Below are positions 1 to 55,479 of a stretch of 55,479 nt of DNA, one piece after another. A model generated the notes under the pieces. That model saw only the letters and a program-made list of their open reading frames with translations, had not been told where the DNA came from and did no database searches. The stretch is from Methanosarcina sp. KYL-1 (GTDB lineage: Archaea > Halobacteriota > Methanosarcinia > Methanosarcinales > Methanosarcinaceae), in contig NZ_VOUA01000025.1 of NCBI RefSeq assembly GCF_024372725.1, positions 1 through 55,479 on the forward strand. The letters are read 5' to 3'. Each line of letters begins with the position of its first letter. The stretch's first letter is position 1. A program made the translations under genes and the position numbers.

Positions 1-1316
1 CCCTCCACCAGAGGCAAGTTAGTTGCAGAATAAGAATTCTCCTCATCGTTTACTGCCGCAGAGACACCATTAACAATTACTGAAGCAATGCCTGCCCCTT
101 CTTCAACAAAAGTCCCGTTGATCAGGACGGCACTGGCCGGAGAGGGAACGGGGTCGATGGCAACTTCCGGTGCAATTGTATCCACGAGGAAGTCCAGAGT
201 CCTTTCGCTGGTATTTCCTTCAGAGTCCATTGCATAAACCGTGATACTGTGCATTCCATCATCAAGATGCGGTAATGTAACGGTCAGGTTGTATGTGTTA
301 GTTTGATTGGTTCCGTTATTCCCGTCAAGTACATACCAAGCCAGAGCCGCCGGGTTAAAAGATGCCGGGTTAAAAGTTGCATTCAGCAGAGGAGTGCTGT
401 CATTTGTGATAGCCTGCGGAGAATGTATCTTCACCGGACAAAACCACAGAATAGTGTTATGAAGAATTGTCGGGTAATCTCCAGTCCACTGATAATTATC
501 ACCAGGGTATGAATTGACCCCGACTACCGATTCTTTTGTGGCAATAAATTCCTCACCGTCGTCCCATTCAGCTACAAGTTCGGCTCCCGTGGTAAGTACA
601 ACGCTGTCCCGGTAATAATCAGACATGGAATTCACACCTTTCATAATGGGGTGAGACGCATCATACGGGCCAAGAGATGCAGTTGAATAGTGATTGCTGT
701 TATCCCCGTCCTGTACAAATGGGCTGTATCCTTCTGATATTATCCTTCCCTGAAGATTCCAGCTAGGTCCGTACCAGGAGAATACCTGAATGATCACGTA
801 TCCGCCGCTATCAACATAGTCAGCCAGCACATCACCGAGTGCTACTTTGTCGTTGTACTGGTAATTGCTCCATACTATTGCAACATCATACTGCTGGAGC
901 TCGGCAAGAGTCGGAGTTCCGTAGGCAGTATTGAAGGAGTTCACATTCCCTATATCAGGGAAACCTGTCAGAATAGATGTAAGCGAATTAGCACCGTCTG
1001 CCCCTAAAAGTAATACATCCAGCTGTGAACCGGAGCTGCCGACAGAATCTATTTCCAGAGTCCGGGACCCAGGAGCTAACATTTCTGCAAACAAACCCGG
1101 ATTATTTTCCGGCACCGAATTTACAGTACCGGCACCATAAGCCGTTGCCGTGGTAGCTACGCTCTGGAATTCATCATCAATTTCATCATCAGATACATTC
1201 ATGCTTATAGCTGATACTGTATATGAAAATAAGGAGATTAACAAAAGTAATGTACAGCAAGTAGTTAGAGATTCATATCCTATTTTTTTAAAACTACTGA
1301 TAGGGTTTTTACCCAT
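1..1316 (-). CDS. Secreted surface protein with Ig-like repeats (3' end missing)
   Basis: The frame is open from an ATG at 1316 to the window edge, so at least 438 residues are present and the C-terminus is missing. Residues 1-37 look like a signal peptide: a basic start (MGKNPISSFKK), a hydrophobic stretch (TLLLLISLFSYTVSA), then a polar mature region. Residues of about 85-290 form an alpha/beta domain rich in Gly, Asp and Trp that resembles the glutamine-amidotransferase-like or ThuA-like modules of archaeal surface proteins. This is an impression, not a match. After it come Ig-like segments rich in Asn, Thr and Pro. A short in-frame duplication (NPASFNPAA) lies near residue 320. The protein is probably exported and displayed on the cell envelope; its ligand is unknown. 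A membrane anchor may lie in the missing part. The gene stands alone, with a long AT-rich upstream region. Confidence 0.75.
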   Translation of the reverse strand, partial: MGKNPISSFKKIGYESLTTCCTLLLLISLFSYTVSAISMNVSDDEIDDEFQSVATTATAYGAGTVNSVPENNPGLFAEMLAPGSRTLEIDSVGSSGSQLDVLLLGADGANSLTSILTGFPDIGNVNSFNTAYGTPTLAELQQYDVAIVWSNYQYNDKVALGDVLADYVDSGGYVIIQVFSWYGPSWNLQGRIISEGYSPFVQDGDNSNHYSTASLGPYDASHPIMKGVNSMSDYYRDSVVLTTGAELVAEWDDGEEFIATKESVVGVNSYPGDNYQWTGDYPTILHNTILWFCPVKIHSPQAITNDSTPLLNATFNPASFNPAALAWYVLDGNNGTNQTNTYNLTVTLPHLDDGMHSITVYAMDSEGNTSERTLDFLVDTIAPEVAIDPVPSPASAVLINGTFVEEGAGIASVIVNGVSAAVNDEENSYSATNLPLVE

Positions 1317-1809
1317 GTTTTTCACCACCTACAGAGATTCTCATTTTTATCCCAACTTACATAAAAGTTTTTCTCAGTTTTCATGGGTTTGTTTATTTCA
1401 TTGGGTTTTTGAGGAAAATAAGCCGGATAATTTGGGGATCAATTTTAACAGAGGACAGATTTTAATAAATTTTAAAACAGATATTAGAATGAATATAATA
1501 TAATAGTAATAATATAACATTGGTATATAAAACTTATCAATATAATTAATGGACATTGAAAAATAAAGATATCATAGATATAAAAGATGAGATCATTTTA
1601 AGTTCTATGGAGTTGTATAGTATGAGCCCGGAGGATAGCGGAATTAATAGTAAATTTTGAAAAAATTTGAAAAAATGAAAAAACCCAGGGAAACTATTTA
1701 TTGCAAACAACCGGGTTAAGGGTATAAAAATGAATAGTAAGTAAGAAGGGGATGTGAAAAGAGTTTAATTTTCGAATCCCTTTTATGCATTCAAAAAAGT
1801 CGAAAACCA
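1317..1809. promoter_or_regulatory. AT-rich gap with probable promoter of the surface protein
   Basis: This gap holds no gene I can support. Read on the minus strand, a TATA-like element (TTTTATATACC) lies near 1530-1541. It would start transcription near 1508 and leave a leader of about 190 nt before the surface-protein ATG at 1316. The remainder is A/T-rich and without clear structure. Confidence 0.35.
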
Positions 1810-2265
1810 TTAAAATTTTTCTGCCTTTTTCTTAAGGGCACTGTTCATGTCCCCGAAACTTCGCATCGTGCCTTTCTCGATGGACCATGAAGCCGTGATA
1901 AAGGGGATGGAAATCCCGGAAAAGCTCTCTTTCTGGATAAAACGGATCCTCCTGCCGGAAATCTCTTCGAGGAGGAAACTGTGCTCTCCGTCAAGCAGCC
2001 CGGGGAAAAAGAAACTGCCCTTCCAGGTAAGCTCTTTTCTTGGCTCCAGGCGAGTAATCCTTGGGTTGAGGGTTACGCCCTTTTTTTCCCATTCGGGTTT
2101 CATGTAAACCTTCAGTTTACTTCCGACTTTTGCCTCTCCGCTGATCTCCTGGATGTAAGGGTTCCACTTCGGATATGCCGCAAAATCCATAAGGATTTCC
2201 CAGATTCGTTCGGCTGGAGCGAAGATTTCGATTTCGGTACTGATTTCCTTTTTAAACTGAACGAT
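1810..2265 (-). CDS. SRPBCC-fold (START/polyketide cyclase-like) protein with abnormal start
   Basis: The protein shows the SRPBCC pattern: an N-terminal strand (STEIEIFAPAERIWEIL), then FAAYPKWNPYI, then LTWKGSFFFPGLLDGEHSFLLEE and a C-terminal helix. Family members bind hydrophobic ligands in a cavity; no substrate can be named here. The first ATG is at 2190, but that would remove the conserved first strand and helix. The frame stays open back to a TAA at 2293-2295 and holds no ATG, GTG or TTG upstream of 2190. A Shine-Dalgarno-like GGAAGAGGG at 2272-2280 sits six bases before ATC at 2263-2265, followed by GTT CAG TTT AAA AAG. I therefore place the start at 2265 as a mutated or non-canonical codon (151 residues). 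If only ATG is used, the product is a truncated 126-residue protein from 2190. Confidence 0.6.
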   Translation of the reverse strand: MVQFKKEISTEIEIFAPAERIWEILMDFAAYPKWNPYIQEISGEAKVGSKLKVYMKPEWEKKGVTLNPRITRLEPRKELTWKGSFFFPGLLDGEHSFLLEEISGRRIRFIQKESFSGISIPFITASWSIEKGTMRSFGDMNSALKKKAEKF

Positions 2266-2457
2266 TGCAATCCCTCTTCCGCTTTTTCCTGCTTATCCTG
2301 CGCATTCGGCTTTCCTCTGCGCTTTCAGCTTTTTCCTGAGCTCTCAGCTATCTTATTGAAGGCAAACTTCTTAACCCTGTTTATTTTGACCGGCCGAAGG
2401 GGAGTTTAAGGAACAACCAGTCATCAAAAACAATTTCCCTGAAAGACCTTTTCCTGT

Positions 2458-3132
2458 TCAGGTTTTTCCCAGGAGTTTTTTTCTTATTTTACGCCGCACG
2501 CTCCCGGCCATTTGCCTGAGGATAACAGGGGTCGGAGTGTTTTTCCCTGCCGGGGAAACCTGTCCTTCCCGGATTGCCTGCAGCACGGCTTCCACCGTGT
2601 TTTCCGGGGCAGCAATTTCGGTGTACGCCTGCCCCACCATTTCCGGGATATGGGAGTCGCTTCCCGCAACCCCCGGGAGTCCGAGCCTCTTTGCCTCAAG
2701 GGCAGCTTTCCGGTTTGCGCCGCTGAAGAGGCAGCGGGAGTTGAAGACCTCCACAGCATCGATGTCAAGCCCCTCAAAACTTCCGATCCCGTGGGAACTG
2801 CTCTTGAAAGGGTGGGGGACAATCACCGTGCCTCCCAGGGTCCGGGCCCGCCGGATTGTCTCTTCGGGGCTCAGCCAGGGCTCGATGTCCTCTTCTATGC
2901 CCAGGACCAGAATGTGCCCTTTCGAACAGCTGACCTCTGTCCCGGGGATGACCGTAACCTCAATGCCGAGGTCCATGGCCCTTTCCGCGCAGGCAAGCCC
3001 TCCCTCAACGGTGTCGTGGTCACAGACCGCAAATCCGGCAAGCCCACGCTTCCGGGCAACATCAAGTATGGCGTCCAGGTCCGAATTGCTGTCCCTTGAA
3101 TAACAGGAATGGACGTGAAGATCGAATTTCAT
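2458..3132 (-). CDS. PHP-domain metal-dependent phosphoesterase
   Basis: The 224-residue protein begins with the PHP signature HVHSCYSRDS (residues 6-15), followed by CDHDTVEGG (about 37-45), the metal-ligand Glu in PGTEVSC, HPF near 107 and the late GSDSHIPEMVG motif. These His, Asp and Glu residues normally bind a cluster of two or three metal ions that hydrolyses a phosphoester. Length and motifs match stand-alone PHP proteins related to nucleoside mono- or oligophosphate hydrolases rather than polymerase-associated ones. The substrate is unknown. The last 30 residues are basic (SVRRKIRKKLLGK), perhaps for nucleic-acid or membrane contact. The ATG at 3132 starts exactly at the first conserved strand. 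The gene is flanked by gaps, so it is probably transcribed alone. Confidence 0.85.
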   Translation of the reverse strand: MKFDLHVHSCYSRDSNSDLDAILDVARKRGLAGFAVCDHDTVEGGLACAERAMDLGIEVTVIPGTEVSCSKGHILVLGIEEDIEPWLSPEETIRRARTLGGTVIVPHPFKSSSHGIGSFEGLDIDAVEVFNSRCLFSGANRKAALEAKRLGLPGVAGSDSHIPEMVGQAYTEIAAPENTVEAVLQAIREGQVSPAGKNTPTPVILRQMAGSVRRKIRKKLLGKT

Positions 3133-3408
3133 TCAAGGCTAAAGATGCCGGATGAATTTATATAAATTTTGAAACGGACCCTGAAATGGGAATAAAGCAC
3201 CTGAAAAAAAGAAAACATCCAGAAAGAGGGAGCAAAAAGAAAGAACGGAAATCAAAAAAAGAACGCAAATTTGAAAGTTCATCGGATAAATAGGTAGAAA
3301 AAATAGGTAGCGAACGGCTGGGATATGGGGATCTTGGGGATAGTTAATGGGGGTATTGGCTCCAAAAAGAAAAATCCGTCCGCATTTCTATTTAAGTCAG
3401 GATATAAT

Positions 3409-3435
3409 AAATACCTTTCGCCAACTTACGAACAA
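3409..3435 (+). repeat. Twin element, copy 1
   Basis: AAATACCTTTCG, six bases, then TACGAACAA, directly after a TATA-like GATATAATAA. It matches copy 2 at 3939-3965 in both blocks and in spacer length, while the spacer sequence differs. The inner TTCG-N8-CGAA is a small inverted repeat. It could be a promoter-proximal operator; transcription would start just downstream. Confidence 0.5.
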
Positions 3436-3779
3436 GTTAAGTTTTCTGAGGGAATAGAGGATCCTTGTAGCGTTTTTTGAGAGGTGTTTCAAATCTTCTG
3501 GGACACAGCTGGTCCTATAGCGATAACTCAGGCTGCGTCATTTTAAACCAGGTCATATTAAACCAGGGACCTGAAGCAGGTTTAAGCTTAAAAGGCCGGA
3601 AAAGCTTCAGAAGCTGAGAACACAGGCGACAAACCGGATGATAGGCAGCCAAAGGCAGTGAAACAGCCCAAAAGCGGCAATAGAAGTAACAATGTAAGCA
3701 AAAAACAACAATAGGAGAATTCAAGGCAATTAAGATCTGGCAATTAAGATCTGGCAGTTAAACATTGACAGTTAAAATC

Positions 3780-3920
3780 TAACCCCCCGGAGAAAGTAAA
3801 CGGGGGCAAACATGGTTGGAGAAATTGCGAACGGGTCAACAGAGAAAAAATTGGTGTAGGGGTAGTTTAGGATATTAGGAGGGTCTGATGTCATTCAGTA
3901 GACACCCGTTCGCAAATAAA
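3780..3920 (+). ncRNA. Candidate structured RNA (two hairpins)
   Basis: Two inverted repeats lie close together. CCCCCG at 3784-3789 pairs with CGGGGG at 3801-3806 over an 11-nt loop. TTGCGAACGGGT at 3825-3836 pairs perfectly with ACCCGTTCGCAA at 3904-3915 across 67 nt. Such pairing in otherwise plain AT-rich DNA suggests a folded RNA or a protein-binding site. The strand is a guess; no known RNA family is recognised. Confidence 0.25.
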
Positions 3921-3938
3921 CAAACGACTTTGAGATAT

Positions 3939-3965
3939 AAATGCCTTTCGTAGATATACGAACAA
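3939..3965 (+). repeat. Twin element, copy 2
   Basis: AAATGCCTTTCG, six bases, then TACGAACAA, again after GATATA. It differs from copy 1 at one of the 21 conserved positions and has a different spacer. It lies just beyond the 12-bp inverted repeat. Confidence 0.5.
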
Positions 3966-4127
3966 TGTTCCGGGTATACAAAAAATTTCCCGAGAATAAA
4001 AATATTGAAAAAAGTAGGAGGAATATTCAGTTGGTTTTTATAAAATTAGAAAAACTTTATATTCTTCCGTCGGGAGAGAAAGTTCCAGGAGTGCCGTTCA
4101 GGAAACTTCTGAAGCCGGGAATACCAC

Positions 4128-5372
4128 TCAGTCCCCAAGGGCCTGTTCCAGGGCTCGAGCCCTGTTAATAACCTCTGCTCTGGCTTCGTAGTCAACTAAA
4201 ATCCTCTCTCCGTACTCCACCCCGTGCACGATCCCCTCTTCATACAGCCAGGAAAGAACCGACATCCCTTTTTCCGAATTGGGGAGGGAAAGGGAACAGG
4301 TCTCCCAGGGGGGCAGGTGTCCGATGATCCCGGCTTTCAGTTCAGCAATGCCTGCCCCGTCTTTTGCGGAAACCTGGATGGGATTTGGGGCCAGGTAGCC
4401 GATCTCTTCCAGGCGTGTCTCCAGCTCTTCGGGACTCAACAGGTCGGTCTTGTTAAGCACGGTTATTACCGGGACCCCCTGGATCTTATCCCAGAGGGTA
4501 TCGTGGCAGGTGGTAAGCTTCTGCAGGATGGTTTCCGGATCTTCGCTTACGTCCACCACCAGTAGGATGAGGTCCGAGAGGAAAATCCCGTCCAGGGTAG
4601 ACTTGAAGGCGTCGACCATCCAGTGGGGGAGTTCCTCGATAAAGCCCACGGTGTCGGTCAGAAGGGCTTTTCGCCCGCCAAGGTCAAGGGCCCGGGTCAT
4701 GGGGACCAGGGTAGTAAAAAGCATGTTCCTGGCCTCGGTACTTTCGTCTACGAGGGTGTTGAAAAGGGTGCTTTTCCCAGCATTAGTGTACCCTGCAAGG
4801 GAAATGAGGGAAAAGCCCTGCCTGTGCCGGAAAGCCCTCAGGGCCTCGTCGTCCTTTTCCGCAGACGCAAGCTCGGTTTCAATCCTGGAGATCCTCTTTT
4901 TCAGGTCCTGCTCGTAGGAGTCCTCATAGTCCCCAAGCCCCATGAACCCTGCCCTTTCTTCCTTTTTCAGGAGAGAAACTACAGCCCTGGCCCTGGGGAG
5001 TTCGTACCTGAGCCTTGCCAGTTCAACCTGGAGCTTGGAACGGTAGGTTACGGCCCTTTTTGCAAAGATCTCAAGGATGAGCTGGAACCTGTCGATCACC
5101 TGGCAGCGGCAGAGTTCCGAGATATTGTAGAGCTGGGTGGTGGAAAGTTTGTTATAAAAAATTACCTTTTCTGCGCCCGTCCTTTCCACAAGTTCAGCCA
5201 GCTCCTCGATCTTTCCTCTCCCTAGCTGGTACTTCGAGTCCGGGAACCTTGTCTGGGTAAGTTCACCCACTGGACGGTAGCCTGCAGCTTTTGCAAGCTC
5301 ATAAAGTTCCAGAAACAGGTTTTCACTGCGCTCGGGGTCTGAACGGGGAGCCGTTCTCTTAACAAGAATCAC
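4128..5372 (-). CDS. hflX: HflX-type ribosome-associated GTPase
   Basis: This 414-residue protein has the HflX layout. The N-terminal domain holds the glycine-rich GRGKIEEL (51-58) and the DRFQLILEIFAKRA helix, with a charged coiled-coil linker at about 140-185. The G domain follows, with P-loop GYTNAGKS (194-201), DTVGF near 240 and NKTD near 308. HflX proteins bind the large ribosomal subunit and can split or rescue stalled ribosomes. In archaea the role is less studied. The start is a GTG at 5372; no ATG lies between it and the upstream gene's stop at 5420. Only 47 bp separate the two genes, so they are probably co-transcribed. The C-terminal domain is complete. Confidence 0.93.
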   Translation of the reverse strand: MILVKRTAPRSDPERSENLFLELYELAKAAGYRPVGELTQTRFPDSKYQLGRGKIEELAELVERTGAEKVIFYNKLSTTQLYNISELCRCQVIDRFQLILEIFAKRAVTYRSKLQVELARLRYELPRARAVVSLLKKEERAGFMGLGDYEDSYEQDLKKRISRIETELASAEKDDEALRAFRHRQGFSLISLAGYTNAGKSTLFNTLVDESTEARNMLFTTLVPMTRALDLGGRKALLTDTVGFIEELPHWMVDAFKSTLDGIFLSDLILLVVDVSEDPETILQKLTTCHDTLWDKIQGVPVITVLNKTDLLSPEELETRLEEIGYLAPNPIQVSAKDGAGIAELKAGIIGHLPPWETCSLSLPNSEKGMSVLSWLYEEGIVHGVEYGERILVDYEARAEVINRARALEQALGD

Positions 5373-5419
5373 CCTGCTCTCGTGGCCGGGTTCTGGTTCT
5401 GTTTTTATTGCGGGAATTG

Positions 5420-5815
5420 TCAGGCCTCTATTTCAAGTTCTTTAATTAGTAAGTTGCGGGCGCTTAAAGATATGTGATGCACAAGTTCAATCGCCCTTCT
5501 TTCGGCAATGGACTCCTGGTACTTGAAGGGCCGGGAAAACATGCTTTCGGGCACCCACTTGGGTTCGTTGTACATGTCCCCTTTTTCCGTTACAACCATG
5601 CCCTCGAAGGACAGCTGGTCAGCCGTGTCCTCGATCAGTTGCACGACATCCAGCAGTTTGGGAGGATAATCAAGCCAGCGGGGCAGGATCTTTACCTGCT
5701 TGACCTTCTCGACATGGTCTGCGGAAACCGTAAGGGCTGCAGCCGCACAGACCATATAGTATCCGCCTTTGATCCTGTGCCTGCCCGAAATGTCCGCTGC
5801 AATGATGTCCCACAT
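5420..5815 (-). CDS. Conserved archaeal protein, probably DUF2209
   Basis: The 131-residue protein starts MWDIIAADISGRHRIKGGYY, followed by a segment rich in Ala and Val, and ends with a helical Glu-rich tail. The DIIAADISGRH opening looks like the first strand and Asp of an RNase H-like fold. I recall this pattern from an archaeal family of unknown function (DUF2209), but that assignment is from memory. No catalytic set is evident. It sits 47 bp upstream of hflX on the same strand, so the two probably form an operon, which may hint at a translation- or RNA-related role. The tandem 14-bp repeat region lies upstream. Confidence 0.7.
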   Translation of the reverse strand: MWDIIAADISGRHRIKGGYYMVCAAAALTVSADHVEKVKQVKILPRWLDYPPKLLDVVQLIEDTADQLSFEGMVVTEKGDMYNEPKWVPESMFSRPFKYQESIAERRAIELVHHISLSARNLLIKELEIEA

Positions 5816-5907
5816 GTTCTACGCTGCCTCCCGGACTGTGGGCCCGGTTTCATGAATCCTTAAGGGATTTGATATGTGAAATTTTATGTACTCTTTTAGG
5901 AAGTATC

Positions 5908-6004
5908 AGTTCAAGGATACCAGTTCAAGGATACCAGTTCAAGGATACCAGTTCAAGGATACCAGTTCAAGGATACCAGTTTAGGGAATACCAGTTTAGG
6001 GAAG
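5908..6004. repeat. 14-bp minisatellite
   Basis: Five perfect head-to-tail copies of AGTTCAAGGATACC fill 5908-5977. Two decayed copies (AGTTTAGGGAATACC and a partial) follow to about 6004. The array lies between endA and the DUF2209-like gene, just after the endA stop and upstream of the latter's start. Confidence 0.9.
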
Positions 6005-6043
6005 TATCGATTTACATATGATAAACAAGGGCAGGAGCCCGGT

Positions 6044-7105
6044 TTACATTTTGACCCTGCCAATATCCAGGTATTCGATTTTTCCTTCTGTCTCAACTGC
6101 AAAGAGCATCCTTTTTCGCACGCTGTTTGCAAGCCTCACGGCCCCGGAAAGGACCGGGAGCCTGAACTCGAAGTCCGAAGGGGTGACGTTCACAAGGTAC
6201 TCGGAGTGGGGGATTTTTTCCACGGACTCGACCTTCCGGTAGACCCTGAAATGGGTCCCGAACTTAAAGCCGGTCTTCACAACGTGCCCGGAGTCCCTTA
6301 GGTCCTTATATGCGAGGTATTTCTGGAAAAACGAGCTCTGGAGTCCCGAGGCTTCCTCTACGAATTCCTCAAAGGACATCTCTTTTCCTTTCCTGTCCCT
6401 GACCTTTATGACCCCCTCCGAGAGGAGGTAGAGAGACTCCACAAGAGAGAGCTGCAACCTTTCGGAGTCAAGCATTTTCCCGTAAAAGCCCCTTGAGTAG
6501 AGTGTTTCGGAACCCGGGGCTTCCCAGGCAATGACCCTGTCTTCCAGGAAAGTCGCTTCGGTTTTGACGGCAGGGTGCGGCTCAGGCATTCCTCCCTTCG
6601 GGGCTATTGTTTTGACCTCGTAGAAAGTGATGTCGCTTTCCTCGTCCACAACAGCAAGGACAAGCTCCTTGTGCACGTTTTCTGCCGCAGCCACAGACTC
6701 CTGAATGAGCCTTACCGGGAGAGGGTGCCTTTCGGACTGGACGCGGACAAAAATTCTTGCCGCACTTTTCCCGGGGTGGCTGCCCCTGGGGTAGACCCTG
6801 AAGTCTTCGGCCGAAGGCTGGACATAGTAGCCCCGCTCTTTCAGGTCCTTGTAAACGATGTATTTCAGTTCGAAATTCGGCTGCCTCAGGGAAGCCTGTT
6901 CGAAAAAGGCCCTGAAATCCAGAGGTTTGCCGTCCATTTCGAGCTCAAGCTTTTCCCTGGACAGGAGATAAGCAGCTTCCACAAGCGCAAGTTCGAGCCC
7001 TTCGCCTTTTTGCCTCCCGAAATAACCGGTCTTGTACAGTTCGGCTACCGCTTCCTTCCCGGCAAGGACCCGGTCCCCTTTAAGTTTTGCTTTCAATAGG
7101 TTCAC
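6044..7105 (-). CDS. endA: tRNA-splicing endonuclease, fused two-repeat form
   Basis: The enzyme cuts introns from pre-tRNA at bulge-helix-bulge structures. The 353-residue chain consists of two related halves, each with an N-terminal domain (AELYKTGYFGRQ and ETLYSRGFYGK) and a nuclease domain (YKDLKERGYYV and YKDLRDSGHVV). This is the fused form that works as a homodimer in many Euryarchaeota. The second half carries the catalytic triad: Tyr289 in FRVYRK, His300 in IPHSEYL and Lys331 in SVRKRM. The first half keeps FRVY but is altered around the His and Lys positions, as expected for the structural repeat. The ATG at 7105 fits the family's usual start. The gene appears monocistronic, with a 27-bp duplication in its upstream region. 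Confidence 0.95.
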   Translation of the reverse strand: MNLLKAKLKGDRVLAGKEAVAELYKTGYFGRQKGEGLELALVEAAYLLSREKLELEMDGKPLDFRAFFEQASLRQPNFELKYIVYKDLKERGYYVQPSAEDFRVYPRGSHPGKSAARIFVRVQSERHPLPVRLIQESVAAAENVHKELVLAVVDEESDITFYEVKTIAPKGGMPEPHPAVKTEATFLEDRVIAWEAPGSETLYSRGFYGKMLDSERLQLSLVESLYLLSEGVIKVRDRKGKEMSFEEFVEEASGLQSSFFQKYLAYKDLRDSGHVVKTGFKFGTHFRVYRKVESVEKIPHSEYLVNVTPSDFEFRLPVLSGAVRLANSVRKRMLFAVETEGKIEYLDIGRVKM

Positions 7106-7163
7106 CTGAAAAGAAAATAAAATGAAAATAAGCTCGTTCGAAGTAATCTGGAAGTTTACCTGG

Positions 7164-7217
7164 ATTAATCTAATCCGGAGTTTATCCGGAATTAATCTAA
7201 TCCGGAGTTTATCCGGA
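7164..7217. repeat. 27-bp direct tandem duplication
   Basis: Two perfect copies of a 27-bp unit (7164-7190 and 7191-7217) containing TAATCCGGAGTTTATCCGGA, followed by a partial third (ATTAATGTAAT). It lies between cfbB and endA on the minus strand, within the endA upstream region. The inner TCCGGA is palindromic. Confidence 0.9.
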
Positions 7218-7233
7218 ATTAATGTAATATCGT

Positions 7234-8799
7234 TTATAGTTTTGCCCTGGCCCTGCTCTCCCGGAATTTCCGGGCAGCATCCACAAGGGAACCTGCAAGC
7301 TCCCTGTATGCAGCCCCATGGAGGTGGGCATAGGATCCCAGGGTATTGCTGACGGTAAGCCCGTCCAGGTTGCCCTTTATCCCGGTGCCCCTGGAAAGCG
7401 TTATGGAAAACTCCGCATCTTCAGGGATTTCCCGGATTTCGGAGTGATGGAACTCATGCCCCTTGAAGGTATTGCCTTCCTTCCCTATTACGCAGTCCCG
7501 GGCAAGGGTCCCGATGTTGTAGCTGACGACCCGGGTCTGCCCCATGATTGTGTGGCCCGGAAGCGCCCCGACCATAAGGTGGGTGGACTCGGGCATGGCG
7601 GCATCGTGATATGTGCCTTTTCCAGGGACTCCGGTGCTTATCTTTTCTGTCAGGTACATAAGGCCCCCGCACTCGGCGTAGATGGGCATTCCCGCAGCAG
7701 AAGCTTCTTTGATGTCCTGGCGCATGGACTCGTTGGCTTCCAGTTCGGCTGCAAAGAGTTCGGGGTATCCGCCTCCGATATAGAGCCCGTCCACTTCCGG
7801 GAGCCGGGTATCCGAAACAGGGCTGAAGTAGACGATTTCCGCTCCTGCCAGTTCCAGCAGGTCGATGTTGTCATGGTAGTAAAAGTTGAAAGCCTCGTCC
7901 AGAGCAACCCCGATCCTGGGCTTATCGGTTCCCATCCCGGCACCTGCACTGGCAGCGGAACATGTATTGGAATCAGAACCGGTATTGGAATCGGAACCGG
8001 CATTTGCAGCCGGAGAAAAGATGCTGTATCCCGGGGTCTTCAGCGGCTTTGCGCTCTCTGCAATTCCAAGGAATCGGTCCACATCAATCCCGGTGTTGAT
8101 GATATTTTCAATCCCCTTAAGCCGGGCCTCAAAGCCCCCGTCCCCGAGCCTCCGTCTGCCTTCCAGAGCCGGCATGAGCCCCAGGTGGCGCATGGAGATC
8201 TGCATGGAGGGGTCCCGCGGTATGATTCCTATCACAGGGACGCCGGTATAATGTTCAATTGCTTCTTTTGCTTTTTCGGCGTGGCGTCGGCCTCCGATAT
8301 TGTTTAAGATGACACCCGCAATCTCGACGTCAGGGTCGAAATTTTTGTACCCTCCGACAAGGGCCGCACTTGAACGGGTGATGCTCCGGGCGTTGATTAC
8401 CAGGACCACGGGGCAGTTCAGGATTTTTGCGATCTGGGCGGTGCTCCCAAGGTCGCTTAAGCTCTCGAAACCTTCGTAAAGCCCCCTGACCCCTTCGATA
8501 ACCGCAATGTCAGCCCCTCCCTCTGCCTCGCAGGCGTGGGCGTAGACTTCCAGGATCCCTGCTTCGTCCATCAGGTAACCGTCCAGGTTCCGGCAGAACC
8601 TGCCCGTGATTTCCGTGTGATAGCTGGGGTCGATATAGTCCAGGGCGACCTTAAAGGGCTGGACCTTATAGCCCCTGGAAGCAAGGGCTGCCATCAGGCC
8701 CATGGAAATGGTGGTTTTCCCGGAAGAAGAACGGTCTGCGGAAATCAGGACCCTCGGGATACTCCCTGCTCCTTTTCCGGATTTTTCGTGCTGAGACAT
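7234..8799 (-). CDS. cfbB: Ni-sirohydrochlorin a,c-diamide synthase
   Basis: In coenzyme F430 synthesis CfbB uses ATP and glutamine to amidate the a and c acetates of Ni-sirohydrochlorin. The 521-residue protein has the CobB/CbiA layout: an N-terminal dethiobiotin synthetase-like ATPase with SADRSSSGKTT (20-30), then a class I glutamine amidotransferase domain with the nucleophile in YAECGGL (Cys377) and a late His in the FKGHEFHHSE segment. Residues of about 262-290 form a low-complexity linker between domains with repeats of GSDSNT and Ala/Gly, apparently grown by local DNA duplication. The assignment as cfbB rather than cobyrinate synthase rests on the neighbouring cfbC, cfbD, cfbE and cfbA. 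It is the last gene of the cfbD-cfbC-cfbB run. Confidence 0.93.
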   Translation of the reverse strand: MSQHEKSGKGAGSIPRVLISADRSSSGKTTISMGLMAALASRGYKVQPFKVALDYIDPSYHTEITGRFCRNLDGYLMDEAGILEVYAHACEAEGGADIAVIEGVRGLYEGFESLSDLGSTAQIAKILNCPVVLVINARSITRSSAALVGGYKNFDPDVEIAGVILNNIGGRRHAEKAKEAIEHYTGVPVIGIIPRDPSMQISMRHLGLMPALEGRRRLGDGGFEARLKGIENIINTGIDVDRFLGIAESAKPLKTPGYSIFSPAANAGSDSNTGSDSNTCSAASAGAGMGTDKPRIGVALDEAFNFYYHDNIDLLELAGAEIVYFSPVSDTRLPEVDGLYIGGGYPELFAAELEANESMRQDIKEASAAGMPIYAECGGLMYLTEKISTGVPGKGTYHDAAMPESTHLMVGALPGHTIMGQTRVVSYNIGTLARDCVIGKEGNTFKGHEFHHSEIREIPEDAEFSITLSRGTGIKGNLDGLTVSNTLGSYAHLHGAAYRELAGSLVDAARKFRESRARAKL

Positions 8800-8863
8800 G
8801 CTTTCAACGCCCTTGAGTTTACTTTGCCGAATTGTTTACTTTGCCAGGATAGTTCCTGTTTAT

Positions 8864-8908
8864 GGCTTACTTTTTTACGGCTTACTTTTTTACAGCCTGC
8901 TTTTTTAC
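8864..8908. repeat. 15-bp tandem repeat between cfbC and cfbB
   Basis: Three 15-bp units of GGCTTACTTTTTTAC type (the third is AGCCTGCTTTTTTAC), continued by a partial unit that runs into the cfbC stop. The array is transcribed as the cfbC-cfbB spacer, where it reads as GTAAAAAAGTAAGCC repeats. Confidence 0.85.
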
Positions 8909-8911
8909 GGC

Positions 8912-9709
8912 TTACCTTGTCAGTTCCCTGAGCCTCTCATCGCTCAGGTGGTCTGCCATGGCCTTCTTTTCGTTTCCCATAATCGCTTTTGCAAGCTTGC
9001 GGTAGACTTCGGCAATGTCGGAGTCAGGGGCTTTTTCCATTACGGAATAGCCGTCCCGCTCGCAGTCCTGGACGACCTGCCGCTTGGGGATGAAAGCCAT
9101 AAGCTGGCTCCCGATTTCTTCGGCAAACTTCTGGACCAGTTCCTCTTCCCTGCTTGCGTTTCGGGAGTTGCAGATTACCCCGCTGAGCGGCATCCCTATC
9201 TTGGAAAGCCCTTTACATATGTTGTTTGCGGCGTAAAGGGGCATGTATTCTCCCGAGGTCAGGACATAAGCCTCATTTACGTACCCTTTCCTGACAGGGG
9301 CCACGAACCCTCCGCAGACAATATCGCCCGGCACGTCGTAAATGATCAGGTCCTGCTCTCTTAAGAGGTCCGCAGAAATGCTTTTTAATTTCTGGATTGC
9401 AACGATTATCCCGCGCCCGGCACAGCCGATCCCGGGTTCGGGACCTCCGGCTTCCACACATTTGACCCCGGCGTAACCTTCGAAAACCACGTCTTCTTCT
9501 TTTACTTCCACGCCCTCGCGGAGGAGGTCGAGAATGGTGGGAATCCGCCTGCCCCCGAGCAGGGTAATTGACGAGTCGCTTTTGGGGTCGCAGCCGATGA
9601 TCATGACCTTATGCCCTGCTTCCGCACAGGCCGCTGCCATGTTAGAGGCGGTGCTGGACTTGCCTATGCCGCCTTTTCCGTAGATTGCAATGATCTTTTG
9701 TTTTTTCAC
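8912..9709 (-). CDS. cfbC: NifH-like reductase component of the F430 reductive cyclase
   Basis: CfbC is the ATP-driven Fe-S reductase that passes electrons to CfbD for the six-electron reduction and lactam formation on Ni-sirohydrochlorin a,c-diamide. The 265-residue sequence is NifH-like: P-loop GKGGIGKS (11-18), GCDPKSDSS switch region, and the two cluster ligands Cys96 (GIGCAGRG) and Cys132 (VCGGF). In the family each subunit of the homodimer supplies these two Cys to one shared [4Fe-4S] cluster. At 265 residues it lacks the longer tail of true nitrogenase NifH. It begins 53 bp after cfbD on the same strand and is probably co-transcribed with it. Confidence 0.95.
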
Positions 9710-9762
9710 AGGATCTTCCTCCCTTTCCTCAAGCTTATCCTTCTGGCCCGGCTTTTTCCGGC

Positions 9763-10875
9763 TCAGGCTTCCTTTAAAACTTCCCTTAATGTGGCCCCGA
9801 ACTCGGATTCCACGATTCCGCTTACCCCCAGGGTCTTCGGGTGGAGGTCGATTTCAACCACAACGTATTCATGCCCCATTTCTTTCATGGGCAGGACCTG
9901 CCTCGGCCCGTTAGTAACGGAAATCAGTTCCATGTGCTTTATGTGTTCCATGGGAATTGCATGCGGGACGCCCGTGATTACCGCAAAATCATAGTCGCTG
10001 TATTTTTCCTGGATCAGCTGGCTTACCTTTTCCCCTGCTATCGGGTATTCGTCCATGCCCCCGATAATTTCTTGCACCTCTACACCGTGGGCTTTGAAGT
10101 CCCTCATGATATTTTCGGCATGCTGCCTGACTCTCGGGAGTCCAACGTTTTCGTCAATGTTTGCCATGTTGACAAGGTTTCCCTGTTTCCCGAGGGCAGC
10201 TGCGGCCTCATTGACCGCAAGGGTGATATCGGCAAACATGTAACCGGTCTCTTTCTTGGCGTTCATGATGGTCAGGCCCTTTTTGCCTTCCTTGAGGAGT
10301 TCAAGAACCCGCCTTGCGACCTTGTACTTGACGTCTCCCCTTGAAGGGGCAAGGTACTCCTTGCTTGCAGCCCCGAACCTTTTCTCGACTTCCGTTGCTT
10401 TTGCGAGGAGGTATTCCTGGCGCTCAAACTCCTTGTGGTCGATGATCCCGGCATCGAGAGCAGATTCCAGTGCAAAGAGCACGCCTTTGGTATTGTTATG
10501 GTAGCCTGCATGCACCTCGACTTCGATTACCGGGATGTCGGGGTTTGCTTCAAGCACGGCTTCGTGCATCTCTTCTCCTATGATCATACTGGCGCAGGTC
10601 CCGACCACGCCCAGGATTTTGGGGTTGAAGAGCTCGATTGACTTGTTGATAAGCTCCACAAGCCTGTCATGCCCTCCGAATACGAAACCGCTCTCGTCAA
10701 GGCCGGTTGTTACAACATGGATCCCGTCTTCCTCGAGCAGCCTTGCGTGCTTGAAAGAACAGCCCGGAGGCCCGTGCAGAATAGCGACATCGACGTTTAA
10801 GTCCCGGAGGGTATAAAGGGCCGCAACGATGGAACTCGGGCGGGGATGAATGATTGAGATCTCTTTTCCAGTCAT
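9763..10875 (-). CDS. cfbD: NifD-like catalytic component of the F430 reductive cyclase
   Basis: CfbD, with CfbC, converts Ni-sirohydrochlorin a,c-diamide to seco-F430. The 370-residue protein resembles nitrogenase alpha subunits but is shorter. Cys39 ([12 protein letters not shown]) and Cys94 ([12 protein letters not shown]) are the visible candidates for Fe-S ligands; the FeMo-cofactor ligands of true NifD are not evident. Later motifs include [10 protein letters not shown] and [12 protein letters not shown]. The gene starts at an ATG at 10875 behind a long leader rich in repeats. It heads the cfbD-cfbC-cfbB run, separated from cfbE by 436 bp, so it probably has its own promoter. Confidence 0.95.
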
Positions 10876-11311
10876 GACAAATCCTCTTTTTCGGGTTATG
10901 GGGATGTGATAATGAATTTCCCTCTGGTGATTTTTTTTCTTCCGGTGAATTTCCCTATGAAGAATTTTTCCCCGGTGAATTTTTCCTCGGTGAATTTCCC
11001 TGAGGAACTCCCGGTCTCCCTTATGGATATGGGTCCCGGGCTGGGCGGGAAGAGGGAATTATAAGGGGTTGAATGTTAGGCTGAAAGCTGAACAGGTAAT
11101 TTCAGATATTAATTCAGATATTAATTCAGATATTAATTCAGATATTAATTCAGATATTAATTTCAGACAGACAATTATAAACAATCAATGGAAACGAATA
11201 CAGATTAGAAGACCCTGTATAAAATGGTATCATAAATATGCCGGCATAAATGTGCTGAGTAAACCGGAAGACCTTCCCGGGCTCAGACCTCAGGGCCTGA
11301 GTTAAGGGCTT
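10876..11311 (-). promoter_or_regulatory. Probable cfbDCB promoter and repeat-rich leader
   Basis: This 436-bp gap separates cfbE from cfbD. On the minus strand a TATA-like TTATAATT lies at about 11057-11065, giving a predicted start near 11035 and a leader of about 160 nt. Within that leader, about 10913-11003 holds four degenerate copies of GGGAAATTCACC (minus-strand reading). Upstream of the TATA lies the 12-bp array at 11101-11160. No protein gene is supported. Confidence 0.45.
11101..11160. repeat. 12-bp minisatellite
   Basis: Five perfect tandem copies of TTCAGATATTAA, followed by a diverged TTTCAGACAG. It lies just upstream of the proposed cfbD promoter, so copy number could alter spacing to any upstream regulatory site. 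Confidence 0.92.
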
Positions 11312-12763
11312 TTAGCGGAAGCACTTCACAGAGGAGAGTATTATATCTTCGGGCCCTGCAAGCTCTGATGCCATCGAGAGCCCTTCCGGAAGGCTGGCAG
11401 CATACGAGGCGTTTTTAGCTTTTACTGCCTGCATCCGCTCTCCCACCAGGAAGATGTGCCTGCACTTCATGCCGTATTTTTCCACAAACCCCTGCACGTC
11501 CTCCGGGGGCAGCCCCTCACATACCTGGGCGGCTTCTTCCCCGAGCACCAGGAAAATCCCCCCCCTCTTTTCGTCCTTTTTTTTCAGGAGGGCATACTCC
11601 AGGGCTTTTTCGGCTGAGCGGATGTCCATGCCGGAATTGGAGTTGTCGATAAGGGGAATCCCTGCAAGTTCCTTTTCCTGCATCCTGCCGGCAAGCCCCC
11701 TGAACCCTTCGAGCCCCGCAACAACCGACTCAATCCCGGCCCCCAGCTCAAGAGCCGCAGCCGAAGCTGCAACAAAGGCAGTCCTGTAAGCCGAAATGCT
11801 GTACCCGGGGCGTAAGGAAGCGGAGAATATTTCCTGCCCCCTTCGAAGGAAACGCAGGCGGGCGCCTGAGGCTGCGGAAGGTCCGGGTGATGCAGAGGAT
11901 TCCGTTTCGTTTTCCGTTTCCAGCACGAAGTCGGCGGGCTCAGGCTCTTTTCCGGCAGGGCTCGAAAGGAAGGGGTCCCTGAAGGTCAGGACGTTTGCAG
12001 GGCTCTCTTTTGCAGCCTCAAGAGCTTTTTTTGCACCGGCGTTGAGGAGAAGAGTGCTCCCGGTTTTTGCGTTCCTGACGAGCTGGAGCTTTGCCTCGCT
12101 TGCGAGGGAAGTGCTGTTTGCAATCCCGTAGTCCGGGGCAAGGGTGGTGAGAATTCCAAGGTCAGCGGTCCCCGTGCCCCCTATGGAGATTTCGAAGATG
12201 AAAAAGTCCGGCATGCAGCCTGCGGCAAAAGCCATGTCAACAGCGGAAAGGATGCTTCCGGGAGTGATGCTCAGGCCCCTCCGTATAAGGGAAGAGGCGC
12301 CTTCGTCCAAGGCCTCAAGCCCCCGGGAGGTGTGGAGCACAACCGCGTATTTGCGGGAGAGCATATCCGCAAGAAGGGATGCCGTACTGGTCTTGGCCTT
12401 TACCCCTGTTACCTCGACCGTCCTTATGCCGGCAAGCCTGGGGTCTCCTTTGAGGATTTCCCCGACAATTCCGTGGTGGGAAAGGATCTTTTTCCCCAGG
12501 GCCCGGGCCTCTGCCAGCATGGGAGAAGCCGGATCCAGGTGCACAGGGGCCACAATGAGGTCGAAGCCCCCGGCCGGCAGGGGGGTTTTTGAGCAGTGGA
12601 CACCGTGCTTTTCCTCAAGCTCAAGGAGCATTTCCGGCGCCACGGTCCCGTAGACGTCCACCCCGAAAACCTCATTCCCGAGGCCTGAAAGCTTTTTTGC
12701 AATAGGGATTCCGCCGTGGGTCAGGTCGAGCACGGCGATTTTTTTCCGGTACATTTCCGGCAC
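11312..12763 (-). CDS. cfbE: Coenzyme F430 synthetase, Mur-ligase-like
   Basis: CfbE performs the last step of F430 synthesis, ATP-dependent closure of the carbocyclic ring of seco-F430. The 483-residue protein has a Mur ligase plan: an N-terminal Rossmann-like segment ([12 protein letters not shown]), a P-loop in [15 protein letters not shown] (120-127), a central ATPase domain and a C-terminal domain ([21 protein letters not shown]) like MurC/MurE. The P-loop is unusual in reading KAKTST rather than GKTT, which I recall as typical for this subfamily. A low-complexity Glu/Ser/Ala stretch lies at about 275-300. The gene follows cfbA by 54 bp and both probably share a transcript. Confidence 0.92.
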
Positions 12764-12817
12764 ATTTTATGGCACCGGTCCGTAAAGGAAACCGGACCAG
12801 GGTATTTTTCAGGAAAA

Positions 12818-13210
12818 TTAAAGGGCTTCCTCGACCCTCTTGAACACAAGGTCTGCGATAAGTTCGTCGGCCCCTAAGGGTTTTGCATAGCAGATGGGCA
12901 CGTCCTTCCCGTCAATGGAAAGGCTTCCACACCCGTTTTCGTCAAGGTTGAGGATTTCGGGGATGTCCTTTGTGATGTGCACCCCTGAGGCCAGGAAGAC
13001 CGGCACGGCTGCAACCTTTGTAACTCCTGTCCCTGCAAAGCCTGCAATAGCCTCTTCCAGGGAGGGCTCGCTGTTTTCCATAAATCCGGCCCTTACGACA
13101 ACATCAGCGTGCTTCTGTGCAATGTAGTCAGCGATCTGTGTAACAACTTCCTTGTTGTAAGGCAGCTTGCTCCCGTGCCCGATGGCCAGGATCCCGAGTT
13201 TTTCCGTCAT
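12818..13210 (-). CDS. cfbA: Sirohydrochlorin nickel chelatase (small CbiX type)
   Basis: CfbA inserts Ni(II) into sirohydrochlorin at the start of the F430 pathway; family members can also insert cobalt for B12. The 130-residue protein is the short CbiX form, half the size of bacterial CbiK/CbiX, and works as a homodimer. The metal-binding His12 is in [11 protein letters not shown], and a second His lies in [10 protein letters not shown]. No His-rich tail is present. The ATG at 13210 follows GAGGT with suitable spacing. It heads the cluster with a TATA box and an inverted repeat upstream. Confidence 0.94.
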
Positions 13211-13320
13211 TTTTGAAACCTCATTTTGATTTTAAGATTAACACAATTGTTTAGAATTGTAACATCCTGAGAGTTTAACATACTAAGGATTGATGTAATA
13301 TAACCTTTTTGAGAAAAGGA
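13211..13320 (-). promoter_or_regulatory. cfbA promoter with inverted repeat
   Basis: On the minus strand a TATA-like GGTTATATTA lies at about 13296-13306, predicting a start near 13272. A perfect inverted repeat ACAATT-N6-AATTGT occupies 13243-13260, between the predicted start and the cfbA ribosome site. It may be an operator or an mRNA hairpin. Confidence 0.45.
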
Positions 13321-13379
13321 GAAGCAGAAGCAAAAAATTTGCAGGGAGATGCTGATAAATAAGAAAGGACTGCCGGAAA

Positions 13380-13535
13380 AATTAAGAAAAAACCGGAAAA
13401 AACCGGACCAGAGCAAAAACAAGAACAGATCAAGGGAAAAAGCAAGGGAAAAGAGCAAGGGAAAAGAGCAAGGGAAAAGCAAGAATAAAGCGAGGGAAAA
13501 AAGCAAGGGGGAAAAAGAAGGAGAAAAGGCCAGCC
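13380..13535 (+). repeat. Purine-rich low-complexity tract
   Basis: The plus strand carries repeats of AAGAGCAAGGGAAA type for about 150 bp. An open frame here would encode a Lys/Glu/Ser-rich chain on the plus strand, and its complement a Leu/Phe-rich chain on the minus strand. Both look like products of the simple sequence. The tract lies between cfbA and the transglutaminase-like gene. Confidence 0.7.
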
Positions 13536-13576
13536 CTGAGACTGAAAAAAGCCCCGAAGACTTTTTTGACCCGGCT

Positions 13577-14488
13577 TCAGAACTCGATAAGCCCTCCCGG
13601 ATAATACATGACCCGGGCTCCTTCCAGATAAGCTCCACCGGGGTGCATAAACCCGTTCGACCCGCTCCAGTCCAGGTTTAGCCAGTACTGTTTTTCCCCG
13701 TCTGCCAGCTCCCGCTCCGAGTACCAGATGCTTTCCGCGCCGGTATAACGCCCGTACACATAGTACAAAATTTTGTTTGCAGTTTCCTGGTCGTCCCCTA
13801 TGTATATCTCAGGGTAAGCGTGCCCGTAAGTATCGGTCCTCACGACAACGATCCGGGTATTAAAGCCCATATTTTTCATAAGCGCAGACATGGCTATGGA
13901 GTAGTCGTCGCAGTCCCCTTCGTACCCGTCCCTTATGGTCTGGGACGCGCTGAAGAAAAACTCCGCATTTTTGTCATAGCGGTACTCCCAGTTCCGGTTC
14001 ACGTAATCGAAAACCTTACAGACGTCTTCGGTGTTGTACCCCGAGTCTTTCCCGGTTATTCTGTAAATCTCCCCTGAGATCCCGGAGTCATTGAAATTGA
14101 TCGCCCGCCTGAAATTAAGGGAAAGCACCCTGTAGTCTTTGGGGTAGACCGAATTTGAAACATTTTCGGAATACTTAGGAATCTCAGGGATTCCGGAGAC
14201 CTGCCCTCCGTCAGCAGCAAGCTCCCCGCTCTCTTCACCCGAGCCGGAAGCTGAACTTGTATCTGCATTTGCATCTGAACCCGCTTCTGAACCGGGACCT
14301 TCATCCGAACCCGCGCCATCGGGCAGGAACTGCTCTACCCGTTCTTCCATAACTTTTTCAATATCGGAAACGGACATTTTGCCCCCGTCTACTGAATCGG
14401 CAGGGTCGCCTATACAACCTGCGGCAAAGAGTGGGAAGAGGCAGATAAAACAGATCAATAAAATATTAACAGGGTTTGTGCGGGACAT
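13577..14488 (-). CDS. Transglutaminase-like lipoprotein
   Basis: I start at ATG 14488 because the signal peptide begins there (MSRTNPVNILLICFICLFPL) and ends in the lipobox AAGC, with the lipid-carrying Cys at residue 25. ATG codons at 14518 and 14599 are also in frame. A Ser/Gly/Glu-rich spacer follows, then a transglutaminase-like (papain-fold) domain with Cys193 (EGDCDDYS), His223 (GHAYPE) and Asp273 (LNLDWS) as the triad. Such proteins hydrolyse or rearrange amide bonds; the substrate here is unknown. It should be tethered outside the membrane. A TATA-like TTATAAGTTTTATAT lies near 14550-14565 on the minus strand, which would place the mRNA start close to 14525. Confidence 0.85.
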   Translation of the reverse strand: MSRTNPVNILLICFICLFPLFAAGCIGDPADSVDGGKMSVSDIEKVMEERVEQFLPDGAGSDEGPGSEAGSDANADTSSASGSGEESGELAADGGQVSGIPEIPKYSENVSNSVYPKDYRVLSLNFRRAINFNDSGISGEIYRITGKDSGYNTEDVCKVFDYVNRNWEYRYDKNAEFFFSASQTIRDGYEGDCDDYSIAMSALMKNMGFNTRIVVVRTDTYGHAYPEIYIGDDQETANKILYYVYGRYTGAESIWYSERELADGEKQYWLNLDWSGSNGFMHPGGAYLEGARVMYYPGGLIEF

Positions 14489-14518
14489 GGAAGGGCGGAA
14501 AATGTGAGGACGGGACAT

Positions 14519-14901
14519 GAGATGGAGACTCCTGAATACTCTGATATAAAACTTATAATCAGGAAATATTTGGCTTTTGTCCTCCGGCCCAAAAGGCAAA
14601 TTCAGAAAAATTCAGCAGATCCAGGTACAAAAAAGCGTCGAGCCACCTGATAGCAAGATCCCGGTAAGGAAAAGGCCAGAGGAGATCCGGGCATCAGACG
14701 TGACCATCAGACCTGGTCTTCGGGTCTTGCTCTCGAGTGGTGTAACCGTATCCGTGAAATTCACCCTTTCGATGTTTTACCTCGGGAGGGGGGTCGGTTC
14801 GTTTTTCCGGTAAAAATCCTGCTGAAGCTTTTTCCTGACATTCATGATTTACTGAAGTTTCCCAAAAAAACTAATCATCAGGTAAAACATAAAATTAAGT
14901 A
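14519..14901. other. Divergent intergenic region
   Basis: This gap lies between the transglutaminase-like gene and a methyltransferase pointing away from it. It holds the minus-strand TATA near 14550-14565 and an A/T-rich stretch (AAAACATAAAATTAAG) just before the methyltransferase ATG. I see no gene and no strong structure. Confidence 0.4.
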
Positions 14902-15501
14902 ATGTCAGTAGCCTCAAAGTACGACGGGATCGCATACGTCTACGATTTGATGGATTGGCCCATGGAATTTCTCTTTTATAGCAGGTGGAGAAAAGAAGCG
15001 CTTTTAGGTCTCAAGGGAAGAGTCCTGGAAGTAGGGGTTGGGACCGGAAAAAACCTGGAATACTACCCTCAGGGCTGTTTGGTAACAGGGATCGATAACA
15101 GCGAAAGGATGCTTGAAAAAGCCCGGAAAAGGGCTGAAGGCATGAATAACGTTACCCTGCTCCTGATGGACGCCGAGCATCTGGAATTCCCGGACAACAC
15201 TTTTGATTATGTGGTCACAACCTTTGTGCTCTGCTCGGTCCCTGACCCTGTAAAGGCCCTTAAGGAAATGAGGAGAGTCTTAAAGCCGGAAGGAGAAATG
15301 GTCAACCTGGAACATATGCGCAGCAGCAACCGCCTGCTTTCCTGGTACGAAGACCTTATCAATCCGCTAATAATTGCCGTAACCGGAATCCATGTTAACC
15401 GGAAAACCGTGGAAAACATCGAAATAGCGGGGTTCAGGGTCAAGGAAGTAAAGAACCTTCTTATTAAGGACGTTTTCAGGAAGGTCCGGTCAAAGCCGTG
15501 A
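14902..15501 (+). CDS. Class I SAM-dependent methyltransferase
   Basis: The 199-residue protein is a short Rossmann methyltransferase of the UbiE/Methyltransf_11 type. Motif I is VLEVGVGTG (41-49), the acidic end of strand 2 is TGIDNSERML, motif II is LLMDAEHLEFPDNTFD, and motif III is LKPEGEMVNLEH. The C-terminal segment (NPLIIAVTGIHVNRKTVENIEIAG) is typical of methyltransferases acting on small or lipid-like molecules, but the substrate is unknown. The gene stands alone on the plus strand. The ATG at 14902 is preceded only by an A/T-rich tract, so the transcript may have a very short leader. A pyrimidine-rich tract follows the stop. Confidence 0.85.
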   Translation: MSVASKYDGIAYVYDLMDWPMEFLFYSRWRKEALLGLKGRVLEVGVGTGKNLEYYPQGCLVTGIDNSERMLEKARKRAEGMNNVTLLLMDAEHLEFPDNTFDYVVTTFVLCSVPDPVKALKEMRRVLKPEGEMVNLEHMRSSNRLLSWYEDLINPLIIAVTGIHVNRKTVENIEIAGFRVKEVKNLLIKDVFRKVRSKP

Positions 15502-15528
15502 TTTCCTTTTCTTTTCTTTTCCTGCATA
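15502..15528 (+). terminator. T-rich terminator of the methyltransferase gene
   Basis: Directly after the TGA the sequence reads as repeated T-runs broken by C (CCTTTTCTTTTCTTTTCC). Archaeal RNA polymerase often stops at such T-tracts without a hairpin. The convergent gene on the minus strand ends at 15546. Confidence 0.45.
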
Positions 15529-15545
15529 TCTAAACGGTTCTCGTT

Positions 15546-16481
15546 TTATTTGACCAGGAAAATGACCCCTGTAATCCCCACCATGACAAACATCCTGAGG
15601 GCCTGGGAAATCAGCATGGTTCTCATGCCGAGCCTGGGTCCGAAGATCCCCACGTAATGAGGCACATAAATCCTTAAAGTCCCCAAACTGGTTATGATAT
15701 TGCCCACGAGCAGGACAAGTATGACTTCAAGGCCGCTTAAAACTCCCTGCTCCATAAGGTTTGAGGCAAGGGTATAGGCTGCAAGGTGGCTTGCAAAAAG
15801 GGCTGCAATGACCGGAAGTCCCTCCACTGGTACGGGCAGGTATTCGGATACTGGCTGCAGGTATGTGCCAAGTAGATCAAACACTTCCAGGTCTGTCAGG
15901 ATGAATACCAGGAGTGTTACCGGGACCATCACGCTGAAAATCCTGTAGATCGTTTTCTTAGCAGGCCCCAGACTTTCCCTAACGGCTTCTTTTAATCCGG
16001 GAGCCTCTTTTTTCTCAGTGTATTCGAAAGGGACCTCCTGTGCCTCAAGCAGGAAATGCCCTGCAATGAGCACGATCAGCGTCTTTAAAAGGCCCACGAG
16101 AGTTATCAGTCCCACATAGATGATCCCGGTTGTCCCGAGCAGGGGCACAAGCACCGGAAGCAAAGTCCTCCAGTGCATTACAATGGCAGGAAATGAGTTC
16201 AATACCGAAGCGATGACCATTTCATTTTCCTTTATCATCCCTCTGTCGTACATGCTTTTAAGCGAAGCATTGGCTGAAGATGTGGATGCAAAAGCCGTAA
16301 GGAAAGAAACTCCACATTCTTTTTTAAGATGCCCGAAGTTTGTGATTGGCCGCACCAGGAAGTCGAATTTATCGAACCAGCCGAGGCTTACAAGGATTTC
16401 GGCAAGGGCAACCCCAAGGATTATGAAAGGTCCTGTTCTGAGAAGATACTCAATTGAGTTAATTATAGGCGTGAGTAACAT
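15546..16481 (-). CDS. Gate-domain (nucleoside-recognition) membrane protein
   Basis: The 311-residue protein has about eight hydrophobic segments and two copies of the gate fold, resembling the nucleoside-recognition family (SpoIIIAE/YjiH-like). The first half includes FLTAFASTSSANASL, the second ALFASHLAAYTLASN and VGNIITSLGTLRI, where short polar Ser/Thr/Asn motifs sit in helix breaks. A soluble loop rich in Glu and Lys lies near 150-175. Related proteins are thought to transport small molecules or ions, but the substrate here is unknown. The ATG at 16481 precedes a helix that starts at once. It faces the UbiB-family gene across a 178-bp AT-rich divergent gap. Confidence 0.75.
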   Translation of the reverse strand: MLLTPIINSIEYLLRTGPFIILGVALAEILVSLGWFDKFDFLVRPITNFGHLKKECGVSFLTAFASTSSANASLKSMYDRGMIKENEMVIASVLNSFPAIVMHWRTLLPVLVPLLGTTGIIYVGLITLVGLLKTLIVLIAGHFLLEAQEVPFEYTEKKEAPGLKEAVRESLGPAKKTIYRIFSVMVPVTLLVFILTDLEVFDLLGTYLQPVSEYLPVPVEGLPVIAALFASHLAAYTLASNLMEQGVLSGLEVILVLLVGNIITSLGTLRIYVPHYVGIFGPRLGMRTMLISQALRMFVMVGITGVIFLVK

Positions 16482-16659
16482 TAAATTTTATAAAAATATG
16501 AATCTTTAAAAACCTGTCGAAAATAAATTATAAAATTTTTTCTTCAATCAAATTTCGATCGAATCCGACAGGATTAATCCTGCTTAATGAACCTGAACCT
16601 TAAATCAAAATCTGTTTCCGAAGATACCATATTAAACGATAACAACTAATTATTTCAGG

Positions 16660-18312
16660 ATGCTGGGGAAAACAAATCGTTACCTCGAAGTTATGCGGGT
16701 CCTTTTAAAACACAACCTGCTTCCCGAACTGTACAGGGACCTTCGTACCGATTACATTTCAAACCCCGAATGTACCTGTGCTTATGACCAGGAGAACCTG
16801 GAGACTGCAAAAAAGCTCAGGCAGGCGTTTGAGGAACTCGGGCCTACTTTTGTCAAGATGGGACAGACCATGAGCAAGCGGCCTGACCTGGTGCCCCAGC
16901 CTTATGTTATTGAGATGTCAAACCTTCAGGACAAGGTGCGTCCCCTGCCTTTCGAGGAGATGACGGATTCCCTGGACCTGGCCTGTATCTGCGAGTATGA
17001 GCCGTCGGGTTTAAGAAATAAGAAGAAAAGCCAGGAAGAGATTCTGGCTTCCAGGAAGAGGAAGGCTGAAGCCTTCTTTGAGATTTTTGACAGTTTCAAT
17101 CCCGAGCCGATTGCAAGCGGTTCCATTGCCCAGGTCTACCGGGGAGTGCTTGACGGAAAACCGGTGGCAGTAAAGATCCTGCGCCCGAACCTTATCGACA
17201 GCATCAACACGGACCTTTCCATCCTGGACGACCTGAAGCCTATCGTGAAAAAGGTAGTCGGGCTCGGGAATAAATTTGATATTGACGCCTTTTTGCTCGA
17301 AATCCGGGAGATGCTGACCCGGGAGGTGGACCTCAGGATCGAGGCCGTGAACATGCGGCGCTTTGAGGACAACTTCAAGAGTGTTAAAAACGTAGCTGTG
17401 CCCAAAGTCTATTCTGACTACTGTTCTGCCAATGTGCTTACCATGGAATTCGTCGAAGGTGTCCAGGTCAAGGATGTTGTTGACATGCCTGTTCCCCAGA
17501 GCAAGAAGTCAGAATATACGCGGACAATCACAAAAAGTTACCTTAAGCAGGTCTATATTGACGGTTTTTACCATGCCGACCCCCACGGGGGGAACATGCT
17601 TGTCCGGGAGGACGACACTGTCACTTTCATTGATTTCGGGGCAGTGGGCAGCATTGATGACGAACTCAAGAGGAACATGCTGGAGTTCTACTACGCCATC
17701 AACAACCGGGACGTGGAGGGGGCAACCCAGGGCTTTCTCAAGATCGGGAGTGCAAAGGCCGGGGAGGTGGATATCCGCAGGCTCAGGAAAGATATGGACA
17801 GCCTTATCGCAAACCAGAACTATGGGCTTGAAGGCAGGCAGAGCGACAATTACGCAAAACTAGGCCTGAAATACGACATCAAGCTCCCCGGGGAGTTCTC
17901 CACCCTGCAGAGGGCGATCCTGCTTATCGAGGGGGTCTGCCTGGAACTGGATCCCCGGTATAACATTAAAACCATTGCAATCCCTGTCCTCACGGAGGCT
18001 TACAAGAAGCTGGGAGCCTCAAAGGGAGCTGGCCTCCATATCGAGTTCAACACCGAGGCTGTGGACGAAAAAGCCGAACTCAGGGCTGCAATCCGGCAGG
18101 TCGCCGATAAAATGGGGGAAATGGGGGACCGGCTTGTGGAAAATGAAGAGAAGAAAAAAAGCCGCGTTTTCTCAAAGGAGCTTTATCTTGCGGTCCTGCT
18201 TGTTGTCTCTACCTATATACTGCTTTCCGGAGGCACGTTTGCCTGGGTGGGGCTTGCCGGGTTTGCAGGAGCGCTTCTCATCGGCCTGATTGCAGTTCAC
18301 AGGGCTGATTGA
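16660..18312 (+). CDS. UbiB/ABC1 (ADCK)-family atypical kinase
   Basis: The 550-residue protein shows the family marks: the KxGQ motif in FVKMGQTMSKRPDLVP (from about residue 65), an Ala-rich nucleotide loop in ASGSIAQVYRG, the ATP-binding Lys in VAVKILRP, the catalytic HADPHGGNM and the metal-binding DFGAVG. Two hydrophobic segments at the C-terminus (about 505-545) anchor it in the membrane. In bacteria and mitochondria the family supports ubiquinone synthesis. A methanosarcinal role in methanophenazine or another isoprenoid lipid would be an inference. An insertion rich in Lys at about 115-135 splits the N-terminal lobe. The ATG at 16660 follows TTTCAGG. Confidence 0.9.
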   Translation: MLGKTNRYLEVMRVLLKHNLLPELYRDLRTDYISNPECTCAYDQENLETAKKLRQAFEELGPTFVKMGQTMSKRPDLVPQPYVIEMSNLQDKVRPLPFEEMTDSLDLACICEYEPSGLRNKKKSQEEILASRKRKAEAFFEIFDSFNPEPIASGSIAQVYRGVLDGKPVAVKILRPNLIDSINTDLSILDDLKPIVKKVVGLGNKFDIDAFLLEIREMLTREVDLRIEAVNMRRFEDNFKSVKNVAVPKVYSDYCSANVLTMEFVEGVQVKDVVDMPVPQSKKSEYTRTITKSYLKQVYIDGFYHADPHGGNMLVREDDTVTFIDFGAVGSIDDELKRNMLEFYYAINNRDVEGATQGFLKIGSAKAGEVDIRRLRKDMDSLIANQNYGLEGRQSDNYAKLGLKYDIKLPGEFSTLQRAILLIEGVCLELDPRYNIKTIAIPVLTEAYKKLGASKGAGLHIEFNTEAVDEKAELRAAIRQVADKMGEMGDRLVENEEKKKSRVFSKELYLAVLLVVSTYILLSGGTFAWVGLAGFAGALLIGLIAVHRAD

Positions 18313-18392
18313 AGCAGCTTTCTGATTAATACTGATAATAGGGCTACCCGGGTATCCGGCAAAAACTCTAATAAAAAGGAATAATAAATAAA

Positions 18393-18456
18393 TTAAATAG
18401 CAATTTGCAAAATTAAATTCATATTTAAATAGCAATTTGCAGAATTAAATTCATAT
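18393..18456. repeat. 32-bp direct tandem duplication
   Basis: Two adjacent 32-bp copies (18393-18424 and 18425-18456) around AAATAGCAATTTGC differ at one base. They lie in the AT-rich gap upstream of the first HMA gene, so the duplication may double a promoter-proximal site. Confidence 0.9.
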
Positions 18457-18544
18457 AATTAATTTATAGAATATCTTAATTAATTTACTGAGTATCTTTG
18501 CAGAAAAAACATTAGAACCATCAAGCAGGAGGGGGAAAGTTCCT

Positions 18545-18748
18545 GTGCGGGAAACCATAAAAATTGAAGGTATCGCGTGTGAACACTGCGTCATGAGGGT
18601 TGGAAGAGCTATTGCTTCTGTGAAGGGAGTAAGGGAAGTGGATGTGAGCCTGGAAAATAAAGAAGCTGTGGTGGACTTCGAAGCAGAGAAAACAAATCTG
18701 GAAGAAATCAAGTCCGCGGTCCGGGAAGCCGGATATGAACCCATATGA
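18545..18748 (+). CDS. Small HMA metallochaperone (CopZ-like), copy 1
   Basis: The 67-residue protein is a single heavy-metal-associated domain of beta-alpha-beta-beta-alpha-beta order. The metal motif is IACEHC, and the fold ends with VREAGYEP. Such proteins carry Cu(I) or a similar soft metal to P-type ATPases. The start is a GTG at 18545, supported by a strong GGAGGGGGAA ribosome site just upstream and by alignment with the next gene. The third residue of the usual GMTC motif is replaced (GIAC), which is tolerated in the family. The position upstream of two more carriers and CopA suggests copper export. Confidence 0.88.
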   Translation: MRETIKIEGIACEHCVMRVGRAIASVKGVREVDVSLENKEAVVDFEAEKTNLEEIKSAVREAGYEPI

Positions 18749-18775
18749 TTCCGTATGATTCTGAGTGCTTAAATG

Positions 18776-18832
18776 TTGTACTGCCAATGATTAATTGTAC
18801 AGCCAATGATTAATTGTACAGCCAATGATTAA
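18776..18832. repeat. 19-bp tandem repeat
   Basis: Three head-to-tail copies (18776-18794, 18795-18813, 18814-18832). The first differs at one base (CTGCC instead of CAGCC). Confidence 0.92.
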
Positions 18833-18984
18833 AAATTTTTACTATGAGGTGCAAATAAAGTAAATGTAATTTACCGGTTAAAACCTTCATTAGAAATGAG
18901 CATATTATAAAATTTTCATTATATATTGTGTATAATATTTCGGGATAAATTATCTGGATATTTTACGGAGTATCTACAAAATCA

Positions 18985-19022
18985 ACGTAATATATTGACA
19001 TAAACATAATATATTGACATAA
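18985..19022. repeat. 19-bp tandem repeat with TATA-like core
   Basis: Two adjacent copies of ACRTAATATATTGACATAA differing at one base. They lie just before the HMA gene that begins at 19054. Confidence 0.9.
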
Positions 19023-19053
19023 TACAGAGGGTCAATACGAGGAGGCAGAGAGC

Positions 19054-19260
19054 ATAACCCAGGAAACAATAAAAATCGAAGGCATGTCCTGCAAACATTG
19101 TGTCATGGCAGTTAAAAAGGCAATCGAAGCCGTTGACGGTGTGCAGAAGGCTGAAGTGGACCTTGAGAAGAAGCAGGCTGTTGTGGAGTATGACGAAAAT
19201 AAGGCAAAGCTGGAGGATCTCAGGGCTGCTGTTCGGGGAGCGGGGTACGAACCTGTATGA
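19054..19260 (+). CDS. Small HMA metallochaperone, copy 2, with apparent AUA start
   Basis: The frame encodes a complete HMA domain: TQETIKIEGMSCKHC, then DLEKKQAVVEY, then VRGAGYEPV and TGA. It is clearly paralogous to the gene at 18545 (ETIKIEG shared, same length, same GAGYEP ending). No ATG, GTG or TTG occurs where the start should be. Instead ATA at 19054-19056 is followed by ACC CAG GAA, and GAGGAGG lies eight bases upstream, the expected spacing. I take ATA as the start, either a real non-canonical codon or a former ATG. The metal ligands are Cys12 and Cys15 when counted from ATA. Gene finders that need ATG/GTG/TTG would miss this gene. The role is soft-metal (probably copper) delivery. 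Confidence 0.75.
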   Translation: MTQETIKIEGMSCKHCVMAVKKAIEAVDGVQKAEVDLEKKQAVVEYDENKAKLEDLRAAVRGAGYEPV

Positions 19261-19573
19261 TACTTTATGGGACTAACCTGGTTTGAAGGTTTAATCGTGT
19301 CTTATAGATTTAATTCGACTGTATAGAGTTAACCTGGCAGTACGGGGTAACTGCTTGCATAAGGTTTACCTGACCCGGGAGGTTAACCCTGCCGGATAAG
19401 GTTAACCATAATATTTGGGAATATCCTGAGTTATTGAGGCGGTTTGCAGGGGCAGAATGCCTTTTTACGCTTTTGTTTTTTTCTTTCTCAGGGTATTTTT
19501 CTTTCAATACTCGATTTATATAAAGATTCACCGGACAGAACCATTATATACCAAAAAATGTAGAATTTTATAA
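19261..19573. other. Intergenic region before the third HMA gene
   Basis: No gene is supported. About 19330-19410 contains degenerate repeats of GGTTAACC type spaced 20-30 bp apart. A TATA-like TTATATACC at about 19541-19549 could drive the HMA gene at 19592, with transcription starting near the inverted repeat at 19574. Confidence 0.4.
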
Positions 19574-19592
19574 TATAGGCAGCCCGCCTATA
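19574..19592. promoter_or_regulatory. Inverted repeat overlapping the start codon of the third HMA gene
   Basis: TATAGGC-AGCCC-GCCTATA forms perfect 7-bp arms, and its last base is the A of the ATG. It could be a repressor operator at the transcription start or an mRNA hairpin hiding the start codon. The site has no obvious ribosome-binding sequence. Confidence 0.55.
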
Positions 19593-19831
19593 TGCGTTCA
19601 AGCGTTGATGCTTTGGGGGTGGAACGAATCAGGAAGACTACACTTGTCGTGGATGACATGGTATGCAGGCACTGCAAGGACATGGTCACCAGGCTTGTTA
19701 CCTCGATCAACGGGGTTTCTCGCGTTAACGTAAACGTTCCGGACAGGACAGTAAATGTGACTTATGACAGTGAGAAGACAGATGCATACGTCATAAAAAT
19801 GACCCTGCTCGAAGCCGGCTACAAACTATAA
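19592..19831 (+). CDS. Small HMA metallochaperone, copy 3
   Basis: The 79-residue protein carries one HMA domain after a 12-residue N-terminal extension. The metal motif is DMVCRHCKDM, and the fold ends in LLEAGYKL. It is more diverged from the two upstream copies than they are from each other. The ATG at 19592 coincides with an inverted repeat. The third carrier sits 90 bp before copA on the same strand, so the two are probably co-transcribed and the carrier may hand metal directly to CopA. Confidence 0.85.
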   Translation: MRSSVDALGVERIRKTTLVVDDMVCRHCKDMVTRLVTSINGVSRVNVNVPDRTVNVTYDSEKTDAYVIKMTLLEAGYKL

Positions 19832-19920
19832 ATCTGGCAAGAGAAGTTTGTCGAATCAAAGTTTTTCCAGGCATTTAAACCGGATGGAAAGTTCAAGTTC
19901 CAAAACAGGCGGAATTTATA

Positions 19921-22830
19921 ATGGAAATGTCAATCCAGGTTTATGGCATGACCTGCGGTCACTGCCAGAAAAGAGTAGCGGATGCCATTTCGTCCCTGCA
20001 GGGCGTGGAATCTGTTGAAGTCAGCCTTGAGGCTGAACAGGCCGCTGTTAGCTTTGACCCTGAAAAAGTAAGCCTTGAAGACATAAAGGAGGCTGTCCGG
20101 AAAGCAGGGTACTCAACCGAAAAAGAAGAAACCGGTGCTGAGGCTCCTGAAGTTTTGGAAACGATTGAAGAGGAAGCAACAGTCAAAGTTCCGGAAGTTT
20201 CCGGGGAGAAATTGGAGGCGGAAATAACGGAAAAAGTCCTGGAAACTGGGGCTGAGGTGAGGACTGTTGGTGAGGCAGGTGGCGGCGTTGAGGTGGATGC
20301 TGGCGTTAAGGCTGGAGCTGGCGCTGAGGCCGGGATAAAGGAAGCTCCAAAAGCCGCAAGGAAGGAAATCACCCTGAGGGTTTCGGGGATGACCTGTGCG
20401 GCCTGTGCGGGAAACATTGAGCGGGTATTAAAAAAGAAAGAAGGCGTGGACTCCGTTGCTGTCAGCCTGGAGCTGGAAAAGGCGAAAGTGAGCTTTGAGC
20501 CTTCAAGGGTCTCTCCAAAAGACATCGAAGAAGCTATCGAATCTATCGGGTACGGGGTGGAAAAAGACTCCGTAACTCTTAACCTCCAGGGTATGAGCTG
20601 TGCCTCCTGTGCGGCAAATATCGAGAGGGTCTTAAACAAAACCGAAGGAGTAATCTCGGCCTCCGTAAATTTCCCTCTCGGGAAAGCCGTCGTCGAGTTC
20701 GATTCTTCCCGGGTTTCGGTCCGGGAAATGATCGCGGCAATCGAGGGAATCGGGTATGGGGCTTCCGTACACGCAGAGACTGTGGAGTATGAGGACAGGG
20801 AACGGCAGTTCAGGGAAGCGGAGATCCGGAAGCAGAAAAACAACCTGATAATTGCCCTGGCGCTGGGAATTCCCATATTTTTCGGGAACATGAGGATGAT
20901 GTTTCCCTTTTTCTCCTTCGTGCCCGCTTTCCTTTCAAATCCGGTCCTGCTTTTTATCCTGGCAACCCTTGTCCTCCTCTTTCCCGGAAGGCAGTTTTTT
21001 GTCGGGACCTACAAAGGCTTCACGCACGGCGTAACCGACATGAACCTGCTGATCGCTGCCGGGACGGGGTCTGCCTACCTGATAAGTGTGGCTGCGACTT
21101 TCCTTGACCTGGGGCCCGGGTACGACAGCACCTACTACGATACGGTTTCTTTCCTGATCATTTTCATTGTCCTTGGCAGGTACCTCGAGGCCAGGGCGAG
21201 GGGCAGGACCTCGGAAGCCATCCGGAAACTGATGGGGCTTCGGGCAAAGACCTCCCGGATCCTGGTGGACGGGGAGGAAAAGGAAGTCCCTGTGGAAGAG
21301 GTCGTAGTCGGAGACATTGTGGTGGTCCGCCCCGGGGAAAAGATCCCTGTGGACGGGGTCGTTGTTGAAGGCAACTCGGCGGTGGATGAGTCAATGCTGA
21401 CCGGGGAGAGCATTCCTGTGGAAAAAAGCCAGGGAGACACGGTCATAGGGGCAACCCTTAACAAAACAGGAGCTTTCAGGTTCCGGGCCGAAAAGGTCGG
21501 AGCCGACACCGCCCTTGCCCAGATCATCAAGCTCGTGGAAGCCGCCCAGACCACAAAAGCCCCGATCCAGCGGGTTGCCGACGTATTTGCGGGCAACTTC
21601 ATCGTATCCGTGCACATCATTGCTCTCTTTGCCTTTTTCTTCTGGTTCTTTATAGGCTACTGGCGCTACGGGGTGGGGGAATCCGAAGCCCTCTTAGGGA
21701 TCAGCCCCTTCCTCTTCTCCCTCCTGATCGCAATAACCGTCCTTGTGATCTCCTGCCCCTGTGCCGTGGGGCTTGCAACCCCTGCTGCCATCATGGTCGG
21801 GACGGGAAAGGGTGCGGAAAACGGAATCCTTATAAAAGGCGGAGAAGCCCTTGAGAGGGCGCACAAACTCAATACCATCGTTTTCGACAAGACCGGGACC
21901 CTGACCGAAGGGACCCCGAAACTTACCGATGTGCTGGCAGCCCCGGGCAGGGAAGAAATGGAGGTTCTTTTCGTGGCGGCTACTGCAGAAAAGGGCTCAG
22001 AGCACCCTCTGGGGGAGGCCGTGGTAAAAGGTGCGGAAACCCGGGGCATCAGCCTCGGAGAGGCCAGGAACTTCCGCTCGATTCCGGGAAAAGGTGTGGA
22101 GGCGTACCTTGGAGGCAAAAGGGTGCTCCTGGGTACCCGTAAGTTGATGGAAGAAAACGGGATTCCCTTTGAAGGGCTGGAAGCTGAAATGCGGGAATTC
22201 GAAGAAAAAGGAAAGACTGCAATGCTTGTTGCCCGGGAGTCCGAAGCCCTGGGCCTTGTTGCCGTTGCCGACACCTTAAAAGAGCGCTCGAAAGAAGCAG
22301 TCGGGACTCTCAGGAAAATGGGAATCGAAGTTGTGATGATTACCGGGGACAATGCCATAACTGCCGGTGCCATTGCGGCAGAAGTAGGGATTCCCAGGGT
22401 GCTTGCCGAGGTGCTGCCTGAGGACAAGGCCAGCGAAATCAAGAAGCTTCAGGGCGAGGGCAAGCTTGTTGGAATGGTAGGTGACGGAATTAATGACGCC
22501 CCTGCCCTTATCCAGTCCGACGTGGGAATTGCAATGGGTGCGGGCACGGACGTTGCAATGGAGTCTGCCAAAATCGTCCTGATTAAAAATGATCCGCTGG
22601 ACGTTGTTGCCGCCCTTCGCCTGAGCCGGCTTACCATCCGCAAGATCAAGCAGAACCTGCTCTGGGCTTTCGGGTACAATTCGCTCGGGATTCCCATTGC
22701 AGCGGGGATCCTTTATCCCTTCTTCGAGCGGATCCTGATCTCTCCTGAGCTTGCAGCCGCCTTCATGGCAATGAGCTCGGTGTCCGTAACCACAAATTCC
22801 CTGCTCATGAAAAGAAGTAAGATTAAATAA
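19921..22830 (+). CDS. copA: Copper-exporting P1B-type ATPase with three HMA domains
   Basis: The 969-residue protein pumps Cu(I) (or Ag(I)) out of the cell. Three HMA domains precede the membrane part, with metal pairs Cys12/15 (GMTCGHC), Cys159/162 (GMTCAAC) and Cys227/230 (GMSCASC). Residues of about 66-147 form an acidic, Ala/Gly/Val-rich linker between the first and second HMA. Eight membrane segments are expected. The ion-binding motif is ISCPCAVG near residue 611, the phosphorylated Asp is in DKTGT near 656, the actuator loop is TGESIPV, and the hinge is [12 protein letters not shown]. The ATG at 19921 opens directly with the first HMA domain. The first HMA resembles the stand-alone carriers upstream, so it may have been gained by fusion of such a gene. 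The CPC motif supports monovalent copper or silver. Confidence 0.95.
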
Positions 22831-22925
22831 GTTCAGGGCAGATATTTTCGCGGCTTAATAATTTAAGGAAGAATTTGAGGAATTCCGGGATTTACTAAAT
22901 TCTTGATGATGAGAGGTTTAGCTCC

Positions 22926-23186
22926 ATGCTGAAATTCGGACCTAAGGACAAAAGGACAAGAGTCGTGCTCCTTTCAAGTTTAGCCACCTCACTCTTGTTA
23001 ATTAACCTGTTTTTGCTCGGGGCGCTCGCAACTAACATGTTCCGGGGAGAAATGGCCTATACCCAGGTAGATATGGCCGCAGGGGCAATTTTCGTCTTTG
23101 TGATTACCATGATCATTTCAATGTCCCTCTGGCCAAAAATCATGGACAGGCTTGAGAGCAGGGAAGAAGGCAAAAAAGCCTCCTGA
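22926..23186 (+). CDS. Small two-helix membrane protein
   Basis: I do not recognise this 86-residue protein. It has a basic N-terminus (KFGPKDKRTR), a first hydrophobic helix at about 13-33 (VVLLSSLATSLLLINLFLLG), a short polar loop with FRGEMAYTQVD, a second helix at about 50-68 and a charged tail. It lies 95 bp after copA on the same strand with a GAGAGG ribosome site, so a role linked to metal export is possible but unproven. It has no Cys or Met-rich metal motif. Confidence 0.65.
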   Translation: MLKFGPKDKRTRVVLLSSLATSLLLINLFLLGALATNMFRGEMAYTQVDMAAGAIFVFVITMIISMSLWPKIMDRLESREEGKKAS

Positions 23187-23255
23187 TCTTTGGGACTTGC
23201 CCATTACCATGCAAATAATTATATCAAGATTAATGATTCCAATCCAGGTGTGAAT

Positions 23256-23582
23256 ATGAAAAAATCCATGCAAAAACTGGGGCTCATAGGGGCCGGCCTC
23301 TGGGCAATGACTGAAGATAAAATTAATGATCTTGTAAAGGATCTGGTCGAGAAAGGGGACATCAATAAAGAAGAAGGCAAGAAGCTGGTCTCCGAAATGC
23401 TCGATGAGAGCAAAAAACAGAAGGTTGACCTGGAAAAGAAAATTTCTGAAAAGATCCAGGAAGTCGTCTCAAAAACGGATGTCATTAGCAGAAAGGAAAT
23501 GAAAGAGCTCGAGTCCAGAATAGAAACCCTGGAGGAAGAACTCCGGAAAATGAAAAACAAAGAAAAGATGTTTTTCAAGTGA
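23256..23582 (+). CDS. Phasin-like helical protein
   Basis: I place the start at the ATG at 23256, after AGGTG, rather than at an upstream ATG at 23190. A TATA-like AATTATATC lies near 23216-23226, which predicts an mRNA beginning just before 23256. The 108-residue protein opens with a short amphipathic helix (LGLIGAGLWAMTEDKIN). It continues with a long charged helix containing KDLVEKGDINKEEGKKLV and ends in a Glu/Lys coiled coil (ELESRIETLEEELRKM). This matches small proteins annotated as phasin-like or polyhydroxyalkanoate-granule-associated, which occur in organisms without such granules. The function is unknown. T-runs after the stop suggest it is a single-gene transcript. Confidence 0.75.
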   Translation: MKKSMQKLGLIGAGLWAMTEDKINDLVKDLVEKGDINKEEGKKLVSEMLDESKKQKVDLEKKISEKIQEVVSKTDVISRKEMKELESRIETLEEELRKMKNKEKMFFK

Positions 23583-23585
23583 AAA

Positions 23586-23622
23586 CAATCTTTTCTTTTT
23601 TGGGTTAGTTTTTTCCCTGTAT
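23586..23622 (+). terminator. T-rich terminator of the phasin-like gene
   Basis: CTTTTCTTTTTTGGG and GTTTTTTCCC follow within 40 bp of the stop. Two T-runs of six fit an archaeal intrinsic terminator. Confidence 0.45.
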
Positions 23623-23693
23623 TGCTCTTTTTCTGTTTTTACATATTTGATTTTGCAGGCGAAATTTCCATTTTTGCAGGCGGGATTACTTTT

Positions 23694-23957
23694 TTAAAGC
23701 TCTTCAATAACTATTTCTTCTTCAAGGCTTGCATTTTCAAGCAGAGATTCAAGTTCTGCCATATCTGCTTCAAGTGCCTGGATTTCTGCTTCGTTAAGTT
23801 CCAGTTCTTCTGCGTACTGATCCTCTTCCATTAGCTCAGCAGCATTTGAGTCTATTTTAGATTCCTCTGCATCAGAAGCATCGTTCCCGACGCAGCCAGA
23901 CCCTGCAAGCCAGACCATTAAAGCTGAGAGAATGAGCAGGTGAGTGAATTTGACCAT
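23694..23957 (-). CDS. Small acidic lipoprotein
   Basis: The 87-residue protein has a signal peptide (KFTHLLILSALMVWL) ending in the lipobox AGSGC, so it should be lipid-anchored outside the cell. The mature part is short, acidic and helical (EEDQYAEELELNEAEIQALE), with no enzyme motif. It begins 11 bp after the stop of the larger secreted coiled-coil protein on the same strand, so the two are almost certainly co-transcribed and may interact through their helices. I know of no function. Confidence 0.7.
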   Translation of the reverse strand: MVKFTHLLILSALMVWLAGSGCVGNDASDAEESKIDSNAAELMEEDQYAEELELNEAEIQALEADMAELESLLENASLEEEIVIEEL

Positions 23958-23968
23958 TTTGTGCCTCC

Positions 23969-25174
23969 TTAAATCTCGGTTTCTTCACCATCAGACTCTT
24001 CTTCCTGCCCTTCTTCGTCAGCCATTTCTTGTTCTTGTTCTTGCTCCTGGGTCTGCAATTGTTCTTGCTCCTGCTCTTCTTCATCGGTCATTTCTTGTTT
24101 TTGTTCCTGCTCCTGTGTTTGCAATTGTTCCTGTTCTTCTTCAGTTTCAATTTCGTATTCTTTCAATTCCTCGAAGATTTCTTTTACAATCTGGTTTGCC
24201 TCATTGATGTCGCTCAGGGCATCACGCAGGTATTCGTTTGCTTCTTCCAGTTCTTCCGGCGTGGCATCCTCATCATCGTAAATTGCATCGGCCTTTTCCT
24301 TGTTTGTTTCGGCAGAGGCTATCAGTGCATTGTAATCGGCTATCTTTTCCTCAAGTTCCGTGGTATTAACATCACTTTCGTTTAGCTTCTCAATTTCAGC
24401 TTCAATCTTTTCTGAGAGAGTTTCAGATTTCTCGAGGAATTCGCCAATTCTCTCGCTGACAGTTTGCCCTGCCCCTGCCAGGCTGGCCTTCTGTGCATTA
24501 TTCCAAGCCCCTCTCACTGAAGTGGTCGCAATTGAGAAGTCTTCAAGGGTGCTATTTTCGTCGAAACCTTCAATAAGTGCCTGCTCTCCCTTCAGCTGCT
24601 CGATCTGTTCATCAATGGCTTCAATTCTAGCTTCCGTACCGTTGCCGTTTGAGTTGTTCAGGTTGTACCGGACGTTTTCAAGGTGGGCTATCATGTAGCA
24701 GAGGCTTGCATTAAGGTATTCCCTGGTAGCTTCCCTCTCAGGGTCTTCAAATTGTCCTGCCCTGATTTGCTTCCTGACCAGCAGGAAGTTTCCTTTGGCA
24801 TCCTGGTATATCCTTCTCTGGGACTGGACCTGTTCTCTAAGCTGTTCTCTGGTCAGCTTTCTCTCTTCTTTCATGTCCTGGGCTCTTTCTCTAAGGCGGT
24901 CCCTGTCCTGGAGGGGTCTTGAATCGTCATCCGAATCATCGTCCGAGTCATCATCCGAATCGTCCCCTGAATCCTCACCGTCGTCAACCTCGTCTCCACT
25001 GTCAGCTCCGTTATCATCTGAACCGGCGACATTTTCCCCTGTATATTTTTCCTGGTTTCCATTACCCTGCCCTGGTGCCCCTTTTGCAGCAAGGGCCCCT
25101 CCGGGCAGCACGCTGAGCAACATCAGTACTATGGTAAAATAAGCCAGATATCGCATTATTCTTGATTTTTCCAT
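23969..25174 (-). CDS. Secreted acidic coiled-coil protein
   Basis: The 401-residue protein starts with a signal peptide (MRYLAYFTIVLMLLSVLPGGALA, counted from an internal Met; the ATG at 25174 adds six residues). Next comes a disordered Gly/Asp/Ser region (about 50-85) that includes repeats of DDDS, a possible calcium-binding stretch. The centre (about 90-340) is mostly long helices with coiled-coil character, several N-glycosylation sequons (NNSNGNGT, NESDVNTT) and no Cys pair. The C-terminus has tandem Gln/Glu repeats (EEQEQEQLQTQEQEQ appears twice). No anchor is seen. It forms a two-gene unit with the lipoprotein at 23694-23957. I do not recognise a family. The codon repeats at both ends suggest recent local DNA expansion. 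Confidence 0.7.
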   Translation of the reverse strand: MEKSRIMRYLAYFTIVLMLLSVLPGGALAAKGAPGQGNGNQEKYTGENVAGSDDNGADSGDEVDDGEDSGDDSDDDSDDDSDDDSRPLQDRDRLRERAQDMKEERKLTREQLREQVQSQRRIYQDAKGNFLLVRKQIRAGQFEDPEREATREYLNASLCYMIAHLENVRYNLNNSNGNGTEARIEAIDEQIEQLKGEQALIEGFDENSTLEDFSIATTSVRGAWNNAQKASLAGAGQTVSERIGEFLEKSETLSEKIEAEIEKLNESDVNTTELEEKIADYNALIASAETNKEKADAIYDDEDATPEELEEANEYLRDALSDINEANQIVKEIFEELKEYEIETEEEQEQLQTQEQEQKQEMTDEEEQEQEQLQTQEQEQEQEMADEEGQEEESDGEETEI

Positions 25175-25432
25175 CTGACGCCTCCTTTTAATCTTCTTCT
25201 TTTAATTGATCCTTTAATTGATTATAATATTTTTTTCAGTTGTAATTACTGCCCTATTGGAAAGAGAAAATATAAGCATTCTTTCCGAAAAATGCCTCAT
25301 GGATCGAAAAGTACGGATTTTAAAGCTTGATTGGGGCTTCTTTTCTTTGAAAAAACTTTATGGTGCCTTTAAATCTCAGGCCCCCTCTCAGGATAAGTAA
25401 AAGATTTATGTTAAAAACCCGTTTAAGCTTTC
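25175..25432. other. Divergent promoter region
   Basis: This 258-bp gap separates the secreted coiled-coil gene (minus) from the membrane winged-helix gene (plus). It is AT-rich, with candidate TATA elements on both strands near 25210-25240 and near 25395-25410. No gene is supported. Confidence 0.35.
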
Positions 25433-26596
25433 GTGAATTTTAATAAGTTCTGCGCTATCGGTTGTTTTTTCTTATTCCTCCTGCTTGCCCCGGGAGGTGC
25501 TCTTGCAGCTACAGTGCACGGGACCGTGTACGAGTGGTACAGTTTCGAGCCGCTTAATAATGCCGTGATTAAAGTAAACTCGACCCCGGAACAGTATTTC
25601 GTTGCCCCGGATGCGGTGTATTCTTTCAACCTGCCTCCGGGAAACTACCTGATAACGGCCAGCTACTTTGAAGGGGGTACCCTGGTTTATGCGGCTGAGG
25701 AGACTGTTAAGATTTCCGAGGACGGGGATTATGTGCTTGACATCCTCCTATTTCCCCCTTACGAAGAAGAGCTCCTGGACCAGAGTGAGCTTGAAGATAT
25801 TGACCGGGATTTTAAAGAAGCAGAACTTGTAGCAGAAGAAGACTCCCAAAATACCACAGTCATATTTGTTTTCCTTGCCCTTTCCGCCCTGCTCCTTGTA
25901 GGTTATTTCTGGAAAGAGAGACAGGGAAAAACTTCTGATATCTCCCCCGGGCCTTTAAATGAGGCGGAAATGGTGAGCAAGCCGCGGCATGAAAATCCCG
26001 TAACGGAGGCCAAATCCCCTGAAGAAGTTGAAATAGAGTCCTGGAATTTTGTCGTACCGGAAGAAAGTCCGGAACCTCCTGCACCTGAGGCTCCCGAAGA
26101 AGGGGTTAGCGGACCTGTAGTCAGCTGGCCTGAACCTGCAGATGGAGCAGAGGCCCTTTATGGAGTTCGGGCAAAACCTTCCGGGGAAGAGCTTGAAGCC
26201 TCCGTAATTCCAACAACAGCCTGGGACCCGAAAGAACCGGTAAAAAAAGTTCCCTGTGACCTTCCTGATGGCCTCCCGGATGACCTGACCAACGATCTCG
26301 AAGTTCATCTTCGGGATGATCCCGAGGCTCACCTCCCTGATGATCTAAAAGAAGTTCTGGAACTTATCCGGGCAAGCGGGAACAGGATCACCCAGAGAGA
26401 GCTCAGGAAGAAGTCCCGATACTCCGAATCCAAGGTAAGCCTGATGCTTTCCGATCTGGAAGAAAGGGGGTTGATTGAAAAATTTAAGAAGGGAAGAGGA
26501 AATGTTCTCCGGATAACTGACGAACATATCCGAAAGCAGGCTGAATATGAGAATAAAAAGGAAGATTGTAAAAGGGAAGATGGTAAAAGGGAATGA
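25433..26596 (+). CDS. Membrane-anchored winged-helix regulator with outside carboxypeptidase-like domain
   Basis: The start is a GTG at 25433, the only one giving a full signal peptide (about 1-26, ending GGALAAT). Residues 27-110 look like a carboxypeptidase-regulatory or Cna_B-like beta sandwich (VHGTVYEW, AVIKVNSTPE, YSFNLPPGNYLITA). Residues 142-160 form a membrane helix (TTVIFVFLALSALLLVGYFW). Next is a long, acidic, Pro-rich cytoplasmic linker, then a C-terminal winged helix at about 305-375: VLELIRASGNRITQRELRKK, SRYSESKVSLMLSDLEERG and LIEKFKKGRGNVLRI. This joins an outside sensor-like domain to an inside DNA-binding domain in one chain. Such proteins are known in Archaea, but targets are mostly unknown. 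Neighbours are not obviously regulated by it. Confidence 0.8.
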   Translation: MNFNKFCAIGCFFLFLLLAPGGALAATVHGTVYEWYSFEPLNNAVIKVNSTPEQYFVAPDAVYSFNLPPGNYLITASYFEGGTLVYAAEETVKISEDGDYVLDILLFPPYEEELLDQSELEDIDRDFKEAELVAEEDSQNTTVIFVFLALSALLLVGYFWKERQGKTSDISPGPLNEAEMVSKPRHENPVTEAKSPEEVEIESWNFVVPEESPEPPAPEAPEEGVSGPVVSWPEPADGAEALYGVRAKPSGEELEASVIPTTAWDPKEPVKKVPCDLPDGLPDDLTNDLEVHLRDDPEAHLPDDLKEVLELIRASGNRITQRELRKKSRYSESKVSLMLSDLEERGLIEKFKKGRGNVLRITDEHIRKQAEYENKKEDCKREDGKRE

Positions 26597-26979
26597 GATG
26601 GTAAAATTACCTTAAAAAATCTCTTTTGAAAAACTGCAAATAGTAAAATATATAATTAAATTCATCTTCTAAACAGCAAAAAGGGTTAAAAATCTTTAAA
26701 ATATTTTGATATGCATCGCCCTGCAAAGGGATCGTCTTTCAAACAAACTACCTAACTTATCAATACCCTTTTGCGTTTTCACATTATTGATACGAAATCA
26801 TTCACTGAAAAGGCTTATAATAATAGTACGTCACCAGGGTGACAGGATTAAAAGAGACTGGTACGTTCGTTACAGAATTCAAGGAACTGCATACATTATG
26901 TAATGTGTATGCTATGTAAAAGGACTAGAGACTGGATATTATCGGATATATAATGCTACTTAATTTACTGAGGGACATT
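26597..26979 (+). promoter_or_regulatory. Upstream region of the ACT-homoserine dehydrogenase operon
   Basis: No gene is supported in this 383-bp gap. A TATA-like GGATATATAATG at about 26944-26955 predicts transcription from near 26976, almost exactly at the ATG at 26980, so the mRNA is probably leaderless. Upstream of it, GCATAC at 26889-26894 and GTATGC at 26907-26912 form an imperfect inverted repeat that also pairs ATT with AAT. It could bind a regulator of amino-acid synthesis. Confidence 0.5.
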
Positions 26980-27483
26980 ATGCGAGTTTCCATGGACATT
27001 GAATTAAAGGATGTGCCCGGGCAGATGCTTTTAGCCCTCCAGCCCCTTTCGGAATGCAGGGCTAACCTGATAACTGTTTTACATCACCACCAGAAGAGGA
27101 CCCCCCGAAACACGGTGCCTGTGCAGCTGGTGCTTGAAATCAGGCCGGAAAGCATTGAAGCCATAAAGGCAAAGCTGGAAGAAAACGGGATCAGAGTTGT
27201 AAGGGTCGGAGAACACCGCTTCAGGGAAAGTATAAATGTGGTCCTCATAGGGCATGTGGTTCATACCGGGATTCAGGATACCATAGATGAGATCGACAAG
27301 ACCGGGTTTGCTGAAGTTGTGGACATTTCCCTCTCCATGCCCGGTATAGACCTGCTTTCTTCAGCCCTCATCAAAATCGATGCAGTGGGAAAAGAGGATA
27401 TGCAAAAGGCGCTCAACATCCTGAAAGAAGTCTCAGCAAAAAAAGACCTGCTTATGGTCCTGCCAATAGACGTCCAGGCCTGA
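26980..27483 (+). CDS. ACT-domain protein, probable regulator of homoserine dehydrogenase
   Basis: I start at the ATG at 26980 (GAGGGACATTATG), which lies at the predicted transcription start. An ATG at 26992 also fits. The 167-residue protein begins MRVSMDIELKDVPGQMLLAL, an ACT-like strand and helix, followed by conserved HHHQKRTPRN, VPVQLVLEI and a second alpha/beta half ending in SAKKDLLMVLPI. ACT domains bind amino acids and change the activity of metabolic enzymes. The gene ends 25 bp before homoserine dehydrogenase. This pairing suggests it senses an amino acid of the aspartate family and controls that enzyme. The enzyme itself lacks a C-terminal ACT domain, which supports this. Confidence 0.82.
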   Translation: MRVSMDIELKDVPGQMLLALQPLSECRANLITVLHHHQKRTPRNTVPVQLVLEIRPESIEAIKAKLEENGIRVVRVGEHRFRESINVVLIGHVVHTGIQDTIDEIDKTGFAEVVDISLSMPGIDLLSSALIKIDAVGKEDMQKALNILKEVSAKKDLLMVLPIDVQA

Positions 27484-27508
27484 AAAAGAGATTTAGAGGA
27501 TTGAGAAA

Positions 27509-28507
27509 ATGAAAACAGTACGCTGTTCTATTATCGGGTTCGGTGCAATCGGACAGGGTGTAGCCGAGGTTCTCCTTATGAAAAGGGAATACCTGGAAAG
27601 CATCGGGCTGGACGTGCGTGTAGTTGCAGTCGTTGACTCGAAGGGTGCGACAGTCAACCCTGATGGAGTTGACCTTGCCGACTGCCTGGCACGGAAGCGG
27701 GAAAAGGGCACGGTTGCCCTGGAAAAACTAACCGGGCTTGAAGTCATCAAATCCGTTGAGCATGAGCTGGTAATCGAAACAACCCCCACAAATATAAAGA
27801 CCGGAGGGGCCGGTCTCCAGAACATGCTTGCAGCCTTCGAGATGGGCAGAGATGTGGTTACTTCCAATAAAGGGCCCCTTGCCATGAAGTACCGGGAACT
27901 TGTGGAAACCGCAAAGGCAGCCGGCTGCAGGTTCAGGTTTGAAGCCACTGTGGGCGGTTCCATGCCCGTCATCAACCTGGTAAATGAGGTACTTGCAGGG
28001 AATAACGTCAGGAGCATCAAAGGAATTCTTAACGGGACCTGCAACTACATCCTGAGCCGGATGATTGAAGAAAAGGCAAGTTACTCCGACATCCTTGCCG
28101 AGTCAATGGAACTCGGGATTGCCGAGACCGACCCCAGTTACGACGTGGAAGGGATCGATACCGCCTGCAAACTCGTAATCCTTGCAAACGCAATCTTCGG
28201 GTTGGATGCCACTTACCGGGATGTTGGGGTCACGGGAATTACGAAAATCACCCCGGAAGCCCTGGATATGGCTTACAAGAACGGGCATGTGATCAAACTC
28301 ATCGGGGAAGTAAGCAGGGACAGGATCCATGTTGCCCCCAGGCTCGTGCCCATCAACCATCCCCTTGCTGTTGGGGGTACCCTCAATGTGGCTTCGGTGG
28401 ACACCGAGCTTGCAGGGGAAATCACAGTTACCGGAAAGGGTGCGGGCTCCATCGAGACTGCAAGTGCAATCCTCAGCGACCTGGTCGCAATTTACAGGGA
28501 CTGCTGA
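27509..28507 (+). CDS. hom: Homoserine dehydrogenase
   Basis: This enzyme reduces aspartate semialdehyde to homoserine in the branch leading to threonine and methionine. The 332-residue chain has a Rossmann NAD(P) motif GFGAIGQG (10-17), the family signature around [16 protein letters not shown], and the [11 protein letters not shown] and [15 protein letters not shown] motifs, with catalytic Lys and Asp positions in the latter region. It is the short archaeal form without an ACT domain. An ACT-domain gene precedes it by 25 bp, probably as its regulatory partner, and a DNA ligase gene follows after 71 bp on the same strand. Confidence 0.96.
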
Positions 28508-28578
28508 AAGGGGTAAATCCGGATTTTCAAAACCCCAAATCCGCAACAGAGCATAACATAAAAAAGGCTACTGGGACC

Positions 28579-30282
28579 ATGACAAGCTTCAGGGAATTTG
28601 CAGAGACCTGCCAGGCTATCGAGAAGATTTCGAGTACCATCGAGACCACTAATAAGGTTTCTGAACTGCTTCGAAAGGTGGATGCAGAAGAACTGCCCCT
28701 GGCAACTCATTTCATCATGAGCGAAGTTTTTCCCGCCTGGAGCGGGGAACAGCTGGGAATAGGCACGAGCCTCCTCTACGCTGCCCTCTCCAGGGCCTCG
28801 GGGATGTCGATAAAGAGCATTGAAGCCCTGATCCGGACCACCGGCGACATTGGAGATGCTGCCCTCCTGGTCCTGAAGGAAAAGCGCAAGAACCAGGCCA
28901 CTTTTTCTTCTTTTATGGAAGAAGAGCCCGAACTCTCAATTACGGAAGTCTACCAGCGCTTCAAGACCGCTTCCGAAGCCACCGGGAAAGGTTCGCAGGA
29001 CGTGAAAATCAAAAACCTCCAGTTCCTCTTCAATTCCTCAAGCCCAAGGGAAGCTAAGTACATTTCCAGGCTTGCCTTAGAAGAGCTCCGCATAGGTGTA
29101 GGGGAAGGTGTCGTCAGGGACGCCATTGCAAAAGCCTTCTCTGTGCCTGCAGATGTGGTGGAGCATGCTTTCATGGTCACGAATGACCTCGGGATCGTGG
29201 CTGAGGCTGCTAAAAAAGGCGGCCTGGAAGCCCTTGAAACCCTGGGGATTGAGATCAACCGCCCCATCAAGATGATGCTCTCCCAGATCAGTCCGGACAT
29301 CGATTCCGATATAAGGGATATGAAAGAAGCCGCAGTCGAATGGAAATTTGACGGGGCCAGGGTCCAGATCCATAAGGACGGAAATTCCGTTACCCTCTTT
29401 TCAAGGAAACTCGAAAACGTCACCAATTCCCTCCCCGACCTGGTGGAAATCGTCCGCAAGCACGTGAAGGCCGAGTCCGCAATCCTGGATGGGGAAGCCG
29501 TTGCCGTGGACGAAAAGGGAAAGCCCAGGGCCTTTCAGGAGATCCTGAAACGTTTCCGGCGAAAATATGATGTGGAGGAGAAAGCCGCAGGCATTCCCAT
29601 CCAGCTAAACCTCTTCGACATCATGTACCTGAACGGGAAGACCCTGATCGACCTTCCCCTCCTGGAAAGGCGAAAAGCCCTTGAGTCCTGCGTGGAAAGC
29701 TCGGTGGAAGACTCAAAGTCCATTTCCGTGGACGAGCAGGTAATCACTGGCGACCTGGAACTTGTGGAAAAAATATACCGGGAAGCCTTAAAAGCCGGGC
29801 ACGAAGGAATCATGGTCAAGAACCCGGGTTCCGTTTATTCCCCGGGCAAGCGCGGCAAGAACTGGCTCAAGAAAAAACCTCTAATGGAGACCCTGGACCT
29901 GGCGGTCGTGGGAGCCGAATGGGGCTTTGGCCGGCGGGCAAACCTGATAGGTTCCTATACCGTTGCCTGCTACGACCCTGAAACTTCCCGCTTCCTGCAG
30001 ATCGGAAAAGTTGGCACCGGCCTGACTGACGAGCAGCTCCGGGAACTTACCGGGATGCTTACGGGGCTAATGGAAGGGGAATCAGGCGGGGTTTTTGCCG
30101 TAAGGCCTGAAGTGGTCCTGGAAGTCGCCTTTGAAGAAATCCAGAAAAGCCCCAACTATGCCTCAGGTTTTGCGCTGCGTTTCCCCCGCTTCATCCGTGT
30201 CCGGAACGATAAGGCCCCCGAAGAAGCCGATTCAATCCAGCGGATCGAGAGGGTATATGCCCAGCAGCTGAAAAGGCTCTAA
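28579..30282 (+). CDS. lig: ATP-dependent DNA ligase
   Basis: This is the archaeal replicative ligase, sealing Okazaki fragments and nicks. The 567-residue protein has the usual three parts: an N-terminal DNA-binding domain (about 1-225, [17 protein letters not shown]), the nucleotidyltransferase domain with adenylated Lys256 in [14 protein letters not shown], and an OB-fold C-terminal domain with motif V in WLKKKP and motif VI-like [12 protein letters not shown]. Motifs III (LFDIMYL) and IV (EGIMVKNP) are intact. The ATG at 28579 gives the normal length. It follows hom at 71 bp. Confidence 0.96.
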
Positions 30283-30340
30283 TACCCTTTTCTCGACCTG
30301 AAGCAACTTAATTTCCCTGAAGCATCTTAATTCATATCTT

Positions 30341-30970
30341 TCAGATATATTTGAACAGGTCGTCACGCTTCATTTCGTGCAACCTGTCCCGCAGAAGGCC
30401 CTTTAAGGCTTTCAGGTCTCCTTTTTTGGCGCTGATCGGGGCAACCAGGTGTTTCCAGTTCTCCCATGGGGGTTCAAGCCCCAGGCGGGCTGTGATTTCA
30501 TCAAGGAGAGGGTCATACTCGCTTTCTTTTACTTTGTCCATCTTATTTACAGCTATCAGGGTATCGATCCCGATTTCCCTCAGGAAATCAAACATCTCTA
30601 TGTCAATTGGGATCTGGTCCCTGGAATCCCAGCGGTCGACGATGTCCGGGAAGGAAGGACCGTCAACTACCAGGACCCCTATCTTTATCCTTTCGGCGTT
30701 CTTTTCGATGTAGCGCACGACCTGGTCTTTTACGATGTCCTGTTTCCTGTCCTTGACCCCGCTCATGAAGCCGAAACCCGGCATATCGGTAATGAGGAGG
30801 TCCGAGAGGTGGACGTGGATGGGGCGCAGGGTGACCCCCGGGCGCCTTCCGACTTTTACTTCTGCGCCGAAGAATTCTTTGATGAGAGAGGATTTGCCCA
30901 CGTTGGAGCGTCCGACAAAGAGAATTTCAAGGTTTATGCCGCTTTCAGCCACGGTCTTGCTTGTTTTCAT
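30341..30970 (-). CDS. engB: EngB/YihA-family GTP-binding protein
   Basis: The 209-residue protein is a small TRAFAC GTPase. G1 is FVGRSNVGKSS (19-28), G2 is PGVTLRPI with the switch-I Thr, G3 is DMPGFGF, G4 is NKMDKV and G5 is APISAKKGD. In bacteria EngB helps assemble the large ribosomal subunit; the archaeal homologue is thought to be similar but is little tested. It begins 11 bp after the stop of the DHH gene on the same strand, so the two probably share a transcript. Confidence 0.94.
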   Translation of the reverse strand: MKTSKTVAESGINLEILFVGRSNVGKSSLIKEFFGAEVKVGRRPGVTLRPIHVHLSDLLITDMPGFGFMSGVKDRKQDIVKDQVVRYIEKNAERIKIGVLVVDGPSFPDIVDRWDSRDQIPIDIEMFDFLREIGIDTLIAVNKMDKVKESEYDPLLDEITARLGLEPPWENWKHLVAPISAKKGDLKALKGLLRDRLHEMKRDDLFKYI

Positions 30971-30981
30971 TTGTTTTTACC

Positions 30982-31956
30982 TCATTTTGCGTCCCCCAGC
31001 CTGGCGTCGAAGGCGCGCAGGAATGCCTCAAAGGAGTCATCGGGGATGCGTGCTCCTGCTGCGAGAGGGTGTCCGCCGCCGCTTCCGCCGAATTGCGGGG
31101 CGAGGGTCCGGAGGATCCGGTTAACGTCTACTTTTCCCCGGGAACGGATACTAAGGTCGTATATACCTTTTTTATCCCGGTGTTCGGCTGCAACGCCCAC
31201 TTCCCTCTGGCCGTAGGAGGCTGCATAAATTGCTGCTTTGGAAATGGAGTTATTCGTATTTACAATATACGCGCAATTTTTCAAGACTTCCACATGTTCT
31301 TTTACAAAGAGCCGGATTTTCTCTTCATTTAAGGCAGCATCCCTTGCCAGTCCGAGGAGGTCAGGGATCCGTGAGGGAATCCTGTCCCTTGAGAGGGGTT
31401 CGAGGAGAGTCCTCTTGAAATCGTAGTCCTTTCCCTTGTGGAGCACTGCCTGGATCAGGGTCCCTGCCTGGAAATAGAGGCTCCTTTTGTCCCAGTCCCT
31501 TACCCAGTCCCTGATATGTGGCGTGTTGTCGCAGAAGTCCCCTATGGCCCCGTAGATTGCAATCCTGCGCATGTCCTGGCTAAGCAGGTCTTCAAAGAGC
31601 CGGTAGGTCAGTTCGGACGAACAGGCTGAAGGGTCGTGGTAATACCAGTCTTCATAAGTGCAGTTTTCCGGAAGGGGGTGGTGGTCGATATAGTAGAGGT
31701 TGCATTCTTCTGAAAGTTCCCTGAGCCGCGAGTAGATCTCAGGGCAGTGCTTTTCATTAATCGCGATATCGCAGATGATGAGAGTTTCAACGCTTTTTAA
31801 ATCATTCAAATTATCAAGAAGGTTAACCGGGCTCGTAAAGTATACATATGCATCCGGGAAGGCGCTCTTTGCAATTGCACCCGAACAGATTCCGTCGGAA
31901 TCGCCGTGGGTAAGGACAAGGGTTTTTGATATAAGATGGGTTTGCAGGTCGTTCAT
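30982..31956 (-). CDS. DHH-family phosphoesterase
   Basis: The 324-residue protein carries the DHH and DHHA1 domains. The first metal motif is THGDSDG (16-22), the DHH motif is YIDHHPLPEN (about 94-103), and the C-terminal substrate motif is FGGSGGGHPLAAG. This fits the archaeal RecJ-like or NrnA-like group, which degrade DNA, RNA or nano-RNA/cyclic dinucleotides. Which one is not decided by sequence. The second domain has the basic DLSIRSRGKVDVNRI. It lies directly upstream of engB. Confidence 0.88.
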   Translation of the reverse strand: MNDLQTHLISKTLVLTHGDSDGICSGAIAKSAFPDAYVYFTSPVNLLDNLNDLKSVETLIICDIAINEKHCPEIYSRLRELSEECNLYYIDHHPLPENCTYEDWYYHDPSACSSELTYRLFEDLLSQDMRRIAIYGAIGDFCDNTPHIRDWVRDWDKRSLYFQAGTLIQAVLHKGKDYDFKRTLLEPLSRDRIPSRIPDLLGLARDAALNEEKIRLFVKEHVEVLKNCAYIVNTNNSISKAAIYAASYGQREVGVAAEHRDKKGIYDLSIRSRGKVDVNRILRTLAPQFGGSGGGHPLAAGARIPDDSFEAFLRAFDARLGDAK

Positions 31957-32435
31957 GCTGGGTTTCCTATTTTTTTAAGGGGGTCTGCTGATTTTTCCGG
32001 GTTTCTTTTTGGAGAGTTATGGAGAGTTTTCTTTTCTTGTTTTTAAATCTTTATCTATTATCCGGAAAGGAGACCCTTCAGGTCAAAGGGCAGGATGAAA
32101 AGCCACTGATTTTCGGGAAAATGGAAAACTGTAATGAACAATAGAATAAGAATGTAAACGGTGATTGAAGAGAAGCAGACATTAACAACAGAAGGCCGCT
32201 ATTAAAAAAAAGCAGACAAATTAACCGCAGAAGGCAGCGATTAAAGAAAAGCAGACAATGATTGAAGAATTGCGGTTAACGATTGAAGAAGAGCAGATCG
32301 GCAGTGATTAAAGAAAAGCAGAAGGTAATTGAAGAATAAATGGCGATTGAAATGGGTAATGCTCCCAGGAAATCCGGGGCAGCACCTCTAAAGCCATTAT
32401 TTCTTACCTTCTTTTAGACAATTTCTTTTCTGCTT
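31957..32435. other. Gap with degenerate purine-rich repeats
   Basis: No gene is supported. The stretch 32161-32351 is purine-rich with about seven degenerate copies of GATTRAAGAAAAGCAGA in the same orientation at uneven 10-40 bp spacing. Two copies of CTTTTAGACAAT lie at the end of the surface-protein gene (about 32411 and 32433). Confidence 0.5.
32161..32351 (+). repeat. Degenerate GATTRAAGAAAAGCAGA repeats
   Basis: About seven similar motifs, among them GATTGAAGAGAAGCAGAC and GATTAAAGAAAAGCAGAC, are scattered over 190 bp. They look like decayed tandem repeats, with no consistent unit length. Confidence 0.6.
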
Positions 32436-34037
32436 TTAGACAATCCCTTTTTTGCGAAGCCCTGCAACTCCCAGAAGCCCCAGGGCTGTAAGCACCGGGC
32501 CAAAGCCCGGAGTATCTTCGTCTTCTTCGTCCCCGGTATTCACACTGGATGTGGGCTTTTTCTCTTCATTTGATTCTGTTGACCCCGAAGGGCCCTCACT
32601 GCTCCCTTCCAGGGACACGGGAGTGCCTACATAAACTACAGGCGGGGTGCTTGAATAGACTTCTCCTTTGTAATCTTCAAGGTCAAGGAACGTCGCTTTA
32701 CAGGGAGGCAGCTGGATTTCCCCTTCGCTGTGCATCTGGATGACGTATTTAATGGTCTTTGCTCCGCCGCCGCTCTGGAGCACTCCCTTAAAGTCCTTTT
32801 CCCCGCTGATAAATTTTGCCTCCGGGGGCACTGTATCTGTTACCGTTACGCTTGAGTCAACGTTTCCGGTGTTTTTTGCGGTGAGAGTGACTGTCAGCTC
32901 GTCTCCGGGGTTGAGCTTGGTTTTGTCAAGGCTCTTGGTCAGGATTATGTTCGGCCCGTAAATTTTTGTTTTTTCCGAATTGTCCGAGTTGACCGTCTTA
33001 CTCTGCCCGTTTGCAAGGGTGAAAGAGGCAGTGGTTTTCGGGAAGGTGAAATCCCCCGGTTTTTCGGGGATGAGGGTATACTTGAAGACTTCAGCTGCAG
33101 CTTCTCCTGCTTTTAAGGAGAGGGTTGTGCTCAGTTCCGTTTCTTTCTCAAGCCGCATGCCTGAGACAATGGAATCCGTAAGTTCTATGTTGTTAATATC
33201 ACAGAGCCCTCCGTTCCGGACATTTACGGATACGTACACCGGCTCTCCCATATGGCGCTCTTTTGTTGCGCTTTTTGAAACCACGAGGTCCCATTTCTGC
33301 TTGATTTTCACGGTCTTGGAACCTTCGTTTTCATACTCCTCGTCTTTGATGTCCTGACATGTGGTCTTGGCGATAATTTTAAAATTGGTGTCTTCCCAGG
33401 GAGCGGGCACCTTCAAGGTAAGTGTAATCGGCTCTTTGCTTTCGCCTTTCAGGACTTCTGTATATGTGTACTTTGTTTTTCCGCTTATTACCTCAAGTCC
33501 CGCAGTGTCGATGGTAAGCACCACATTTTCGGCTTTTGCATCCCCATCATTCTTTACATTTATCGTTACATCGATCCTGCTGTCTGCTGCGTATTTGGGG
33601 TCGTAGGTGTCCTGCTCGGTATCAACGTCGATATCAAATTCTGGTTTTCCTCTTATGAGGACGTCAAGTTCCGCATAAGGGTTCCAGTTCCCGGTCCTGA
33701 ATTCTATCCCGTCTTTTTTGATTGTTTCATAATTGGGGTCCACTTTCTGGGCATAGACTTTTATCTCATCGTCGTATTCGAGCTCCATCCCTGCGGTAAG
33801 AGGTCCGCTTTTAAGTTCTTCCCCATCTTTTGAGATGGTAATGAACACTGCCCCATCTTCATGAAAGTCTTCTGCTTTAATCACATACCCCGTAACTGTT
33901 ACGGAATCTCCCCAGTAGAGTTTTTTCCCATCCAGTTTCTCTACCCACTCCACATCGTCTGCAGCGAGCGCGGCCGTAGAAAGGCTTGAGAAAATGAAAA
34001 CAACAAGTAATGCTATCAGTACAATTTTTTTAGCCAT
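32436..34037 (-). CDS. Surface protein with DUF11-like repeats and PGF-CTERM-like tail
   Basis: The 533-residue protein is exported and probably displayed on the cell envelope. It starts with a signal peptide (KKIVLIALLVVFIFSSLSTAALA), then has three or four beta-rich modules of the DUF11/COG1361 kind (VTINVKNDGDAKAENVVLTI, VSVNVRNGGLCDINNIEL, VTLTAKNTGNVDSSVTVTD). The C-terminus has a Ser/Glu/Pro spacer (SSEGPSGSTESNEEKKP) and the tail DTPGFGPVLTALGLLGVAGLRKK. Tails of the form PGF, hydrophobic helix, basic end are archaeosortase signals, cut and joined to a lipid in related archaea. No archaeosortase gene lies in this window. Confidence 0.85.
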   Translation of the reverse strand: MAKKIVLIALLVVFIFSSLSTAALAADDVEWVEKLDGKKLYWGDSVTVTGYVIKAEDFHEDGAVFITISKDGEELKSGPLTAGMELEYDDEIKVYAQKVDPNYETIKKDGIEFRTGNWNPYAELDVLIRGKPEFDIDVDTEQDTYDPKYAADSRIDVTINVKNDGDAKAENVVLTIDTAGLEVISGKTKYTYTEVLKGESKEPITLTLKVPAPWEDTNFKIIAKTTCQDIKDEEYENEGSKTVKIKQKWDLVVSKSATKERHMGEPVYVSVNVRNGGLCDINNIELTDSIVSGMRLEKETELSTTLSLKAGEAAAEVFKYTLIPEKPGDFTFPKTTASFTLANGQSKTVNSDNSEKTKIYGPNIILTKSLDKTKLNPGDELTVTLTAKNTGNVDSSVTVTDTVPPEAKFISGEKDFKGVLQSGGGAKTIKYVIQMHSEGEIQLPPCKATFLDLEDYKGEVYSSTPPVVYVGTPVSLEGSSEGPSGSTESNEEKKPTSSVNTGDEEDEDTPGFGPVLTALGLLGVAGLRKKGIV

Positions 34038-34697
34038 GGTTACCTTTCCTGAAATTTTGACGCTGGTTTAATTGGGCCAGTGTGCACGGAAACATAATTT
34101 TGCGCTTTTGTGATGCTTGCAGCTGCTATAATATTTTTAATTTCATAGTTAAAAATTTCTTTAAACGATTCCCTTTTGATACCCTCTTCTTGAGAAAGTA
34201 TTCTCTTCTTGCGCTGCATCGTTTTTGCCCCAGCACACCCAGTAATTTCGTCGTTTTTCATGCCTTTAATTTCTTTATCTTTTCTTTGTACTCCAATTCT
34301 TAGCTTCTTTTATATCTTTATTTTGTCGTTTTTCTTATACTTTTCCCAAAATTTCCTTTCTTTAAGTATCCCCATTTTCTTCTCAAAATATCTTTTATGA
34401 ATATATTTTAAGTTTTGTGGGTGTTTTCAATAAAATTTTTATATTTGATGTTTTTCTGTCTTTTTGAAAGGATGCTGTTTTTCCATGAGGGCCTGGATGG
34501 AAAATATTAATGAATAACTGAAATGTTGAAGGAATAACTGAAATGTTGAAGGAATAACTGAAATATTGAAGGAATATCTTTAAGCAGGCTGAGTGCCGGT
34601 TTTTTCACCGGAAATTGGCATCAAATCTCGTGAGAGTTTAATGCAGGGTCTTGCTCTCTATAATTTTTATGTTTGCCTGCTCTCAGAGGGTTTTTCT
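34038..34697. other. Long AT-rich gap
   Basis: This 660-bp gap precedes the Nif3-like gene (plus) and the surface protein (minus). The minus-strand promoter probably lies at about 34110-34140, where TATAATATTTTTAA occurs. A T-rich tract (34280-34440) and the 20-bp tandem repeat at 34512-34571 follow. Open frames here have poor composition and are not called. Confidence 0.4.
34512..34571. repeat. 20-bp tandem repeat
   Basis: Three copies of GAATAACTGAAATGTTGAAG (the third has ATATT in place of ATGTT), followed by a partial copy. It lies about 130 bp before the Nif3-like start. Confidence 0.92.
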
Positions 34698-35447
34698 ATG
34701 GATCTTGAAAAAATAGTAGGATTTCTTGAGGAAATAGCACCTCCCTACCTTGCGGAGGACTTTGATGAAGGCAGGATCGGTTTGATCCTGAACCTGGAAA
34801 ACGATGTGAAAAAAATTGCAGTTGCCCTGGATGCGAACGCTTATACCCTTGAACGAGCTGCAGAAGTGGGTGCCGACCTGCTGATAACTCACCATACCCT
34901 TATTTTCCAGCCAGTTACCATAATTTCGAAGCCACTGGCAGCTTCCCTGAGGCTTGCTCTGGAAAACAGGATTTCCCTCTACAGCATGCATACCAACTAC
35001 GATCGGGCTAAAGGTGGGGTAAATGACGTACTTGCGGCGCGGCTCGGGCTCGGGAATGTAGAAGAGGCAGGGATGGGTAGAATCGGGGAAATTGATCCCT
35101 GTTCTTCGGCTGAGCTGGCAGCTCATGTTTCGAAGTGTTTGAGGGCCCCTGTCATGTATGCAGGAGAAAAGGAAGGGATCAGGCGTATCATGGTAATGGG
35201 GGGCAGTTGCTTCAGGAGCGAGTACCTTGAAGTTGCCCGCTTATGCAGTGTTGATGCTGTTATCTCTTCCGAGCTGAAACATGATATCCTCCGTTCCTAC
35301 GGGGACCTCTGCCTTGTCGATGCGACTCACTATGCCACGGAAAACCCGGGGATGGAAGCTCTCTGCCCCAGGCTGCGTGAACTTCTCGGCCTGGATGTGG
35401 TATTTATCGAACAGCCTACGGGGCTTAAAGCAATCAACAGGGGTTGA
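34698..35447 (+). CDS. Nif3-like dinuclear metal protein
   Basis: I start at the ATG at 34698 (AGAGGG, then ATG), because the conserved sequence begins MDLEKIVGFLEEIAPPYLA; a further in-frame ATG at 34593 would add a poorly composed stretch. The 249-residue protein has the Nif3/YbgI features: GRIGLILNL (a variant of the family's DNSGLQ), LLITHHTLIF, HTNYDRAKGGVND and the late VDATHYATENPG. The His, Asp and Glu residues in these bind two metal ions, and the proteins form toroid hexamers. Function is uncertain; a role linked to GTP cyclohydrolase or stress has been suggested elsewhere. Confidence 0.92.
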   Translation: MDLEKIVGFLEEIAPPYLAEDFDEGRIGLILNLENDVKKIAVALDANAYTLERAAEVGADLLITHHTLIFQPVTIISKPLAASLRLALENRISLYSMHTNYDRAKGGVNDVLAARLGLGNVEEAGMGRIGEIDPCSSAELAAHVSKCLRAPVMYAGEKEGIRRIMVMGGSCFRSEYLEVARLCSVDAVISSELKHDILRSYGDLCLVDATHYATENPGMEALCPRLRELLGLDVVFIEQPTGLKAINRG

Positions 35448-35506
35448 TTTCCTATCAACATAGGGAAGAATCCGACTGAATTGCAAACCACAGAATTCAA
35501 AGTAAA

Positions 35507-35556
35507 ATGCCCCTCCCTAAAACCTTCGCCTGATAAAACTGGTTTTTGAGGGGGAT
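35507..35556. other. Imperfect hairpin after the Nif3-like gene
   Basis: The left arm 35507-35524 (ATGCCCCTCCCTAAAACC) pairs with the right arm 35541-35556 (GGTTTTTGAGGGGGAT), with one mismatch and a two-base bulge over a 16-nt loop. No T-run follows. It may stabilise the mRNA end or act as a leader structure for the 49-residue gene at 35649. Confidence 0.4.
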
Positions 35557-35648
35557 GCTTCCAGCTTGCGGAGATAAGGCTTTGAAGTCCGAACATGATC
35601 CTGATGAATAGCAGAGGTTGAATACCTGGAATTTTGAGGTGCCGGGCT

Positions 35649-35798
35649 ATGGACAAAAAAAGTTCTGCCGATAAAAAAGAAGAAAAAATTGATGACGATG
35701 CCCTGGAAAAGCTGCTTTGCGAACAATGTAATAAGCAGGTCCGCTCCGATTACAGGCGGAGCCTCGGAAACGAGCATCAAAGGCGATATACGGAATAA
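35649..35798 (+). CDS. 49-residue CxxC mini-protein
   Basis: The frame from ATG at 35649 to TAA at 35796-35798 encodes 49 residues. The N-terminal half is highly charged (KKSSADKKEEKIDDDAL), followed by the CxxC knuckle LLCEQCNKQVRSDYR and a short basic tail. A GAGGTG ribosome site lies ten bases before the ATG. The composition resembles real small zinc-binding or redox proteins, but only one CxxC is present, so a metal site would need a partner or dimer. I do not recognise it. It follows the Nif3-like gene by about 200 bp on the same strand. Confidence 0.5.
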   Translation: MDKKSSADKKEEKIDDDALEKLLCEQCNKQVRSDYRRSLGNEHQRRYTE

Positions 35799-35859
35799 GC
35801 CTATGATGGAATAAGCCTATGTTTTCCAGTGCATGCCTTTTTGTGCAACTCTCGATTTC

Positions 35860-36081
35860 TCAATGTTTACACTGTTTTCTTATCAGTTCTTTGCTATGCT
35901 CTGGTTTTCTTTCCGCTTTTGTAGCTGGAATACTGATACCTAATACTTTTTTAGCTGCATACGATTGCAGTATTGTGCCTGAAAGCAAAACCAGCCATCC
36001 GACTGGAAACAGGATCAACAAAAGGCAGTATGCCGAAACCACAACTACAAGCGACTTTCCTGCAAAGCCTCTTACGCTCAA
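35860..36081 (-). CDS. Mini membrane protein, paralogue 1
   Basis: I start at TTG 36081 because a perfect GGAGGTGA lies five bases upstream and similarity to the second copy (41842-42012) begins at once: FAGKS, then a hydrophobic helix with the shared YxLLLxLFPVGWxVLL core. The 73-residue product has a single membrane helix (about 9-33) and a charged C-terminal tail (KAERKPEHSKELIRK). An upstream in-frame ATG at 36180 would add 33 residues that the paralogue lacks. The function is unknown. Confidence 0.6.
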   Translation of the reverse strand: MSVRGFAGKSLVVVVSAYCLLLILFPVGWLVLLSGTILQSYAAKKVLGISIPATKAERKPEHSKELIRKQCKH

Positions 36082-36324
36082 CGCAGTCACCTCCGTGCGC
36101 TTGTAAAGGCTACTTTCGCAGTAGATCGTCCCCTGTAAGTCCGTGTCATTTCCCGAGTAGATTCTCTTGCCAGTACTCATCCAGTCGCGGGCTTACTAGC
36201 TACTTTTTTTCTTCAAGTTTCTGCCGTTATAGGACATGTAAATATCTGTTCAGGACATTATATCAATGTTTGCCAAATTTATAAATTTTCTTATACTATT
36301 CCTTCAAATCTCATAGTTTCCGAT

Positions 36325-37113
36325 TTATTTATTATGTTTTTCCAAATAGTCCTCGAGGTGTCTCCTGACCCTTCGGACCTCTTCGGTCCCTGGCAAAGAG
36401 GAAATGATTATTTCCAGGTAACGGTGTTTTCTGAGGAGGGCAAAAGTCTCGGGGAAATTGATGTCAAAGACCCAGCTCAGGCGAAGGAGTTTTACATCGT
36501 TCTGGTTTAGGACGTCTCTTATTTTTGCCATTTTGTTGTTCATTATATCTTCTATCACGGGGCCGGAACATTCCGGAGTATCGGGCAAGTAAAGTTCGAG
36601 GGCAGGGTTTCGGGATTTTTCCCCTGATTCATAGTCTTTACAAATGAGCCTCAAGATGTCCAGTTTGTCGGCATCCCTAACCAGCTTTGAGTGGAAGAGC
36701 AGTTCCGGGGAGTTTTTTGCACTTTCGGGAATTTCCACGAGGTTGTGGTACTCCACGGCTTTCAAAATTAGATCCTGCTCTTTTTCGGAAAGGTGAGAAA
36801 GAACTCCGGCTTTTTTCAGGATTTTTACCCCGAGAACAGCATGGTTTTCGGAATCCGAATCTTTGAATGTTTTATATCTGGTGAACTGCTCAAAACGGCC
36901 CAGGTCGTGGAAGAGGGCGATTGTTTCGGCAAGCTGGCATTCTTCCTCTCCGAGTTTTCCGGTTTTTGCTAGTAAGAGTATGTTTTTGCAGACCCTTTTT
37001 GTGTGTTCGGTTTTAAGTTCAATGTTTTCCCGGACTAAAGGGTCAGGTGAAGAAAAGCCTCCCACGTAGTCCAGAAACCATTTTCGGAAAAAAGCCAGGT
37101 CTTCTTCGTGCAT
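36325..37113 (-). CDS. HD-domain phosphohydrolase
   Basis: The 262-residue protein has the HD superfamily metal ligands: His37 (TEHTKR), the HD pair at 69-70 (LFHDLGRFEQ), His in VEYHNLVE, and Asp in VRDADKLDIL. It should bind one or two metal ions and hydrolyse a phosphoester, perhaps of a nucleotide; the substrate is not evident. The TATA-like AGTATATACT at about 37137-37146 predicts transcription beginning at about 37115, so the mRNA is probably leaderless from the ATG at 37113. The gene seems to stand alone. Confidence 0.85.
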   Translation of the reverse strand: MHEEDLAFFRKWFLDYVGGFSSPDPLVRENIELKTEHTKRVCKNILLLAKTGKLGEEECQLAETIALFHDLGRFEQFTRYKTFKDSDSENHAVLGVKILKKAGVLSHLSEKEQDLILKAVEYHNLVEIPESAKNSPELLFHSKLVRDADKLDILRLICKDYESGEKSRNPALELYLPDTPECSGPVIEDIMNNKMAKIRDVLNQNDVKLLRLSWVFDINFPETFALLRKHRYLEIIISSLPGTEEVRRVRRHLEDYLEKHNK

Positions 37114-37637
37114 GCTTTCGAATAGGAAATTTCATAGTATATACTTTATGCAAATCTGCTGGAAAGCTCAAAGTGTTTTTTCCAGGAAGCAGGGATTTTC
37201 CTGGATGAATTCTTTTTTTCCTCCGGGTCCATGCTCCTTTTTCCTCTGGCACGTATCCCTTTTCCGGATTAAATATAATCCTTCTTTTTCCGAATACTTT
37301 TTTAAGTTTGAGTACCTTGATACTGGTATTGTGTCCTGTTAATTCAAGCTTGATGTTCTATATAAACTGTATAAATTATAGTCAATTTGAGCAAAAAGAA
37401 TTTATCTTGTCACGTTTTATTCTCAGAATGTTCTAAATTTAAATGTTTCAGAATGCTATATTATATTATGAAGATGTATGTTATGTTCTGAATATTCTCA
37501 TATACAGTTGCTTTGCATCTTTGGTAATGCACAGGATGCCACATTATGAATAATAAATGATTAATAATTGATAACCTGATTAGTATGTGTTGTAAAATTC
37601 TCCAAAAGGAACTCATTAGAAAATCTCGGGGTATTTA
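37114..37637. other. AT-rich divergent gap before the TPR gene
   Basis: This 524-bp gap holds the minus-strand TATA of the HD gene (37137-37146) and an AT-rich stretch with several AGAATGTTCT-like palindromic sequences (about 37425-37500). The TPR gene promoter on the plus strand is likely within the last 150 bp. No gene is supported. Confidence 0.4.
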
Positions 37638-40600
37638 ATGGGCTCGGAAAAAAAAGTTAATTCGATTGCTAATTCCTTCATTTTATTAAGCCTTATCTTA
37701 GTGGTAGTCTCGGCTGCAGGTCCTCTGCCTGCCGGGGCCATTTCAATCCAGGGACTGGTCACAGACGATACTCTGGAGGACGGTGGGGCCCCCCCAACTC
37801 TCGGGGAAGTACTTGCGCAGAATCCGACTTCTTTTGAAGGCCTGATAAGCAAGGGCAATACTTTGTATTCTCTAGGGGAATACAAGCTTTCCATCGAATG
37901 TTATGAAAAGGCCCTTGATATAAACCCTGATTCTTCCCTCGCCTGGTATTCCAGGGGGCGTTCTATGGAAGAGCTGGGAATGTACAGTGATTCTATTGAC
38001 TGTTACACCTGGGCTCTTGAAACTTTTCCGGCTTCTTCTGAGAGCTGGTATGAAAGGGGAGATGAACTGTTAGGGTCTCTGAATTATCTTGAAGCGGTGA
38101 ATTGTTACGAGAAGGGTCTTGCTACGGACTCCTATCTTGCCGAACTCTGGTTCCGAAAAGGCCAGGCGCTTGAAAAGATGGGTTCGGACCAGTCGGCTTT
38201 GCTCTCCTATGAAAAGTCAATTGAGTATGGTTCAAATTGTTCGAAAGCCCTCTATATGCAGGGGCAGGCCTATGCAGGGCTCGAAAAATATGATGAAGCA
38301 ATGATATGCTTTGATAGGGCCCTGAATATCTCTCCTGGAGATTCCGCAATCTGGTATCAGAAGGGGCTGGTTTTCGATAAACTTCAAAATTACGAGGCTG
38401 CCGTAGATTGTTATGAGCAGGTTATTTCCATCAACCCGGACTCGGTTGAGGCCTGGTATAGCAAAGGTGAGGACCTTGAAAGGCTGGGGCTATATGGGGA
38501 TGCGTTAACCTGTTATGACTTTGTGCTACTCTCGGAGCCGGATAACCTCGGAGCCCTTCAGAGGAAAGGTTCCGGGCTCGAGCAACTTGGCAGGTATGCT
38601 GATGCGCTTCAGTGTTACGATAAAATTCTTACGTATGATCCCGACAACTCCGATGCCTGGCACAGCAAAGGTTCCGTGCTTAACAAGATGGGGCAGTATG
38701 ATGCTGCTATTGAGTGCTATGACAGGGCCCTTAACCCCGGTGTCGGAGTCGAGATAGAAGAGGCAGGAGATGCCCTGCTCAATAAATTGAACGCCTACGA
38801 TGCTTCGCTGGCAAGTTACTCCGAAACACCAGATCTCAGGTCGGAGTCTGTTAAGATCTGGTACGACAAGGGCCTGGCTTTCGATAAGCTCGAAAACTAC
38901 GAGACTGCTCTGGACTGTTACAGCAGGGTCCTTGAAGAAGAACCCGAGCATGCAGTGGTCTGGTACAGGAAAGCTCTGGACCTTGACGGGCTTGGGAGAT
39001 ACGGGGAGGCAGCTGAATGCTACGATAAAGCCCTGAAGCTGGATTCGGGTTATGCTAAAGTCTGGTTCAGGAAGGGCTTTGATTACGCAAGTCTCGGGAA
39101 ATACAGGGAAGCGGTGAAAAGCTATGATAAAGCTCTTGCCCTGGATGAAAACTATACCCTTGCGTGGTACAGCAAAGGAGTCGCCCTGACAAAACTCGAA
39201 AATTACGAGGATTCAATTGAGTGTTATGACCAGGTCCTTGCCTTTGCCCCGGAGAGCGCAGAGATCTGGTACAATAAGGGCCTTGCCTTGGATCAGCTTG
39301 GAAGATATGAGGAAGCTGCAGAGTGCTACAACAGGGCTCTTCAGCTCAGACCAGGGTATGCCCCCGCAAGTTTCAAACTTAAGGAGGCCCTGAAGCTTTC
39401 AGATTCCGAAGTTTCAGTCCTCTTGAAAGGAGATAATGCCGGCGTCAATCCTAAAGGGGCGCTTGCTAGCGGGTTCTGGTCTTACCTTCTCAGCTATGAA
39501 AAATTGGACTCAAAAACGTATAACCCGGGTTTCAGCCCCAAAAGTATTGAACTCCTTAACCCTGGGTTCAGTTCTGACTCGGCCTGGTACGGGAAAGCTT
39601 CAGTCAGCAGAAAACTGGGAATGAATGCGGATGCTCTCAAAGCTTATGAAATGGTCCTCTTGATCAATCCGGAGCTTACGGAGGCATGGTATGAGAAAGG
39701 TTCCATTCTGGACAAGCTCGGCAGGAATGCGGAAGCCCTGGAGTCTTATAAGAAGGCGGTGGCTCTTGACCCGCAGTCCAGCATTGCCTGGTACGGAATG
39801 GCTTCGAGTGTCAACAACCTTGGGCGGTCCGAAGAGGCGGTAACTTACTTTAACAGGGTGCTTGAGCTCGATCCGCAAAATGCTGGAGCCCTTTACGGGA
39901 AAGGTCTGGCCCTTTCAACCCTGGGAAGGTCCGAAGAGGCGGTCTCCTGCTATGATCAGCTCCTGGAGCTTGAACCGACAAATCCGAAGGCTCTGAAAAA
40001 CAGGGCTCTGGTCCTCGTAAAACTTGGAAGGCTCGAAGGGGCACTGGCTGATTATGATAATCTCCTGAAGGTCGAACCTGCAAATGCTGCAGTCCTGGCT
40101 GAAAAAGCCTCCATTCTTGAAGGGCTTGGCAGGTATGAAGAAGCTGTTGCAAGCTATGATGGCATCCTGAAGACCGCTCCAGGCAACAGGGAGGTCATCT
40201 ACAGGAAAGGCAAGGCTCTGGAGAAACTCGGAGATTTCGAGGCAGCAATCGGCTGTTACGATAAGATTTTGGAGCTGGACCCGGCAAATATCGATTCCCA
40301 AAACAGCAAGGGCTTTGCCCTCTACAAGCTTAAGAAGTATCAGGAAGCCATTGCCTGTTATGATAAGACCCTGCAGTATGCTCCAAATAATGCCGCAGCC
40401 TGGTACTTCAAGGGGTGCGTTTACTATACGATAAGCAGCCACAACGCTGCTCTGGACTGCTTTACAAAGGCTAGCCAGTTAAAACCCACCAGCATCACTG
40501 CCTGGTATAACATGGGCTATATCTACAACGTAATGGGAGATGCCGAGACAGCTATAGAGTGCTATAACAGGGCTCTTACAATAAATCCCAACTCGGTTTC

Positions 40601-40955
40601 AGTCCTTTATAACAAGCGTTTTGCCCTCTATCTCACGAAGAAATTCGATGATGCGTCGGCGTGCAAGACAAAGCTGGATTCCCTTGATCCGGGCTTTGTG
40701 GATGCCCTTGAGGACAGGGGAACAAAGGTTTTCCTTCCCGACACTTACAGGGGTGACCTGGACTACACCCTCCCTACCAGGTGGTATGGGGGTCCAGAAA
40801 ATCAAACTGGGAACCCTGGTGAGAATGAGGCAGCAGGCTCCCAGCAGTCCGGGAACATTCCAGAACCTCTTGATAGGGAAGTTCGCGACACCGGGTACAT
40901 CCCCGAGCCCGATGAAGATGTGAATGACGAATGGTACATCCCCGAAGCTCAATGA
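37638..40955 (+). CDS. Large exported TPR-repeat protein
   Basis: The 1105-residue protein begins with a hydrophobic signal or anchor (ILLSLILVVVSAAGPLPAGA) and then consists of about 25 or more tetratricopeptide repeats. Each 34-residue unit has the pattern WYxKGxxLxxLGxYxEAxxCYDKAL. The run is broken near residues 575-640 by a non-TPR segment (SVLLKGDNAGVNPKGALASG). After the last repeats (about 1030) a Gly/Asn/Glu-rich tail follows, with a WYIPEAQ ending. TPR arrays form superhelical scaffolds that bind other proteins, here probably outside the cell or at its surface. The ATG at 37638 is followed by polar residues and then the hydrophobic stretch. A strong hairpin terminator follows at 41032-41075, so it is probably a single-gene transcript. 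Confidence 0.88.
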   Translation: MGSEKKVNSIANSFILLSLILVVVSAAGPLPAGAISIQGLVTDDTLEDGGAPPTLGEVLAQNPTSFEGLISKGNTLYSLGEYKLSIECYEKALDINPDSSLAWYSRGRSMEELGMYSDSIDCYTWALETFPASSESWYERGDELLGSLNYLEAVNCYEKGLATDSYLAELWFRKGQALEKMGSDQSALLSYEKSIEYGSNCSKALYMQGQAYAGLEKYDEAMICFDRALNISPGDSAIWYQKGLVFDKLQNYEAAVDCYEQVISINPDSVEAWYSKGEDLERLGLYGDALTCYDFVLLSEPDNLGALQRKGSGLEQLGRYADALQCYDKILTYDPDNSDAWHSKGSVLNKMGQYDAAIECYDRALNPGVGVEIEEAGDALLNKLNAYDASLASYSETPDLRSESVKIWYDKGLAFDKLENYETALDCYSRVLEEEPEHAVVWYRKALDLDGLGRYGEAAECYDKALKLDSGYAKVWFRKGFDYASLGKYREAVKSYDKALALDENYTLAWYSKGVALTKLENYEDSIECYDQVLAFAPESAEIWYNKGLALDQLGRYEEAAECYNRALQLRPGYAPASFKLKEALKLSDSEVSVLLKGDNAGVNPKGALASGFWSYLLSYEKLDSKTYNPGFSPKSIELLNPGFSSDSAWYGKASVSRKLGMNADALKAYEMVLLINPELTEAWYEKGSILDKLGRNAEALESYKKAVALDPQSSIAWYGMASSVNNLGRSEEAVTYFNRVLELDPQNAGALYGKGLALSTLGRSEEAVSCYDQLLELEPTNPKALKNRALVLVKLGRLEGALADYDNLLKVEPANAAVLAEKASILEGLGRYEEAVASYDGILKTAPGNREVIYRKGKALEKLGDFEAAIGCYDKILELDPANIDSQNSKGFALYKLKKYQEAIACYDKTLQYAPNNAAAWYFKGCVYYTISSHNAALDCFTKASQLKPTSITAWYNMGYIYNVMGDAETAIECYNRALTINPNSVSVLYNKRFALYLTKKFDDASACKTKLDSLDPGFVDALEDRGTKVFLPDTYRGDLDYTLPTRWYGGPENQTGNPGENEAAGSQQSGNIPEPLDREVRDTGYIPEPDEDVNDEWYIPEAQ

Positions 40956-41031
40956 GGACATTTCCAGCAATGGGTAATTCTCAAAGCTGAACCCTTAAAG
41001 AGCCCGGTGAAAGCTGAAATAAATGGGTTTG

Positions 41032-41076
41032 CCGGATGCCCTCTTTACTGAGGCATCCGGTGAAAATTTTCTTTTT
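41032..41076 (+). terminator. Hairpin terminator after the TPR gene
   Basis: CCGGATGCC at 41032-41040 pairs perfectly with GGCATCCGG at 41052-41060 over an 11-nt loop. The run TGAAAATTTTCTTTTTTC follows directly, which fits a stem-loop and T-tract terminator about 75 bp after the TPR stop. Confidence 0.75.
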
Positions 41077-41841
<765 letters not shown>

Positions 41842-42012
41842 TTAAATGTCTGCCCCAAGGATTCTCGCTTCTACACTTTTTTCGGTACTCGGCTTCGCGA
41901 TTGCGGTCCCGAGCAAGACGATCCAGCCCACAGGAAACAAAACCAGCAGCAAACTGTAAACTGCAATAGCTGTGATTATCGATTTTCCTGCAAGCCTTTT
42001 TAGAGTCTCCAT
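41842..42012 (-). CDS. Mini membrane protein, paralogue 2
   Basis: I start at ATG 42012, preceded by GGGGTGGAG, rather than at an in-frame ATG at 42129. The 56-residue product is METLKRLAGKS, a membrane helix (about 12-34) with the YSLLLVLFPVGWIVLLG core, and a short tail (KPSTEKSVEARILGADI). It shares this core and the preceding AGKS with the protein at 35860-36081. One TM helix with a basic, polar N-terminus is expected. The promoter is probably ATCTATATAAG near 42150 on the minus strand, giving a leader of about 110 nt. The function is unknown. Confidence 0.65.
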   Translation of the reverse strand: METLKRLAGKSIITAIAVYSLLLVLFPVGWIVLLGTAIAKPSTEKSVEARILGADI

Positions 42013-42436
42013 TGGTACTCCACCCCTGGCGTGGTTGTCTTTATTTGCTTGCGTCGTTCCGATAGTGGGCAATTTACCCAGTCTTACCCAATGTCTTCGA
42101 TATTGTGCGTAATATACAATATCATACAATACTACGCAGTCCTAACTTATATAGATTTTCCAATATAGTCAACAGTTTCTATATATCTAAGATCAGATAA
42201 TAATTGCAGTTCCCCGGGCCTGTTTTGTTTTCCTTTTTTGTATTATACTTCCTATTTTTTAATAAATTGTTGAGTATGATAGCTCTTATGCTTTTCGGTA
42301 TACTCCTTGAAAATTCTCTCTCCATATGTATCCTAGTTTCCCATTTTTACAAAAGCAAAACGGAAGTACTAATGAGTAAGAAATAATTTTTCCCTGAAAG
42401 CTTTAAACCACATGCCACCCTAACCCGTTAGTATCC
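42013..42436. promoter_or_regulatory. Promoter gap between a mini membrane gene and thiI
   Basis: A minus-strand TATA (ATCTATATAAG) lies at about 42145-42160. The region 42180-42370 is AT-rich, with TATATATCTAAGATC near 42180 and no clear thiI promoter. No gene is supported. Confidence 0.4.
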
Positions 42437-43750
42437 ATGAAAGACATTTCTAATGATATTGAATCCGGGCTTAAGCCCGGCACTGATACCGGGGGCGCAA
42501 GCGAGACTGAGAATATGGCTGAAAATAAAGCTTCAGGAATGGATTTCGGTTCTAACCCCGCTCCGGCGGGACTTGAAGTTCCTCTGGACGTTATCATTGT
42601 CCGTTATGGGGAACTTGCTCTGAAAAGTCAGGGGGTACGGAACTGGTATGAAAGAGTCCTTGTGACGAATATTGCGGCAATGCTGGATTCCAGGGGAATC
42701 GAGTATTCCCGGATAAGGCGGGAATGGGGAAGGATCTTTATTGAGACCACTGATGCCCGTGCGGCCGGGGCAGCAGCCGATGTGTTTGGAGTAGTTTCGA
42801 CTTCTCCTGCGGTGACTGCAGAACCTGTCCTTGAGAGTGCCGCCGGGGTTTGCGCGGCCCTGGGGCTGCGCCTTATCAGGGAAGGAGATTCATTTGCTAT
42901 CCGTGCAAGGAGGAGCGGGAACCATCCTTTTTCTTCTGCGGAGATAGGGAAAACCTGCGGGGATGCGGTCTGGAATGCCCTGGAAAAAGAGGGAAAGAAG
43001 CCCAGGGTTGACCTTAGTTCTCCTGATAAGGAAATCTTTGTCGAGATGCGTCAGAAGCTGGCTTACGTTTACCTGGAAACAGTTCCCGGCGTAGGTGGGC
43101 TTCCTCTCGGGACTCAGGGAAGCATGGTAGTGCTCATGTCTGGGGGTCTCGATTCTCCTGTCGCGGCCTGGCTTATGATGAAGCGTGGGGTCATGATCAT
43201 TCCGGTTTACTGCGATGGTTCCCCTTATGCCGAAGATGCTGCAAGAGAGCGTGCCTTTGACTGCGTCCGCCAGCTCCAAACCTGGGCGCCCGGGCACCAG
43301 TTCACGACTTATGATCTCCCCCACGGCTCGAACCTCAGGGCTTTCATAGACACCTGTGACCGGAAAAATACCTGCCTTCTCTGCAAGCGCATGATGTACA
43401 GGGAGGCCTACGAGGTCATGAAAAAAGAAGGTGCAAGCGGAGTAATTACCGGCTCATCCCTCGGGCAGGTTGCTTCCCAGACAGCCGCCAATATGTATGC
43501 AGAGATCTATCAGCTTGCTGTTCCTGTTTACCATCCCCTTATCGCCTTTGACAAGAGCGAGATAGTGGACATTGCCCGCAGGATCGGAACCTATGATATC
43601 TCGACGCGGCCTGCAGGCAGCTGTGCCGCGGTCCCCGAGCACCCGGAAGTAAAGGCTAAATACGACCTTATCCTGCTTGAGGAAAAAAAGCTTGATATCG
43701 AAACCATGGTTCAGAAGGCGTTCAGTGCCGCAAAGATTTATCATCTCTGA
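42437..43750 (+). CDS. thiI: tRNA 4-thiouridine synthase, archaeal ThiI
   Basis: ThiI adenylates U8 of tRNA and replaces oxygen with sulfur. The 437-residue protein has an N-terminal extension of about 45 residues (Gly/Asn/Glu-rich, unlike the family), then a ferredoxin-like and THUMP region (VIIVRYGELALKSQGVRNWY) and the PP-loop in LMSGGLDSPVAA (near 235-241). There is no C-terminal rhodanese domain. Cys residues in TCLLCK (near 313-316) and GSCAAVP (near 395) match the three Cys that bind an Fe-S cluster in methanogen ThiI, which uses sulfide. The ATG at 42437 may not be the real start; an in-frame ATG at 42539 (residue 35) would trim the unusual extension. Confidence 0.93.
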   Translation: MKDISNDIESGLKPGTDTGGASETENMAENKASGMDFGSNPAPAGLEVPLDVIIVRYGELALKSQGVRNWYERVLVTNIAAMLDSRGIEYSRIRREWGRIFIETTDARAAGAAADVFGVVSTSPAVTAEPVLESAAGVCAALGLRLIREGDSFAIRARRSGNHPFSSAEIGKTCGDAVWNALEKEGKKPRVDLSSPDKEIFVEMRQKLAYVYLETVPGVGGLPLGTQGSMVVLMSGGLDSPVAAWLMMKRGVMIIPVYCDGSPYAEDAARERAFDCVRQLQTWAPGHQFTTYDLPHGSNLRAFIDTCDRKNTCLLCKRMMYREAYEVMKKEGASGVITGSSLGQVASQTAANMYAEIYQLAVPVYHPLIAFDKSEIVDIARRIGTYDISTRPAGSCAAVPEHPEVKAKYDLILLEEKKLDIETMVQKAFSAAKIYHL

Positions 43751-43786
43751 AGAAGCAGAGGCCTATCATCTCTGAAGAAGCAGAGG
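43739..43786. repeat. 25-bp duplication over the thiI stop codon
   Basis: TATCATCTCTGAAGAAGC-plus-AGAGG occurs at 43739-43761 and again at 43764-43786. The first copy contains the last codons and the TGA of thiI, so the duplication copies the gene's end. Confidence 0.9.
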
Positions 43787-44312
43787 TTTTGGAAAGGCAA
43801 TGGCTCCGAACTTTTGAATGCCCTTTCCGGATTTCCCGGGTTCCTAATTTTTTGCCGGGAATATGCGGGTATCATCCTTTTCAGTACCCTCTTCTTTTTT
43901 TGCTTTCATCCTCTCTAAGCAAAATGCTTATTTTTTACTTTTATACCTGGAAAATCGGATACTTACTCTAAATATTTTTGCTGGATAAATTTCAATTTTA
44001 AATACATTTCTATTTTATACTTCTATAATTATATATCATTGAAATACTTTATATAATATATATTTTGATTAATATTCAGGGCGTTATACTTTTCATGGAG
44101 ATTCTCAACCAACCTCCAGTTCAATCCACAAGTTCAATCCACAGGTTCAATCCACAATCACAACTTTTCAAGAATTGTTAACGCCCGCCTTTTCTTTATT
44201 GCTTTAATCTTTCCGGTTTTTACTTCATACTTTTTATCAGCATGTGTGTAATTCGGGTTTTACTTCCGGATAATTTAAAAAATTATTTATTTTTTCATGT
44301 TGATTTTCTTTT
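43787..44312. other. AT-rich gap with a 13-bp tandem repeat
   Basis: No gene is supported. A strongly AT-rich stretch with several TATA-like sequences (about 43975-44070) precedes the small membrane gene at 44313. A 13-bp array lies at 44118-44156. Confidence 0.4.
44118..44156. repeat. 13-bp tandem repeat
   Basis: Three copies of RGTTCAATCCACA (44118-44130, 44131-44143, 44144-44156). Confidence 0.9.
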
Positions 44313-44546
44313 ATGAACAGCTTTCCCCGCCCGGACCCGAAGACTTCCAAAACAAGATTGATCTTTCTTTTTTTCACGGTAGGGAGTTTTCTGATAATGA
44401 CCGCCGGCTCCCTGTACATTGAAATGTATCCCGAGGACCCCTACACCGGTGAGTTTCTAATTAGCACTGCAGGACCTGTTTTCTGGGTCTGCTGCTTCTT
44501 ATGGATATCCTATAACGTATTAACGATTATATATTCAAGGCGCTGA
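44313..44546 (+). CDS. Small two-helix membrane protein
   Basis: The 77-residue protein has a basic, Pro-containing start (MNSFPRPDPKTSKTR), a first helix at about 16-37 (LIFLFFTVGSFLIMTAGSLY), an acidic loop with EMYPEDPYTGE, a second helix at about 48-70 (TAGPVFWVCCFLWISYNVL) and a short basic end. The pattern is a plausible real membrane protein, but I recognise no family. It points away from the response regulator gene and stands alone. Confidence 0.55.
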   Translation: MNSFPRPDPKTSKTRLIFLFFTVGSFLIMTAGSLYIEMYPEDPYTGEFLISTAGPVFWVCCFLWISYNVLTIIYSRR

Positions 44547-44581
44547 TTACCTTTCTTCTGCCGTGATTCTTTTTCCCGGAT

Positions 44582-45007
44582 TTAGCCTGTTTTTTCCTGG
44601 GCGTTTTCCTTACCTTCTTCTCCCTCTTTTCTTGCCCTGTTTTTATGCAGGGCCATCTCGATGTTGCTGTGCAGGTCTTCTTCCTTGAAGGGTTTTGAGA
44701 TATAGCCTGAAGGTTCGGTCATTTTTGCCCTTTCCAGGGTTTCGCTGTCCGTATAGGCGGTGAGATACAGGACCGGAATTCCGAAGCGGGATTTTATCTC
44801 ACGGGCTGCTTCGATCCCGTCCATATCGCCTTTCAGCATGATGTCCATCAAAACCAGGTCCGAGCCCGTAAGTTCTGTTTTCCTTATAGCTTCCTCCCCT
44901 GAAGCTGCGGTGCTCGGGACGGTATACCCGAGATTCATTAACTTATTTCTTATATTCAGGGCTACTATGTTCTGGTCCTCCACGACCAGAATCTTTGCTT
45001 TTTCCAT
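44582..45007 (-). CDS. Stand-alone response regulator receiver, copy 1
   Basis: The 141-residue protein is a CheY-like receiver alone, with no output domain. The acidic pocket is in VVEDQN (Glu10, Asp11), the phosphorylated residue is Asp55 (LMDIMLKGD), Thr83 (LYLTAYT) and Lys105 (ISKPFKEED) complete the switch. A charged tail of about 20 residues follows. It is nearly identical to the receiver at 48497-48898 through most of its length. It lies 139 bp downstream of the 1088-residue kinase and is presumably its partner. Signals probably pass by protein contact. Confidence 0.92.
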   Translation of the reverse strand: MEKAKILVVEDQNIVALNIRNKLMNLGYTVPSTAASGEEAIRKTELTGSDLVLMDIMLKGDMDGIEAAREIKSRFGIPVLYLTAYTDSETLERAKMTEPSGYISKPFKEEDLHSNIEMALHKNRARKEGEEGKENAQEKTG

Positions 45008-45145
45008 TTTGTTACCCCCGTTTTCTTTTTTCTTTTGACTTTATTTTTTATTTTCAGTTAAATACTTTAAATTTTTTCCATTTTTTCCTTGCTTTTTTCC
45101 ATTTGTTATTTCAGTTATCGCTTTTCTTTACCGGTTTACTTTTCA

Positions 45146-48100
45146 TTAGATGCTTTCCCTGAACCGTATCACAAATCTGGTACCTGGTTTTTTCTCAAGC
45201 TCAATATACCCTTCAATCTGTTCAACCAGGGTATTTACAAGCTGCAGGCCCAGTGAGGCCGTATTCTTGAAATCTATGCTTTCCGGAAAACCCAACCCGT
45301 TATCCGATACAACCAGTGAAAACTGAGCTGCTTTATTACGATCCTCATTTTTATTAATTTTTCTGCTGTCAGCCCTATTTTCCTCCCCTACCTGCCCCGT
45401 CTTGCGGAGTTCTATACGGATTTCTCCTCCCCCATCAGGGAAAGCATGTTTCAGGGAATTGGAAATAAGCTCGTTGACTATAATTCCCAGGGGGATTGCG
45501 GTGTCCATCCCCAGGTGGGCCGCCTCAAGGTCCAGTTCCAGGCTTACCTCCTCATTCGCCACCGGGTACGACCTGAGAAGTTCTGAGGTCAGTTTCCGCA
45601 GGTAGGCCGCAAAATCCAGGGTATCGATTTCGCTACCTTTGTAGAGTTCCTCGTGGATGAGGGCCATGGATATAACGCGGTTCTGGCTTTCCTGGAAAGC
45701 CTCGAGCACGTCCCTGTCCACGAACGTTTCCGCCTGGAGGCTCAGCAGTGACGAGATCACCTGCAGGTTGTTCTTGATCCTGTGGTGGATTTCCTTTTTG
45801 CGGATTTTCTCGGTCCTTTCCAGGGCTTCTTCGGCTACTTTTCGCTCTGTGATATCGTGAATCGAACCCTGAAAATACGTGGGTCTGGCAGAGGGGTCCG
45901 GGACGTTCTGGATAACTTCCCTTACCCACCTTATCTCGCCGTCCTTTCTGCGTATCCGGTACTCCAGTTCGGTAAAGAGCTCCGGGTCGGACTTAAGTTT
46001 CCTCCTTTTCTCAAGAATCAGCGGGAGGTCTTCAGGATTCACAAGATCGGTCCATTCCAGGTTTCCGGAAAGGAATTCTTCCCTGGAATATCCTGTGATT
46101 TCTTCCGCAGCTCCGTGCATAAATCTCGGTACGAAGTCCCCGTCAAGCTGGAATCCGATTCCCCGGAAGTTTTGCATGAATGAATGGAGACATTCTTCGC
46201 TCCTCTGCACTTTTTCCACGGCAAGTTTCCGCTCGGTTATATCTTTTTTCACTCCCAGTATCCTGTGGATGCGCCCTTGCTCAGCCTTAAATGCGATTGC
46301 GTTATCTTCCAGATATATGTAGTCCCCGTTATTCTTTATAAAGCGGTACACTTCATGGAATTCCTTTCCTTTTTTGAAGGTTTCTTCCATTGCGGATCTC
46401 ACTCTTTCCCTGTCTTCGGGATGCACGTATTCGTACCAGCTGTCCAGGTTTAATTTCTGGAATTCAAGTATGTGGGCAATGTCTTCCCTGCGAATTCCTG
46501 CCCAGTCAATAGTATCCGCGTCCAGGTCATAATCAAAGACCATCTGGCCGGTCTGCTCTGCAACCAGGCGATAGCGCTCTTCGCTTTTTCTCACGGTTTC
46601 CTGGGCCCGCTTGTGTTCCGTAATATCAAACATTACCCCTAAGATTCCTTTTTTGTTCCCATTCACGTCTGTATACGGGGCTTTGTTGACGAGAAAGTCC
46701 CTGGTCCCCTGGGTGGCGCATTTCAATTTGGCTTCATAACGCTGGGTCTTTTCCTGTCTCAGCAGTTTCAGGTCGTATTCTTCGTGAACGCGGATCAGCT
46801 CTTCAGGCATCTCTTTAAAAAGCTCATTAAGGGTTTGTCCGACTATCTGTTCTTTCGGAACCCCGACAATCTCCCTGGAGAACTCTTCGTTGCATATCCT
46901 GTATTTGCTTTCGCCGTCCTTGTAAAAAACGGGGGTTGGTATGGCATCGAGCAGTTTTTCCAGGAAATACAGGTTATCCCTTAGCTTTTTTTCTGCCTGT
47001 TTGAGTCCGCTTATGTCCTGCATGACGCAGAGCAGTCCGGTAATCTCACCGTTACTGTCTCCGAATGTTGATTTATTTATAAGGAAGTCTCGGGTTTTTC
47101 CATCGGCACAGATGTGTCTGCGTTCAAAAATGCGGGTTTCCCCTTTCATGAGCATTTCCTGCTCTTCCCTATGGATTTTCCTGGAATTTTCAAGGAGAAA
47201 CTCCATGTTGTATTCGGGGCACTTTTTGAGAATTTCAGGGGCAGCCCTTTCCGTAACTTCCTGGGATGTAAAGCCCAGGATGTCTCCTTTTGGAAGTCCC
47301 ACAATCTGTTTGAAAAAATGTTCGTTACAGTCTTTAAAGACCCCATTTTTATCTTTGTAATATATGGGATTGGGCATCGAATTGAGCAGCTTTTTCAACA
47401 ATTCTAAGTTACCTTGCAGTGTTTTCTCTGCATTTTTTCTTTCGGCAATTTCCTGGAAAAGCCTTTCATTTGTTGCAGTAAGTTCCCTGGTCCTTTCCTC
47501 TACCAGTTTCTCCATCCACCTATCATGGAGCCTCAGTTCCTCTTCGGCTTTTCGGCGTTCAATCGTTTCCCCAATTAAAAAAGCCACGGAGCTCAGGAAA
47601 AATACGTCTTCTTCAGAAAAGTCCTTCTTCTTTGTGGAGTGCGCCCCGATCACCCCGAAGGTTTTTTCCCTGCCTCCTATGCTGACACTCATCCCGCTGA
47701 CAGGGGGGTGATCCGTGACGAAGCCGGTTTTTTTGAAACGTTTTTCCGTTCTCATGTCTTCTACAACGACAGGTTTCCCGCAAAGCACTGTATACCCTGC
47801 CTGGGAGTCCGCTCCCCCTTCTGCGACTCCCTTTCCTACAAGCCCTTCATCCGGGCCGAACGCTGCCCTGAGCAGGAAATTTCCATCGGGCAGGAATTCC
47901 AGGATTTTGCAGGACTCGACTTCCATAGTCCGGGCAACCAGCCGCATGCTTTCATTCATCAGCGCCTGGAGGCTTTTGCATGAAAGGGTAATTTCTCCCA
48001 GCCTTTTGAGAACAGTATACTGTTTTTCCCTTACAAGCAGACGTTTTTCGAGCTCTTTTCGGCTGCTTATGTCATATCCGTAGATGTTTACGCAGCCTTC

Positions 48101-48412
48101 CTCAGGCAGGGGATACATTGTGGCCAGGTACGTTCTGCCTTCGGCTTCCAGCTCAAGTTCTTCACTATACCCCAGAATTAACGCTTTTTGAACCTGGTTT
48201 TCAATATCTAACGGGACTTTTTCCCCTTCCGGGAGCTTCCATTTCTCAAGTAAAGGATAAGCGGCGCTGTTTGCATAGAGCAACTTCCCATCTTTCCCCA
48301 CACTGAGTACGGGATTCGGGTTCTTTGAGGGAAAAAACTCCAGAAATCTTTCTTCCCCCTGCTTTCCATCGCCCTCAATGGCTTCTGGTTCTGAAATCCC
48401 AGCCAGGTCCAC
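45146..48412 (-). CDS. Multi-PAS/GAF sensor histidine kinase, copy 1
   Basis: The 1088-residue protein has no clear membrane segment and is probably soluble. From the N-terminus: a PAS domain (about 25-115), a GAF domain (about 140-285), a coiled coil, two PAS domains opening FLEKLL (about 335-585), a PAS of the 129-residue type (about 595-720, ERYRLVAEQTGQMVFDYD) and a further PAS (725-850). The HisKA_2 phosphoacceptor is in KKEIHHRIKNNLQVISSLL (about 875). The ATPase has NELISNSLKHA and DNGLGFPE. The start is a GTG at 48412 after GGTGG. It follows the receiver at 48497-48898 by 84 bp and precedes the receiver at 44582. Confidence 0.92.
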   Translation of the reverse strand: MDLAGISEPEAIEGDGKQGEERFLEFFPSKNPNPVLSVGKDGKLLYANSAAYPLLEKWKLPEGEKVPLDIENQVQKALILGYSEELELEAEGRTYLATMYPLPEEGCVNIYGYDISSRKELEKRLLVREKQYTVLKRLGEITLSCKSLQALMNESMRLVARTMEVESCKILEFLPDGNFLLRAAFGPDEGLVGKGVAEGGADSQAGYTVLCGKPVVVEDMRTEKRFKKTGFVTDHPPVSGMSVSIGGREKTFGVIGAHSTKKKDFSEEDVFFLSSVAFLIGETIERRKAEEELRLHDRWMEKLVEERTRELTATNERLFQEIAERKNAEKTLQGNLELLKKLLNSMPNPIYYKDKNGVFKDCNEHFFKQIVGLPKGDILGFTSQEVTERAAPEILKKCPEYNMEFLLENSRKIHREEQEMLMKGETRIFERRHICADGKTRDFLINKSTFGDSNGEITGLLCVMQDISGLKQAEKKLRDNLYFLEKLLDAIPTPVFYKDGESKYRICNEEFSREIVGVPKEQIVGQTLNELFKEMPEELIRVHEEYDLKLLRQEKTQRYEAKLKCATQGTRDFLVNKAPYTDVNGNKKGILGVMFDITEHKRAQETVRKSEERYRLVAEQTGQMVFDYDLDADTIDWAGIRREDIAHILEFQKLNLDSWYEYVHPEDRERVRSAMEETFKKGKEFHEVYRFIKNNGDYIYLEDNAIAFKAEQGRIHRILGVKKDITERKLAVEKVQRSEECLHSFMQNFRGIGFQLDGDFVPRFMHGAAEEITGYSREEFLSGNLEWTDLVNPEDLPLILEKRRKLKSDPELFTELEYRIRRKDGEIRWVREVIQNVPDPSARPTYFQGSIHDITERKVAEEALERTEKIRKKEIHHRIKNNLQVISSLLSLQAETFVDRDVLEAFQESQNRVISMALIHEELYKGSEIDTLDFAAYLRKLTSELLRSYPVANEEVSLELDLEAAHLGMDTAIPLGIIVNELISNSLKHAFPDGGGEIRIELRKTGQVGEENRADSRKINKNEDRNKAAQFSLVVSDNGLGFPESIDFKNTASLGLQLVNTLVEQIEGYIELEKKPGTRFVIRFRESI

Positions 48413-48496
48413 CTGACCACCCCTTAAATTTTTATTTTTAACCGCCCCTGAAGCTTCCTCATTTATTTCAGCCGAATTTTAGAAAATCTGAAAGAT

Positions 48497-48898
48497 TTAC
48501 TCAATTTCGTCTTCTTCTCTTTCAGCCCTGTATTTGTGCAGTGCCATCTCGATGTTGCTGTGCAGGTCTTCCTCTTTGAAGGGTTTGGAGATATAGCCTG
48601 CGGGTTCGGTCATTTTCGCCCTCTCCAGGGTTTCATCGTCCGTGTAAGCGGTGAGGTAAAGGATTGGGGTCCCAAAACGGGCTTTAATCTCTTTTGCGGC
48701 TTCTATCCCGTCTATGTCCCCTTTCAACATGATATCCATCAAAACAAGGTCCGCACCAGTCAGCTCTGCTTTCCTTATGGCTTCTTCTCCGGTGGATGCG
48801 GTAGCCGGTACGGTATAGCCTAGGTTTTTCAGTTTATTTCTGATATTAAGAGCTACAATGTTCTGGTCCTCAACAACCAGAATTTTTGCTTTTTTCAT
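48497..48898 (-). CDS. Stand-alone response regulator receiver, copy 2
   Basis: The 133-residue protein is a CheY-like receiver closely matching the one at 44582-45007: same Asp55, Thr83 and Lys105, and the same opening (KAKILVVEDQNIVALNIRNKL). It differs mainly at the charged tail. It lies 137 bp after the 1900-residue kinase and 84 bp before the 1088-residue kinase, so it is probably co-transcribed. Having no output domain, it may pass signals to other proteins or act as a phosphate sink. Confidence 0.92.
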   Translation of the reverse strand: MKKAKILVVEDQNIVALNIRNKLKNLGYTVPATASTGEEAIRKAELTGADLVLMDIMLKGDIDGIEAAKEIKARFGTPILYLTAYTDDETLERAKMTEPAGYISKPFKEEDLHSNIEMALHKYRAEREEDEIE

Positions 48899-49035
48899 TT
48901 TATTTCCCCTTTTATTGTTTCTTTTCCCCTTTTATTTTTATTTTATATCTTTTACTTTTTATACTCTACTTTACAATCCTCTTTCACATTTTATAATCAT
49001 ACCTCACTTTTTGTTTGTACTGAGTTCAGAGTTCC

Positions 49036-52000
49036 TTATTCGGTTTCCGTGAAACTGATCCTGAATACAGTTCCTCCGTTTCTCTCCATTTCGATTGTAG
49101 CCTCCAGCTGTTCCACAAGGGTATTTACGAGCTGCAGGCCCAGAGAATCGGTATTCTTGAAGTTGATGTTTTCAGGAAAACCCAACCCATTGTCTGAAAC
49201 GACCAGTGTATAAAGGTAACTTTTGTTAATTAAACTCCCTTTATCCTTATTACTTGTGATCTTACTTATATTTTTATTTTCACTGATCTCCTCCCTGCAG
49301 AGTTTTATCTGGATTTCCCCTTTCCTGCTTGCAGGGAAAGCGTGCTTAAGGGAATTGGAGACAAGCTCGTTGATAATGATCCCTAACGGGATTGCCGTAT
49401 CCATTCCCAGGAATGTCTCTTCCAGCTCCAGGTTCAGCTTTACGTCCTCTTTCCTGACCGTATAAGAGCGGAGAAGGTCCGAAGTCAGTTTCCGGAGATA
49501 AGCTGAAAAATCAAGAGTCTCGGTGTCTCCTGCCCTGTACAGTTCTTCGTGGATAATTGCCATGGACGCCACGCGGTTCTGGCTTTCCCTGAATGCCTCT
49601 ACCACCTTTTCCTCTCTGAACTGGTCAGCTTGCAGTTCAAGGAGGCTGGATATTACCTGGAGGTTGTTTTTTATCCGGTGGTGTATCTCTTTCTTGCGGA
49701 TCTCCTCGGTCCTTGCAAGGGCTTCTTCTGCTTCCTTTCTTTCGGTGATGTCATAGATTGAGCCCTGCACAAACAAGGGTTTTCCGGAAGAATCGGAAAT
49801 GTTCTGTATGATCTCATTGACCCATCGAAGCTTTCCGTCCCTGTGCCTTATCCGGTATTCCCGGTTAATGATTGTTCCAGGGATGTTTTTAAGTTTCTCG
49901 GCGTCTTCAAGGATACGCGGCCTGTACTCTTCATCCACAATCCTGTCCCAGCGCACTTTTCCGGAAAGAAATTCTTCTTCGCAGTACCCGGTTATTTCTT
50001 TTAGGAGGCCCTGCGCAAAAATCGGATCAAAGTCCGTAGTCTCCTGGAATGCAATTCCTTTGAAGTTTTGTATAAATGAACGGTACTTCTCTTCGCTTTC
50101 CCTTACTTTTTCAAGGGAGTGTTTGATCTGTGTAATGTCTCTATTTGCCCCGAGCATCCTGTGTATGCAGCCCTTTTCATCCTTCAGGAATACTCCCCTG
50201 TTTTCCACATAAATATAGTTCCCGTCCTTCCTTTTGATCCTGTATTCTTCACAGTACCTTTCTCCTGTCTCCAGGCACTTTTGATATGACTCGGTTGTTC
50301 TTTTGCGGTCATCCGGGTGTAAGAGCTCTTTCCAGTCCTCCAGACTGCTTATATTTTTAAATTCTTCTTCCCCGTAATTCGTAAGCTCTTTGATAGCTCC
50401 TGCCCAGCCTATTTTATCTTCCAGAACGTCATAGTCGTATACCAGTTGCCCTGTCTGCTCGGCAACGATGCGGAAACGTTCTTCGCTTATCTGCAATTCT
50501 TCCGTTCCTCTCTTTCTCTCGGTGATATCTTTTATCACTCCGATCAGCCGGTATACTCTGCTCTTTTTATCTCTCAAATAAGTCCCGCAGTCTTCCACGT
50601 AAATGTAGTTTCCGGACTTTCTTTTGAACCTGTATTCCTGGCAGTAACTTCCCCCGTTCTTAAGGGCATTTCCAAAATATGTTATCGCTTTTTTATAGTC
50701 TTCAGGGTGGATGTGCTCTTTCCAGAGCTCACCGGTCGTAAGCTTATGGATTTCCTCATGAGTGTAACCGGTAATATCCTCAATGGCCCCTGCCCATTTC
50801 ACATGGTCCGAACCGATGTTAAAATCGTATACTAGCTGGCCGGTCTTCTCTGCCGCTATGCGGAACCTTTCTTCGCTTTCCTGAAGTTTTTCCGCGGCAA
50901 GCTTTATGGGAGTGATGTCTTTTATTACCCCTACGGCCTTGCGGATCTTCCCCTCTCCGTTTCTCAGGTATATCCCGCTGTCTTCTACCTGGAAATAGTT
51001 CCCGCCCTTTCTCCTGAACCTGTATTCCACACGGAAGTGGCTGTCTTTTTCCCGGGATTTTTTGAGTTCTGCAAGAGTCTTTTCCCGGTCTTCGGGGTGG
51101 ACATGCTCAATCCACATTTTGCTGTCGAATTCCCGGAATTCTTCAACGCTGTAACCGGTAATTTCGGTGATAGCTCCTGACCAGGTAAGCACGTTATTCA
51201 CGTGGTCGTGTTCAAAGACAATCTGGCCTGTCTGCTCGGCAGCGACCCTGAAGCGTTCCTCGCTTTCCGCAAGTTTCTTCTGGGCAAGCTTCTTCTCTAC
51301 AATGTCTTTGATAACTCCAAGTGCCTTGCATACTTTTCCGTTTTCGTCTTTAAGGTAGACTCCCTCATCTTCCACGATGAGATAGCTTCCGTCTGCCTTT
51401 TTGAGTCTGTACTCTTCGAAGAAATCTCCCCCGTCTTTTCTGCAGCGTTCATGTGATGCCGTCACCCTTTCCTGGTCTTCGGGATGGATCAACCCAAGCC
51501 AGCCATTGGCGGTGATTTTCTGGAATTCTTCTAAGCCGTATCCGGTAATTTCGGGGATTGCTCCCGCCCACCCAATTGTCCCGCTCTTATAGTCATCATG
51601 ATACAGGACCTGTCCGGTATGTTCTGCTATCAGGCGGTACCTTTCTTCACTTTTTTCAAGTTTTTCCCGGGCAAGTTTCTGTTCCGTTATATCCTTTATA
51701 ACCCCAAGCATCCTGTATATGCGGGCCTGTTCGTCTTTGAGGAAAATCCCTCTGTCTTCCACGTAGAAGTAAGTCCCGTCTTTTCTCCTGAGCCTGTATT
51801 CTTCATGGTACTTTTTCTCTTCTTCCAGGGCTCTGTAGTGGGCCTCTACCGCTCTCTTCCGGTCCTCAGGATGGATATGTTCGGTCCAGCATTCTAAATT
51901 GAAGTCTTCTAACTCTTCCCTACCGTATCCCGTAAGTTCCTCTATGGCTCCCGCCCAGTCGTTTCGGTTTGCCTCGATATCATAATCGTATACCATCTGC

Positions 52001-54738
52001 CCGGTCTGCTCGGCGGCAAGCCTGTACCTCTCTTCGCTTTTCTCTATTTTCTCCTGGGCCGTTTTTCTCTCCGTGATATCTTTCATCACCCCTAGGGCTC
52101 TATACACCTGCCCGTTTTCATTCTGAAGACAGACCCCGCTGTCTTCTACGTAAAAATAGCTCCCGTCTTTCCTGCGGAACCTGAACTCCTCTTTAAACCT
52201 TCCCCCTCTCTTCAAATACTCCTTTATATTTTTGACTACAGACTCACGATTTTCGGGATGTATGTGTTCTGCCCAGGTATCGGGGCTGAATTTCCGGAAC
52301 TCCTCATAACTGTACCCTGTAAGTTCCTTAATGGCTCCTGCCCAGTTAACTTCTCTTTTTTCCGGGCCATAATCATAAACAATCTGCCCTGTCTGTTCTG
52401 CGGCGACGCGATACCTTTCTTCACTTTTTTCAAGTTTTTCCAGGGCAAGTTTACGCTCCGTTATATCTTTTTTTACGCCAACGACCCTGTAAGGGCGTCC
52501 ACTTTCGTCTTTCAGGACTTTTCCGCTGTCTTCCACGTAGAAATATCTGCCGTCTTTCCTTCTGAACCTGAATATTTCGTGAATCTCATCCCCTGTCTCC
52601 AGGGACTTTGCTATACTTTCGACAACTTGTGGTCTTTCTTCGGGATGTATGTGTGAAATCCATTCATCTCTTCTGAATTTCTGGAATTCTTCTTTGCCGT
52701 ATCCCGTAATCTCTTCAATAGCTCCGGCCCAGTCGGTTATTCCGGTCTCGATTTCATAATCATAAACAATCTGCCCTGTTTGTTCGGCGGCGATACTGTA
52801 CCTTTCTTCACTTTTCTCAATTTTGTCCCGGGCAAGCTTTTTTTCAGTAATGTCTTTTATTGCGCCTAGCATCCGGTATACCCGGCCTTTTTCATCTTTC
52901 AGAAAAACTCCGGTGCTTTCCACATTAACGTATCTTCCGTCCTTTCTCAGCACCCGGTACTCCTGCTGGTACTTCTCTCCCTCTTTAAAGGCATGTTTAT
53001 AATACTCGATTGCCCTTTTCTTGTCTTCTGGATGGATAAGGGCTTCCCAGGTCCCCCTGGAAGAAATACTGGGGTCTCCATCTCCGTACCCTATGATCCC
53101 TTCAATTGCCCCTACCCAGGAAAGCCTGTCCCTTGCGACATCATAGTCATAGACCCCATGCCCGGTCTGTTCAGCAGTAAGGCGGAAGCGCTCCTCACTT
53201 TCTTTTATTTTTTCCATTGAAAGCTTTCTTTCGCTTATATCTTTTATTACTCCGGCAGTCCTGTAGACCTTCCCATCCTTATCTTTTATGTAAAATCCGT
53301 TGTCCTCTGCGTAGAAATAGCTGCCGTCTTTTCTTCTGAACCTGTACTCTTTATGGAAGTCTTCCCCTGCCTCCAGGCATTTTTTATAGGTTTCAACAGC
53401 CCTCTGGCGGTCCTCCGGATGGAGGTGTTCAGCCCAGACCTCAGGGGTAAATCCCTGGAACTCCCCATAACTGTATCCAGTCAGTTCTTCAATGGCACCT
53501 TCCCAGGAACTCTGTTTTGTCTTCAAATCATAATCATAAACAAGCTTGCCGGTCCTTTCTGCAACTGCCCGGAATCTTTCTTCACTTTTCTCCAGGATTT
53601 CCCTGGCTATTTTCCTTTCGCTTATATCTTTTATTACACCAATAATCCGGTTCATCTGACCTTTTTCATTTCGAAGGTACACGCTGCTGTCTTCCACATG
53701 GAAATAGTTCCCGTCCTTTCTCCTGAACCGGTATTCTTCAAGGTATTTCTCCCCTGTTCTCGTGCACCTTTCATGGGCTTCCCAGGCCCTTTCCCTGTCT
53801 TCGGGATGGATATGACCCCTCCAGCCTTCCAGGTCTACCTGCCTGAACTCTCCAGGGCTGTATCCGGTAAGCTCTTTGATTGCTCCCGCCCAGTCAATCT
53901 GTTTTGATTCTATGTCATAATCATATACAAGCTGCCCTGTCTGCTCTGCAGCAATGCGGTACCTTTCCTCGCTTTTCCGGAATATTTCTTCTGCTTTCTT
54001 GCGCTGGGTTATGTCCAGCATCACGCCTGCAATCCAGTTCACGTTTCCGGAACAGTCTTTATACGTGGCTTTGTGGAGAAGGAAGTCTCTTTTTACGCCA
54101 TCTGCACAGACCACCTTAATCTCGCAGTAGTGGCTTCCTCCCTGCTTGAGAAGCTCCCGGTCATGCAGCTGGTATATTTCTGCGAGTTCTTCCGGGATCT
54201 TTTTCTGAAACTCTGCAAAAGATCCTCCGATTACCTTTTCCTTCGGAAGTCCCATAATCTGGCTGGCAAAGGTCTTGTTACAGTTCAGGTAAATCCCGTT
54301 TTTGTCTCTCTGGAATACCGGGCTCGGGATGTCGTCAATCAGCGTTTCCAGAAAACTTACGGTATTTCGAAGGGATTCTTCCGTTCTCTTGCTCCGGGTT
54401 ATGTCAAACCCGTAGAAGTTTACGCATCCTTCCTCGGGAAGTGGGTGGATTGTTGCGGAGTAAATCCTTTTTCCTGCCGTAAGCTCCAGGTATTCAGGAT
54501 TTTTTTGGGCAAGTACTCTCAGGAAGCTGTGCCTCAGGGCTTGAGGGAGTTTTTCCTTTTCCCGGACTCCCCAGTGTTCCAGCAAAGGAAAAGCCGCCCT
54601 ATTGGCATAGATGATCGTACCATCCTTTTCCACTCTCAGGATCGGATTCGGATTATCGGAAGGAAACTGTCCAATTGATTCTTCATTTCCCTCCTTTTCG
54701 AGCTCTCTGCTGTCTTCGAAGTTTTTCGAGTCCCCCAT
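49036..54738 (-). CDS. Giant sensor kinase with ten tandem near-identical PAS units
   Basis: At 1900 residues it is far longer than usual sensor kinases. An N-terminal PAS (about 25-115) and a second PAS (about 125-250) are followed by ten tandem PAS_3-type units of about 129 residues (about 255-1545). Each opens KSEERYRxAAEQTGQxVYDYD, with DWAGAIxELTGY and HPEDR, then EYRFRRKDGxYFxVED and GVIKDITERK. A different PAS (about 1550-1670, SFIQNFKGIAFQ), the HisKA_2 helix KKEIHHRIKNNLQVISSLL (about 1685) and the ATPase with NELVSNSLKHA and DNGLGFPEN follow. The units presumably sense ligands, perhaps haem or redox, but no haem ligand is defined. No membrane segment is evident. The ATG at 54738 follows GTGAGG. 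It belongs to a two-module cluster with two receivers. Confidence 0.93.
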   Translation of the reverse strand: MGDSKNFEDSRELEKEGNEESIGQFPSDNPNPILRVEKDGTIIYANRAAFPLLEHWGVREKEKLPQALRHSFLRVLAQKNPEYLELTAGKRIYSATIHPLPEEGCVNFYGFDITRSKRTEESLRNTVSFLETLIDDIPSPVFQRDKNGIYLNCNKTFASQIMGLPKEKVIGGSFAEFQKKIPEELAEIYQLHDRELLKQGGSHYCEIKVVCADGVKRDFLLHKATYKDCSGNVNWIAGVMLDITQRKKAEEIFRKSEERYRIAAEQTGQLVYDYDIESKQIDWAGAIKELTGYSPGEFRQVDLEGWRGHIHPEDRERAWEAHERCTRTGEKYLEEYRFRRKDGNYFHVEDSSVYLRNEKGQMNRIIGVIKDISERKIAREILEKSEERFRAVAERTGKLVYDYDLKTKQSSWEGAIEELTGYSYGEFQGFTPEVWAEHLHPEDRQRAVETYKKCLEAGEDFHKEYRFRRKDGSYFYAEDNGFYIKDKDGKVYRTAGVIKDISERKLSMEKIKESEERFRLTAEQTGHGVYDYDVARDRLSWVGAIEGIIGYGDGDPSISSRGTWEALIHPEDKKRAIEYYKHAFKEGEKYQQEYRVLRKDGRYVNVESTGVFLKDEKGRVYRMLGAIKDITEKKLARDKIEKSEERYSIAAEQTGQIVYDYEIETGITDWAGAIEEITGYGKEEFQKFRRDEWISHIHPEERPQVVESIAKSLETGDEIHEIFRFRRKDGRYFYVEDSGKVLKDESGRPYRVVGVKKDITERKLALEKLEKSEERYRVAAEQTGQIVYDYGPEKREVNWAGAIKELTGYSYEEFRKFSPDTWAEHIHPENRESVVKNIKEYLKRGGRFKEEFRFRRKDGSYFYVEDSGVCLQNENGQVYRALGVMKDITERKTAQEKIEKSEERYRLAAEQTGQMVYDYDIEANRNDWAGAIEELTGYGREELEDFNLECWTEHIHPEDRKRAVEAHYRALEEEKKYHEEYRLRRKDGTYFYVEDRGIFLKDEQARIYRMLGVIKDITEQKLAREKLEKSEERYRLIAEHTGQVLYHDDYKSGTIGWAGAIPEITGYGLEEFQKITANGWLGLIHPEDQERVTASHERCRKDGGDFFEEYRLKKADGSYLIVEDEGVYLKDENGKVCKALGVIKDIVEKKLAQKKLAESEERFRVAAEQTGQIVFEHDHVNNVLTWSGAITEITGYSVEEFREFDSKMWIEHVHPEDREKTLAELKKSREKDSHFRVEYRFRRKGGNYFQVEDSGIYLRNGEGKIRKAVGVIKDITPIKLAAEKLQESEERFRIAAEKTGQLVYDFNIGSDHVKWAGAIEDITGYTHEEIHKLTTGELWKEHIHPEDYKKAITYFGNALKNGGSYCQEYRFKRKSGNYIYVEDCGTYLRDKKSRVYRLIGVIKDITERKRGTEELQISEERFRIVAEQTGQLVYDYDVLEDKIGWAGAIKELTNYGEEEFKNISSLEDWKELLHPDDRKRTTESYQKCLETGERYCEEYRIKRKDGNYIYVENRGVFLKDEKGCIHRMLGANRDITQIKHSLEKVRESEEKYRSFIQNFKGIAFQETTDFDPIFAQGLLKEITGYCEEEFLSGKVRWDRIVDEEYRPRILEDAEKLKNIPGTIINREYRIRHRDGKLRWVNEIIQNISDSSGKPLFVQGSIYDITERKEAEEALARTEEIRKKEIHHRIKNNLQVISSLLELQADQFREEKVVEAFRESQNRVASMAIIHEELYRAGDTETLDFSAYLRKLTSDLLRSYTVRKEDVKLNLELEETFLGMDTAIPLGIIINELVSNSLKHAFPASRKGEIQIKLCREEISENKNISKITSNKDKGSLINKSYLYTLVVSDNGLGFPENINFKNTDSLGLQLVNTLVEQLEATIEMERNGGTVFRISFTETE

Positions 54739-55338
54739 TTTTCCTCACTTTTCTGCTTTTGTCCCTTTTCTTTGTGGAAACGAGCCCTTTTGCCCTCTGC
54801 CCAGAATCTTCGGCTAAAATTAGTTTATACAGGATTGCTTCATTTCACCGTTAATATCATTTGTTTGATACTCCCGGAAACCCTTCATTTAAAAATGTAC
54901 ACATTTGCCCGTTATGCATCCATCATTTAAAAAAGTATATGATGTGTATCGAATTTTTATATAATTTCTGGATATTACTGTTCAAGCCAGGGGGAGTGGT
55001 TTATTAACTCTTCATTCGTTTCTCATAGTTGGCCTTAAAAGCTGAGCTCCATTTTTTAAATCTCATGTTCTTCCAAAAAAGGATTCGAGCTAATTATGTG
55101 AGACAAGCCTAAGTTAGTCCAATGTTACACGGTTGGTGTTTTGAGTAGAAAAAAATAATGGCCGGTTCGAAATCTTGAATTTTGCCCCATACAACCGTAA
55201 TTATTCATATCGCCTCGTTTTAAATTCCACCTTCGTACGTTTTGGAATACACTATCAGCTGACTTATAAGAAACCATTCTGCCTCAATAAAAAGAAACAA
55301 TATTCAACAAAGAATATAGCAGATAAATTAGGGAAAAG
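54739..55338. promoter_or_regulatory. Upstream region of the giant kinase
   Basis: No gene is supported. AT-rich sequence with TATA-like elements lies at about 54935-54970 (minus-strand TTATATAAAAATTCG), which could drive the kinase with a leader of about 200 nt. The remainder to 55338 shows no clear structure. Confidence 0.4.
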
Positions 55339-55479
55339 AAAACTTAGTGATTAGAAAACTTAGTGATTAGAAAACTTAGTGATTAGAAAACTTAGTGATT
55401 AGAAAACTTAGTGATTAGAAAACTTAGTGATTAGAAAACTTAGTGATTAGAAAACTTAGTGATTAGAAAACTTAGTGAT
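55339..55479. repeat. 16-bp minisatellite running off the window
   Basis: AAAACTTAGTGATTAG is repeated perfectly head to tail for at least 8.8 copies and continues beyond the window. It lies in a gene-free stretch. Confidence 0.95.

Follow-up and report, generated by a model that had tools for sequence, protein, structure and literature searches.

Some kinases carry many PAS domains, and why they do so is the question raised by a gene of Methanosarcina sp. KYL-1. The window, i.e., the whole 55,479-nt stretch of DNA analysed here, is the entire contig G000:C25 of a 4.04-Mb draft genome (66 contigs). The original prediction saw in it a sensor kinase with ten consecutive, near-identical copies of a 129-residue PAS unit produced by serial duplication. 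What are these units, how did the array arise, and what might it do for the kinase?

The kinase and its domains

A single open frame on the reverse strand (49036-54738) codes for a PAS-array protein of 1900 aa. HisKA_2 scores 108.4 bits against a Pfam cut-off of 22.3 and HATPase_c 32.8 bits against a cut-off of 26.4; the phosphoacceptor His (HHRIKNN, aa 1686) and the N and G boxes (NELVSNS, DNGLGFP, SLGLQLV) are present. Judged by its sequence, the protein is a HisKA_2 histidine kinase with all catalytic boxes intact. No transmembrane segment is predicted in its 1900 residues (the highest 19-residue hydropathy is 1.36). PAS_3 (PF08447) matches eleven stretches at 66-95 bits (cut-off 25.6), corresponding to the ten units and an eleventh PAS. 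Altogether the kinase has thirteen PAS-like domains, ten of them from one subfamily (slot letters are those of the unit trees, see below):

49036..54738 (-), PAS-array histidine kinase, 1900 aa (ORF, domain profiles, hydropathy)
54403..54657 (-), N-terminal PAS-like region, aa 28-112, PAS_8-like (weak profile stretch and sequence)
53998..54336 (-), PAS_4 domain, aa 135-247 (domain profile)
53587..53973 (-), unit 1, slot A, from aa 256 (unit alignment and unit tree)
53200..53586 (-), unit 2, slot B, from aa 385 (unit alignment and tree)
52813..53199 (-), unit 3, slot C, from aa 514 (unit alignment and tree)
52426..52812 (-), unit 4, slot D, from aa 643 (unit alignment and tree)
52039..52425 (-), unit 5, slot E, from aa 772 (unit alignment and tree)
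51652..52038 (-), unit 6, slot X, from aa 901, clusters with another kinase's unit and with no array slot (identity and tree)
51265..51651 (-), unit 7, slot F, from aa 1030 (unit alignment and tree)
50878..51264 (-), unit 8, slot G, from aa 1159 (unit alignment and tree)
50488..50877 (-), unit 9, slot H, from aa 1288, 130 aa (unit alignment and tree)
50098..50487 (-), unit 10, slot I, from aa 1418, 130 aa (unit alignment and tree)
49711..50097 (-), eleventh PAS, PAS_3-type but of another kind, aa 1548-1676, adjoins the kinase module (alignment and profile)
49462..49689 (-), HisKA_2 with the HHRIKNN phosphoacceptor box at aa 1686 (profile and sequence)
49048..49392 (-), HATPase_c with NELVSNS, DNGLGFP and SLGLQLV boxes (profile and sequence)

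Divergence of the ten units

The count of ten consecutive units was right: each scores 187-209 bits against the unit profile, whereas the next PAS reaches 45 bits and is of a different type. The length of 129 residues holds for eight units, while two have 130. Alignment at the DNA and protein level, which had been proposed as a check, shows the units to be more alike (pairwise protein identity 38-63%, DNA 56-69%) than any of them is to the eleventh PAS (23-33% protein identity). The motifs ascribed to all units are valid as a consensus, but the full versions occur in only three to five units (ER[YF]RxAAEQTGQ in 4/10, YDYD in 5/10, DWAGAI in 3/10, HPEDR in 4/10); only W-x-G-A-I and H-P-[ED] are common to all ten.

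The claim of near-identity has to be given up. Agreement between units at four-fold degenerate third positions is about 10-60%, mostly 30-50%, which is near the chance level and little above the ~0.3 expected from composition, and Tandem Repeats Finder did not detect the ten-unit array. Together with the unit identities, this rules out near-identical repeats. The longest exact match between any two units is 25 bp. The low identity, the near-chance four-fold sites and this short shared stretch indicate that the duplications are old, so frequent recombination at the array is unlikely, as is assembly collapse.

A misjoined repeat might be suspected in a draft assembly of 66 contigs, and the homologous array in the MAG G039 is indeed split between two contigs. 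However, no exact match between units exceeds 25 bp, and independent assemblies show these slots in a matching order, among them the single-contig genomes G010, G036 and G001 with 9, 8 and 6 units, respectively. An assembly artefact is thereby ruled out, its probability being close to nil.

Slot identity and the origin of unit 6

The ten-unit array is real and old, and its units are individually conserved as related but clearly different modules. Trees of the units (FastTree, n=158; IQ-TREE, n=155) cluster them by position and not by genome, giving slots A-I. Mean identity is about 78% within a slot across species and 49% between slots. Slots C, D, E, G, H and I form clades with UFBoot of 99-100; slot B has 100 and slot F (long and short kinases) 100. 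The slot order is A B C D E X F G H I in the window, A B C D' D E F G H I in L039, B C D' E F G H I in G036, A B D' D' F G H I in G038, A-I in G010 and G023, A B F G H I in G001 and A B F G in the four-unit short kinases of one clade. A four-unit ancestor A-B-F-G is only moderately supported by these comparisons, since the grouping of long and short slot A units has a node support of 23 in IQ-TREE and those of slot B form no clade there.

Unit 6 clusters (UFBoot 100) with the unit from a separate kinase that has only one. The relatives of unit 6 are in L072 of the host genome and in the 763-766-aa kinase located directly upstream of the long kinase in G036-G039. Unit 6 is 70-72% identical to the single-unit-kinase unit and at most 64% identical to other units. 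At least one unit, then, did not come from local tandem duplication, and purely local tandem duplication of one unit is ruled out. What stands of the serial duplication scheme is the spread of one PAS subfamily by duplication. We infer that unit 6 was exchanged between kinase genes. In the unit-X kinase of the host genome (L072:234-3104), the ATPase domain contains a low-complexity (KRGEG)n insert.

Positional identity kept across species and the short longest match make a freely recombining, homogenised array unlikely, and a dose counter of equal units as well. A counter or cooperative sensor in which equivalent units read one signal would agree with the single PAS subfamily and its common invariant core. 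However, about half of the residues differ between units, the slot-specific differences are conserved across species, and units of equal function would be predicted to homogenise; we therefore regard this explanation as improbable.

Distribution and copy number in relatives

Strong matches to the unit profile (E below 1e-35) were found in 36 of the 238 genomes of the class, belonging to 4 of its 39 genera. Comparison of related genomes, one per species, shows that copy number varies between species: across Methanosarcinaceae, the kinase family has 1 to 10 units. Most Methanosarcina genomes have a shorter family member with 1-4 units beside the receiver gene RR1 (see below), and a kinase of the array family adjoins RR1 in about 20 genomes. 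Also beside RR1 are the ten-unit kinases of the window and of L039 (BM5_bin.6, which seems to be identical with genome G037), the eight-unit kinases of G036 and G038, and the G039 kinase with at least nine units. The long kinases of G001, G010 and G023 are additional to an RR1-linked short kinase and share another locus, with MatE and PfkB neighbours; they have nine units in G010 and G023 and six in G001. If G001 is M. acetivorans, this species has one member with six units and another with three.

The family is valuable as a natural copy-number series with traceable slot identity (1, 2, 3, 4, 8 and 10 units at one locus, 9 and 6 elsewhere) and bears on the question why many PAS domains occur on some kinases. 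As the slots can be traced in a genus with genetics, a role as sensor, relay or spacer is directly testable by deleting or swapping units.

The long kinase of G039 has an in-frame TAG in unit A (L119:9750-9752), where L039 has Gln. Members of the Methanosarcina group can read UAG as pyrrolysine; read-through and a broken gene are both possible. Three neighbouring kinases in L070 of the host genome, with 2-3 unit-type PAS each, represent another local expansion. A plasmid search returned matches to generic PAS only, under 60% identity.

Constraint, geometry and cofactor motifs

Positional orthologues have a dN/dS of 0.14-0.44 in every unit and of 0.15-0.18 in the kinase, i.e., purifying selection acts on every slot about as strongly as on the kinase, or only a little less so. 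W28, G30-A31-I32, H56-P57, R82 and E94 are invariant or nearly so across all slots. The distance between W28 residues of adjacent units is 129 in 93 pairs and 130 in 8, the extra residue being located in a loop after unit position 46, outside the helix; indels among units are almost confined to one loop. From D116 to W28 there are 41 residues in 86 of 90 cases and 51 in four, the latter probably a pattern-matching effect (an earlier DI dipeptide), since the W-to-W spacing is unchanged. With such fixed 129/130-residue spacing, the connecting helix stays in register. In AlphaFold2 models the units adopt the PAS fold (mean pLDDT 87-89), and neighbouring units are joined by one continuous 23-residue helix.

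The solved folds closest to the unit model in Foldseek are 3h9w and 3mr0; for a two-unit model they are Brucella LOV-PAS, FixL and DosP. The LOV Cys motif NCRFLQ is absent from the 1900-aa sequence, so flavin (LOV) assignment has no support; a Cys at unit position 50 is found only in unit 6. Haem assignment lacks support as well: within FixL, only the first PAS is matched by the unit profile, and the invariant His56 is part of the common PAS_3 HPED motif, also seen in 3mr0, 3nja and 3h9w. An F-helix cysteine at unit position 70, which slots A, B, F and I have kept (66 of the 158 units), is a lead only, for thiol chemistry.

Most units might bind nothing and act as a mechanical spacer or scaffold, setting how far the kinase lies from the N-terminal PAS/PAS_4 sensors or how stiff the connection is. 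Copy number that ranges from 1 to 10 over a constant kinase module, the strictly fixed unit spacing and the want of a cofactor motif in the units would all suit this role. Against it, purifying selection near the kinase level maintains the sequence identity of each slot and the core residues are kept in all slots, while a pure spacer would be expected to homogenise or decay. We consider the spacer unlikely, and favour a multi-input relay column over both the spacer and the equal-unit counter.

Neighbouring genes and the proposed relay

Downstream of the kinase on the same strand follow, in this order, RR1, a second kinase and RR2:

48497..48898 (-), RR1, stand-alone receiver and probable partner of the kinase, whose gene is 137 bp away (profile and sequence)
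45146..48412 (-), second histidine kinase: PAS, GAF, two PAS_4, one unit-type PAS, HisKA_2 (domain profiles)
46205..46585 (-), single unit-type PAS of the second kinase, 144 bits (unit profile)
44582..45007 (-), RR2, second stand-alone receiver (profile and sequence)

RR1 scores 82.1 bits for REC, and its acidic pair, phospho-Asp, Thr and Lys are all present (VVEDQ, LMDIM, YLTAYTD, SKPF). The presumed kinase-RR1 partnership is not universal, as the long kinases of the M. acetivorans group have no RR1 neighbour. A 1105-aa protein made almost entirely of TPR repeats (37638-40955, at least 18 matched) shares the kinase neighbourhood in several species.

We find it fairly probable that the protein is a cytoplasmic multi-input HisKA_2 sensor with separately maintained slots, relaying through a PAS column to the kinase and RR1, and of four-unit origin. 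Its ten units of one lineage-specific PAS subfamily, each followed by a helix of fixed length, would form a column, probably a parallel dimer, on top of the different, kinase-proximal PAS. Conformational changes would pass along the helices to the kinase, which would phosphorylate the neighbouring RR1. Each slot would serve as a sensor or relay module that has diverged from the others and is maintained separately, perhaps with a ligand of its own. The array would have grown by old block duplications from a shorter ancestor, probably A-B-F-G, with unit 6 exchanged with another kinase gene and blocks lost or gained in relatives. The persistence of single-unit relatives limits this reading, implying that most units are dispensable for the gene's role there.

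Comparison with known kinases

Long PAS arrays on kinases are already known, and the window kinase is an unusually long example. Cyanobacterial histidine kinases have up to 19 PAS domains (UniProt A0A1Z4MZL8; Xing et al., 2023, PMC10468136) and share with it a very long array on one kinase; the window kinase has thirteen PAS-like domains, ten of them from one subfamily, and a slot history is not described in the available portion of that paper. Archaeal kinases are often cytoplasmic and multi-PAS, with no transmembrane segment and a HisKA/HATPase module, and REC-only regulators such as RR1 are typical of archaea, according to the accessible part of Galperin et al. (2018; PMC5847659). That part does not describe arrays of ten one-subfamily units in strict register. 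MsmS and RdmS of Methanosarcina acetivorans are kinases from the same genus that carry several PAS and GAF domains, but they have no phosphorylatable histidine and function without REC partners (PMC6944256), whereas the window kinase has HHRIKNN and an adjoining REC protein and is not of the MsmS/RdmS type. The tandem PAS of FixL and DosP (PDB 8js5, 9cmf) match the two-unit model in fold (TM ~0.63-0.68), with only about 20% identity. We found no description of a ten-PAS archaeal kinase in the open literature.

Transfer between species and the upstream region

Between the window and G001/G010/G023, the kinase C-terminus has pS of 0.29-0.32 (dS 0.37-0.42), compared with 0.60-0.71 (dS 1.2-2.2) for ThiI and three other window genes and 0.65-0.70 for RR1. 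Against a second genus (G037), pS is 0.44 for the kinase and 0.53-0.68 for other genes. The short kinases linked to RR1 have diverged from the window kinase to the extent usual for ordinary genes (pS 0.68-0.75), and codon bias therefore does not account for the low value of the long kinase. Synonymous divergence to the M. acetivorans group several-fold below that of other genes shows that the long kinase moved between species. The non-coding DNA in front of it points the same way:

54739..55123 (no strand), non-coding upstream DNA of the kinase, ~74-78% identical to the DNA in front of the G001, G010 and G023 long kinases
54878..54962 (-), conserved promoter-like element, ATCATATAC-TTTTTAAAT-ATG-GATACATAA, with a TATA-like core (upstream-sequence comparison)

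Over the 300-480 bp in front of the long kinase, extended alignment is obtained only with the M. acetivorans-group long copies (73-78%). As judged from these comparisons, the long gene was exchanged between species together with its upstream region. The TATA-centred element, about 45 bp long, is kept in front of long and short kinases alike (~20 homologues), which suggests shared regulation. One may also speculate, more tentatively than for the relay column, about a slot-coded multi-signal sensor: each position would read a different signal, the set would be edited by block gain or loss and unit exchange, and the gene with its promoter would spread as a one-gene cassette.

No RNA element was matched by Rfam in the window. 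The contig ends (55337-55479) in a perfect 16-bp tandem array, AGAAAACTTAGTGATT, of 8.9 copies (Tandem Repeats Finder), probably the point where the assembly broke.
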